A stretch of DNA of 42,185 nt from Thermococcus celericrescens (lineage in GTDB: Archaea > Methanobacteriota_B > Thermococci > Thermococcales > Thermococcaceae): the NCBI RefSeq assembly GCF_001484195.1, contig NZ_LLYW01000022.1, positions 1 to 42,185 of the forward strand, in the 5' to 3' direction. Position 1 is the stretch's first letter; each line of letters begins with the position of its first letter. Shown in pieces: positions 1-42,185 of this stretch. The notes below the pieces were generated by a model. The model searched no databases. It was not told the origin of the DNA and worked only from the letters and a program-made list of their open reading frames with translations. The translations under genes were made by a program, and so were the position numbers.

Positions 1-925
1 TGGCCCTTGGGGTGGTGTTTACGCTAACCCGGTAGAGCGCGACGCTCTCCTCCCTCACCCTGATGAGCCCCAGGGCGGTCCTGAGGCTGTAGGAGATGCC
101 GTACCTCTTCCCGGGTCTGAGCCTCACCACGGCCGTCACGAGGGTGTGGTTGACGCCGACGCTCAGGTTGTAGGTGTCGACCTTCGGAATATGATTTATC
201 CGGATAACGTCTCCATCAGTAGTCGTTCCGGTGACGTCGTACACATCGTGAGGAACCACCGGCAGGATTAGGGTGAAGGGGGTTACCATCGAGGCGGAGC
301 TGACGTTGTAGAGGTAGCCCTCGACGTATTCTACGTCCGCCGTGACCCTAACCTCCGAGAGGGGCACGATGAAACTCGCGCTCTTCACGGACGTGGAGAA
401 AACGCCGAACGGCCCCACGATGATGTAGCTGGAGGACACCACAGTACCGTTGAGGAAGAGCTTTGCGGCCCTGTCGCCAACGTCCACCAGGGTCATCGGC
501 AGGGGTCTGTTCGTGTAATAAAAGGGGCTCCATCCCCATCCACACCCCCCTGGGAGCCCGAGGCTCAGGGGAGAGCTGTATTTTGGGTAGTTCTTCAACC
601 AGTCGTACGTCACTTTAACGCCGAGGATTGTGAGGTTGCCCTCAACGAGCTCCCCCGGGTTTCCCTTCCTGAACTCCACCTCGACGAGCTTTGAGGCGTT
701 CAGGAAAACCCTGGCCTCGAGCTCTATCTGACTCCCGGCCCTTACCGTGTAGTTGCCTACAGGAAGGACAAGGGTTACCGGGGTAGGGTAGACCCCGATT
801 CCCTGGACGCTGACCTCTTCAATGTCTCCGGTGATGGTCAGCATGCCGTAGGTGGGGGTTTGAGCGCCGGCACTCAGGGGCAGGAGTGCCCCGAGAAGGA
901 TGCCGATCAAAAGTAGCCTCTTCAC
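1..925 (-). CDS. PEGA-domain-type secreted protein, 3' end outside the window (partial)
   Basis: The frame is open from a GTG at 925 to the window edge, 308 codons, with no stop. The GTG overlaps the TGA of the preceding gene (GTGA) and follows GGAGGTGGAGAAA, a strong ribosome binding site. A signal peptide is visible: a KR pair, then a leucine-rich stretch ending LSAGAQ. The body closely matches the neighbouring gene at 922-2646 (shared NPGELVEGNLTILGV, SPFYYT, VGVNHTLVTA), so the missing C-terminus probably also carries PEGA repeats and a membrane anchor. The protein is likely displayed on the outer face of the membrane. Substrate or partner is unknown. Confidence 0.8.
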   Translation of the reverse strand, partial: MKRLLLIGILLGALLPLSAGAQTPTYGMLTITGDIEEVSVQGIGVYPTPVTLVLPVGNYTVRAGSQIELEARVFLNASKLVEVEFRKGNPGELVEGNLTILGVKVTYDWLKNYPKYSSPLSLGLPGGCGWGWSPFYYTNRPLPMTLVDVGDRAAKLFLNGTVVSSSYIIVGPFGVFSTSVKSASFIVPLSEVRVTADVEYVEGYLYNVSSASMVTPFTLILPVVPHDVYDVTGTTTDGDVIRINHIPKVDTYNLSVGVNHTLVTAVVRLRPGKRYGISYSLRTALGLIRVREESVALYRVSVNTTPRA

Positions 926-2646
926 TTTCTCCACCTCCGCCTGAGCAGGATTAGGGTAATCCCAACGACTAAGGCGAGAACGAGGAGCTTGAGCTCCACT
1001 CCCTTGTCGGTGTCCAGCGGTGAAGCGCTGGAGGAGGATTGATCACTTGAAGTTGGGGATGTTGGAGTAATCGCAGGCACACTGCTCGTTGTTCTCCCTT
1101 GCTTGATTTTTTCGAGGGTCAGCGTTACGCTGACATTCTCCCCGGCTTTCAGGTAAACTCCAGCACTCGCGTTCTCGTAGCCCTCCAGCGACGCGGTGAC
1201 AACGTAGTGGCCGGGAGTTAGGGTTAGCCTGCAGGGACTGGCGCAGGTCTGATTCGTGACGCTAACCCTTGCCCCAGCCGGCTCTGTGTCAACAACCAGA
1301 ACTGGGAGGCGCTTTAGGGCCACCTTTATAGTTCTGGACTCGTTTGGGGTGAGGAGTACGCTGAAGTTCTCCGCGACGTAGCCATTGGCCGAGACCAGAA
1401 CCTGGTGCTCGCCGGGTGAAAGCGTCACGCTCGTGTTCTTGACCTGTTCGCCGTCGATGGCCACGGAGGCATTCTCGGGGGTGACGTTGAGGACGAGAGT
1501 CGCGGGGAGGGGCTTAAGCGTGAGGTTAATCCCTTCCCTCTCCGGGACGCTGAAGCTCTCTACGGCACCGCTGTCGTTGAGAAATGCCGTTACAGTGTAG
1601 CTCCCGGGGGGCAGGTAGAAGGTGCCTGGGGAAGTGCCCCTGACGAGGACGGTGCCGCTGATGACGAGCGATGCTCCCTCCGGATCCGTTCTAACCGTTA
1701 TTCGGTGGAGTTCTACTTTCTCCTCGGTAACGCGCACCAGGTCACGGGCGCGCTTGAGACTGTAGCTTATTTTGTACTTCTTCTCAGGTTTGAGCCTTAT
1801 AGCCGCCGTCACGAGGGTGTGGTTGACGCCGACGCTCAGGTTGTAGGTGTCAATCCTTGGAATGTGCTCTATTCTTATGACGTCCCCGTCCGTACTCGTC
1901 CCCGTGACGTTGTACACATCGCGGGGAATCACCGGCAGGATTACGGTAAACGGGGTCGTCATCGAGGCCGCGCTGACGTTGTAGAGGTAGCCCCCGACGT
2001 ATTCTACGTCCGAGACCACTTCAACGGACGAAAGGGGAGCCAGAAAGCTTGTGTTCTTAAGGGCGATTCCTGATGTTCCAAAGGGGCCTACAATCGTATA
2101 AAAGATGTACTCCAGCTTTCCATTTATGTCTTGGATGCCACTCATTAAGTAACATGGTGTTATAGTGTTATTGATCGTGAGCTTTGCAATGGTGTCCCCA
2201 ACGTCCTCCAGGGTCATCGGCAGGGGTCTGTCCGTGTAATAAAAGGGGCTCCAGCTGCCCCCGCATCCCCGCCCAACGCCGAGGCTTGGCGTGGAGTTGT
2301 AAACGGGGTAGTTCTTCCACCGGTCATAAATCACTTTAACGCCGAGGATTGTGAGGTTGCCCTCAACGAGCTCCCCCGGGTTTCCCTTCCTGAACTCCAC
2401 CTCGACGAGCTTTGAATGGTTCACGAAGACTCTCGCCTCGAGCTCAACGTCTCCTTTCACTCTAACGGTGTAGTTGCCGGCGGGGAGGACTAAGGCAACC
2501 GGAGCGGTAAAGGTGCCCACCCCATCAATTGTGACTTTTCCCGCTCCCTTTATGCTCAGGACACCGTATGCGGTGTTGCTGGCATTGACGGCGGGCAGTA
2601 GGGAGAGCAGGAGAACCCCAAGCAGGAACAGTCCCTTCAACCTCAC
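922..2646 (-). CDS. PEGA-domain membrane-anchored surface protein
   Basis: Signal peptide (KGLFLLGVLLLSLLPAVNA), then a roughly 280-residue N-terminal region shared with the neighbouring paralogue, then three PEGA-type beta repeats at about residues 315-382, 383-452 and 453-516 (motifs DPEGASLVI, TPENASVAIDG and EPAGARVSV, each followed by a PG turn such as LPPGSYTV). A Ser/Thr-rich linker of about 30 residues and a C-terminal membrane helix ending LLRRRWRK follow. A frame extension to GTG 2655 exists, but GTG 2646 is preferred because it overlaps the upstream TGA and lies just after GGAGGTGG, exactly as in the paralogue. PEGA repeats occur in surface and S-layer-associated proteins; the function here is unknown. 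Many N-glycosylation sequons (NxS/T) are present. Confidence 0.85.
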   Translation of the reverse strand: MRLKGLFLLGVLLLSLLPAVNASNTAYGVLSIKGAGKVTIDGVGTFTAPVALVLPAGNYTVRVKGDVELEARVFVNHSKLVEVEFRKGNPGELVEGNLTILGVKVIYDRWKNYPVYNSTPSLGVGRGCGGSWSPFYYTDRPLPMTLEDVGDTIAKLTINNTITPCYLMSGIQDINGKLEYIFYTIVGPFGTSGIALKNTSFLAPLSSVEVVSDVEYVGGYLYNVSAASMTTPFTVILPVIPRDVYNVTGTSTDGDVIRIEHIPRIDTYNLSVGVNHTLVTAAIRLKPEKKYKISYSLKRARDLVRVTEEKVELHRITVRTDPEGASLVISGTVLVRGTSPGTFYLPPGSYTVTAFLNDSGAVESFSVPEREGINLTLKPLPATLVLNVTPENASVAIDGEQVKNTSVTLSPGEHQVLVSANGYVAENFSVLLTPNESRTIKVALKRLPVLVVDTEPAGARVSVTNQTCASPCRLTLTPGHYVVTASLEGYENASAGVYLKAGENVSVTLTLEKIKQGRTTSSVPAITPTSPTSSDQSSSSASPLDTDKGVELKLLVLALVVGITLILLRRRWRK

Positions 2647-3665
2647 CTCTTCCACCTCCTCAAGAGCGATGCAGTTAAAATGATTAGCCCAAAGACGAGG
2701 TAGTACTTCAGTGGCGTGTCTGGGGCTTTCCCAGTCCTCTCCTCCGGGAACTTGATGTTGGTATCGTAAAGAACGAACCCGTAGGGCCAGTACTCCCTGG
2801 AGAAGTCGATTTTATCGTTCATCTCCGCGGAGCAATAATTGAATGGGGCGACGAACATTATCCCGGCTACGTAGAGTTCAGGATAGGGTGAATCTATATT
2901 AATTGCGATTCCTGTGTTCAAATCGTAGAGTGATTCAAAACCGATAGAAGAGCTTAAGTAGCCTTTTTTCTGATAGAGTATCGGCAACCAGTTTGATCTA
3001 ATCTTCACTAGCGGTGGGTAGAAGGTTCTAACGAAAGTGTGCACGAGTTTGTCCTGGGTGAAAGTTATGTTGTTAACCTTAAGGTCGCCCACTATCGTAA
3101 AACCATACCTTCTCAATATTGATGCTTTGTATAGCAGACTCCTCCTCTCGGGGAGGCTATATGGGAGTATAAAGAAGGAAGGCCTTCCTAGTTTGGAGCC
3201 GTTGAGGTAGTAGTACCCATCGGTGATGTTCAGAAAAAGCTTTCCTCTGAACGTTAGGGAATCAACCCAGCATCCGGGGCTCGGAGTCGCGTTCTCCAGC
3301 GTTAATGTAACCAGAACCACCGCGGAGGAGTTCGTAACGTCCGTGAGGTTAAACGTGATGAAGACAGAACCGTTGTATTGAACGATGTCCCAGATACTGT
3401 TGCTATAGTTTTCCAGTTTCTCCCGAAGCCCCCTGCACTCCTCGCCCCCGTTTTTGGCGGCGGTGGAAAGGGAGTTCCAGTTCTCCCGGGGGAGGAGAGC
3501 GGGGATGTAGAAGAAGGTATTGAAGTTTCTCCGGGTTTTTTCATTGGGGAACGCCGCGTACGTCACGTACGTCCCGTTCTTGAACCAAGGGGGAGGGGTA
3601 AAAGCGCCTGCATAGGAGACAAAAAACAATGAAAGGATGAAGAAGCCCGCGAAAGCTCTCTTCAC
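2643..3665 (-). CDS. Secreted, C-terminally anchored protein of unknown function
   Basis: 340 residues from a GTG that overlaps the previous gene's TGA. It has an N-terminal signal peptide (KRAFAGFFILSLFFVSYAGA), a roughly 280-residue extracellular region with several N-glycosylation sequons, and a C-terminal hydrophobic helix ending in RRWKR, so it is probably a type I membrane protein facing outward. I do not recognise a family. It is the second gene of a four-gene operon with GTGA overlaps, so it is probably made together with the two PEGA proteins and may act with them at the cell surface. Confidence 0.75.
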   Translation of the reverse strand: MKRAFAGFFILSLFFVSYAGAFTPPPWFKNGTYVTYAAFPNEKTRRNFNTFFYIPALLPRENWNSLSTAAKNGGEECRGLREKLENYSNSIWDIVQYNGSVFITFNLTDVTNSSAVVLVTLTLENATPSPGCWVDSLTFRGKLFLNITDGYYYLNGSKLGRPSFFILPYSLPERRSLLYKASILRRYGFTIVGDLKVNNITFTQDKLVHTFVRTFYPPLVKIRSNWLPILYQKKGYLSSSIGFESLYDLNTGIAINIDSPYPELYVAGIMFVAPFNYCSAEMNDKIDFSREYWPYGFVLYDTNIKFPEERTGKAPDTPLKYYLVFGLIILTASLLRRWKR

Positions 3666-4087
3666 GGCCTAACCCTCCGCTCATCCGCGGGGCCAGAGGT
3701 GGGGATTTCCGCATGTACATAGGTACGATCTCCCGTCTCCGGGTCGATGTAATCAATGTGGGCATACGCCTTTTCCCACTTCTTGACATCCACGAAAGTT
3801 TCATTGTTTATTACCTGCACCCCCTGTGCTTCTGCAACAAGGTTAGGTGAGGGTGGGTTGTGGTTCGGATCCGGGATTATGCGAACGAACCTACCGTTGC
3901 AAATGAGAACCTTGGCGTGGACGCCGGCCCAGACAAACTTAGAAGTGCCCCAGCTCTTCTCATCCACGTCGTGCTCCCATACCTCATTGCAGGATGCCGC
4001 TGTTGGAACCCGGGGTTTCCACGCTGACACCAACCCGAAGAGGAGTCCCCCGAGCAGGAGAACTCCGAGCAATTTCCTCAACCTCAT
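3662..4087 (-). CDS. Small secreted protein, first gene of the surface-protein operon
   Basis: 141 residues from ATG 4087, preceded by GGGGTGGCACCT. A longer in-frame GTG at 4096 would leave the ribosome binding site inside the gene. The N-terminus is a signal peptide (RLRKLLGVLLLGGLLFGLVSA) and the mature part of about 120 residues has no second membrane segment. Two cysteines (CNEVW and LICNG) may form a disulfide. Its TGA overlaps the next gene's GTG. I do not recognise a family. Confidence 0.7.
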   Translation of the reverse strand: MRLRKLLGVLLLGGLLFGLVSAWKPRVPTAASCNEVWEHDVDEKSWGTSKFVWAGVHAKVLICNGRFVRIIPDPNHNPPSPNLVAEAQGVQVINNETFVDVKKWEKAYAHIDYIDPETGDRTYVHAEIPTSGPADERRVRP

Positions 4088-4113
4088 AGGTGCCACCCCT
4101 GCCCCAGCAGGCA

Positions 4114-4122
4114 GTTTTAACT
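4114..4122 (-). promoter_or_regulatory. TATA box of the surface-protein operon
   Basis: On the minus strand AGTTAAAAC lies about 25 bp before an inferred transcription start near 4093, leaving a short leader that contains GGGGTGG before ATG 4087. Position and composition fit an archaeal TATA box; no start site has been measured. Confidence 0.45.
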
Positions 4123-4302
4123 ATGAATAAAAGTACATAAGTCTTTTCAGCAAACAAAACAATTTACGTTCAATATGAATGATTAAGAACATTCGTGAAT
4201 ACTGTTGTTCTTCAGATACTAGTATTTAATGGTCACAATGTAACGAGGGATGTTCCGGTAGGGGCCCATATCAGGCCAAAGATTGGTTCTAACGTGGTGC
4301 TT

Positions 4303-4425
4303 TAAATAGATAATGTTACCTTAAGTACGCATACCTGAGGCCATCGCCGTCTCAGGGGCACCTCTGATTTGGGAAGCACGTCCCGGGTTTCCGCTCTGTG
4401 TTACTCTATTTTATAGGTATTAATT
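4303..4425 (+). ncRNA. Candidate GC-rich non-coding RNA
   Basis: The stretch from 4088 to 4514 has no convincing gene. Inside it a TATA-like TTTAAATA at about 4303-4310 is followed, some 25 bp on, by an island of about 90 bp clearly richer in G+C than its AT-rich flanks. The island opens with a perfect 6-bp-arm hairpin (CCTGAG at about 4335 and CTCAGG at about 4352) and contains a second pairable GGGA/TCCC block. It ends in a T-rich run (CTATTTTAT). In Thermococcales such GC islands in intergenic DNA have proved to be small RNAs (the Hgc RNAs), but I cannot match this one to a named family. A second TATA-like element (GTATTTAAT, about 4221) could drive a longer transcript. Confidence 0.4.
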
Positions 4426-4470
4426 GGGATATTTTAAATTGACACTATGATATTTCTGGAAAATAGAAAT

Positions 4471-4479
4471 TCTTAAATA
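4471..4479 (+). promoter_or_regulatory. TATA box for the radical SAM gene
   Basis: TCTTAAATA sits about 25 bp before an inferred start near 4501-4504, leaving a leader of about 12 nt with GGTGA before ATG 4515. It overlaps the upstream in-frame ATG at 4479, so that ATG cannot be the true start. Confidence 0.55.
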
Positions 4480-4514
4480 TGCAATTTTTTCTTCAGATGT
4501 ATGTGGTGACCGAA

Positions 4515-6122
4515 ATGACCAGGGTTGTTTTCACGTTGGATGAGACCCTGACGAGCACGTACCACGACGTCCCCCTGCTGGACTTCCTCGGCTGTGCGCC
4601 CTACGACAAACTCCCCAAGTGGGTCTTCCGGGTAATGGACACCCAGCTCCCGGACGAAGACGGCATCTTAATCCAAGCGCCCTACGGCCTCCGGAAGGTC
4701 GAGGCGGCGCTCCTCAGGAATGGCTTTGGGAGGGACGAGGTAGTCGTGGCGCACCCAAGGAAGGTAGAGAGGTTCATAGGTGAGGACACGACGATAGTTT
4801 CCCTCTACGAGATGGACCCCCTCGGCCTCGGTCCGGTAAGCATGATGTTCACCAACGGCGGCCAGTGGAGGAACTACACCCGCGTTAAGTTCAGGGAGCT
4901 AGTCGAGAGGATAAACGCGGTAAGGGAAAAGAAGAACCTGGACTTCAAGCTCGTTGTCGGCGGCCCTGGAGCGTGGCAGCTCGACCTCAGGAAGGACGAG
5001 AGGGAAATGCTGAGGATAGACCATGTCGTCATAGGGGAGGCCGACCATGTTGCTGGAAGGCTCTTCAGGGAGATAGAGGCCGGAAGCGCCGACGAGACGA
5101 TAGTAATCAGGGGCTGGCCGAGGGTAGAGGAGATACCCACCATCGTGGCCCCATCCTACAAGGGGCTCGTGGAGGTCATGCGGGGCTGTGGGCGGGGCTG
5201 CCGCTTCTGCGAGCCCAACCTGAGGGTTGCGCGCTTCATACCCCTCGAGAAAATCGAGAGGGAGATATGGCTCAACGTTAGGGCCGGGATAGACCACGCC
5301 TGGCTGCACAGCGAGGACATCTTCCTATACATGGTCGAGGACAGGAGGAACTTCTACCCCAACGTAGATGCCGTGGTTGAGCTCTTTGAGACCGCGAGGA
5401 AGTACACAAGAAACGTGAACCCTACCCACGGAACCGTTGCGGCAGCGCTAGCTGCGCCGGATATGATAGAGGCCATCTCGGGCATCGTTGACGCCGGCCC
5501 GAACCACTGGGTCGGCATACAGGTCGGCTTCGAAACCGCCGCCCCGGAGCTCATCGGCAGGTACATGAACAACAAGATGAAGCCGTTCTCTCCTGAGGAG
5601 TGGCCCTGGGTTCTGCTCAACGGAACCTACGTCTTCAACAGGAACTACTGGTTCCCGGCTTACACAACGATTCTGGGATTGCCAGGCGACACGGACGACT
5701 ACGAGATAGAAACGGCCCGGCTGATTGTCACGATGGAGAGGAAACTCGAGGAGAATCTCGGCGAAAGGGCCCACTTCACGGTGACCCCGCTCGCCTTCGT
5801 GCCCATGGGCCTTCTGAGGGGCGAGGAGTTCTACCGCATCGAGGACATGATAACCTACGGGCAGTTCCTCCACCTCTATTACGCCTGGAAACACCTGGCG
5901 AAGGAGGTCATCCGGGGATTACCCAAGCTCCTGCGGGGAAACCCGTTCCTGATTCCCTTTTACCCCCTCGCGCGCTTCGGTGTGAGGGTCGTCCTCAGGC
6001 AGATAGAGAAGTGGGGTAAGAGAAAAGGCTATGAGGTCAGGCCCCTCGAACCACTCGATTTGCACATCGAGGTCGAGGAGCACAGATGGTATGGCCAGTC
6101 GAGTCTTGTTGAGGCCTATTAG
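4515..6122 (+). CDS. Radical SAM protein with N-terminal B12-binding-like region
   Basis: 535 residues from ATG 4515, which follows GGTGACCGA; the promoter position excludes the longer frame. The radical SAM cluster motif is CGRGCRFC (C225, C229, C232), a Cx3Cx2C that binds a 4Fe-4S cluster and cleaves S-adenosylmethionine. The roughly 200 residues before it look like the alpha/beta cobalamin-binding-like domain common in this superfamily (VVGGPGAWQL; HVVIGEADHVAGRLF), but no DxHxxG cobalamin motif is obvious, so B12 binding is uncertain. The barrel continues with GIQVGFETAAPELIGRYM and TILGLPGDTDDYE, both typical of the family. The reaction is unknown. The 3' end overlaps the convergent endonuclease gene by 4 bp. 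Confidence 0.8.
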   Translation: MTRVVFTLDETLTSTYHDVPLLDFLGCAPYDKLPKWVFRVMDTQLPDEDGILIQAPYGLRKVEAALLRNGFGRDEVVVAHPRKVERFIGEDTTIVSLYEMDPLGLGPVSMMFTNGGQWRNYTRVKFRELVERINAVREKKNLDFKLVVGGPGAWQLDLRKDEREMLRIDHVVIGEADHVAGRLFREIEAGSADETIVIRGWPRVEEIPTIVAPSYKGLVEVMRGCGRGCRFCEPNLRVARFIPLEKIEREIWLNVRAGIDHAWLHSEDIFLYMVEDRRNFYPNVDAVVELFETARKYTRNVNPTHGTVAAALAAPDMIEAISGIVDAGPNHWVGIQVGFETAAPELIGRYMNNKMKPFSPEEWPWVLLNGTYVFNRNYWFPAYTTILGLPGDTDDYEIETARLIVTMERKLEENLGERAHFTVTPLAFVPMGLLRGEEFYRIEDMITYGQFLHLYYAWKHLAKEVIRGLPKLLRGNPFLIPFYPLARFGVRVVLRQIEKWGKRKGYEVRPLEPLDLHIEVEEHRWYGQSSLVEAY

Positions 6123-6964
6123 GCCTTTATCTCCTCGTATTTCTTCTTCATCAGGAGGGCATCGCCCTCGATGTTCGGGCTCTCGCTTATGACGACGCCC
6201 TTGACCCTGAACTCCTTGAGAACCCTGAGCAGGTCTTCCCAGTTCATGTCGCTCTCCTGGAGGTTCAGGTGGTTCCTCTCGCCCTTCGAGGTGTAGTTTA
6301 TGCCGCTTATGTGGATGTGCATGTTGTCGAGCGCCTCCCTGCCCAGGCGGTCCTCCATGAAGGCCAGCATCCCGCGCCACTCCTCAGCGGTGTTGAACTT
6401 CCCTACGTTTCTCGCGTAGCAGTGGGCGAAGTCTATCGTAGGCAGAACCATTTCGATCTCCTCGCTGAGCTTCACGAGTTCCCTCAGGTTTCCGAACTGG
6501 GTTGGCTTTCCGGTCAGCTCAGGTCTTACCCACACTTCGATGCCCCTGTCCTTGAGGTTGCTCACTATGTCCTCAATCTCGCCCTTTATCCTCTCGTAGA
6601 CCTTCGCGGGGTCCTGCTTGAGGTAGTAGCCCGCGTGGAAAACAACGCTCCAGCCGCCGGCGTCGTGAAGCCGTTCGGCGCTTTGAATTATTCTCTTTTT
6701 GCTGGCCTCGACCTTGGCTTTCTCCGCTGCGTTGAGGTTAATGTAGTATGGAGCATGGGCCGTCAGCAGGATATCGTGCTTTTTGGCGACGTATTTTATC
6801 TTCTTGGCCAGCTCGGGCTTGATGTTGACCCCTCGGACGAATTCAAGCTCCATCGCATCGAGGCCGAGGTTTCTCACGTGGACTATCCCATCTATAGTTG
6901 AGCGCTTTGGGGTTGAGATTGGTATTCCAGCCGTTCCGAAGCGCAGCCTGTCAACTTTAAACAT
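6119..6964 (-). CDS. Endonuclease IV-like TIM-barrel protein (AP endonuclease family 2)
   Basis: 281 residues starting at ATG 6964, just after GGTGAGC. The fold signature is that of the endonuclease IV/xylose isomerase-like barrel: LTAHAPYYINL, VVFHAGYY, WVRPELTGK, TIDFAHCYAR, MHIHISGI and VISESP appear in order, giving the His/Glu/Asp set that binds the metal cluster. Members nick DNA 5' to abasic sites in base-excision repair. One departure is WVRPELTGK where bacterial enzymes have an E-T-x-A-G-like strand. Archaeal members are shorter than or similar to E. coli Nfo (285 residues), so the length is normal. It is transcribed alone and converges on the radical SAM gene. Confidence 0.8.
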   Translation of the reverse strand: MFKVDRLRFGTAGIPISTPKRSTIDGIVHVRNLGLDAMELEFVRGVNIKPELAKKIKYVAKKHDILLTAHAPYYINLNAAEKAKVEASKKRIIQSAERLHDAGGWSVVFHAGYYLKQDPAKVYERIKGEIEDIVSNLKDRGIEVWVRPELTGKPTQFGNLRELVKLSEEIEMVLPTIDFAHCYARNVGKFNTAEEWRGMLAFMEDRLGREALDNMHIHISGINYTSKGERNHLNLQESDMNWEDLLRVLKEFRVKGVVISESPNIEGDALLMKKKYEEIKA

Positions 6965-7005
6965 GCTCACCACCCAAAAGAATTAGGGGAGCCTAATTCA
7001 TAAAC

Positions 7006-8067
7006 CTATCGCTCTATCGATTCGCCCAGGGCTGCTTCGAGCCTGGAAATTGCTTCGTCCAGCTCCCTCTCGAGGTGCTCCAGCTTGCTCCTGAGCTTTT
7101 TGAGCTCCGTCGCTCTTTCCTCGATGAGTCTCTGGAGCTCCCACAGCTCCTTTTCCATGCCCTTAGCACCTGTTAGAACTTCGTCGCGCCTCTCTTCAAG
7201 CTCTGCCAACTTTTTCCGTTCCTCCTCTATCCTCCGCGCCCTCTCCTCGAGGTTATCGATGAGCCACTCCGCGGTCTTTCGGTACTTCTCCTCCAGGCCG
7301 GGGTGTATCTTCTTCACGAGGGATATGAACTCCTCTGGCTTTCTGAGTGCGACGGAGCTGTCCCTGACGAATTCCTGGGCGATGGCCTCGTGCAGGCGCA
7401 GCCTCTTAACGGGCTTTTGGAGCTTCGAGGCCTTCGAGCGTACTTCCGTTTCTTCGCTCCGTATCCTGGCCGAGAGGCTCTTTATCTCCGCCTCCAGCTC
7501 TTCCAGGCCGTGTAGGCGGCGCGATTCCTCAATCTCCGCCCGCTTCTTCTTAGCCTTCTCCTGGAGCGCGCGGATCTCGTCCGTGAGTTCTTCAATGCTT
7601 CTCCGGAGGGTTTTCTCCTCCGATAGAATCTCCCGTATTCTGATGTCCTCCAGCCCCTTCTCCACCAGCTCGTTGTAGTACCTCACGTAGTCCTCGTTCA
7701 GCTCCTTCAACAGGCGATTTATTGCGTAAACGTCCTTCTCGAAGAGGATTATGAGGTACCTTCCGTGTCCAACGTGGAGCTTCGCGAGGTCCGGGAGGCG
7801 CTTTCCCAGGTCGTCCATGTCGCCGATGCTCTCCAGGGCGTTCCTGAGGGAAGTGACGTAGCTCTTCCGCTCTGCGGTCACGATTTTCCTAATGTTTTCG
7901 TCCACGTTCTTCGGAATCTTCTTCCTTTCAAGGGAGTCTATCCTCTTCAGAACCTCCCGCAGCTTTTTCTCCAGGCGTTTGTTGTATTTTTTTCTTATTT
8001 TCTCGGCCTCTTTTGCGGCCTTCTTTCTCCTCTTATCGTACTCATCAAGCGCTTGCTCCAGCCTCAA
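7006..8067 (-). CDS. Long coiled-coil protein of unknown function
   Basis: 353 residues, very rich in Glu, Lys, Arg and Leu. Heptad-like segments cover about residues 1-60, 140-215 and 265-350, with a less charged, possibly globular segment at about 60-140 (LHVGHGRYLIILFEKDVYAINRLL) and another at 220-265. No membrane segment or catalytic motif is seen. It starts at TTG 8067, inside the last codons of the DUF373 gene (23-bp overlap) after GGGAGAGAG, so it is co-translated with that membrane protein. It may be a structural or scaffolding partner; this is inference. Confidence 0.7.
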   Translation of the reverse strand: MRLEQALDEYDKRRKKAAKEAEKIRKKYNKRLEKKLREVLKRIDSLERKKIPKNVDENIRKIVTAERKSYVTSLRNALESIGDMDDLGKRLPDLAKLHVGHGRYLIILFEKDVYAINRLLKELNEDYVRYYNELVEKGLEDIRIREILSEEKTLRRSIEELTDEIRALQEKAKKKRAEIEESRRLHGLEELEAEIKSLSARIRSEETEVRSKASKLQKPVKRLRLHEAIAQEFVRDSSVALRKPEEFISLVKKIHPGLEEKYRKTAEWLIDNLEERARRIEEERKKLAELEERRDEVLTGAKGMEKELWELQRLIEERATELKKLRSKLEHLERELDEAISRLEAALGESIER

Positions 8068-9178
8068 CTCTCTCCCATCCCCTAACTTTTCCTCTCATGT
8101 AGATTCCAACCAGAACCGCCACCGCGACGTCTGCCAGCGCAAACAGGAGCTTCGTGAAGACCTCTATGTCGGAGAGCGTCAGTATGGCCATCGCGTAGCG
8201 GGTGGTGAGGTCTATCGTCACCCACAGGGCCGGCATCATGAGCAGCGTTGATGTGTAGTACCAGATGTGGTGGTCCTTCCTCAGGTAGGACTGTATCACC
8301 TTACCAGTTATCATGACCGCTACCCCTATTATCAGGGAGGGGTTGAGTGCGTTGATGTAGATCAGCATCGCGAGGAGCGGCGTTCCTGGATAACTGCCTA
8401 TCAGCTCCAGGGAGTACTCCTCGAGCCGGAAGTAGGCGTTTATCGCACCTCCTATGATGATCAGCGCTCCGGCTATGACCGAGATGACGAAGACGAACTG
8501 CTTGGCTATGGTCTCACGGACGTTGAATCTGAAGCCCTTGGTGAAGAAGTAGCCGCCGATGAAGAGCAGTATCGTGCCGGTTATCGTGGCGGAGATGATC
8601 TTAACACTCTCCGGATACCAGACGCCGATGAGGCGCGCTATCCCGTACAGCAGGAGTATCATACCCGGAATCCCAAGGACCACCTTGGCAACCTCGGGGT
8701 CGCTCAGTATCTCCTTCAGATACCGGTAGATGATGTAGTATGTCGTCTCTATGCCCTCGCTCTGTTTGACCACGACGCGGTGGGAGCTTATTATCGGTAC
8801 CTTCGATGTGATTATCGGGAATATCTGCTCGTCCTCGGCGCCGTCGGTGACGGTGATAACCCCATCCGCCGGGAACCTCTCAAGGACGAGCTCCAGTTGC
8901 CTGGCGAGCTCCAGGTCGCTCTTGACACCCACCTTCGGATGGCCGGTTATGAGGGCCACCTGAACGTCTTCGAACTCGTCGCTCTCGCGCAGCCCGTCGT
9001 AGAGTTTGACCGCGGCGTAAACCACGTTGGCATCGCTGTCCTCCGGGTCGGCCAGGCTGAGCTTTAGGGCGGCGTCGATACAGGCGTCTCGCCCGATGAC
9101 CGGCCCCTCCACGCCGGCCTTCCCTCCGAAATCGTCGTCGCGGTCTATAGCGAGAATCAGTGCTTTAATATCAACCAC
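8045..9178 (-). CDS. DUF373 family membrane protein
   Basis: 377 residues. The N-terminal half is a soluble alpha/beta region beginning ALILAIDRDDDFG and containing GPVIGRDACIDAAL, VALITGHPKVGVKSDLEL and DGVITVTDGAEDEQIFP, which I recognise as archaeal DUF373. From about residue 165 there are about six membrane helices. The GTG start at 9178 overlaps the MTH1187-type gene by 8 bp and follows GGTGAGGG. The function is not established; the Asp-rich soluble half and the fixed membrane half suggest a nucleotide- or metal-dependent membrane role. It sits in the middle of a three-gene operon. Confidence 0.85.
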   Translation of the reverse strand: MVDIKALILAIDRDDDFGGKAGVEGPVIGRDACIDAALKLSLADPEDSDANVVYAAVKLYDGLRESDEFEDVQVALITGHPKVGVKSDLELARQLELVLERFPADGVITVTDGAEDEQIFPIITSKVPIISSHRVVVKQSEGIETTYYIIYRYLKEILSDPEVAKVVLGIPGMILLLYGIARLIGVWYPESVKIISATITGTILLFIGGYFFTKGFRFNVRETIAKQFVFVISVIAGALIIIGGAINAYFRLEEYSLELIGSYPGTPLLAMLIYINALNPSLIIGVAVMITGKVIQSYLRKDHHIWYYTSTLLMMPALWVTIDLTTRYAMAILTLSDIEVFTKLLFALADVAVAVLVGIYMRGKVRGWERVEAGASA

Positions 9179-9473
9179 CCCTCACCTTCTCCATCACCGA
9201 TTTTACCTTGTCCTCCATGTGTCTGTCCTTGTCGCGCCGGTCGTCTATCCTCACGGTTGTTGAAACCCTCTCGGCTCCCATTTTGAAGATCAGCTCATGG
9301 GCCTCCTCGATTATTGCGAACGCTTCCCGCACCGTTGGAACCTCTATGATCGTCGCCATCGGCGTCAGTTGATATTTAACTCCCTTCCTCTCTAAAAGCT
9401 TTACCACTTCTGCGACGTACCTGCTGAGACTCTTCTCACCGAGGGGAACTATGACGAACTCCACTATGACCAT
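9171..9473 (-). CDS. MTH1187-family thiamine-binding-type protein
   Basis: 100 residues from ATG 9473 (MVIVEFVIVPLG). The pattern VEFVIVPLGEKSLS, followed by KGVKYQLTPMATIIEVPT, matches the small MTH1187/YkoF-like (DUF77) ferredoxin-like family; relatives bind thiamine or its pyrimidine part and form tetramers. An upstream in-frame extension to 9728 runs through the divergent promoter region and the AMMECR1 gene and is rejected. First gene of the operon with DUF373 and the coiled-coil protein. Confidence 0.8.
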   Translation of the reverse strand: MVIVEFVIVPLGEKSLSRYVAEVVKLLERKGVKYQLTPMATIIEVPTVREAFAIIEEAHELIFKMGAERVSTTVRIDDRRDKDRHMEDKVKSVMEKVRGG

Positions 9474-9504
9474 ATTCGACACCCGACTTAACTTTTTTCG
9501 GCAA

Positions 9505-9535
9505 TCTTTTAAATCTTGCGGGAAAGGTAAATAAC
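9505..9535. promoter_or_regulatory. Divergent promoter pair
   Basis: On the minus strand GATTTAAAAGA (9515-9505) lies about 25 bp before an inferred start near 9485 for the MTH1187-type gene. On the plus strand GGTAAATAAC (9526-9535) lies about 25 bp before a start near 9556 for the AMMECR1 gene. The two TATA boxes are only about 20 bp apart, so the operons may be coupled. Confidence 0.5.
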
Positions 9536-9566
9536 CCTTCGGCGCATTAATGAGTGGGGTGAGTGG

Positions 9567-10184
9567 ATGTACAAGATAAAGGATGAGTGGGGCGAGTTCC
9601 TCGTCAGGCTCGCGAGGAGGGCGATAGAGGAGTACGTTAGAAACGGCAGGACGATAAAGCCTCCAGAGGACACACCTCCGGAGCTGTGGGAGAAGATGGG
9701 CGTCTTCGTGACCCTCAACAATCGCCATGCTCCACCTCAGATGGCCCTCCGCGGGTGCATCGGCTTTCCCCTTCCGGTATATCCGCTCGTCGAGGCTACG
9801 ATAAAGGCGGCCATCTACGCCGCCGTCGACGACCCGCGCTTCCCGCCCGTGCGGGAGAGCGAGCTGAACGACCTGGTTATCGAGGTGAGCGTCCTGACGC
9901 CCCCTGAGCCGGTTGAGGGGCCGCCGGAGGAGAGACCGAGGAAGATAAAGGTCGGCCGCGATGGGTTGATAATTGAGAAGGGCATCTATTCCGGCCTGCT
10001 TCTCCCACAGGTGCCGATAGAGTGGGGCTGGGACGAGGAGGAGTTTCTGGCCCAGACCTGCTGGAAGGCCGGTCTTCCGCCCGACTGCTGGCTCGATGAG
10101 GATACGAAGGTTTACCGGTTCACGGCGGAGATATTTGAAGAAGAAAAACCGGGAGGGCCGGTCAAAAGGAAGCCGCTGGTTTAA
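9567..10184 (+). CDS. AMMECR1 domain protein
   Basis: 205 residues, the usual length for archaeal AMMECR1 proteins. The signature LRGCIG is at about residue 68, preceded by GVFVTLNN and followed by AIYAAVDDPRFPPV and IEVSVLTPP; the C-terminal half has QVPIEWGWDEEEFLAQTCWKAGL. The conserved LRGCIG loop with a cysteine suggests an enzyme or RNA/nucleotide-binding role, but no activity is established. Start ATG 9567 follows GGGGTGAG. The gene overlaps the convergent methyltransferase by 4 bp. Confidence 0.9.
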   Translation: MYKIKDEWGEFLVRLARRAIEEYVRNGRTIKPPEDTPPELWEKMGVFVTLNNRHAPPQMALRGCIGFPLPVYPLVEATIKAAIYAAVDDPRFPPVRESELNDLVIEVSVLTPPEPVEGPPEERPRKIKVGRDGLIIEKGIYSGLLLPQVPIEWGWDEEEFLAQTCWKAGLPPDCWLDEDTKVYRFTAEIFEEEKPGGPVKRKPLV

Positions 10185-11536
10185 CCCTTTCTCAATTTTG
10201 CAATGAAGAATCCGTTGCAGTCGTGCCTATGCGTCCACGCTCTAAAAACTCTATCGCCGATTTCAAGGAAGCCCCTATCGCCCCAGCTGAAGCCGTAGTC
10301 CATCAGTTCAAGCCCGACCCTTTCAACCGCGAAGAGAACGTTCTCCTCGTCCTCGTCTGTTCTAATCGAGCACGTCGAATACGTCATCTCACCGCTGTCG
10401 CGCAGGTTCTCGTACGCGTTTCTGAGCATGTTCCTCTGGACGCTTATGATGCGCTTGATCTTGTTCTCATCGAAGCGCCACTTCACCTCCGGGAACTGCC
10501 TGTAGGTTCCGGAGCTTGAACACGGCGCATCGAGGAGGATTCTGTCGAACTTCTCCCTATCTCTGAAGCTCTGGCCGTCCGCGTGGACGAGCTTGACGTT
10601 CTTGATTCCGAGCAGCTTCATCTTCTCCTTCATGCGCATGAGCCTGTCGTACGAGTAGTCAACCGCGATTATCTCGCCTTTGTTCTCCATCAGCGCCGCC
10701 GCGTGGAAAGTTTTGCTCCCCGGGGCTGCCGCCAGGTCAAGAACCCTCTCGCCGGGTTCGGGGGCCAAAACGTGGGCGACGTAGGCAGAAGCCAAATCCT
10801 GGATAACGAACTTCCCTTCCTTGTACCAGTCGAGCCTAGTTACCGGAGTTCTGTATTCGAGGACCTTCAGGACGTCCGGAACGGGGGTTAGAGCCGTCCT
10901 CACACCGTTCTCCTCGAGGTAGTCCCGCAGCGAGTCCACGTCCGTCTTGAGGGTGTTTGTCCTCACATAATAGCGCTGCGGCCTGTTGTTGCTCAGGAGT
11001 AACCTAACCGCCTCATCGTAGCCCAAAAGCTCTACCGCGTACTCGACGTACCATCGGGGGTGGGAGAAGCGGACGGAGAGCCATTCTATTCGGTCCCTCT
11101 CCTTGAGTTTCTTCAGAGCCTTCTCGACGTCGAACTTCTCTATCGAGTGCATGAGCGCGTTGACGAACTTGGCGCGGGAAAAATCAAAGCGCTCCTTAAC
11201 GACCCTGATTATTGAGTCCGTGGCCACTGCCGGCGGGACCTTCCTGAAGTGGATTTCGAAGGTTCCTATCCTCAGAAGGTTGGCCAGGTAGGGGTCCAGG
11301 TCTTCCACCCTCGAACCCTTTAGGACGGAGTTGATTATGAAGTCTATCTTCGCCCTCCACTTCTCTATCTCGAAGACGTAGGCATGGGCCAGTCCGCGCG
11401 CTTTGTCCCGGTCTCTACCCGACACCCTCTTGAAGACCCTCTCAAGGGCGTGCTTCGATGAGAGTTCACGCTCCTCAACTAAGCTTAACGCGTCCGCCAC
11501 CACTTCCTGAAAGCTCACGCGGTAAAACAGCTCCAT
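10181..11536 (-). CDS. RsmB/NOP-family RNA 5-methylcytosine methyltransferase with NusB-like domain
   Basis: 451 residues from ATG 11536. Residues 1-150 form a NusB-like helical RNA-binding region (FQEVVADALSLVEERELS; DPYLANLLRIGTFEI). The Rossmann methyltransferase domain has the SAM motif VLDLAAAPGSKTFHAA, motif IV with the catalytic-release cysteine in DAPCSSSGTYRQFPEV, and the nucleophile cysteine in TYSTCSIRTDEDEENV. The enzyme methylates cytosine C5 in rRNA or tRNA; the exact target cannot be told from sequence. The 22-codon in-frame extension upstream would cover the promoter. The transcript appears leaderless. Confidence 0.88.
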   Translation of the reverse strand: MELFYRVSFQEVVADALSLVEERELSSKHALERVFKRVSGRDRDKARGLAHAYVFEIEKWRAKIDFIINSVLKGSRVEDLDPYLANLLRIGTFEIHFRKVPPAVATDSIIRVVKERFDFSRAKFVNALMHSIEKFDVEKALKKLKERDRIEWLSVRFSHPRWYVEYAVELLGYDEAVRLLLSNNRPQRYYVRTNTLKTDVDSLRDYLEENGVRTALTPVPDVLKVLEYRTPVTRLDWYKEGKFVIQDLASAYVAHVLAPEPGERVLDLAAAPGSKTFHAAALMENKGEIIAVDYSYDRLMRMKEKMKLLGIKNVKLVHADGQSFRDREKFDRILLDAPCSSSGTYRQFPEVKWRFDENKIKRIISVQRNMLRNAYENLRDSGEMTYSTCSIRTDEDEENVLFAVERVGLELMDYGFSWGDRGFLEIGDRVFRAWTHRHDCNGFFIAKLRKG

Positions 11537-11557
11537 GGACGGGGCTTTGCAGGGGAG

Positions 11558-11565
11558 TTTAAAAA
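11558..11565 (-). promoter_or_regulatory. TATA box of the RNA methyltransferase gene
   Basis: TTTTTAAA on the minus strand is centred about 25 bp before ATG 11536, which has no ribosome binding site in front of it. The spacing predicts a leaderless mRNA and decides the start codon. Confidence 0.5.
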
Positions 11566-11622
11566 GGTGGTGGTTTTTAATAGATTGCGGAATATTTATC
11601 AACTGGATCTCGTAAATAAGAT

Positions 11623-11919
11623 ATGGTTGATCAGACGATGAAGAATAGGGACGTTAACTGGACGGTACGGTTCAGGTCTAACCTGATGAGGGCGGTTCCT
11701 TCATCTTTGATTCTCTCGCTTATCTTTGGAACTGTCGGAGACGATGCTAAGGTCGTGGAATTTGCTTTGGGATACGAGTTTCTGTTTGGGATTTTCTGGT
11801 TCCTGTATACTGCTTCAACGGTAGACAAGCTAAGTAGAAGAAAGGAGTGCCTCCCCCTTAGAGAGCTTAAGTACAGGGTCGCCTTGATTGATATTATGTG
11901 GCTTACTTTTTTCTTTTGA
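11623..11919 (+). pseudogene. 5' fragment of a small membrane protein gene, cut by a transposon-derived element
   Basis: The frame starts at ATG 11623, about 27 bp after a TATA box (ATATTTATC, 11592-11600), so the message is probably leaderless. It encodes two hydrophobic stretches (SSLILSLIFGTVG; LFGIFWFLY) and a charged loop (DKLSRRKECLPL), and then the start of a third helix (LIDIMWLT). The last codons (FFF, stop at 11917-11919) lie in the inserted element that begins at 11907. Joining 11906 to 12318 gives ...WLTIAIVASLINRYLN and a natural stop, restoring a third membrane helix in frame (112 residues). As it stands the protein is truncated. No family recognised. Confidence 0.6.
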
Positions 11920-12317
11920 AGGCCTCGTCCTTTAGGGTGGGGATGGAGTAATCAGCAATCCTGCCTTTAATCAGTTAAAACCCTTTTAAACTTTGTAAGG
12001 TAGTAAGGCCTCGGAGGGGCCAAAGTTAGAACTCGATGGGATGAGGGGTTTAAGTGTCCCCTTCGGCCTGAAGGGGAGTGGACGCTGTTAAGCGTCCTTC
12101 GAAATACTGCCCGTTCGGGCAGGCAAGGACTGAAGATGTGGCCTCTAAACTATAACCCCAAGTCCCTTTTGGGGATAGGGGTAACGGGCACGAGACCGTG
12201 CCCTCGGGCTGAACCGAAACCGGCAACGGGAGTAGGAGATGAGTGCCCGTAAACCTCCCTGCCATTAGCGAGGGGGTTAAGCCGAACCCTCGCCCCTCAC
12301 GGCGGGAAGGAGGTCAG
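11907..12317 (+). mobile_element. 411-bp non-autonomous TnpB-type (IS200/IS605-like) element
   Basis: It starts directly after TTAC (11903-11906), the target tetranucleotide known for IS608. The left end runs TTTTTTCTTTT, five bases, then CCTCGTCCTTTAGGG and GGGG, which matches base for base in layout the left end of the tnpB element at 32279. The right end, CTCACGGCGGG then AGGAGGTCAG, matches the right ends at 33913 and 35259. There is no transposase or tnpB. Removing exactly 11907-12317 restores the interrupted host gene in frame. The interior has a TATA-like CTTTTAAAC (11983-11991) followed by a very structured region. It is a MITE-like relic, possibly mobilised in trans. Confidence 0.7.
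12014..12317 (+). ncRNA. Highly structured RNA inside the 411-bp element, omega-RNA-like
   Basis: Perfect hairpins follow one another: CCCCTTC/GAAGGGG (12058-12076), GGACGCT/AGCGTCC with a 4-nt loop (12080-12097), TGCCC/GGGCA with a GTTC loop (12108-12121), CCCCAA/TTGGGG (12156-12174), GGGCACG/CGTGCCC (12186-12203), and GCGAGGG pairing with CCCTCGC (12268-12293) just before the conserved right end. TnpB guide RNAs (omega RNAs) are made from this part of such elements, ending in a conserved scaffold at the right end and continuing into flanking DNA as the guide; here that would begin CATTGCCATTG. A TATA box at 11983-11991 predicts a start near 12014. Transcription and function are inferred. 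Confidence 0.5.
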
Positions 12318-12360
12318 CATTGCCATTGTGGCAAGTCTGATCAACCGGTATTTGAACTGA
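12318..12360 (+). pseudogene. 3' fragment of the small membrane protein gene begun at 11623
   Basis: The first codons after the element read IAIVASLINRYLN and end at TGA 12358-12360. The phase is exactly that of the fragment ending at 11906 once the element is removed. There is no start codon or ribosome binding site of its own. Confidence 0.55.
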
Positions 12361-12637
12361 GAACTATCTGTTGCTCGCCATAGTGGCCGTTGTCTACGCA
12401 GTAGGGACATCAAAACTCAAGGCAGATATGAATTACCCATACGAATGGGCTTCCTCTGAGAGAATCAGACGGGCGAAGGAAAAATGTCTGTAAAAAGTAA
12501 GAGGATTAAACCTGATCCACGACTTTGCAACGGAATGGCGAGAGAACGGCGACTACCCCAGTGAGGAGCTTTTGAAAGCCAACGTTGAGCTCCAGAGGAG
12601 GTGCGGTGACCTTGTTCAAAAGGTTGAGACACCGTGA
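12356..12637 (+). pseudogene. Decayed small membrane-anchored protein gene with an in-frame stop
   Basis: One frame reads a hydrophobic helix (YLLLAIVAVVYAVGT), a soluble part with NYPYEWASSERIRRAKEKCL, a TAA at 12491-12493, then, still in the same frame, NLIHDFATEWRENGDYPSEE and ANVELQRRCGDLVQKVETP with a stop at 12635-12637. Coding-like composition continues across the TAA, which could come from one substitution. No proper start codon remains, although it would begin at the 3' end of the preceding small gene. No family recognised. It may once have formed an operon with the interrupted gene at 11623. Confidence 0.5.
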
Positions 12638-12718
12638 TTGTCCCTTTCCGCTGCCATTCTTTTTTAAGCATGGCGAAGTTTATTAGTCCCCACGTCGAAA
12701 ATCCCACAGGTGTTGGTT

Positions 12719-15047
12719 ATGATACTCGATACCGATTACATCACCGAAGATGGGAAGCCCGTCATAAGGATATTCAAGAAGGATAACGGCGAGTTCAAGA
12801 TAGAATATGACAGGAACTTTGAGCCCTACATCTACGCTCTCCTGAGGGACGATTCTGCCATAGAGGACGTCAAGAAGATAACCGCCGAGCGCCACGGCAG
12901 GGTCGTTAAGGTGAAGCGCGCCGAGAAGGTTAAGAAGAAGTTCCTCGGCAGGCCGGTGGAGGTCTGGAAGCTCTATTTCACCCGCCCCCAGGACGTCCCG
13001 GCTATAAGGGACAGGATACGTGCCCATCCTGCCGTCGTTGACATCTACGAGTACGACATCCCATTTGCCAAGCGCTACCTCATAGACAAGGGCATAATCC
13101 CGATGGAAGGCGACGAGGAGCTCAAGATGCTGGCATTTGACATCGAGACGCTCTACCACGAGGGCGAGGAGTTCGCTGAGGGGCCCATTTTGATGATAAG
13201 CTACGCCGATGAAAACGAGGCACGCGTTATCACGTGGAAGAAAATTGACCTGCCCTTCGTTGACGTTGTCTCCACCGAGAAGGAGATGATAAAGCGCTTT
13301 CTGAAGGTCATCAAAGAAAAAGACCCCGACGTGCTCATAACCTACAACGGCGACAACTTCGACTTCGCCTACCTCAAAAAGCGCTGCGAAAAGTTCGGGA
13401 TAAAGTTCACCCTTGGCAGGGACGGCTCGGATCCAAAAATCCAGCGCATGGGGGACAGATTTGCGGTCGAGGTGAAGGGGAGGATTCACTTCGACCTCTA
13501 CCCCGTCATACTGCGCACCGTCAACCTGCCCACATACACGCTTGAAGCTGTCTACGAGGCAATTTTCGGCACCCCTAAGGAGAAGGTCTACCCCGAGGAG
13601 ATAACCACCGCCTGGGAGACCGGCGAGGGGCTTGAAAGGGTCGCGCGCTATTCCATGGAGGACGCTAAAGTCACCTTCGAGCTTGGAAGGGAGTTCTTCC
13701 CGATGGAGGCCCAACTTTCGCGGTTGGTAGGTCAAAGCTTCTGGGACGTCTCCCGTTCAAGCACCGGCAACCTCGTGGAGTGGTTTTTGCTTAGAAAGGC
13801 CTACGAGAGGAACGAGCTCGCTCCAAACAAGCCAGATGAGAGGGAGCTAGTGAGGAGAAGGAACAGTTACACCGGCGGCTACGTTAAGGAACCAGAACGG
13901 GGATTATGGGACAATATTGTGTACCTGGACTTTCGTAGTCTCTACCCTTCAATCATCATCACCCACAACGTCTCACCAGATACGCTGAACCGCGAGGGCT
14001 GTAAGGAGTATGACGAGGCCCCGCAGGTTGGCCACAAGTTTTGTAAGGACTTCCCCGGCTTCATCCCGAGCCTCCTCGGAAACCTGCTCGACGAGAGACA
14101 GAAGATAAAGAAGCGCATGAAGGCCACGATAGACCCGCTGGAGAAGAAGCTCCTCGATTACAGGCAGCGGGCCATTAAGATACTGGCCAACTCTTATTAT
14201 GGGTACTATGCCTACGCCCGCCGCTCGCTGGTACTGCAAGGAGTGCGCCGAGAGCGTTACGGCATGGGGAAGGGAGTATATTGAAATGAGCATACGGGAG
14301 ATAGAGGAGAAATACGGCTTTAAAGTCCTCTACGCGGACACGGATGGGTTCCATGCGACAATTCCAGGAGCTGACGCCGAAACTGTCAAAAAGAAGGCGA
14401 TGGAGTTCCTTAAGTACATCAACGCCAAACTCCCCGGTGCGCTTGAGCTCGAGTACGAGGGCTTTTACAAGAGGGGTTTCTTCGTCACCAAGAAAAAGTA
14501 CGCGGTAATAGACGAAGAGGGCAAGATAACCACGCGCGGACTTGAGATTGTGAGGCGTGACTGGAGCGAGATAGCCAAGGAGACGCAGGCGAGGGTTCTG
14601 GAGGCGCTGTTGAAGGACGGTAACGTCGAGGAAGCCGTGAGCATAGTTAAGGAAGTGACGGAAAAGTTGGGCAAGTACGAGGTTCCGCCTGAGAAGCTTG
14701 TAATCCATGAGCAGATAACGCGCGAGCTGAAGGACTACAAGGCCACAGGCCCGCACGTGGCGATAGCGAAGCGTCTGGCCGCGAGAGGCGTGAAGATACG
14801 GCCGGGAACTGTCATCAGCTACATCGTGCTCAAGGGCTCCGGGAGGATAGGCGACAGGGCGATTCCCTTTGACGAGTTCGACCCCACGAAGCACAGGTAC
14901 GATGCTGAGTACTACATCGAGAACCAGGTTCTCCCGGCCGTCGAGAGGATTCTGAAGGCCTTCGGCTACCGGGCGGAGGATTTGCGCTACCAGAAGACGA
15001 GGCAGGTTGGGCTGGGGGTGTGGTTGCAGCCGAAGGGGAAGAAGTGA
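12719..15047 (+). pseudogene. polB: Family B DNA polymerase, broken by a single-base frameshift
   Basis: The gene starts at ATG 12719 after AGGTGTTGGTT. The first part carries the exonuclease site [10 protein letters not shown] (D141, E143), YNGDNFDF, then the polymerase motif [14 protein letters not shown] and [11 protein letters not shown]. Near 14216-14227 the frame is lost: the upstream frame runs into unrelated sequence and stops at 14282-14284, while the +1 frame continues as [30 protein letters not shown] (catalytic Asp pair) and the thumb to 15047. Compared with KOD/9°N polymerases the spot shows about one extra base; 2329 nt equals 776 codons plus one, and repaired it would be 775 residues, exactly 9°N length. 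No intein is present. It is either a real loss of PolB or a sequence error. Confidence 0.85.
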
Positions 15048-15164
15048 AATTCAAGTTTTCAAATGAACCCAGTATTTGTGTTTTCTCTTCCTCATCTTAG
15101 GATTTTGATTTTATACAACATTCTTCATCTAATTAAGTATCAACAGTAACGAAGGAGCGAGAAT

Positions 15165-15368
15165 TTACTCTAAGGACTGGATGAACTTTTTGTACTCTTC
15201 AATAGCCATGTCCAGCTCTTCCTTTCCAAATATGAGCTTATGAATCCCAATAGCCCAGTTAAGAGCAGCTCTTCTAGCGTTGTCGATTCCTTTGTGTGGA
15301 TACTTAGTTCTGTATGCAGTGTAATAATTTTTGATTCTAATTTCAGACACTCTCTTCACTTCGTTCAT
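15165..15368 (-). CDS. Small hypothetical protein
   Basis: 67 residues from ATG 15368, preceded by GGGTGCTGAT. In-frame ATG 15380 and TTG 15398 lie farther up, but a minus-strand TATA-like ATTTATAATTT near 15400-15410 puts the transcription start at about 15380, so the shorter form is preferred. It is a soluble, mostly helical protein with basic N-terminal half and an acidic C-terminal half. The neighbourhood is more AT-rich than the surrounding core genes, which hints at acquired DNA. No family recognised. Confidence 0.5.
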   Translation of the reverse strand: MNEVKRVSEIRIKNYYTAYRTKYPHKGIDNARRAALNWAIGIHKLIFGKEELDMAIEEYKKFIQSLE

Positions 15369-15590
15369 ATCAGCACCCATTTTGATACAGGGATTCAAAT
15401 TATAAATACATTACGTTGTTTTTAACTGTTGTATTATCAAGAGCGACGAGAGGCAGTACTATGCCGCCCGAAATTACGTAAAGGCAAAGCTGATGAGATA
15501 GCTCACCACTTCCTCGCCCATTTAAAGATACCCTAACTCGTGAGTAGGCTTTTTCGTGCCTAAACCCCTTCGGGGTGTAGGTTTAACCCA
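15369..15590. other. Gene remnant and inverted repeat between small ORF and HAD gene
   Basis: On the plus strand about 15441-15500 reads SDERQYYAARNYVKAKLMR and then TAG; it has no start and looks like the tail of a lost gene. At 15561-15585 TAAACC and GGTTTA flank a CCTTCGG core, a hairpin that could act as an RNA terminator-like structure or be a relic of a repeat. Nothing else is evident. Confidence 0.35.
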
Positions 15591-16283
15591 TCATCCCACC
15601 AGTTTAAGAACCTCCAGAATCCCCTCGACAGAGGGTACCTCAAAGCCCCTCTCGTGGATCTTCCTTGCTTCCTCGGCCTCGGGGTTTATCCAGACCGCCC
15701 AGAGACCGGCCTTCAGGGCACCTTCAAAGTCCTCCGCGTAGGTGTCGCCGATGTGTATAGCTTCGCCCGGCTCTATGCCAAAGGCCTCGAGCGGTTTTCT
15801 GAACATCTCCGGCATCGGTTTATAAGCCAGAACCTCGTCGGCGAAGAAGGTCTTGTCTATGAAGTTCATAAGCCCGAAGCGCTCCAGCAAGAGCCGGGTG
15901 TACGAGCCGGGCCAGAACATCACGTTGCCCGTCACGGTAACCTTCAGGCCCTTTCTCTTGACGCCCTCCAGCGCCTCCTTCGCCCCGGGGAGAACTATCT
16001 CGTCCCCAACGTTGAGTGTTGCCCTCGCGGCGGCCCTCTTGACGAGCTCGACCTCTGCTCCCAGGAGCTCCGCCAGCATCTCCTGGCTTTCCTCAAGCGA
16101 CCTCGACGGATCTCCCGCCGTTTGGGCCCTCATGCGCTTTATCCTCTCGCGGGAGAGCATCATTCCTTCGACGACGTCTATTATGCACGCTCCCATAAGC
16201 TTGGAGAGCTCAACGGCCATGGCGTCGAGCATAACCTCTATGTCGAGGAGTGTGTTCCAGACGTCGAATGAAACGAGCTTCAT
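15591..16283 (-). CDS. HAD-superfamily hydrolase (phosphatase-like)
   Basis: 230 residues from ATG 16283, just after GGTGGTGGAT. HAD motifs occur in order: motif [10 protein letters not shown], with the nucleophile Asp but the second Asp of DxD replaced by Trp; motif II VTVTGN; motif III lysine in AYKPMPEMF; motif [16 protein letters not shown] helical cap lies between motifs I and II, as in subfamily IA. Replacement of the second Asp occurs in haloacid dehalogenase-like members as well as in some phosphatases, so the substrate is open. It lies 40 bp downstream of the TOPRIM-like gene on the same strand, so it could be co-transcribed. Confidence 0.82.
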
Positions 16284-16323
16284 ATCCACCACCCGTTCGG
16301 ATTTGGGGTGTGGCAATAAAAAG

Positions 16324-17355
16324 TCAACGCTCCCTTTCCCTTCCTGCTAGATATGCGAGGCCCTCTATGAGTCTGGCCTCCTTAAGGACTGCTTTGAGGT
16401 TTCTGAACCTTGAGCGCATGACGAACAGCTCGTAGAAGCCCTCCAGGTTGCCCCAGTGGCCGTAGGCTGACAGGGCCAGGTACATCACTTCTTTGGGCTT
16501 GAGCTTTCTCCCGAGGCTCTTGTTAAGAGTTTTTAGACCGGGTTTTATATTATCCAGGAGCCCCTCCCTCGCTATGAGGTGGAGCATGAGGTCTTCAACC
16601 GTTGGCTTCTTCCACTCTATCGTATCGTCCTCGAAGGGAAGGCCGATTATGAGCGGTATGACCTCGGTTTCTCCGACGCGGTAGCCGAAGGAGGTTTTTT
16701 CGTGCCTGAAACCGGAGAGCTTTCCAGCTATCGATGCGAGGGCACTCCGCCGGTCCTCGTCAATGTCTATAGCAGCGCCTATCCTGTCGACGCGGAAGTC
16801 GAAGACCTCCATCGCCCTCAGGAAGTTCCCAAGGTTCCTTGTGACTCCGGAGTTCCCCTCGCTCGGGATAACCGCGAGGTAATAGTTATCCTCCCCGCGC
16901 TTCAGCAGGTCGAAGTTGTCGCGCTCAAAGACGCGCTCGATGAACCGCAGGCTGTAGGGCGCCTCTCGGCGCTCCTTGAACTCGAAGAGCTTCTTGAAGA
17001 CCGCCTTGAAGAACTTGGCGTCAGTCTTACCCTCGACGAAGAGGATGCTGGTTTCACTCCTTGCCCCAGAGAAGCCACCGCGAACGTCGAAGTCGAGGTA
17101 CTTCCTCAGCTCATAGACCTCCTTCATGGTGAGGCTCTTCCCTGTGTCCGAGTAGATAAGGACGTTCTCCTCGCCCCGCCGAAACTTCCAGGCGATTAAA
17201 TCAATAAGCTCAAGGCTCGCCGTGATGACGGTTTCCTCTCCGGTTAGGGAATCAACGAAGTCGATGAGTTCATCGCGGTTTTTCCTGTACTCTGGGAAGA
17301 GTATGGATTTTTCGTCTGCGAAGGCTTCCCACCTTTTTCCTGTTACGAGCCTCAT
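16324..17355 (-). CDS. TOPRIM-like (DUF3226-type) protein of unknown role
   Basis: 343 residues from ATG 17355, which touches the TGA of the preceding membrane gene; GGTGAAGTGA is the ribosome binding site. A TOPRIM-type core is visible from about residue 100: [17 protein letters not shown] (conserved Glu) and, about 90 residues on, [12 protein letters not shown] (the Asp-x-Asp strand). This acid set binds Mg in nucleases, primases and OLD-type proteins. The N-terminal 95 residues and the C-terminal helical part are not recognised. The gene follows a membrane protein gene and precedes a HAD phosphatase. DNA or RNA cleavage is possible but is inference. Confidence 0.6.
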
Positions 17356-17895
17356 TCACTTCACCATATCAACGGTTATTGCACCTATCACAGCGAAGGT
17401 GCTTATAAGTATGGTAGCGTTGAGATACTGCCCGGCTGTAAAGTCCGCCAGGTTGTTTATCCCGTAGAGATATATCAGGCCCGCGGAGATAAGGTACGCT
17501 ATCCCCGTGACGGTTAGGAGTCTTTTGGGGATGTGAAACAGCTCCTCCCTCTTCAGGTTCCCTATTCTGGATTTGGCGATGAACAGGTAGGCGACGCCGA
17601 GCGTCATTAAGAATACCAGAAGGGCGCGTTCAACCGAGATGTCCTTGGCTATCTCCCACAGCTCCGCCGTGAAGAGAAACGGAAGGGCGAAGGTTACGGC
17701 ACCGATGATCTCCTGGGCAATGTCGTCCCATCCGAGCTGATCTGGAGCTTTTCTCTTCTCGTTCTCTTTTTTCAATTCCTGGATGCTGGAATACAGCTCC
17801 TCAAGTTGTCTCTCCATTTTGGTTCGCCTTTCGTTTTCAATCCGACGCTCAGGTTCGGGGTTCATCATCCCGTCAGCATTGGATTCACTCATCAT
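17356..17895 (-). CDS. DUF2391-like integral membrane protein
   Basis: 179 residues from ATG 17895. An N-terminal coiled-coil segment (RRTKMERQLEELYSSIQELK) is followed by about four membrane helices (AVTFALPFLFTAELW; ALLVFLMTLGVAYLF; LTVTGIAYLISAGLIYLYG; ATILISTFAVIGAITVDMVK), a layout known from archaeal DUF2391/TIGR02587 proteins. A 12-codon extension upstream runs through the TATA box and is rejected; an in-frame ATG also occurs at 17892. Its stop codon abuts the TOPRIM-like gene, so the two are probably translated from one mRNA. Confidence 0.6.
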   Translation of the reverse strand: MMSESNADGMMNPEPERRIENERRTKMERQLEELYSSIQELKKENEKRKAPDQLGWDDIAQEIIGAVTFALPFLFTAELWEIAKDISVERALLVFLMTLGVAYLFIAKSRIGNLKREELFHIPKRLLTVTGIAYLISAGLIYLYGINNLADFTAGQYLNATILISTFAVIGAITVDMVK

Positions 17896-17916
17896 CGCGG
17901 AAGTGTTTTTCTCAGG

Positions 17917-17929
17917 AAATATTATAAAC
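17917..17929. promoter_or_regulatory. Shared, nearly symmetrical TATA region
   Basis: AAATATTATAAAC reads as a usable TATA box on both strands. On plus it predicts a start near 17945 and a leader of about 19 nt with GGTGAT before ATG 17964. On minus it predicts a start near 17900, close to ATG 17895. Confidence 0.45.
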
Positions 17930-17963
17930 ATTGAGCTTTAATCTGAACTTGGTGATAAGAGGT

Positions 17964-19427
17964 ATGAAAAATGTCCTAGTGGTTGTTACGGTCATCATGA
18001 TTTTGGGATTGGCCATTGCGCCCATCAGCGCAGAGGTCGCATGGATTAACTCAGCCAACACAGTGATAGTCCTTCCAACCACTAAGATAGTTAACGGGAC
18101 GCCTTTGCACATAGGGGAAGATGCGATAAGCGGGTCGAGATTGGGGGCGTTCCTTGTTCTTCAGGGGATAACCATTGGAAAGTACACCTCAGTCGCTTCT
18201 GTGCCGGTTGAATACCACAGCGTCCTTATCCCGGACGAAAACCAGGTTTACCTGTTGAACGAAGAGGATATGCCGGACGTGGGAATCAACGTCAGTGATC
18301 AGCCTGTGGGTGATGTGGTGGTTGTTCAGGTGAACTTCTCCCGTGTTGGGTTCAACCTGAGTCGGGGCTCGGTGGAGTTTCTTGATAGGAGTGTTGAGGT
18401 GACATTTAACGAGAACACGACCCCCCTCGACGTTGGTGAGGATTACAAGATTGTATCAACCACCGTTGATGGAAAGGACACGATGTTTCTATACTCCCAC
18501 GAGGCTGCTGATTCAAAACTCACGTCCCTCGGCGACTCGATAACGGTCGGCGGGTGGAAGCTCAAGCCTCTGGATATAAACATCAACGCCTCGAAGATGC
18601 TGGTTGAGCTAACGTATCCGAGCGGCATCATCAAGACTAAGGCCATGGCGCGGAGCAGGTATTACATCATGTACCTAACCGCCGATGGTGAGGAGGATTT
18701 CGAAGAATACGACAGTTATCCGGTCTCCAGGCTCAACGAACTCTTTGAAGCAGGAGCGGATAAAGTGTTCCTGTTTTCCCCGACTGACTTCTTTATTGGG
18801 GTAAGTGGATCCAAGACCGTCATCTATAGCTACGAATACTATGAGAAAGTTGGGCGGTATCAGGATGGGGATATCTACAGTGACCAGTGGGTCTGGGACA
18901 TAGACCCTGAGCACGGGCTCTACACACTTTACCTCCACGTGGATGGTGAGGGCTTCCCGCGGGTGTTCGTGGCTCCCGGACAGTCCCTCTCGATCCCGAC
19001 GGGATGGAACTTGAGCATTGTCCCCTTCTTTGCCAAGAACGCCCAGGGGGATATCGTCGGTGTGAGTGGTTACCGTTTCGTGCGTAGGGTCTCCGTGGCC
19101 AAACAGGTCTCCATAACCGCCCCCAAGGTTCAGGCGACCGAGGATGTCTACTCCCTCATAATAAACGACACTCAGCTGACCGCCCTCCCAAGCGATAAAA
19201 ACGTTATCATCGTGGGGGGCTGGGTCAGCAACAGCGCCTGGGCTCTCCTGGAGAGGGTCTATGGGGAGGATGTTGTGGATTCCATAAAGCGGGAGATACT
19301 GCGTAACGGCTACGTTGTGAAGGACCTCCCCAACCCGAACAACAGCAGGTACAGGGTCATAATACTGGCCGGCAGGACCCACGTGGAAACTGGTAAGGCG
19401 GTTGAGGAGTTCATGGCCAGCCAGTGA
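17964..19427 (+). CDS. S-layer family protein
   Basis: 487 residues from ATG 17964, preceded by GGTGATAAGAGGT. A signal peptide (VLVVVTVIMILGLAIAPISA) is followed by EVAWINSANTVIVLPT and a beta-rich body with N-glycosylation sequons. The C-terminus, VIIVGGWVSNSAWALLERV then NPNNSRYRVIILAGRT and TGKAVEEFM, matches the C-terminal domain of Thermococcales S-layer proteins. As I recall, the main S-layer proteins of the order are around 600 residues, so this shorter copy may be a secondary paralogue. No membrane anchor is seen at the C-terminus. It stands alone in its transcription unit. Confidence 0.75.
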   Translation: MKNVLVVVTVIMILGLAIAPISAEVAWINSANTVIVLPTTKIVNGTPLHIGEDAISGSRLGAFLVLQGITIGKYTSVASVPVEYHSVLIPDENQVYLLNEEDMPDVGINVSDQPVGDVVVVQVNFSRVGFNLSRGSVEFLDRSVEVTFNENTTPLDVGEDYKIVSTTVDGKDTMFLYSHEAADSKLTSLGDSITVGGWKLKPLDININASKMLVELTYPSGIIKTKAMARSRYYIMYLTADGEEDFEEYDSYPVSRLNELFEAGADKVFLFSPTDFFIGVSGSKTVIYSYEYYEKVGRYQDGDIYSDQWVWDIDPEHGLYTLYLHVDGEGFPRVFVAPGQSLSIPTGWNLSIVPFFAKNAQGDIVGVSGYRFVRRVSVAKQVSITAPKVQATEDVYSLIINDTQLTALPSDKNVIIVGGWVSNSAWALLERVYGEDVVDSIKREILRNGYVVKDLPNPNNSRYRVIILAGRTHVETGKAVEEFMASQ

Positions 19428-19535
19428 ACTTTTTCATTCTATATGACTTTTTTGGCTCCTTCGAGAGGAGGAGACCAGCCTTCGATGCCTTGATGTGCAT
19501 GGTTAACTGCACCCAACCTTTGGTTTGCGACAAGG

Positions 19536-19543
19536 TTATATAC
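19536..19543 (+). promoter_or_regulatory. TATA box of the MFS gene, leaderless
   Basis: TTATATAC is centred about 26 bp before ATG 19566, and no ribosome binding site precedes that ATG. A leaderless mRNA is predicted. The stretch 19428-19535 holds T-rich runs (ACTTTTTCATT, GACTTTTTTGG) that may end S-layer gene transcription. Confidence 0.5.
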
Positions 19544-19565
19544 TCAAATCGCGGTCTGAACGTTC

Positions 19566-20732
19566 ATGTCACTGCAGAACTATCGCGGGTTCGGAAGGGA
19601 CGCATGGCTGCTCGTTGCCTACTCCTTCGCCTCCTCCTTCGGGGGCAACATAGCCTGGTTTATCTTCCCGTTCTACCTCAAATCGCTCGGCTTCGACTAC
19701 ACTAACATAGGCGTGGTCTTCTCGCTCTCAACGCTGGCCCAGGCGGCGGTTCTGTTGTTCTCAGGCCCATTCGGCGCGAGGGTGGGCTACAAGAAAACCG
19801 TCCTCCTTGGAGTGAGCATGATGTTCCTCGGGAGGCTCGCCCAGGTTCTCCACCCGACCCTCTGGATGCTCACCCTGGGCGGCGTCCTGATAGGGATAGG
19901 CATGGCGTTGGAGTCGCCTTCATTCATGGCACTGCTCAGCGGGGAGGTGGAGGACGGAAAGAGGCACTACCTGTTCAGTCTCTCCTCAGGAATCGGCACG
20001 ATAGCCTCCGCCCTCGGAATACTCGTCGCGGGCTTTCTCTCGCGCTGGCTGAGCTATGGAGGGGTGTTCTCCCTGGTTCTCGTGGTCATACCTATTCGGT
20101 TCGCGATAGTTCTCTTCGTCAGCCCCGTGCTTGAGAGACACTCCCGCGGGCTGAACCTCGACAGGAGCCTTCTCATTAGAATAGGCCGCTTCGCACTTCC
20201 GGGGGCACTGATAGGTCTGGGTGCAGGAATAGCGATTCCCTACATGGGGCTCTGGTTCAACCAGCGCTTTGGAACGAGCCTGGAGAGCATCGGCTGGCTC
20301 TTCGCCTTCCAGCAGTTCATAATGGGGATCGGGATGTTCCTGCTGCCCATGATAGCCGACAGGTTCGGCAGCGTTAAGACCATCGTCTCCTTCAACGGGA
20401 CGGCGAGCCTCCTCATAGGGGCCCTTCCGTTCTCGCCGGTGTTCCCAGTGGCAGCGGTCGTATACATCCTCAGGACGATACTGATGAACATAGTCAACCC
20501 GATATGGAACTCCTTCATGATGGGGTTCTTCGAGGAAGAGGAGCGCTCCACCGCGATGGCGCTTAACAGCCTGGCCTGGACTGCGACCTTCGGAGTGGGC
20601 CAGTACGTGGGCGGCGTTCTCTTCGACATGTCCCTGGTCTGGCCGTTCCTGATAACAGCCTTCCTGTACAGCCTCTCGATGGTGGTATTCTGGGGCTTCT
20701 TTGGAAAGAAGGGGGAGGGTGAAAAAGAATAG
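19566..20732 (+). CDS. MFS transporter
   Basis: 388 residues with about 12 hydrophobic segments. The loop between helices 2 and 3 has the MFS-type motif GPFGARVGYKKTVLLG, and the equivalent in the second half is MIADRFGSVKTIVSF. It probably exports or imports a small molecule using an ion gradient; the substrate cannot be told. It is monocistronic and converges on the chemoreceptor gene (10 bp apart). Confidence 0.85.
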   Translation: MSLQNYRGFGRDAWLLVAYSFASSFGGNIAWFIFPFYLKSLGFDYTNIGVVFSLSTLAQAAVLLFSGPFGARVGYKKTVLLGVSMMFLGRLAQVLHPTLWMLTLGGVLIGIGMALESPSFMALLSGEVEDGKRHYLFSLSSGIGTIASALGILVAGFLSRWLSYGGVFSLVLVVIPIRFAIVLFVSPVLERHSRGLNLDRSLLIRIGRFALPGALIGLGAGIAIPYMGLWFNQRFGTSLESIGWLFAFQQFIMGIGMFLLPMIADRFGSVKTIVSFNGTASLLIGALPFSPVFPVAAVVYILRTILMNIVNPIWNSFMMGFFEEEERSTAMALNSLAWTATFGVGQYVGGVLFDMSLVWPFLITAFLYSLSMVVFWGFFGKKGEGEKE

Positions 20733-20742
20733 GTATAGAGAT

Positions 20743-22986
20743 TCAGAGCCTGAACTGTTCAACGTTCTGGCGAAGACGCTTGGCGATTTCCCTGAGTTTC
20801 CGGGCCTCGGAGCTGAGCGTCTCAATCTCTGCTCTCTGCTCCTGCATGGCGGAGTTAACCTCCTCCGCGCTGGCGGTGGTCTCCTCAGCACTTGCGGCAA
20901 GGTTTTCCAGGGCCTGGAGTGCTTTCTCAACCTCCTCCTGTGTCCTGATGGTCTGCTCCCTTATCTCCTCAACTTTGGTGCCAACGTTCCCTATCATTTC
21001 GGCGATGTAGCCGAGATAGCCTAGGCTCTCACTCAGGGTCTCCGTTGAACTGGCCACGTTCTTTACTCCCTTCTGGGTCTCTTCCACGGCTTTCTGAACT
21101 TTCTCATCCATCTCATCTATGATGTCCCTTATCGTTTCCGCGGCGCTCTTGCTTTCCTCCGCCAGTCCCCTTATCTCCTGGGCAACGACCGCGAAACCTC
21201 TACCTGCTTCCCCCGCCCTTGCCGCTTCGATCGCCGCATTCAGGGCAAGGAGGTTTGTTTGCTCCGCAATGTTGCTTATGGTATGGGTTATCTCGCCTAT
21301 GCGTTTGCTCATCTCACTGACCGCGTTAACTGCCTCCTCTATGAAGTCCATGGAGCGTTTAATGCTCTCAACGTCCCTAACCGCTTCGTCTCCCTTCTCT
21401 CTTCCTTCCTGTGCTATTCTGACGACTTCATCTATAGCCCTCTCGAACTCGTCCATGATGTTGGAGGTTTCTGAGGTGGTGTCCGAGACGAGGCGCATTC
21501 CTTCGGTTATCTCGTTTATGTGCTCCTGCTGGCGCTGGGCCTCGATGCTGACCTGTTCTATTGCTTCACTAACTTGGTTGGTCGAGTTTCTGACGTGGGT
21601 CGCTATATCCGCCAGTTCCCTGGCCTGCTCGTCCAGGGTTACTCCAATCTCCCTGATGTTTCCGATAAGGGCTTTCATCTTGGCTGAGGTCTTTTGGAGT
21701 GCAATTATTATGTTCTGGAGGTCTCCCTGGGCCCTGGCGTCTATGGTGTAGTTCAGCCGGCCCTCGGCCATGGCTTCGAGCTTGTCGATAACCCCGTTGA
21801 GGGTGCCTATGACGTCGGCGGATATGGCCTCGAAAGCGGTTATCAGTTTTCCTATCTCATCGTCCCTGTGGGGGTAGTCTATCGAACCAACCACTTCCCT
21901 CGCATCCTCAAGCCTGCCCGCCGCTATGAACTCCGCCGCGTTCGTGAGCTGCGATATTGGCTGCAGCGCCCTCTTTAGATATCTGGCACTCAGGAGTACA
22001 AGCCCCCCTGCCACCAATATTGTTACCGTCATCCCGTACAGGAGTTCCTTTGATGCGTCCGTCTTCGCCTCGTCCAGCGCGGTTACAAGCCCGCCGATGA
22101 GCTCATCCTCCGGCGCTATAGCGGCTATCGTCCAGTCTGTGGTTTTGCTCCTGGCGAATGAGATCACCATCTTTGTCCCATCCAGTTCTATTTCAACAAC
22201 CCCATCCTCCGAGTTTTCCATTGCCCTCGCTAGTGCCGCGTATCTGCTGTCCTCAAAGACATTCAGCTTTCCAACGACCTCCGGGTCGGGATGGATTATG
22301 ACGGTTCCATTGGGGCTGATGACGAAGAGGTATCCTGTTTTACCCACCCGAGTGTTCACTATTTCATTCGCCAGGTATGAGAAGTCAACGTCTATTCCAA
22401 GAACGCCCTTCACGGTCCCCTTGTACTTCACGGGGGTGACGTAGGTTATCACGGTCTTGTTTGTTATTATGTCCGTGTAAGGCTCCATCCAGAACGCTCC
22501 CCGAGATACCGCCCCTTGGTACCAGGAGGATTTTGTGGCGTTGTACCCCTCGGGAAGTTCGGCTCGGGGGATTATTATTACTTTTCCGGTTTCATCGGCG
22601 TAGTAGGCGTTTATTATGTCGTCATTTGAGTTTTTTAAGTCCCCGAGTCTGCTGAAAATGCTTGCGCCGAAGATTGGGGTTCGTGAGTAGCCCGGTTCGA
22701 CTTCGTCCTTCACGTAAAGCGACCCTATCGAGTTTGCGTAGGAGTTCGTGACGACGATCAGCGGCCTAAGCCTTTCATCAATCGTCACAGCGTATTTCTG
22801 GCTCTCCAGAAGGGCTATCTGTTTTGCATGTTCTGTCAGAGTAGGGGCCACGTTTTCCTCTATCTTCTGCCCCATGCCGTCTATCGTCCTGAACTGGATT
22901 AGTGACGTTATTAGTATGACCATCAGGACCGTCCCGAGGAGTGCGGTGTAAAGCTTCTGGCGGAATTTCAATTCTATTCCCCCCAT
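20743..22986 (-). CDS. Methyl-accepting chemotaxis protein with Cache sensor
   Basis: 747 residues. The first membrane helix is at about residues 10-30 (LYTALLGTVLMVILITSL); an extracellular double-Cache type sensor covers about 40-295 (AYYADETGKVIIIPRAELP; GVLGIDVDFSYLANEIV; GYLFVISPNGTVIIHPD); the second helix is at about 305-325. HAMP (LQPISQLTNAAEFIAAGRL) and a HAMP-like repeat follow, then the coiled-coil signalling part with the tip EQTNLLALNAAIEAARAGE, which binds CheW and CheA. It senses a small ligand and steers archaellum rotation. Start ATG 22986 is used; a TTG at 22971 follows a GGGGGGA and is possible. No other chemotaxis gene is in the window. Confidence 0.9.
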   Translation of the reverse strand: MGGIELKFRQKLYTALLGTVLMVILITSLIQFRTIDGMGQKIEENVAPTLTEHAKQIALLESQKYAVTIDERLRPLIVVTNSYANSIGSLYVKDEVEPGYSRTPIFGASIFSRLGDLKNSNDDIINAYYADETGKVIIIPRAELPEGYNATKSSWYQGAVSRGAFWMEPYTDIITNKTVITYVTPVKYKGTVKGVLGIDVDFSYLANEIVNTRVGKTGYLFVISPNGTVIIHPDPEVVGKLNVFEDSRYAALARAMENSEDGVVEIELDGTKMVISFARSKTTDWTIAAIAPEDELIGGLVTALDEAKTDASKELLYGMTVTILVAGGLVLLSARYLKRALQPISQLTNAAEFIAAGRLEDAREVVGSIDYPHRDDEIGKLITAFEAISADVIGTLNGVIDKLEAMAEGRLNYTIDARAQGDLQNIIIALQKTSAKMKALIGNIREIGVTLDEQARELADIATHVRNSTNQVSEAIEQVSIEAQRQQEHINEITEGMRLVSDTTSETSNIMDEFERAIDEVVRIAQEGREKGDEAVRDVESIKRSMDFIEEAVNAVSEMSKRIGEITHTISNIAEQTNLLALNAAIEAARAGEAGRGFAVVAQEIRGLAEESKSAAETIRDIIDEMDEKVQKAVEETQKGVKNVASSTETLSESLGYLGYIAEMIGNVGTKVEEIREQTIRTQEEVEKALQALENLAASAEETTASAEEVNSAMQEQRAEIETLSSEARKLREIAKRLRQNVEQFRL

Positions 22987-23177
22987 TGAGACATTTTACT
23001 ATTTTGGGCCATCTTTTGGTTGCGTTTTATCCCTAATTTCGTGTTCTTTTAAGCGCTTTGTGTAGGGTGGGGGGTAGGTTCTAACTGCGAACCAGCCGTT
23101 GAAAATTACGCATTTGGTTCGGGAGAGCGTTGATTAATGTTTTTAAGCTCCCCGGAGAACCCACCGCGGTGATGCTC
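22987..23177. promoter_or_regulatory. Divergent promoter region between chemoreceptor and RecJ-like genes
   Basis: On the minus strand GCTTAAAAGAAC at about 23046-23057 is a TATA candidate for the chemoreceptor. On the plus strand GTTTTTAAG at about 23138-23146 lies about 25 bp before a start near 23168, giving a leader of about 10 nt with GGTGAT before ATG 23178. No gene is seen between. Confidence 0.4.
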
Positions 23178-25403
23178 ATGGTGGTTAAGGATTGTCCCGA
23201 GTGCCACGGAACCGGGAAGATTAAGGCTGGCGAGAAGGAGTGCCCCGTTTGTGAGGGATGGGGTTACGTTCCTGCCGATTTCAAGGTTGGAGAGAAGCTG
23301 AAGGGCTATCGCAACCTCGACTACATCGGCGTTGAGGACGAGGTTGACGAGATACCCTGTCCCGAGTGCCACGGGAAGGGCGTCGTGCCGGTTTACGACA
23401 CCTGCCCGACCTGCGGTGGGACCGGCCGCGTTCTGGCCTGCGACATCTGCGGTAAGGTGAAGGGGCCCTGGGAGCCTGGTATGGAAACCACCTGGGTCTG
23501 CCCTGACTGCATGCGTAAGTACAAGGTCGTTTACGTTCTCGACAAGACCTGCGACGTTGAGGACATTGAGATTGGGGGCGTTTACAAGGGCACAATCGAC
23601 CGTGTCGAGCGCTTTGGCGTCTTCGTCAAACTCAATCCGCACGTCAGGGGTCTTATACGGAGGAAGGACCTCCTCGGCGGGAGGGATTACAAGCCCGGAG
23701 ACGGGATACTCGTTCAGGTTCTCGATGTAAAGCCAGACAGGGGTGAGGTGGACTTTATAGAGTCCGCCCTCAAACACTACAAGGAGGTAGTCGTCAGAAA
23801 GGAGCTCCCGGTAACGCTCATCGGCGACCTCCGCAAGGACATGGCGGGCCAGACGGTCAGGCTTCGCGGTAAGGTCACCCAGATACAGGTTACCGGCGGG
23901 CCGACGGTCTTCACGATAACGGACGGAACGGGTATAACATGGGCCGCGGCTTTTGAGGCTCCTGGAGTTAGGGCCTACCCCAACATAAACGTCGGAGACA
24001 TCGTGGAGATAATCGGGAAGATAGCCTTCCACTCCGGCGAGATTCAGATCGAGACCAGCGACATGGCGAGGCTCTGGGGGCCGGAGGCTGCCGAGGTCAA
24101 GAGGCGCATAGAGGAGGAGCTCGACAGGCGCGCCCAGCCCAAGGACGTGGGGTTCCTGGTCGAGAGTGAAGTGCTCGAGGCTTTGAAGCCGAAGATAATG
24201 AAGGCCGCATCCACGATACGCCGCGCCATCCTGGAGGGCAGGCCGATACTGCTGAGGCACCACGCCGACGCGGACGGCTACACCTCGGGCCTGGCCCTTG
24301 AGTACGCAATAGTTCCGCTCATCGAGGAGATCTCGCCCGATTCCGGTGCCAGGTGGAAGCTCTTCAAGCGCAGACCGAGCAGGGCACCCTTCTACGAGCT
24401 GGAGGATGTCCTCAAGGACATAATCTTCATGGTCGAGGACCACGAGAGGTTCGGCGACCCCTTGCCGCTTTTGGTTATTGTTGACAACGGCGGAACGAGC
24501 GAGGATATTCCGGCCTACAGGCGCATAAGGGCCTTCGGCGTTCCGATAGTGGTCATAGACCACCACGACCCGCGCGAGTGGGTGAGCGAGGACAGGGCGA
24601 AGGTGGACGACTACGTCGATGTGCACGTCAACCCGCACCACATAAAGCGCGGCTACTACGAGTTAACGGCGGGAATGCTGGCAACGGAAGTGGCGCGCTT
24701 CATCAACCCCGATGTTGAGGACAAAATCAAGCACCTCCCCGCCATAGCCGGAACCGGCGACAGGAGTAAGGCCCCGGAGTTCTACCAGTACCTTGAGATA
24801 GCGAAGAAGGCCAAGGGCCTTGACGAGGAGGACCTCAAGAAGATAGCCGAAGTGATAGACCACGAGGCCTACTTCTGGAAGTTCATGGACGGACACGGCA
24901 TAATAGACGAGATTCTCCTCCTCACGGGCAACCTCCAGAGGCACCGCGAGCTGATAAACGCGATCTACCCGGAGGTCAAGGAGAAGCAGGAGAAGGCTTT
25001 GAGGGCCTCGCTGCCGCACGTCAAGAGCGTCGTCCTGCCGAACGGGATAAGGTTCAACACGATAGACATCGAGCTCTTTGCTCCAAAGTTCAGCTATCCG
25101 TCCCCGGGCAAGCTCTCCGGCCTGATACACGACCACTTCAAGGAGAAGTACGGCGAGGACGCGCCGATACTCACCCTGGCCTACGGTCCGGACTTCGCGG
25201 TGGTCAGGGCCGCGGACGGGATGGCGGCGTACAGCTTCGACCTAAACGAGATAATTCCAAAGCTCCAGGAGGCTCTGCCGAGCGCGGGCATAGAGGGCGG
25301 CGGCCACAGCTACGCCGGCTCGATAAAGTTCTTCGAGGGCATGCGCAAGGAGGTGCTTGAGGAGTTCGCGAAGCAGGTCGTCAAACTGAAGAAGACGGGC
25401 TGA
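23178..25403 (+). CDS. Archaeal RecJ-like DHH phosphoesterase with DnaJ-type zinc fingers (COG1107)
   Basis: 741 residues. Order of parts: DnaJ-type zinc repeats at about residues 5-110 (CPECHGTGKI, CPVCEGWGYV, CPECHGKGVV, CPTCGGTGRV, then CDICG and CPDCM); an S1-type RNA-binding domain at about 125-190 (GGVYKGTIDRVERFGVFVKL); an OB-fold at about 215-290 (VRLRGKVTQIQVTGGPTVFT); a DHH nuclease core with LRHHADADGYTSG and VIDHHDPRE; and DHHA1 with GGGHSYAG. This is COG1107, an archaeal RecJ relative expected to degrade or trim single-stranded DNA or RNA with Mn. ATG 23178 follows GGTGATGCTC, so it is preferred to ATG 23172 and to the upstream frame. It is distinct from the shorter GINS-associated nuclease. 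Confidence 0.88.
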   Translation: MVVKDCPECHGTGKIKAGEKECPVCEGWGYVPADFKVGEKLKGYRNLDYIGVEDEVDEIPCPECHGKGVVPVYDTCPTCGGTGRVLACDICGKVKGPWEPGMETTWVCPDCMRKYKVVYVLDKTCDVEDIEIGGVYKGTIDRVERFGVFVKLNPHVRGLIRRKDLLGGRDYKPGDGILVQVLDVKPDRGEVDFIESALKHYKEVVVRKELPVTLIGDLRKDMAGQTVRLRGKVTQIQVTGGPTVFTITDGTGITWAAAFEAPGVRAYPNINVGDIVEIIGKIAFHSGEIQIETSDMARLWGPEAAEVKRRIEEELDRRAQPKDVGFLVESEVLEALKPKIMKAASTIRRAILEGRPILLRHHADADGYTSGLALEYAIVPLIEEISPDSGARWKLFKRRPSRAPFYELEDVLKDIIFMVEDHERFGDPLPLLVIVDNGGTSEDIPAYRRIRAFGVPIVVIDHHDPREWVSEDRAKVDDYVDVHVNPHHIKRGYYELTAGMLATEVARFINPDVEDKIKHLPAIAGTGDRSKAPEFYQYLEIAKKAKGLDEEDLKKIAEVIDHEAYFWKFMDGHGIIDEILLLTGNLQRHRELINAIYPEVKEKQEKALRASLPHVKSVVLPNGIRFNTIDIELFAPKFSYPSPGKLSGLIHDHFKEKYGEDAPILTLAYGPDFAVVRAADGMAAYSFDLNEIIPKLQEALPSAGIEGGGHSYAGSIKFFEGMRKEVLEEFAKQVVKLKKTG

Positions 25404-25486
25404 AAGCGCTTTTTATTTTTTCCGGGGCCAACCTTTTTAACATCGTCGGCCTTAGAGGATTATGAGCAATATCCGGAGGAATGTTG

Positions 25487-25741
25487 ATGAAAATCGTTCT
25501 TGAGGTTACCTTCAGAATGGGCGGCGTTTCTTACCGCGGCCACCGCTGGGAGGGCGATGCCCTTGTTTTCGAGTTCGAGCGCCTTGGAGATGCCTTCATT
25601 CAGGTTCTCAGCAGGAGGAATGTGGAGGAAGAGGTCGAGCGCGAGCCCTCGGCCGTGATCGTTGAGCTGAAGACGAAAGAAGGCGGGAAGATATTTGAGG
25701 CCGCCCTTGAGGATGGCGTTTACAGAGCGAGGGAGCCTTAG
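25487..25741 (+). CDS. Small hypothetical protein
   Basis: 84 residues from ATG 25487, spaced six bases after GGAGG; ATG 25481 would be too close to that site. A TATA-like CCTTTTTAAC at about 25432-25440 precedes it. The sequence alternates beta strands and a helix (KIVLEVTFRMGG; DALVFEFERLGDAFIQVL; AVIVELKTKEG), suggesting a small alpha/beta fold. No family recognised. Confidence 0.65.
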   Translation: MKIVLEVTFRMGGVSYRGHRWEGDALVFEFERLGDAFIQVLSRRNVEEEVEREPSAVIVELKTKEGGKIFEAALEDGVYRAREP

Positions 25742-25780
25742 GTTTTTATACCTCTCCCCCAATTCTCTACGGTGATGCCC

Positions 25781-25996
25781 ATGTACATGGCGGAGTTCAA
25801 GCTTCGCTTTGGTGACAGGAAGTGGTACGTCAGGAGGCTCGTTGAAGCTTCGAGCGTTGAGGAGGCGGAGGAGAAGGCTAAACGCTACGCAGAGGCCATG
25901 AACTGCGGAGAGGTTAAATGGGAGTTCAGCTATGTTATTGAGGCTGGAAGGCCCCTCATTATAGGCGACGAGGAGCTTGAGAAGCTCGGCGCTTGA
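25781..25996 (+). CDS. Small hypothetical protein
   Basis: 71 residues from ATG 25781, which follows GGTGATGCCC; in-frame GTG 25772 and ATG 25775 are less well placed. A TATA box (GTTTTTATA, about 25742-25750) gives it its own promoter. It looks like strand-helix-strand: EFKLRFGDRKWYVRRLVEA, then ASSVEEAEEKAKRYAEAM, then EVKWEFSYVIEAG. No known family assigned. Confidence 0.65.
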   Translation: MYMAEFKLRFGDRKWYVRRLVEASSVEEAEEKAKRYAEAMNCGEVKWEFSYVIEAGRPLIIGDEELEKLGA

Positions 25997-26060
25997 TTTT
26001 ATCCCTTTTGTTGACTTCCTCTGACTCTTCTGGGTTTGGAAAGAAAAGCGAAGAAGAGAG

Positions 26061-27242
26061 TCACTGCTCCCTCACGAAGGCCATTAGAACCATGGCAACG
26101 ACGTTCATGGCTGCGGCGAAGGTGAAGGCATAGGCCAAGGAGTAGCTCCCCCAGAGCCAGCCCGCTATCACCGACGCCGGGAGGACGAAGATGCCGAAGA
26201 CCGTGTGGTAGGCCCCTATTATCGTGCCCTTCTCGTATTCCCTCGCCAGGTCCGCCATGTAGGCTCGTGGAATGGTGTCCTCGATGGCGATGTAAATCCC
26301 GTAGAGCACGAAGGCCGCTATGAGCGTGTAGAAGTCCCTCGCGTAGGCAAAGGCCAGAGCCGCCAAAGCCGCAACTCCGAAGCCGAGGGTTATCATCCTC
26401 TTCTTGCCGAAGGTGTCGGAGTAAACCCCGAGGGGATAGGCCGAGAGGGCGTAGATTAGGTTGAAGAGGGCGTAGAAAGCTATGCTCTGGACGACGGAGT
26501 AGCCGAGCTCCTGCGCCTTCCACATCGTGAAGGCGTAGCTGTACCTTCCGAGGGCACCTATCGCCACCACCGCGAGGAAGAGCTGCAGGTTCCTGTTCTT
26601 CAGAGTGGATATGCCCTTTATCTTCCTCTTGACCTCACCGCCCCGGTCCTTCACGAAGAGGATTATAACAAACAGAGATATCGCCCCGGGAACCGCAGAG
26701 AGCAGGAAGATGTGGCGGTAGGCCGTTTCCGCCGGAAGGCTCTTCAGGAGCTCGATGAGTGTTATGGCAACGAGCGGCCCGGCGACGGCTCCGAGGGTGT
26801 CCATCATCCTGTGGAAGCCGAAGGACTTTCCGGTCTTCCCCTTCTCGCTCGACTCGGCTATCAGCGCATCCCTGGGGGCTGTTCTTACCCCCTTGCCTAT
26901 CCTGTCCACCGCGCGCAGAAGGAGGAAGTCCCACCAGTAGCGGGTGAACCCCAGGGCACCTTTGGCGAGGGTTGAGAGGGCGTAGCCCGCGAAGACGAAG
27001 ACCTTCCTCTTTCTAAAGCGGTCGCTCACGTAGCCAAAGGCAACCTTGAACAGCGAACTCATGCTTTCTATCGCGCCCATAACGGAACCGCTGAGCAACT
27101 TTCCGGCGTCGAGAACCTCCATCAGATAGCTCGGCATAACGGGCATTATCATCTCGCTGCTCATGTCGTTGAGGAAGCTGACGATTCCGAGCAGGAAGAC
27201 GTTCCAGCTTATTCCGAATATCTTCTTCTCCCTTTCCTCCAT
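26061..27242 (-). CDS. MFS transporter, co-transcribed with a PadR regulator
   Basis: 393 residues with about 12 membrane helices. The loop 2-3 motif is FGYVSDRFRKRKVFVFAG; DRIGKGVRTAPRDALIAES is characteristic of one MFS branch often annotated as multidrug or quinolone-type efflux; the second-half motif is YSDTFGKKRMITLGFG. Start ATG 27242 is 3 bp after the PadR stop. The operon with a PadR-type repressor suggests an efflux pump induced by its own substrate; the substrate is unknown. Confidence 0.85.
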   Translation of the reverse strand: MEEREKKIFGISWNVFLLGIVSFLNDMSSEMIMPVMPSYLMEVLDAGKLLSGSVMGAIESMSSLFKVAFGYVSDRFRKRKVFVFAGYALSTLAKGALGFTRYWWDFLLLRAVDRIGKGVRTAPRDALIAESSEKGKTGKSFGFHRMMDTLGAVAGPLVAITLIELLKSLPAETAYRHIFLLSAVPGAISLFVIILFVKDRGGEVKRKIKGISTLKNRNLQLFLAVVAIGALGRYSYAFTMWKAQELGYSVVQSIAFYALFNLIYALSAYPLGVYSDTFGKKRMITLGFGVAALAALAFAYARDFYTLIAAFVLYGIYIAIEDTIPRAYMADLAREYEKGTIIGAYHTVFGIFVLPASVIAGWLWGSYSLAYAFTFAAAMNVVAMVLMAFVREQ

Positions 27243-27245
27243 TCC

Positions 27246-27536
27246 TCATTCCCCCAGCAGTTCAAGGCAGAGTTCCCTCAGCTTCTCTTTGCCCTCGTCG
27301 AGGGTTCTCCGGCCGATTTCCGTTATCTCGTAGACCCTAACCCGTCTCCCACTCCGGACCTCCCAATGGCTTTTGAGGAGGCCCTCCCCTTCCAGGGAGT
27401 GAAGGAGTGGGTACATGGTTCCCGGGCTGATGTGGTAACCGTGTCTCTCAAGTTCTTTCATCAGAAACGAGCCTGTAACTGGTTCTTCGCTCGCGTGGTG
27501 GAGTATATGCAGGGCCAGGAAGTCGCGGTACTTCAT
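27246..27536 (-). CDS. PadR-family transcriptional regulator
   Basis: 96 residues from ATG 27536 (KYRDFLALHILHHA). It has the winged-helix PadR pattern: GSFLMKELERHGYHISPGTMY, then PLLHSLEGEGLLKSHW and RRVRVYEITEIGRRTL. Members are small homodimers that often repress a neighbouring drug-efflux gene and let go when a planar ligand binds. It lies directly upstream of the MFS gene; an operator-like palindrome precedes it. Confidence 0.88.
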   Translation of the reverse strand: MKYRDFLALHILHHASEEPVTGSFLMKELERHGYHISPGTMYPLLHSLEGEGLLKSHWEVRSGRRVRVYEITEIGRRTLDEGKEKLRELCLELLGE

Positions 27537-27547
27537 ATCGAACACCG

Positions 27548-27577
27548 ATATCGAAATGCGATATTTGGGTTTAAAAA
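27548..27577 (-). promoter_or_regulatory. Promoter and palindromic operator of the PadR-MFS operon
   Basis: The minus strand has a TATA box TTTTAAAC (27577-27569), and about 25 bp on an inverted repeat with arms ATATCG and CGATAT separated by 5 bp (27548-27564) covers the inferred transcription start. A repressor bound there would block initiation, which fits autoregulation by the PadR protein. The arms are not the ATGT/ACAT type of classical PadR sites. Confidence 0.5.
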
Positions 27578-27585
27578 ATTTTGGC

Positions 27586-28002
27586 TCATTCGAGCACGTG
27601 CTTCTCCAGAACGTAGCAGTGGAAGGTTCCCTCGAAGACTTTCTCGTCCCTCTCGTTGAAGACCTCTGCTTTCACCAGCTTCTTCCTCCGGGGGGACGTT
27701 CCGTCCCCCACACCCCCTCCAGACTCTTCTATAACCTCTGCCTTCGCCCTCAGAGTTTCACCTGCCCTCACTGGCTTCAGGAACTTGACTTCCGCCTTCC
27801 CGAGGACTACGGTCGGCTCGTTGACGGCTAACATGGCCGCGTAGTCAGCCAAGCCAAAGGTGAAGCCGCCGTGAACCAGCCCGTACTCGTCGACCGCCAT
27901 CTCTTTGACGGTCTCCATAAGGACTTCCGCGTAATTCTTCTCAATTTTCACGGGCTTTCCAACCAATCTTTCAGAGGTCAGCCTGTGAGTCCTCTGCTCC
28001 AT
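27586..28002 (-). CDS. Hotdog-fold thioesterase
   Basis: 138 residues from ATG 28002, which follows GGTGATGTCG; upstream in-frame GTG 28011 and ATG 28008 are less likely. The hotdog signature VDEYGLVHGGFTFGLADYAA, with VHGG, is typical of PaaI-like thioesterases, followed by LGKAEVKFLKPVRAGETL. Such enzymes hydrolyse acyl-CoA thioesters. An unusual loop, GGGVGDGTSPRRK, interrupts the central beta sheet region and is encoded by a perfect DNA palindrome. A minus-strand TATA-like TGTTTAAGC at about 28032-28040 is its promoter. Confidence 0.8.
   Translation of the reverse strand: MEQRTHRLTSERLVGKPVKIEKNYAEVLMETVKEMAVDEYGLVHGGFTFGLADYAAMLAVNEPTVVLGKAEVKFLKPVRAGETLRAKAEVIEESGGGVGDGTSPRRKKLVKAEVFNERDEKVFEGTFHCYVLEKHVLE
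27690..27709. repeat. GC-rich palindrome inside the thioesterase gene
   Basis: GGGGGACG and CGTCCCCC flank a 3-bp centre, giving 8-bp perfect arms. It encodes an extra loop of about 10 residues in frame. Its strong symmetry is unlike the surrounding codons and suggests an inserted short palindrome. Confidence 0.45.
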
Positions 28003-28100
28003 CGACATCACCGTTTAGAGTTCTCGCGAGTGCTTAAACATCTAACGGCGTTATGCAAAGGTTTATTTATTCCAGCTCCCTAAAAAAGTTAGGTGGTTGC

Positions 28101-28499
28101 GTGCACCCGATAAAACGCGCGGTTGAGTATAAGGGCTCGGTTGAGTTCACCCGGAGCGAGCTCGTTGGGATACTTGCCTTCAGCCTCCGCCTGATGGACG
28201 TGAAAGCCGCGAAGGAGCTTATAGCGAAGTCCCTGGAGGAGGGCCTCCTCGAGGAACGGGGAGGGGTTCTGGTGGTCAACAAAGCCCTGCTCGCGGAGGA
28301 GGAAGCCGAGGAGGACCTCTTCAACGAGATGGCGGCGCATATAGCCGGTTCTCTCGGCTGGGAGCGGGAGGAGGTTCTTGAGGGCATTAAATCCATGCGC
28401 GAGCGCTACGGCGACCTAGACGAGAAGGTTCTTGCGTACCTGTTCGGCATGGACAAGGGCGTTGATATGTCGCGCTTTAAGGACCGGCTTGAGATGTGA
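28101..28499 (+). CDS. DUF2240 family protein
   Basis: 132 residues from GTG 28101, after AGGTGGTT. A TATA box (GTTTATTTA, about 28062-28070) places transcription near 28090, which rules out the longer frame that begins at 28053. The N-terminal part resembles a winged-helix (VEFTRSELVGILAFSLRLMD; AKELIAKSLEEGLLEERGGV), and the C-terminal part is helical and acidic (AHIAGSLGWEREEVLEGI). I recognise this layout from archaeal DUF2240 proteins, whose role is unknown; nucleic-acid binding is plausible. Confidence 0.7.
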   Translation: MHPIKRAVEYKGSVEFTRSELVGILAFSLRLMDVKAAKELIAKSLEEGLLEERGGVLVVNKALLAEEEAEEDLFNEMAAHIAGSLGWEREEVLEGIKSMRERYGDLDEKVLAYLFGMDKGVDMSRFKDRLEM

Positions 28500-28564
28500 G
28501 GGCTTTCCCCTCTATTCCGCAAACCGTTTTAACGATCCCGCCAAATTCTCTCCGGGGTGATGTC

Positions 28565-29110
28565 ATGCCCGAGGAGGCGCTCATCATCGTTGACATGCAG
28601 AGGGATTTCATGCCTGGAGGAGCTTTGCCGGTTCCCGACGGGGAGGGGATAATACCCCGGTGCAACCGCTACATCGAGGAGTTCAGGAAGAGGGGGGCCC
28701 TGATAGTTGCCACGCGCGACTGGCATCCCGAGAACCACGTCAGCTTTAGGGAGCAGGGTGGGCCGTGGCCGAGGCACTGCGTCCAAAACACTCCCGGGGC
28801 AGAATTCGTCGTTGAACTTCCCGCAGATGTCGTGATAATCTCAAAGGCCACGGGGCCGGATAAAGAGGCCTACTCCGGATTCGAGGGAACGAATCTGGCG
28901 GAGATACTGAAGAGAAACGGGGTGAGGAGGGTCTACATCTGCGGCGTTGCAACCGAGTACTGCGTTAAAGCGACCGCCCTCGATGCCGTCAAGCACGGCT
29001 TTGAGACCTACCTCCTCCGCGACGCGGTGAAGGGGATTAAACCCCAGAATGAGGAGCGGGCTTTGGGGGAGATGGAGAGGGCCGGCGTGAAGGTTCTCTA
29101 CCTGATATGA
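28565..29110 (+). CDS. pncA: Nicotinamidase / isochorismatase-family hydrolase
   Basis: 181 residues from ATG 28565, preceded by GGGGTGATGTC. The catalytic triad of nicotinamidase is visible: Asp in IIVDMQRDFMPGGALPV, Lys in ISKATGPDKEAYSGFEGT and Cys in YICGVATEYCVKATALDA. The metal-site pattern DWHPENHVSF is also present. It converts nicotinamide to nicotinate for NAD salvage. Length matches archaeal members. Its 3' end is overlapped on the opposite strand by the last codons of the IS607 tnpB frame, so the transposon landed directly after its stop codon. Confidence 0.9.
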   Translation: MPEEALIIVDMQRDFMPGGALPVPDGEGIIPRCNRYIEEFRKRGALIVATRDWHPENHVSFREQGGPWPRHCVQNTPGAEFVVELPADVVIISKATGPDKEAYSGFEGTNLAEILKRNGVRRVYICGVATEYCVKATALDAVKHGFETYLLRDAVKGIKPQNEERALGEMERAGVKVLYLI

Positions 29111-30438
29111 CCGTTTCCCCCTGCACCTACTTTTGTTTCAATCCGACTAACCACTACCAATGAATTCTTGCAGTGCAGGAGGTTGGCCTCAACCACCAGC
29201 ATCACAGAACTCACCGAGCCCTCAACCAGTGGTTCATTGGCCTTCAGGCTGAATGGAAACAGCCCCGACAAGTTCAAAACCGCCACAAAATCCCTATCCA
29301 AAGAAAACCCACAAACCGGACACTTAAAAACCCTCCGACGCAGAGCGTCATCATCAGGCTTAACCTTAAACGCACCACAGTGAGGACAAACCTGAGAAGA
29401 ATAAGCGGGATTAACAAATATGATAGGAACACCACACTCAACCGCCTTTTCAAAAACAAACCGCTGGAAACCACTCATCCCAATGTTGTGAGGAGTATCC
29501 CTCAACCTCTTCTCACTCTTCCTTCTCCTATTAACCATTTTTTGATTAAAATTCTTTGGCACGGCCTCAAGAACAATCGTAGCGTTCAACCTCCCAGCGA
29601 GTTCAACAAGCCTCATCGCCAACTTCCTCTGTAAATCAACCCTCCTGTTCGTCTTTCTCCGCCCAAACTTTCTGAGGAGTCTCCTCCCCCTCTTCGAGGG
29701 AACCTTCCTCTTCCAACTAATCGAGTGAGTCTTTTGAACTTGCTTTCTCACATCGGAATAAAACCTCGTCATCCTACCAAACCCAGTCTTAACTTGGATT
29801 AAGAACTCGTGAGTACCGAACGAAACGTTGTCAGCGTTGTAATCCACACTAAGGAATCTTCCAGTTGGTTCAAGTTCAGTGAACTCTTTCTCAAAGACGA
29901 AATAAGCAAGAACTTTCCGCTCCTTTTCAAGTAATCTGAGTTTGATGCCGGGTTTAATTTTCCAGCCCTCGTCAAGATACCTGAAGAAGAGTTTGTGTGG
30001 TTTTAATGAGAGTTTTATCCGACCCCTCTTTGTCGTGAAGCCTATGATGAGGATTTTTCTTCCGTTTTTCAGGATGTTGAACCGTGGAAACCTCTTGTAG
30101 TCCCACAGAACGTCGTCCAGCCAGAGTGAAACGTTCCTGATTACTGGTTTCTTAGTCTTAGCTTTCCCTTTCTTTTTCAATTCAAGAAAACTCTTCGCCC
30201 TTGTTGTGGCGTCTTGACAAACCGTGTAGTAATAGTGGGTTGGTAAGTCGTGCTCCTCCTTGAGTTTTTTGTAGAAGATTTTCCTAAGTTTTAGATGGCT
30301 CTTAACCCTGTTTTCGACGGCGTAATTAGTTAAAAATTTCAAAATCTCCGAGTATTCATCATAAACTTCTTTTATCGCCTTGAACTTTCTCTTCGTGAGT
30401 GGGAGGCTTTCGAGGACGACTGTTCGAGTTAGTTTCAC
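29098..30438 (-). CDS. tnpB: TnpB RNA-guided nuclease of the IS607 element
   Basis: 446 residues. The RuvC-type active site seems complete: Asp in RFLSVDYNADN, Glu in ATIVLEAVPKNF, Asp in FSLDRDFVAVLNLSG. A four-cysteine zinc ribbon lies between the last two (VCPHCG and CPVCG). TnpB proteins cut DNA under the guidance of an RNA made from the element's own right end. The GTG start overlaps the tnpA stop. The last codons (about VGAGGNGHIR) read into the flanking region and the stop codon lies inside the 3' end of pncA, so the C-terminal tail is partly set by the insertion site. Confidence 0.88.
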   Translation of the reverse strand: MKLTRTVVLESLPLTKRKFKAIKEVYDEYSEILKFLTNYAVENRVKSHLKLRKIFYKKLKEEHDLPTHYYYTVCQDATTRAKSFLELKKKGKAKTKKPVIRNVSLWLDDVLWDYKRFPRFNILKNGRKILIIGFTTKRGRIKLSLKPHKLFFRYLDEGWKIKPGIKLRLLEKERKVLAYFVFEKEFTELEPTGRFLSVDYNADNVSFGTHEFLIQVKTGFGRMTRFYSDVRKQVQKTHSISWKRKVPSKRGRRLLRKFGRRKTNRRVDLQRKLAMRLVELAGRLNATIVLEAVPKNFNQKMVNRRRKSEKRLRDTPHNIGMSGFQRFVFEKAVECGVPIIFVNPAYSSQVCPHCGAFKVKPDDDALRRRVFKCPVCGFSLDRDFVAVLNLSGLFPFSLKANEPLVEGSVSSVMLVVEANLLHCKNSLVVVSRIETKVGAGGNGHIR

Positions 30439-31110
30439 TCGTTCTCAACCTCTACGAGGAGTTTTTTGAACCCTTGAACGAGCTTCTTATTCTTGTGGCT
30501 TCTTAGCCCGTAAAGTCTCCCCGCAAAGCTGGTTATTATTGCAATTAAGTCTTCAACGAGTTCTTCTCTTGGCGTCTTGTCCTTTTCGAAGACCGTTTCA
30601 ATCCTCACGTTGTAAGCCGAGAAGAGTTCTTCCAAGTATTTGAACCCGAATCGTGTAAGCCTATCTGGATAAGTGACGATAAGAACGTCATACTCGTTGT
30701 TCTTAGCGAGGTTGATGAGTTTTTTGAGGCCTTTTCTATTCTCGTTCAGTCCGGAGGCGATTTCTTTCACTTCTTCAACTATTTGGTAGCCTTTGCTGAT
30801 GGCGTATTGTTCGAGGGTTTTGAGTTGGGTTTCCAAGTCTTTCTCCTGGTCTCTTCCTGAGACTCTTGCGTAGAGGACTGCCCTCGTTGTTTCGTTCTTT
30901 TTACCCAGTAGTCGCTGGACTTCCTCCTCGGGAATTCTGAAGTCTCGGCCTATTTTGATGGCTCTGATTTTTCCGGCGTGAATCCAGCGGATTATTGTGA
31001 CTTTGTTGTAGTTGAGGAGTTCTGCCACCTCTGAAGGCTTGTAAAACTTCGGCATTGCTGACCCTCAAGTATTAATATGCAACTAAAGTATTTAAATCTT
31101 TCGAAAGACA
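29111..31110 (-). mobile_element. IS607-family insertion sequence (tnpA+tnpB)
   Basis: It fills the space between the pncA stop (29110) and the AI-2E-type permease stop (31111). It carries a serine recombinase tnpA and a TnpB nuclease gene in the standard IS607 order with a GTGA overlap. Both genes look intact, so the element may be able to move. IS607 elements lack terminal inverted repeats and long target duplications, so the exact ends cannot be read from this copy; the limits given are the outermost possible. The neighbouring genes are not disrupted. Confidence 0.8.
30435..31055 (-). CDS. tnpA: IS607-type serine recombinase (TnpA)
   Basis: 206 residues. The N-terminal 50 residues are a MerR/excisionase-type helix-turn-helix (YKPSEVAELLNYNKVTIIRW, then DFRIPEEEVQRLL). 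The resolvase domain carries the nucleophile serine in VLYARVSGRDQEKDLETQ and the conserved VTYPDRLTRFGFKYLEELF. It makes the DNA breaks and joins that move the element. A minus-strand TATA box (AAGATTTAAATAC, 31100-31088) near the left end starts the tnpA-tnpB message about 15 bp before ATG 31055. Confidence 0.92.
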   Translation of the reverse strand: MPKFYKPSEVAELLNYNKVTIIRWIHAGKIRAIKIGRDFRIPEEEVQRLLGKKNETTRAVLYARVSGRDQEKDLETQLKTLEQYAISKGYQIVEEVKEIASGLNENRKGLKKLINLAKNNEYDVLIVTYPDRLTRFGFKYLEELFSAYNVRIETVFEKDKTPREELVEDLIAIITSFAGRLYGLRSHKNKKLVQGFKKLLVEVENE

Positions 31111-32097
31111 CTACTTAGATAACAGCCTTTTCCATTCTTTGAGGAGGACAAGGAGAAGGTTGAGCACTATCGGACCGATTATGAGGCCCTTCACCCCCAT
31201 GGCCCACGTTCCGCCTATCATCCCGATGAAGACGAGGGTCTCGTCGAGGTTCGCGTCCTTAGCGACCATCATTGGCCTTATCGTGTAGTCGGGCATCGGG
31301 GAGACCAGGAAGAAGCCGTAGATTGCTATCCCGATTGCGTGGAGGTACATGGCCTTCTTGGCAAAGTACGCAGCTGCGATAAGCCATATCATCCAGCCCT
31401 CAAATAGGGGAACGAAGGAGAAGATGAAGGTCAGGAACCCGGCCACTATCGCGGTGTAGAGGTCGGAGACCCCGAACAGGAGGAAGCCAAACGTCATCAG
31501 AATCCCTTTTATGACGTTCAAAACCAGCCAGGCCCTCACCAGTGCTCCGAGGGTCTTGTTGAGGCTTTCCAGGATTCTCTCGCCCAGTTCGCGGTTCTTT
31601 CTCGGGAGGGACAGGTGAATCTGCTTCGAAATCTCCTCGGCGTATGCGAGGGAATGGTAGAACGTGAGCAGGAATACCAGGAGCTGGAGGATGTAGAGGG
31701 GGAGTGAGAGGGTTTCGTGGGATATGTACTCCGAGATCCTGGGTATCAGCTGGTCCGAGAAGCGCTCGAGGAAGGCCAAAACCTCCGGCGGCAGTGGCTG
31801 GCTCATCAGCCAGTCAAAGAAGTCGACGATGCTGTCGTAGAAGGAGGATGCTACCTTAACGGATATCAGCAGCAGCTCGAAGGTCACCACGCCTCCTAGG
31901 CCGACGGTTCCAACGGTGAGGGCCGCGGCGGACTTCTTCCTGCCCATCCTGCCACTCAGCCGGCGGTGGATTGGGTATGCGGCGTAGGCGAGGACGATGC
32001 CAAAGAATATCGGGGTGATGAGGGGACTAACCGTTTCCCACGTGAGATACGTTATTATGAGAACCGCCGCCGTCCAGGCGATTAGTTCCGCCCGCAT
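31111..32097 (-). CDS. AI-2E family membrane permease
   Basis: 328 residues with about seven membrane helices. The family pattern is clear: PLITPIFFGIVLAYAAYPI near the N-terminus, a long amphipathic middle region, then VLNVIKGILMTFGFLLFGV, FIFSFVPLFEGWMIWLIAA and GLIIGPIVLNLLLVLLKEW at the C-terminus. Members export small molecules or act as Na/H antiporters; the name from autoinducer-2 export does not predict the substrate in archaea. It is transcribed from a TATA box in the 32105-32125 region and is followed by the IS607 element. Confidence 0.85.
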   Translation of the reverse strand: MRAELIAWTAAVLIITYLTWETVSPLITPIFFGIVLAYAAYPIHRRLSGRMGRKKSAAALTVGTVGLGGVVTFELLLISVKVASSFYDSIVDFFDWLMSQPLPPEVLAFLERFSDQLIPRISEYISHETLSLPLYILQLLVFLLTFYHSLAYAEEISKQIHLSLPRKNRELGERILESLNKTLGALVRAWLVLNVIKGILMTFGFLLFGVSDLYTAIVAGFLTFIFSFVPLFEGWMIWLIAAAYFAKKAMYLHAIGIAIYGFFLVSPMPDYTIRPMMVAKDANLDETLVFIGMIGGTWAMGVKGLIIGPIVLNLLLVLLKEWKRLLSK

Positions 32098-32143
32098 CGT
32101 CCCTCGACAGGTTTATTAGCCTCCCCCTTATAAATGCTGTGTG

Positions 32144-32410
32144 GTGAAGTGGAGGGAAAAAGAGCTTGCCGAGAAGGTTTCGGCCTATATAAACCGCGCG
32201 GAGCATTATGCCAAGGAAAGGCGCTTTGAAATGGCGTACGGTGCCTATGTGGACGCCCTGTACGCAATCGGGGCATACGTGATTTTTTCTTTTCCAAACT
32301 TCGCCCTTTGGGCGGGGTACGGGCAACCACCTAACAAGCCCTTAAGCAGGAAAGCGAAGGAAAAGCTTAAATATCATAATCACCCATACTCACTATTGGG
32401 TGGGCAATAG
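32144..32410 (+). pseudogene. 5' part of a small DUF357-like gene, interrupted by the tnpB element
   Basis: From GTG 32144 the frame reads a helical, DUF357-like sequence (LAEKVSAYINRAEHYAKERR; MAYGAYVDALYAIGAY). From 32279 on the codons belong to the inserted transposon left end (VIFSFPNFALWAG...), and the frame stops at 32408-32410 by chance. Joining 32278 to 33914 gives ...AIGAYEATITTLREDVERL... and a natural stop at 33989-33991, a complete 70-residue protein. The current product has 45 native residues plus about 43 foreign ones. The DUF357 assignment is tentative. Confidence 0.55.
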
Positions 32411-32412
32411 TG
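32366..32412 (+). promoter_or_regulatory. Promoter and inverted-repeat operator/leader of the RHH-tnpB operon
   Basis: A TATA box CTTAAATAT (32366-32374) predicts transcription from about 32396. There the arms CACTATTG (32391-32398) and CAATAGTG (32405-32412) form a perfect 8-bp inverted repeat with a 6-bp centre GGTGGG. The centre is the ribosome binding site, and the right arm ends in the GTG start codon of the RHH gene. It can be an operator for the RHH protein or an RNA hairpin hiding the ribosome binding site, or both. Confidence 0.6.
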
Positions 32413-32565
32413 GGAAGAATCGACATTTACCTGAGGGACGACGTGGAAAAGAAGTTCAGAGAACTCGTCGAGAAACTTTACGGTGGAAGAAAAGGGAGCC
32501 TGAGCATAGCCGCTGAACAGGCGATTCTCGACTGGATTAAAAAAGTCGAAAGCGGGGAAAAATGA
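32410..32565 (+). CDS. Small ribbon-helix-helix protein encoded in the tnpB element
   Basis: 51 residues from GTG 32410 to TGA 32563-32565, missed by minimum-length gene finders. It reads as a classic ribbon-helix-helix DNA-binding fold: a short strand GRIDIYLRDDV, helix A VEKKFRELVEKLYGG, a turn RKGSLSIA, and helix B AAEQAILDWIKKVE. RHH proteins dimerise through the strand and bind inverted repeats. Its stop overlaps the tnpB start (ATGA), so the two are translationally coupled. The inverted repeat over its own start codon is the obvious target. It probably limits expression of TnpB; this is inference. Confidence 0.75.
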   Translation: MGRIDIYLRDDVEKKFRELVEKLYGGRKGSLSIAAEQAILDWIKKVESGEK

Positions 32566-33872
32566 AGCGGACGGTAACCGTTAAACTCCAACCGAGCAAA
32601 GAGCAGGAAAAAGCACTCTTCGAATTAGCCCACGCTACCGCAGTAATCTGGAACAAAATCAACTACCAGAGACTCAAGCAATTCAAAGAATTCGGCAAGA
32701 TAGATTTTCTTGGAACCCAACGGGAGGCTTATTACGAGTTTAAGGATTGGATTGGTGGTTCCACAATCCAGACCCTATCCAGAAAAAACGCTGAAAGCTG
32801 GCGCTCATTCTTCACCCTCCTCAAAAAGAAAAAAGACGGAGAACTCCCCGAAGAATTCAAGCCAAAACCACCCGGCTTCATCAGGAAAGAAAACGGAAGA
32901 AAACTCTTCATTATTCCACTCCGAAACGACCAGTACAGGGTTGATGGGAACGTTATCGAGTTGAGACGCCTCGGAAAGTTCGAGAGGCTAAGAATCCAGT
33001 TCAAGGGGAGAATACACTTGGAGGGAAAGCAGGGAAGGTTAGAGATAACTTATGATGACGTTAAGCGAAAATGGTATGCTCACGTGAGCTTCACTGTTGA
33101 GGAAAAGTTAATTGGGGACGAGTGGGTGAGAGTTCCAAGAAACCCCTTGGGCAATCTTTCAGCAGGAATTGATTTGGGAGTGAATAACTTAATGGCAGTT
33201 TACGTCGAGAACGGCGAGAGCTTTCTTGTGAATGGGGGGCCGTTAAAGAGTATTGCCTTTTACTGGCAGAAGAAAATCGCTGAGTACCAGTCGAAACTCA
33301 ATAAAAGTGGTGCAAAGAAGAGCAGGAAGCTTAGAAGAATGCACGAGAGGGCGAAACTTCAAGCGGGACACTACATCAACACGGCGGTTAGACAAACAGT
33401 GGAGAGACTTTATCACCTTGGTGTTTCGAGAATTGTCGTTGGTTATCCTAAAGGTATTGGCAGGAACTCCAACAAGGGCAAGAAACAAAACTTCATTCTC
33501 TCCCACGTTTGGCGCTTCAACACACTGATTCAACGGCTCAAAGAGGTTGCAGAGGAGTATGGTATTCTCGTTGAGGTTGTGAACGAGGCTTTCACTTCTC
33601 AGTTTTGCCCTCTCTGTGGCCAACGCCATAAGAATGCTCGCTTTGTTAGGGGTTTGTTTGAGTGCCGTAGAGAGGGCGTTGTGATGAACGCCGACCTCGT
33701 TGGAGCTTTTAATATCTTAAAGAAGGCTTTGAAAACGATAACCCCGAACCTGCCGGGTTTAACGGCGGGTAGGGGTAATTGGGGCAAGGCCGCCCCTGAG
33801 GGGTTCAGGGAACCCTTAAAAGGGTTCCTGATGGAGACCCCTCAAACCTTCCCGGGCTTGGCGAGGGGTTAA
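32562..33872 (+). CDS. tnpB: TnpB-family RNA-guided nuclease with atypical RuvC site
   Basis: 436 residues from ATG 32562. RuvC Asp is D204 in SAGIDLGVNNL and the last Asp is D378 in NADLVGAFNIL. At the usual position of the middle Glu, the strand reads IVVGYPKGI, with Gly294 instead. A Glu (E342) follows in VVNEAFTSQFCPLCG, the place of the acid in TnpB groups described with rearranged active sites. The zinc ribbon also differs: C349 and C352 are present, but the second pair is C368 with Glu371 (FECRREG). So it may be an active variant or partly inactive. It lies in an operon with the RHH gene. Confidence 0.85.
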   Translation: MKRTVTVKLQPSKEQEKALFELAHATAVIWNKINYQRLKQFKEFGKIDFLGTQREAYYEFKDWIGGSTIQTLSRKNAESWRSFFTLLKKKKDGELPEEFKPKPPGFIRKENGRKLFIIPLRNDQYRVDGNVIELRRLGKFERLRIQFKGRIHLEGKQGRLEITYDDVKRKWYAHVSFTVEEKLIGDEWVRVPRNPLGNLSAGIDLGVNNLMAVYVENGESFLVNGGPLKSIAFYWQKKIAEYQSKLNKSGAKKSRKLRRMHERAKLQAGHYINTAVRQTVERLYHLGVSRIVVGYPKGIGRNSNKGKKQNFILSHVWRFNTLIQRLKEVAEEYGILVEVVNEAFTSQFCPLCGQRHKNARFVRGLFECRREGVVMNADLVGAFNILKKALKTITPNLPGLTAGRGNWGKAAPEGFREPLKGFLMETPQTFPGLARG

Positions 33873-33913
33873 TTCGTTGGAACCCTCTCCCTTCACGGCG
33901 GGGAGGAGGTCAG
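33720..33913 (+). ncRNA. Predicted omega-RNA scaffold at the tnpB right end
   Basis: By analogy with IS200/IS605 elements, the end of tnpB and the right end encode the guide RNA of TnpB. The stretch is rich in short inverted repeats, including GGGAACCC/GGGTTCC near 33810-33828 and GAGGGGTT pairing with AACCCTC (33863-33887) directly before the conserved right-end block ending GGTCAG. The same terminal pairing is found in the 411-bp element. The guide would begin GAGGCAACG at 33914. Transcription is not shown. Confidence 0.45.
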
Positions 33914-33991
33914 GAGGCAACGATAACCACTTTAAGGGAGGACGTTGAGAGGCTCAGGGGAATGATGACTTTGCCGAGTCCTGAGGGGTGA
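33914..33991 (+). pseudogene. 3' part of the interrupted DUF357-like gene
   Basis: Directly after the transposon the sequence reads EATITTLREDVERLRGMMT and LPSPEG to TGA 33989-33991, with no start of its own. It is in phase with the 5' part ending at 32278 once the 1635-bp element is removed. The last 38 bp overlap the 3' end of the convergent gene at 33954. Confidence 0.5.
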
Positions 33992-34445
33992 TGAGGTTCA
34001 GCGGCTGACCCTTCGACGACAGAAGCTCGCCTTCTCCTTTCCCCTCCTCCCTCCGGCACGCCTTCGCGGCATCCCTGAGTGTCTCTGCCAGTCCGGGGTT
34101 TCCGTGGAGCGTGACCACCACCGCGCCGCCGCCCAATGGGTGGAACGTTATCTCTATAACGCCCGTGATTCGGTCGACATCGATTCTCGAGGGCACCATC
34201 CTCACCAGAAATGCACCCTTCTCCATTCGGCCCCATACCGCCGTTATCTCGATGAGCCCGTGGGAGTAGAAGATGTTCATGAATGGAAGTGGGTCTTCCG
34301 TTGGCGTCAGGGGGTGGGCCACCTCGCCGTAGAAAAGGGCCTTTCCCCGTGCCGTTCCCAGGTAGATAGAACCGCAAAGGTCATCTATGTAACGACCCAA
34401 AGTTTCATAAACTACATTAACCGAGTCACCCAATGCTATCACCAT
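33954..34445 (-). CDS. Hypothetical protein
   Basis: Up to 163 residues from ATG 34445; a TTG at 34433 (LGDSVNVVYETLG) lies just after GGTGAT and may be the real start. It is soluble, with beta strands and no membrane segment (GKALFYGEVAHPL; FYSHGLIEITAVWGR; DRITGVIEITFHPLGGG; AVVVTLHGNP), so perhaps a beta-sheet domain. The C-terminal 35 residues are charged and disordered-looking. No family recognised. It is divergent from the DUF4152 gene, with which it may share a promoter region. Confidence 0.55.
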   Translation of the reverse strand: MVIALGDSVNVVYETLGRYIDDLCGSIYLGTARGKALFYGEVAHPLTPTEDPLPFMNIFYSHGLIEITAVWGRMEKGAFLVRMVPSRIDVDRITGVIEITFHPLGGGAVVVTLHGNPGLAETLRDAAKACRREEGKGEGELLSSKGQPLNLITPQDSAKSSFP

Positions 34446-34499
34446 GATATACTTTGTCGTGGGATGTATATTGGTAATTGCCCGTTAACGGTGGTTTCC

Positions 34500-35183
34500 A
34501 TGAAGATCGTTGCAGCTGACACGGGTGGTGCACTGCTCACGGAGGACTATGAACCGGTTGGCCTGATAGCGACGGCGGCGGTACTCGTTGAGAGGCCCTA
34601 CAGGACCGCGGCCCTGAGCGTGGCCCGCTACGCGGATCCGTTCAACTACGATATGAGCGGCAGGCAGGCGGTAAGGGACGAGGCTTTCCTGGCCGTTGAA
34701 CTCGCGAGGGAAGTCAGGCCCGATGTAATTCACCTCGACTCCACCATCGGGGGAATAGAGGTCAGGAAGCTCGACGAGCCGACGATAGATGCCCTGACGA
34801 TAACCGACAGGGGCAAGGAAGTGTGGAAGGACTTGGCCAAGGACCTTCAGCCCCTGGCAAAGAAATTCTGGGAGGAGACGGGGATAGAGATAATCGCCAT
34901 CGGCAAGTCGAGCGTTCCCGTGAGGATAGCGGAAATCTACGCAGGCCTCTACACCGCCAAGTGGGCGATTGACTACGCGAGGGAGCACGGCAAGGCCACC
35001 GTCGGCCTGCCGAGGTATATGAAAGTTGAAATCCGCCCCGGAAAAATCCACGGCGAGAGCCTTGACCCACGCGAGGGCGGTCTCTTCGGGGAGATTGAGG
35101 CAAAAACGGAAGGAATCGGCTGGGAGCTCTATCCAAACCCGCTCGTGAGGCGCTTCATGGTGCTAGAAGTTTGGAAGGAGTGA
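34500..35183 (+). CDS. DUF4152 family protein
   Basis: 227 residues from ATG 34500, after GGTGGTTTCC, with a TATA-like GTATATTGG at about 34466-34474. Conserved parts include KIVAADTGGALLTEDYEPVG at the N-terminus, an Asp in DVIHLDSTIGGIEVR, a DALTITDRGKEVW segment, IIAIGKSSVPVRIAEIYAG and VRRFMVLEVWKE. I recognise it as DUF4152, a Thermococcales/euryarchaeal family. The N-terminal beta strand with acidic residues recalls an RNase H-like fold, but function is not established. Its TGA overlaps the GTG of a small downstream gene now broken. Confidence 0.75.
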   Translation: MKIVAADTGGALLTEDYEPVGLIATAAVLVERPYRTAALSVARYADPFNYDMSGRQAVRDEAFLAVELAREVRPDVIHLDSTIGGIEVRKLDEPTIDALTITDRGKEVWKDLAKDLQPLAKKFWEETGIEIIAIGKSSVPVRIAEIYAGLYTAKWAIDYAREHGKATVGLPRYMKVEIRPGKIHGESLDPREGGLFGEIEAKTEGIGWELYPNPLVRRFMVLEVWKE

Positions 35184-35441
35184 TACAAAGTTTTTTAACC
35201 GATTATTCATTACTTTTTTCTTCTGAAAGCCTCGCCCTTCACGGCGGGGAGGAGGTCAGTTCTCGCGGTTCCTGTGATACTCGTTATCTGGTTGTTCAAT
35301 TTCGTAGATGATGTAATTGGCATCGTGGGGGGATTTGGAGTTGTGGTTTTGTATCAGCTTTTTCTCGGTGCCATGGTCTCCAACGAAATAGAAAAATTAA
35401 GAAGGGAACGGAAAGATGGCTGGCGCTACGGCTGGTATTAG
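35180..35441 (+). pseudogene. Small membrane protein gene disrupted by a 46-bp transposon scar
   Basis: GTG 35180 overlaps the DUF4152 stop (GTGA) after GGAAGGAG. The frame reads MIQSFLTDYSL up to 35212, then runs into the scar and stops early at TGA about 35317. Removing 35214-35259 gives LLAVPVILVIWLFNF, VDDVIGIVGGFGVVVLYQLF and SNEIEKLRRERKDGWRYGWY, a 72-residue protein with two membrane helices, ending at TAG 35439-35441. Since 46 is not a multiple of three, the scar shifts the frame. The layout faintly resembles the interrupted gene at 11623 (helix, VDD-like loop, helix, KLRRxRK-type tail). Confidence 0.6.
35214..35259 (+). mobile_element. 46-bp scar of a TnpB-type element (left end fused to right end)
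   Basis: It starts after TTAC with TTTTTTCTTCT, GAAAG and CCTCGCCCTT, as the left ends at 11907 and 32283 do, and then runs straight on as CACGGCGGGG and AGGAGGTCAG, as the right ends do. All interior DNA is missing, as expected from deletion between the two similar end hairpins. Confidence 0.65.
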
Positions 35442-37336
35442 TCCAGCTCGCTCGGGAACTTTATCGCGTCGAACGGGCAGAGCTGGTTGCAGACGCCGCA
35501 TCCGGTGCAGAGCAGGTTGTCTATCCTGACCTTGTTGGTATCTGGCTCGTAAACGAGCGCCGGACAGCCGGTCAGGAGTATGCAGGCCTTGCAGCCGGTA
35601 CACTTGTCCTCGACGACAACCGGTATCTCTCCTATCTCGCCGCGCCTTATGACCGGTATAACGCACTCCTGCTTCGCTATTATCACCGCCGGCCCATCGA
35701 TCTGCATCGCCTCCTTTATGGCCTCCCTGGTGGCCTTGAGGTCGTAGGGGTCAACGGTCTTGACGTACTTAACTCCTAACGCCTTGACGAGGGCCTCTAT
35801 GTCAATCTCGTTGAACTTCCTGCCGGTCTCACTCCCGCCCGTTCCCGGATGAGGCTGGTGGCCGGTCATCGCGGTGGTTCTGTTGTCGAGTATCATCACC
35901 AGAACGTTCAGGTTCTTGTAGACGGCATCAACCAGCGGCTGGATTCCGTTGTGGAAGAACGTCGAATCGCCGATGGTGGCTATCACCTTCTTGTTCAGCG
36001 CCACGCTCTGGCCGTTGGCCAGGCTTATGCTAGCGCCCATCACGTACTCGGTCCAGATGGCTTCGAGCGGTGGGAGGAGCGAGAGGGCGTAGCAGCCTAT
36101 GTCGCCGTGTATCGGGACGCTGTATCTGCCGAGCTTGAGGTCCCTCAGAGCGTCCAGCGCGGCCCTGTAGGAGCCCCTGTGAGGACAGCCTGGGCACATC
36201 CCAGGGGGTCTCTTCGGGGCGAGGCTTTCGGCGTATTTGACCCCCTCGGGCTTCTCGTAGGTCTCTCCTTCCTCGCCGATGAGCCTCAGCAGCGCGTTTC
36301 TCACGAGGCTCGGGGTGAGCTCGCCCTCGAGCGGGAAGTGGCCGGTTCTCTTGCCGTAGATTGGGACGTTGAGGCCGGCCTCGTAGGCCGCTATCTTGAC
36401 CTCCTCCTCGAGGAACGGTGCGCCGTCCTCGACCACTATCGCGAAGTCCACGCCCTTGAGGAACTCAACGACGAGCTTCCTCGGAAGCGGGTGCGGCGTG
36501 GAGAGCTTGAGAACCTTGAAATCTCCCTTTATCTTCGGGAGAACCTCGCGCACGTAGTTGTAGGGCGCGCCCTCGACGATTATTCCTATTCTACCGCTCC
36601 CCTCGACCCAGTTGAAGGGCATCGAGTTGAACTCCTCCTCTATCTTTGCCAGGGTCTCGTTGAGCCATTTGTGCCTTTTCCTGTTGCCCTCCATGCTCGC
36701 CCTGACGTACCTCTCAATGTCCTTCTTGAACTTCGGCTCGCGCTCAAGCTCGACGAACTCGCCGACTTCAACATCGGCCGTCGTGTGGTTCACCCTCGTG
36801 GTTGTCCTGAAGATGACGGGAACCTTGTAGCGCTCGCTCAGCTCGTAGGCGTAGATGATTAAATCGTGGGCCTCCTGCGGGTCCGCGGGCTCAAGAACCG
36901 GCAAAAGCGAGATTTTTCCATAATACCTGTCGTCCTGCTCGGTCTGGCTGGTGTGCGGTCCGGGGTCGTCGGCGACGAGGATTACGAGGCCACCTTCAAC
37001 GCCGGAATAGGCGAGACTCATGAGAGGGTCGGCGGCGACGTTGAGACCGACGCACTTCATGGTGACGAGCGTTCTTAAGCCGGTGTACGCAACTCCCGCG
37101 GCTTCCTCAAGGGCGACCTTCTCGTTGGGAGCCCACTCTGCGAAGACCTCCGGCTTAAGATGGGCTATCGTTTCTATAACCTCTGTCGAGGGCGTTCCTG
37201 GGTAACCGGTAGCAAAAACGACTCCCGATTCCAGGGCACCGTAGGCTATGGCCTCGTTCCCCATAAGAAGTTTCCTTTCCCTCTTTTTGGCCTTGGGCTC
37301 GGCCGAGTCAGAAGGGTGAGCCTTAACTGTCTCCAT
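35438..37336 (-). CDS. iorA: Indolepyruvate:ferredoxin oxidoreductase, alpha subunit
   Basis: 632 residues from ATG 37336, after GGTGGTCATC. The pyruvate-ferredoxin-type N-terminal domain begins MGNEAIAYGALESG with GYPGTPSTEVIE. The thiamine diphosphate domain has MCPGCPHRGSY, HGDIGCYALSLLPP and the GDSTFFHNGIQPLVDAVY...DN motif. Two 4Fe-4S clusters are bound at the C-terminus by CTGCKACILLTGCP and CTGCGVCNQLCP. With IorB it converts aryl pyruvates from aromatic amino acids to aryl-CoA, reducing ferredoxin. iorB is not next to it here. A TATA-like GTTTTAACC at about 37365-37373 is its promoter. Confidence 0.93.
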   Translation of the reverse strand: METVKAHPSDSAEPKAKKRERKLLMGNEAIAYGALESGVVFATGYPGTPSTEVIETIAHLKPEVFAEWAPNEKVALEEAAGVAYTGLRTLVTMKCVGLNVAADPLMSLAYSGVEGGLVILVADDPGPHTSQTEQDDRYYGKISLLPVLEPADPQEAHDLIIYAYELSERYKVPVIFRTTTRVNHTTADVEVGEFVELEREPKFKKDIERYVRASMEGNRKRHKWLNETLAKIEEEFNSMPFNWVEGSGRIGIIVEGAPYNYVREVLPKIKGDFKVLKLSTPHPLPRKLVVEFLKGVDFAIVVEDGAPFLEEEVKIAAYEAGLNVPIYGKRTGHFPLEGELTPSLVRNALLRLIGEEGETYEKPEGVKYAESLAPKRPPGMCPGCPHRGSYRAALDALRDLKLGRYSVPIHGDIGCYALSLLPPLEAIWTEYVMGASISLANGQSVALNKKVIATIGDSTFFHNGIQPLVDAVYKNLNVLVMILDNRTTAMTGHQPHPGTGGSETGRKFNEIDIEALVKALGVKYVKTVDPYDLKATREAIKEAMQIDGPAVIIAKQECVIPVIRRGEIGEIPVVVEDKCTGCKACILLTGCPALVYEPDTNKVRIDNLLCTGCGVCNQLCPFDAIKFPSELD

Positions 37337-37345
37337 GATGACCAC

Positions 37346-37475
37346 CGTAGGCTATCTGTGTCGAGGGTTAAAACTCTATGCTCAGAGAAGTGCCGGTAAA
37401 AATCAAAAAATTTTCGAAAAATTAGGTTTTTCGTTTGCCCTTTTTGTTGTAGTACACTTCGTTGTGGGTGCGGAA
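37346..37475. other. Non-coding stretch before iorA
   Basis: It contains the minus-strand iorA promoter and AT-rich sequence with runs such as AAAAAATTTTCGAAAAATT, itself a near-palindrome (around 37405-37423). It may serve as the terminator of the frameshifted gene upstream. No gene is seen. Confidence 0.35.
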
Positions 37476-37699
37476 TCACGTCCTGGTTATTGTCTCCGAA
37501 CGCCATTCCCTGGGCGCCATTATGAAGAGAACCCCAATGATGAACGCCACCACGGTGATGCCGCCGGCAAGGGGTGCGTAATCGGGGAAGCCCCAGAACA
37601 TGATGAGAAACGGAACGCTGATGATCCCGATCACTATGGATGCGAAGAGCACCGTGAGAGCTTGTATCCGTACCGCTCCATGAACAGCCCTATGTCCAC
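37476..37699 (-). pseudogene. Frameshifted small membrane protein, paralogue of the upstream gene
   Basis: GTG 37699 follows GGAGGTGAGGAAA and reads VDIGLFMERYGYK, the same opening as the gene at 37956 (VDFDLFMERYGYK). After the lysine the frame is lost; the next frame continues with two membrane helices, ALTVLFASIVIGIISVPFLI and GGITVVAFIIGVLFIMAP, ending at TGA 37478-37476. The total of 224 nt is one base short of whole codons, so one base is missing near 37660. As it stands the product stops after 21 residues. A sequencing error is possible. Confidence 0.6.
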
Positions 37700-37704
37700 T
37701 TTCC

Positions 37705-37956
37705 TCACCTCCTCGGCCTGTCGTCGTAGAAGTACTTCGCGTGGGCCTGCGCCTGAGCGTCCATGACGCGCCTCTTTACGGTGAGGGCGTAGACGACCAG
37801 GAGGAGCAGGAACAGTCCACCCGCGAAGAGTCCGTAGAGCCTGAGAATTGAATACGCGGAGAACGCCAGAACCCCAAGTATCGTTAGAAGGACGATCCCG
37901 AATATCCCGAAGAGTATCTTATACCCGTACCTCTCCATGAAGAGGTCGAAATCCAC
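37705..37956 (-). CDS. Small two-helix membrane protein
   Basis: 83 residues from GTG 37956 (VDFDLFMERYGYK), preceded by GGTGGTT. The start is supported by the paralogue at 37699, which opens in the same way. Two membrane helices follow (ILFGIFGIVLLTILGVLAF; LYGLFAGGLFLLLLVVYAL), then a basic tail (KRRVMDAQAQAHAKYFYDDR). The longer frame reaching 38259 lies over the divergent gene and is rejected. Forms a two-gene operon with the frameshifted paralogue downstream. No family recognised. Confidence 0.6.
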   Translation of the reverse strand: MDFDLFMERYGYKILFGIFGIVLLTILGVLAFSAYSILRLYGLFAGGLFLLLLVVYALTVKRRVMDAQAQAHAKYFYDDRPRR

Positions 37957-38046
37957 CACAACCACCGTATGAGTTTTATCCCATACAACGTAAAAGCCTT
38001 TCGGGAGGCTTAAATACTCTCCCTGATAAATGGGTACGTGGTGAAG

Positions 38047-38334
38047 ATGAAGGTTCGCGAACTTTTGGAGATCCTGGACGAGACGATAGCGACGGTGAGG
38101 ATAGCCATCGTTTCCAACCAGCAGAGGGCCTTTGAAAGTCCCCACACCAGCTACGAGTTCACGCAGAGGGCGATTGAGCTTCAGGAGGACCTCGACGATC
38201 TCTTGAAAGCTAGAGATGTCCTGACAAAGCTCGACCCGGAGGACGATGTGGAGAACCACTACCCCCGGGAGGAGCTCGAGGAGTTTTTAAAGCTCCTGGA
38301 ACTTCTCAGAGGGGCCGAACCGCATGCCTTCTAA
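38047..38334 (+). CDS. Small helical protein of unknown function
   Basis: 95 residues from ATG 38047, after GGTGAAG; GTG 38041 is an alternative. A TATA box (GCTTAAATA, about 38008-38016) precedes it. The sequence is mostly helical and acidic (VRELLEILDETIATVRIAIV; FTQRAIELQEDLDDLLKARD; REELEEFLKLLELLRG), compatible with a helical bundle. It lies about 20 bp before the MazG-like gene and may be co-transcribed with it. Confidence 0.65.
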   Translation: MKVRELLEILDETIATVRIAIVSNQQRAFESPHTSYEFTQRAIELQEDLDDLLKARDVLTKLDPEDDVENHYPREELEEFLKLLELLRGAEPHAF

Positions 38335-38353
38335 AATCCACTGGGGTGGTGGC

Positions 38354-38680
38354 ATGGACTTCCGGGAGCTTGAAAGGAAGGTCGTCGCCTTCCGCGAGGA
38401 GAGGGGCTGGGGGATATACCACACGCCAAAGAACCTGGCCATATCCGCGGCGGTCGAGCTGGGCGAGCTTCTGGAGCACTTTCAGTGGGGGAGCGATGGG
38501 GAGATACTTGAGGCTGTGAAGGATCCGACCAAAAAGGAAGCCATAGCCGACGAGATAGCTGACGTCGTGATTTACCTAACGCTCCTCGCCCACGAGCTTG
38601 GCATAGACATCGATGAGGCGGTTGAGAGGAAGCTGGAGAAGAACGGGAGGAAGTACCCCGTTGGAGTTACCCCCGAGTGA
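38354..38680 (+). CDS. MazG-like nucleotide pyrophosphohydrolase
   Basis: 108 residues from ATG 38354, after GGGGTGGTGGC. The all-alpha NTP-PPase metal motifs are present: ExxE in SAAVELGELLEHFQW and ExxD in IADEIADVVIYLTLLAHELG. Such enzymes hydrolyse (d)NTPs to monophosphates, removing damaged or surplus nucleotides; length and the HFQW segment resemble the dCTPase/RS21-like branch. Its 3' end overlaps the convergent HIT gene by 14 bp. Confidence 0.85.
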   Translation: MDFRELERKVVAFREERGWGIYHTPKNLAISAAVELGELLEHFQWGSDGEILEAVKDPTKKEAIADEIADVVIYLTLLAHELGIDIDEAVERKLEKNGRKYPVGVTPE

Positions 38681-39119
38681 GGGCTTCCCTCAGCCTCTCA
38701 ACCTCTTCCTCGCTCATCCTGTTTCTCTTCCAGCGCTCCTTTAAATTCAGGTTCTCGTCCTCCAGATCCAGAACCGCCTTTCTAACGCCTCCCCTCGGAT
38801 GGGCGCAGTCCCCTTCCCACCTCGGAATGACGTGGAGGTGCAGGTGCGGAACCGTCTGACCTGCCGCCTTTCCAAGGTTCATGCCGACGTTGAAGGCGCC
38901 AGGTTTCAGTGTCCCCCTCAGCTTTTCTATCGCCAGTTCCATACCCCTAATCAGCGCTGATTTCTCCGTCTCAGTTAGCTCCTCCCACCTTTCGACGTGC
39001 CGCTTTGGGACGACGAGCAGGTGCCCCCTGCTTGCCGGATAGGAGTCTGTGAGAATTCTAATGAGCTCATCCTCGTGGAGTATGACATCTTTCTTGGGAC
39101 TGCAGAACGGGCACTCCAT
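38667..39119 (-). CDS. HIT-family nucleotide-binding protein
   Basis: 150 residues from ATG 39119, after GGTGTTTCC. An N-terminal CPFC pair and the histidine triad HLHLHVIPRW identify the HIT family; NVGMNLGKAAGQTVPH precedes the triad as usual. Members hydrolyse dinucleoside polyphosphates or nucleotidyl conjugates. The C-terminal 40 residues are charged and helical. A shared TATA-like GACTTAAAAC region (about 39133-39142) separates it from the divergent small membrane gene. Confidence 0.88.
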   Translation of the reverse strand: MECPFCSPKKDVILHEDELIRILTDSYPASRGHLLVVPKRHVERWEELTETEKSALIRGMELAIEKLRGTLKPGAFNVGMNLGKAAGQTVPHLHLHVIPRWEGDCAHPRGGVRKAVLDLEDENLNLKERWKRNRMSEEEVERLREALTRG

Positions 39120-39174
39120 TGGAAACACCAAAGACTTAAAACAGGTTCGGAATAAAAAGCTCTCGGTGAGTGCG

Positions 39175-39396
39175 GTGGACGATACCTTAGAGGTTATGAA
39201 GAAAAGCTACCAGAGGTTTCTGGCCGTTGGCCTCGGCCTCATGCTGATAGCGTTCCTCCTGATGATATGGCAGCCGCTGGGCAGACAGAACTCGCTGATA
39301 CTGGCGGTGATAGTCTTTTTGGTGGCATTTCTGCCGCTGGAGTTCGCACGCAGGATAGCGAGAAAGATGGCCCTCGGGGCTTTGAAAGGTGAATAG
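39175..39396 (+). CDS. Small two-helix membrane protein
   Basis: 73 residues from GTG 39175, four bases after GGTGAG; ATG 39196 after GAGGTT is an alternative start. Two membrane helices are clear (FLAVGLGLMLIAFLLMIW; SLILAVIVFLVAFLPLEFA), followed by a basic tail (RRIARKMALGALKGE) that should lie in the cytoplasm. No family recognised. Confidence 0.65.
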   Translation: MDDTLEVMKKSYQRFLAVGLGLMLIAFLLMIWQPLGRQNSLILAVIVFLVAFLPLEFARRIARKMALGALKGE

Positions 39397-39401
39397 AAAA
39401 G

Positions 39402-39410
39402 CTTAATTAG
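39402..39410 (+). promoter_or_regulatory. Candidate TATA box of the proteasome-exosome superoperon
   Basis: CTTAATTAG lies about 27 bp before an inferred start near 39431; the leader of about 43 nt contains GAGGTGATGTAAA directly before ATG 39474. It is the best TATA candidate in the gap. Confidence 0.4.
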
Positions 39411-39473
39411 ACCGCCCGAGAATTACGGGAAGAGTGTAGAGGAGTGACGATAATCCGTTAGAGGTGATGTAAA

Positions 39474-40256
39474 ATGGCGTTTGTACCACCACAGGCAGGC
39501 TACGACAGGGCGATTACCGTTTTCAGCCCTGACGGAAGGCTCTTCCAGGTGAACTATGCCCGGGAGGCAGTGAAGAGGGGCGCCACCGCCGTCGGCGTCA
39601 AGTGGAAGAACGGCGTCGTCCTCGCGGTGGAGAAGAGGATAACGAGCAAGCTCATCGAGCCGAGCAGCTACGAAAAGATTTTCCAGATCGACGACCACAT
39701 AGCCGCGGCTCCAAGCGGCATCATAGCCGACGCCCGCGTTCTCGTTGACAGGGCCAGGCTGGAGGCCCAGGTTTACAGGCTTACCTACGGCGAACCCGTT
39801 CCTCTCACCGTTCTGGTGAAGAAGATCTGCGATCTCAAGCAGGCCCACACCCAGTACGGCGGTGTGAGGCCCTTCGGTGCCGCCCTGCTCATGGCGGGCG
39901 TGAACGACAAGCCCGAGCTCTACGAGACCGACCCAAGCGGGGCTTACTTCGAGTGGAAGGCAGTGGCAATAGGCAGCGGCAGGAACACCGCCATGGCGAT
40001 CTTCGAGGAGCACTACACCGACGACATAGACATGGAAGGTGCGATAAAGCTTGCGATAATGGCCCTGGCGAAGACCCTTGAGGAGCCGAGTGCGGATGGC
40101 ATAGAGGTTGCCTACATAACCACGGACGACAAGCGCTGGAAGAAGCTCTCCAGGGAGGAGGTCGAGAAGTACCTCTCAGAGATACTGGAAGAGGTCAAGG
40201 AAGAGGAAGTCGAGGAGAGGGAAGAGGACTACTCCGAACTCGACCAGAACTACTGA
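39474..40256 (+). CDS. psmA: Proteasome alpha subunit
   Basis: 260 residues from ATG 39474 after GGTGATGTAAA. It has the N-terminal alpha-subunit helix region [20 protein letters not shown], which gates the 20S core, and [19 protein letters not shown] of the Ntn-hydrolase fold without a catalytic Thr. The C-terminus is acidic ([18 protein letters not shown]). It forms the outer rings of the 20S proteasome with PsmB and binds the PAN ATPase. First gene of the archaeal superoperon that continues with the SBDS homologue and the exosome. Confidence 0.96.
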
Positions 40257-40267
40257 GGTGACGGGCG

Positions 40268-40978
40268 ATGCCCATAGGTGTGGATAAAGCCGTCATCGCC
40301 CGTCTGAAGACGCACGGCGAGACGTTTGAGATACTCGTTGACCCGTACCTTGCGAGGGACTTCAAGGAGGGCAGGGACGTCCCGATAGAGGATGTCCTCG
40401 CCACCCCTTACGTTTTCAAGGACGCCCACAAGGGCGACAAGGCCAGCGAGCACGAGATGGAGAAGATATTCGGAACCAGCGACCCCTACGAGGTGGCCAA
40501 GGTAATCCTCCGCAAGGGAGACGTCCAGCTCACCGCGGAGCAGAGGCGGCAGATGATAGAGGACAAGAGGCGCTACATAGCGACGGTAATACACAGGCAT
40601 GCGGTTGACCCCAGAACGGGTTTTCCCCACCCCGTTGACAGGATTCTCCGGGCGATGGACGAGGCCGGTGTCCACGTTGACCTGTTCAAGGACGCCGAGG
40701 CACAGATTCCGGGAGTCATCAAGGCTATACGACCGCTCCTCCCGATAAAGATGGAGATGAAGGTCATCGCTGTGAAGGTGCCCGGTGATTACGTCGGAAA
40801 GGCCTACGGGGAGATCAGGAAGTTCGGAAAGATAAAGCGCGAGGAGTGGGGAAGCGACGGCTCGTGGATGTTCCTCATAGAGATTCCGGGAGGAATTGAA
40901 GAGGAGTTTTATGAGAAACTTAACGCCCTTACGAGGGGCGAGGCGGTAACTAAACTGATAGAGAGGAAGGGACTATGA
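40268..40978 (+). CDS. SBDS-family ribosome maturation protein
   Basis: 236 residues from ATG 40268, 11 bp after psmA, with GAGGTGACGGGCG as ribosome binding site. N-terminal SBDS domain: [36 protein letters not shown]; middle helical domain around [20 protein letters not shown] and [17 protein letters not shown]-terminal ferredoxin-like domain ([18 protein letters not shown]). In eukaryotes Sdo1 releases the anti-association factor eIF6 from the large ribosomal subunit; the archaeal protein is thought to act similarly. Its stop overlaps rrp4 (ATGA). Confidence 0.94.
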
Positions 40979-41745
40979 GGCGGATTTTTGTAAAAAGTAG
41001 GGAACTTGTGGTCCCGGGTACTTTACTTGCCCAGGGGCCGTTTAAGAACGGAAGAGGGACCTTCAGGGAAGGCAACAGGATATACTCCACTGTCGTGGGG
41101 CTCGTTGAGATAAGGGGCGACACTATACGTGTTATCTCGCTCGAGGGGCCGTACATACCCGAGGTCGGCGACAACGTCATAGGGAAGATAGTAGACGTCA
41201 GGTTCTCCAACTGGACGGTTGACATAGGCGCCCCATATCAGGCGGGCCTCCGCGTTCAGGACGCCACGGAGGAGCGCATCGACCTCGCAAAGACAGACTT
41301 GCGCAAAATATTCGACATAGGGGACATAATCTACGCCAGGATAAAGGCGTACAACGAGATAAATCAGATAGACCTCACCACGAAGGGCATGCCCTTCCGG
41401 GGCGGTCCCCTGCGCGGGGGGCAGATAGTGGAGATAACCCCCTCCAAGGTGCCCAGGCTCATAGGTAAGGGCGGTTCGATGATAAACCTCATCAAGAAGC
41501 TGACCGGCACGAGGATAATCGTCGGCCAGAACGGCTGGGTGTGGGTCAGCGGAAAGAACGAGGAGCTCGAAAAGCTGGCCATCGATGCCATCCTCAAGGT
41601 GAACAGGGAGAGCCACACTCAGGGACTGACCGATAGGGTCAAGGAGCTTCTCATGACCAGGCTCCAGGAGCTCAAGGAGCGGGGAGTTATTGAGGAAATA
41701 CCGCAGATTGAGGAACCAACCGCTGGAAAGGGTGAGGGAGAATGA
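40975..41745 (+). CDS. rrp4: Exosome RNA-binding subunit Rrp4
   Basis: 256 residues. N-terminal domain ([20 protein letters not shown]), S1 domain ([20 protein letters not shown]), and KH domain ([20 protein letters not shown], with a GxxG loop), the standard Rrp4 order. It forms part of the cap of the archaeal exosome and feeds RNA into the Rrp41-Rrp42 ring. ATG 40975 overlaps the SBDS stop, and its TGA overlaps the rrp41 ATG. The short acidic tail is variable in the family. Confidence 0.95.
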
Positions 41746-42185
41746 TGGGCAAGCCCGAGGATTTAAAGCTCATAGATGAGAACGGAAAGAGAGTCGATGG
41801 GAGAAAGAAGTACGAATTGAGACCCATTAAGATGGAAGTTGGTGTTCTAAAGAACGCTGATGGCTCCGCCTACGTTGAGTGGGGTAAGAACAAGATCCTG
41901 GCCGCGGTTTACGGGCCGAGAGAGATACACCCCAAGCACCTCCAGAGGCCGGACAGGGCCATCCTGCGCGTCCGCTACAACATGGCCCCCTTCAGCGTCG
42001 AGGAGAGGAAGAAGCCCGGCCCGGACAGGAGAAGCGTTGAGATAAGCAAGGTCATAAGGGGCGCCCTTGAGCCAGCGCTCATACTCGAGATGTTCCCCAG
42101 GACTTCCATAGACCTGTTCATTGAGGTTCTCCAGGCCGATGCGGGAACGCGCGTCGCTGGAATAACCGCGGCCTCACTCGCCCTC
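41742..42185 (+). CDS. rrp41: Exosome catalytic subunit Rrp41, N-terminal part (runs off the window)
   Basis: 148 codons are visible from ATG 41742, after GGTGAGGGAGA; an adjacent ATG at 41745 is also possible. The RNase PH fold opens with [20 protein letters not shown], then [20 protein letters not shown] and [20 protein letters not shown], and continues to [20 protein letters not shown]. Rrp41 is the active phosphorolytic 3'-5' exonuclease of the exosome. The catalytic Asp region lies beyond the window end. The gene overlaps rrp4, and rrp42 is expected next. Confidence 0.95.

Follow-up and report, generated by a model that had tools for sequence, protein, structure and literature searches.

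An extra C at positions 14221–14222 divides the family B DNA polymerase gene (polB) into two open frames. This base is probably an insertion error of the draft assembly in an ordinary, intact, intein-free gene of the PolB3 type. The frameshift is read as a sequence error because other conserved genes of the same assembly carry similar breaks of 1–2 bases that have no counterpart in relatives. The organism would then make a normal PolB of ~775 aa with exonuclease and polymerase domains. The window, that is, the whole stretch of 42,185 bases that was analysed, is contig C22 of a 2.34-Mb draft genome in 73 contigs (G000). A total of 36 genomes of the same genus were available for comparison, and the named protein relatives belonged to Thermococcus and Thermococcaceae.

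Structure of the polB Gene

The coordinates of polB and of the other features are given in Table 1. The 5' fragment contained the uracil-recognition/N-terminal domain, the 3'-5' exonuclease, motif A (DFRSLYPSI), and motif B (KILANSYYG). The 3' fragment contained the remaining palm with motif C (YADTDG), the KKKY region, and the thumb. PF03104 and part of PF00136 (DNA_pol_B) were found in the 5' fragment and the remainder of PF00136 in the 3' fragment, the PF00136 match falling into two adjoining pieces (profile positions 13–172 and 168–452 of 453). The true start of polB is likely the ATG at 12719 (MILDTDY...). All exonuclease and polymerase motifs, including motifs A, B, and C, are shared with the Thermococcales PolB3 enzymes of the KOD, 9degN, and Vent class. 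These enzymes have a single continuous frame after intein removal, whereas here the extra base divides the frame and the pol-a, pol-b, and pol-c sites hold no inteins. The lack of a continuous frame is judged to be an assembly error.

Table 1. Coordinates of polB, its frameshift, and other frame-broken genes of the assembly (window positions unless a contig is named).
Feature	Position	Strand	Remarks
polB, family B DNA polymerase	12710–15047	+	open frames, Pfam, motifs
polB 5' fragment	12710..14284	+	524 aa; ~20 shifted codons before the TGA
polB 3' fragment	14199..15047	+	282 aa; next frame (+1 base)
Extra base, either C of CC	14221..14222	+	removing either gives the family consensus YARARWYC
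Premature stop TGA	14282..14284	+	reached after the shift; 524 codons read before
In-frame ATG	14286..14288	+	one base past the premature TGA; would open a 253-aa C-terminal fragment upon re-initiation
OppA-, OppB-, TldD-, MinD-, and CstA-like genes	G000:C2:65400-67654, C2:16378-17798, C2:111521-112407, C7:42555-44350		indels of 1–2 bases each

Single-base deletions were made in silico across the site. Almost any deletion between 14195 and 14282 rejoined the frames, but only the loss of one C at 14221/14222 yielded the exact consensus within a single frame of 779 codons. The extra base did not lie within a long homopolymer, a point against an error.

Comparison with Relatives at the Site

The sequence-only reading had placed a single-base frameshift in the family B polymerase at 14199–14284, with the join at YAYAR/RWYC, where other Thermococcus polymerases read through. 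Both statements were confirmed. By DNA, 32 loci of relatives crossed the site without heavier divergence, and in each the alignment to the window had one gap, of a single base; a few species were counted twice among them, since two collections were used. No extra residue or shift at the site was found in the PolB proteins of relatives, whose translations read through. The polB protein identity to the closest relative examined was 91–93%. The Ala in YYAYAR was considered as a second local error and rejected, as the same Ala occurred in two relatives (L005 and L021). Separately, a partial PolB gene of the Pyrococcus/Thermococcus type was observed on a contig labelled Faecalibacterium prausnitzii (L046, NZ_PRLD01000031.1, coverage 11763). 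It was interrupted just after ARWYS, and the contig also carried an apparent TetA fragment, a TEM-type beta-lactamase, and a lacZ fragment. This contig is probably a cloning plasmid from reagent contamination.

If the gene were truly shifted, full-length PolB might be restored by programmed +1 ribosomal frameshifting. The two frames overlap without a stop until 14282, and a +1 slip anywhere in 14195–14282 would give a fusion. However, no relative had such a shift, neither a recognised slippery sequence nor a strong structure was present at the site, and the exact consensus returned only when one particular base was dropped. A strong hairpin was rejected as a candidate, since 14180–14270 folded as DNA gave a modest hairpin only. 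Such frameshifting is extremely unlikely.

The two frames were also considered as a functional split polymerase, in which the 524-aa fragment and a 253-aa subunit from the ATG at 14286 would associate without a covalent bond, like the two subunits of Methanothermobacter PolB. The TGA and the ATG are one base apart, a purine-rich GGGGAAGGGAG lies just upstream, and both halves are still conserved. Split PolB genes are known in Methanobacteriales (Kelman et al. 1999, cited in PMC4104785 and PMC7776575), and they share with the present case two adjacent frames that jointly cover the polymerase. They differ in that here conserved residues are removed from both parts and the split is confined to a single assembly. 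About 21–25 conserved residues would be missing from both fragments, with ~20 frame-shifted residues in their place; a start at ATG 14286 would leave these residues outside either product, and only a start at 14199 would keep them. The ATG at 14286–14288 is an ordinary Met codon common to intact relatives, being Met in several of them, and there was no sign of a co-evolved interface. The chance of this arrangement is very small. A working split polymerase and programmed frameshifting are each unlikely, and the extra C is better read as an error.

Selection on the Two Halves and Intein Sites

Selection on the two halves was investigated with pairwise Nei-Gojobori estimates against 12 relatives. 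The dN/dS was 0.028–0.084 upstream of the shift and 0.026–0.086 downstream, the same as between intact relatives, showing strong purifying selection on both halves. Private replacements at otherwise invariant columns numbered 7 of 369 upstream and 2 of 185 downstream, which falls in the range seen for the other sequences. The earlier description of both halves as well conserved was thus upheld, with dN/dS of 0.03–0.09 on either side. The relaxed constraint downstream of the lesion that marks a pseudogene was not seen; after a very young lesion it would not yet be visible. Since the downstream half has no decay, a real lesion would have arisen only very recently.

Such a lesion, a real and very recent single-base frameshift truncating PolB after about residue 500, is improbable, and the event would be very young in view of the undecayed downstream half. 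The same kind of unique indel in other conserved genes of the assembly also argues against it, as does the presence of PolB matches in all genus members examined except one 53%-complete genome. The sequence-only reading had concluded that the frameshift inactivates the polymerase. The frame break is present, but the biological loss probably is not, given the assembly-wide indels and the unrelaxed downstream half.

The match breakpoints of many relatives marked three insertion sites in polB, which we take to be the pol-a, pol-b, and pol-c intein sites. Judged by these breakpoints, all three were empty in the polB of the window, with pol-b located at ~14191–14195 of the window (breakpoints at query 1492/1496). 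An intein remnant was rejected, as none of the three sites is occupied and the shift falls away from the insertion points. The frameshift might instead be a scar left where a homing endonuclease cut the neighbouring pol-b site, since it lies ~25–30 bases downstream of the empty point and many relatives have an insert there. Going by what is established for these endonucleases, however, the extra base would fall beyond the overhang expected from the cut, and the conserved site would itself be unaltered; no link to inteins is known for the other broken genes. A scar of this kind is hardly credible.

Indels Elsewhere in the Assembly

Small indels were surveyed in ~716 kb of G000 (15 contigs or contig parts including the window; ~31% of the genome). 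The 1.99-Mb main contig of G031, the closest relative by polB, was used as the reference. Reciprocal tblastn was performed, and hits of at least 70% identity with differences concentrated at third codon positions were retained. In this way 360 and 372 genes were compared, corresponding to ~325 kb of aligned coding DNA. Twelve genes were frame-broken in G000 and intact in G031, against three in the reverse direction (binomial p = 0.035), one of which was an antisense ORF. When both flanks had ~88–100% identity and the coding third-position pattern, the numbers were 8 and 0 (p = 0.008). Small frame-breaking indels are therefore in excess across the assembly (12:3; 8:0).

The base-level alignment of the broken genes showed mostly indels of 1–2 bases, such as GGAGG to GGAG, CC to C, AAGGCGCT to AAGGCT, and an extended T run. 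The cleanest cases were single- or two-base indels at 96–99% protein identity in CstA-like, OppA, OppB, and TldD genes. A MinD-like ATPase gene was also among the broken genes aligned at base level. The names CstA-, OppA-, OppB-, TldD-, and MinD-like are presumed from our own reading of the sequences rather than from a database scan. In the CstA-like transporter, 598 of 599 residues were aligned at 98–99%, with 99% identity past the shift; the gene was one open frame in every other full-length relative match and broken only in G000. The TldD-like gene was likewise unbroken in every full-length homologue of the genus and frame-broken in G000 alone. The OppB-like permease gene, which neighbours the OppA-like binding-protein gene, was unbroken in all five full-length relatives (G031 and four others, the 98% group) and broken only in G000. 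Within the window, frame-change signals against G031 were also observed at 9174–9814 and 37708–38147, beyond which identity was lower or uneven; diverged gene ends or further indels may account for them.

Gene decay usually brings both indels and stop mutations. Internal stop candidates numbered 6 in G000 and 8 in the reverse direction, with no excess in G000, and most of the 6 were start extensions or spurious or doubtful ORFs. Indels without an excess of stops, confined to one draft and accompanied by full constraint, are more in keeping with indel errors than with gene decay. The alternative that the sequence-only reading had left beside inactivation, an assembly error, is therefore favoured by unique indels of 1–2 bases in genes conserved at 90–99% without an excess of stops. 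From the sequence comparison, the pattern would match indel errors in draft prokaryote assemblies, with breaks of 1–2 bases across unrelated conserved genes in one assembly and no stop excess. We infer from the assembly-wide excess that the polB base belongs to these errors. At the measured indel rate, the chance that a given 2.3-kb gene is struck is 6–8%; polB is not specially expected among the struck genes, and its being there is merely not surprising. None of the other recognised frame-broken genes was clearly essential, which leaves room for a real loss, as polB and some of the others could be genuine pseudogenes of recent origin.

PolD and Viability without PolB

The sequence-only reading had pointed out that PolB can be deleted in T. 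kodakarensis, where PolD replicates. The literature agrees: T. kodakarensis can do without PolB but needs PolD (PMC13136892, PMC3984812), which speaks for a real loss. Cold sensitivity is described for T. kodakarensis without PolB (PMC13136892), and polB mutants are reported to be sensitive to UV (PMC3984812). Some T. kodakarensis PolB variants were not tolerated although the polB deletion was (PMC13136892), and a truncated PolB that is long and keeps its exonuclease intact would not obviously be harmless.

The DP1 and DP2 subunits of PolD, both present here without frame breaks, also speak for a real loss. DP1 was a 742-codon open frame. DP2 was divided between two contigs: its start, beside DP1, ran for 360 codons into the end of contig C24 (28020 bases), and its catalytic part was on contig C25 (C25:82838-85153), a 1418-codon frame with an in-frame insert of ~460 codons that is probably an intein. 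The possibility that PolD is frameshifted too was rejected, as the short DP2 frame is due to the end of C24 and the catalytic part is on C25. Apart from polB, no PF00136 gene was found in the genome. Redundancy through another PolB gene was therefore rejected, and this point too lies on the side of a real loss. By the precedent of T. kodakarensis, a PolB-less cell would be viable here, so that viability would decide neither for error nor for loss.

If the loss were real, what remained would be an exonuclease fragment with motifs A and B that lacks the motif C catalytic aspartates, PolD would replicate, and the role of PolB in lagging-strand maturation would be lost. The case would then resemble the T. 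kodakarensis polB deletion strain TS746 (PMC13136892) in lacking full-length PolB and depending on PolD. TS746 is an engineered deletion, whereas here the single-base change is natural or of assembly origin and both halves are kept and conserved. In a wider form of this reading, the frameshift is fixed, the lineage has been caught losing PolB, replication depends on PolD only, and the indel excess arises from altered lagging-strand maturation. The probability of this wider form is very low.

As an assembly error, the preferred reading, the extra C in polB is a warning only. An annotation pipeline would log polB as broken, and surveys that score replication genes as present or absent in draft archaeal genomes would be led astray. 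Should the loss be real, it would be a natural counterpart of the laboratory polB deletion, showing the reach of PolD in natural replication.
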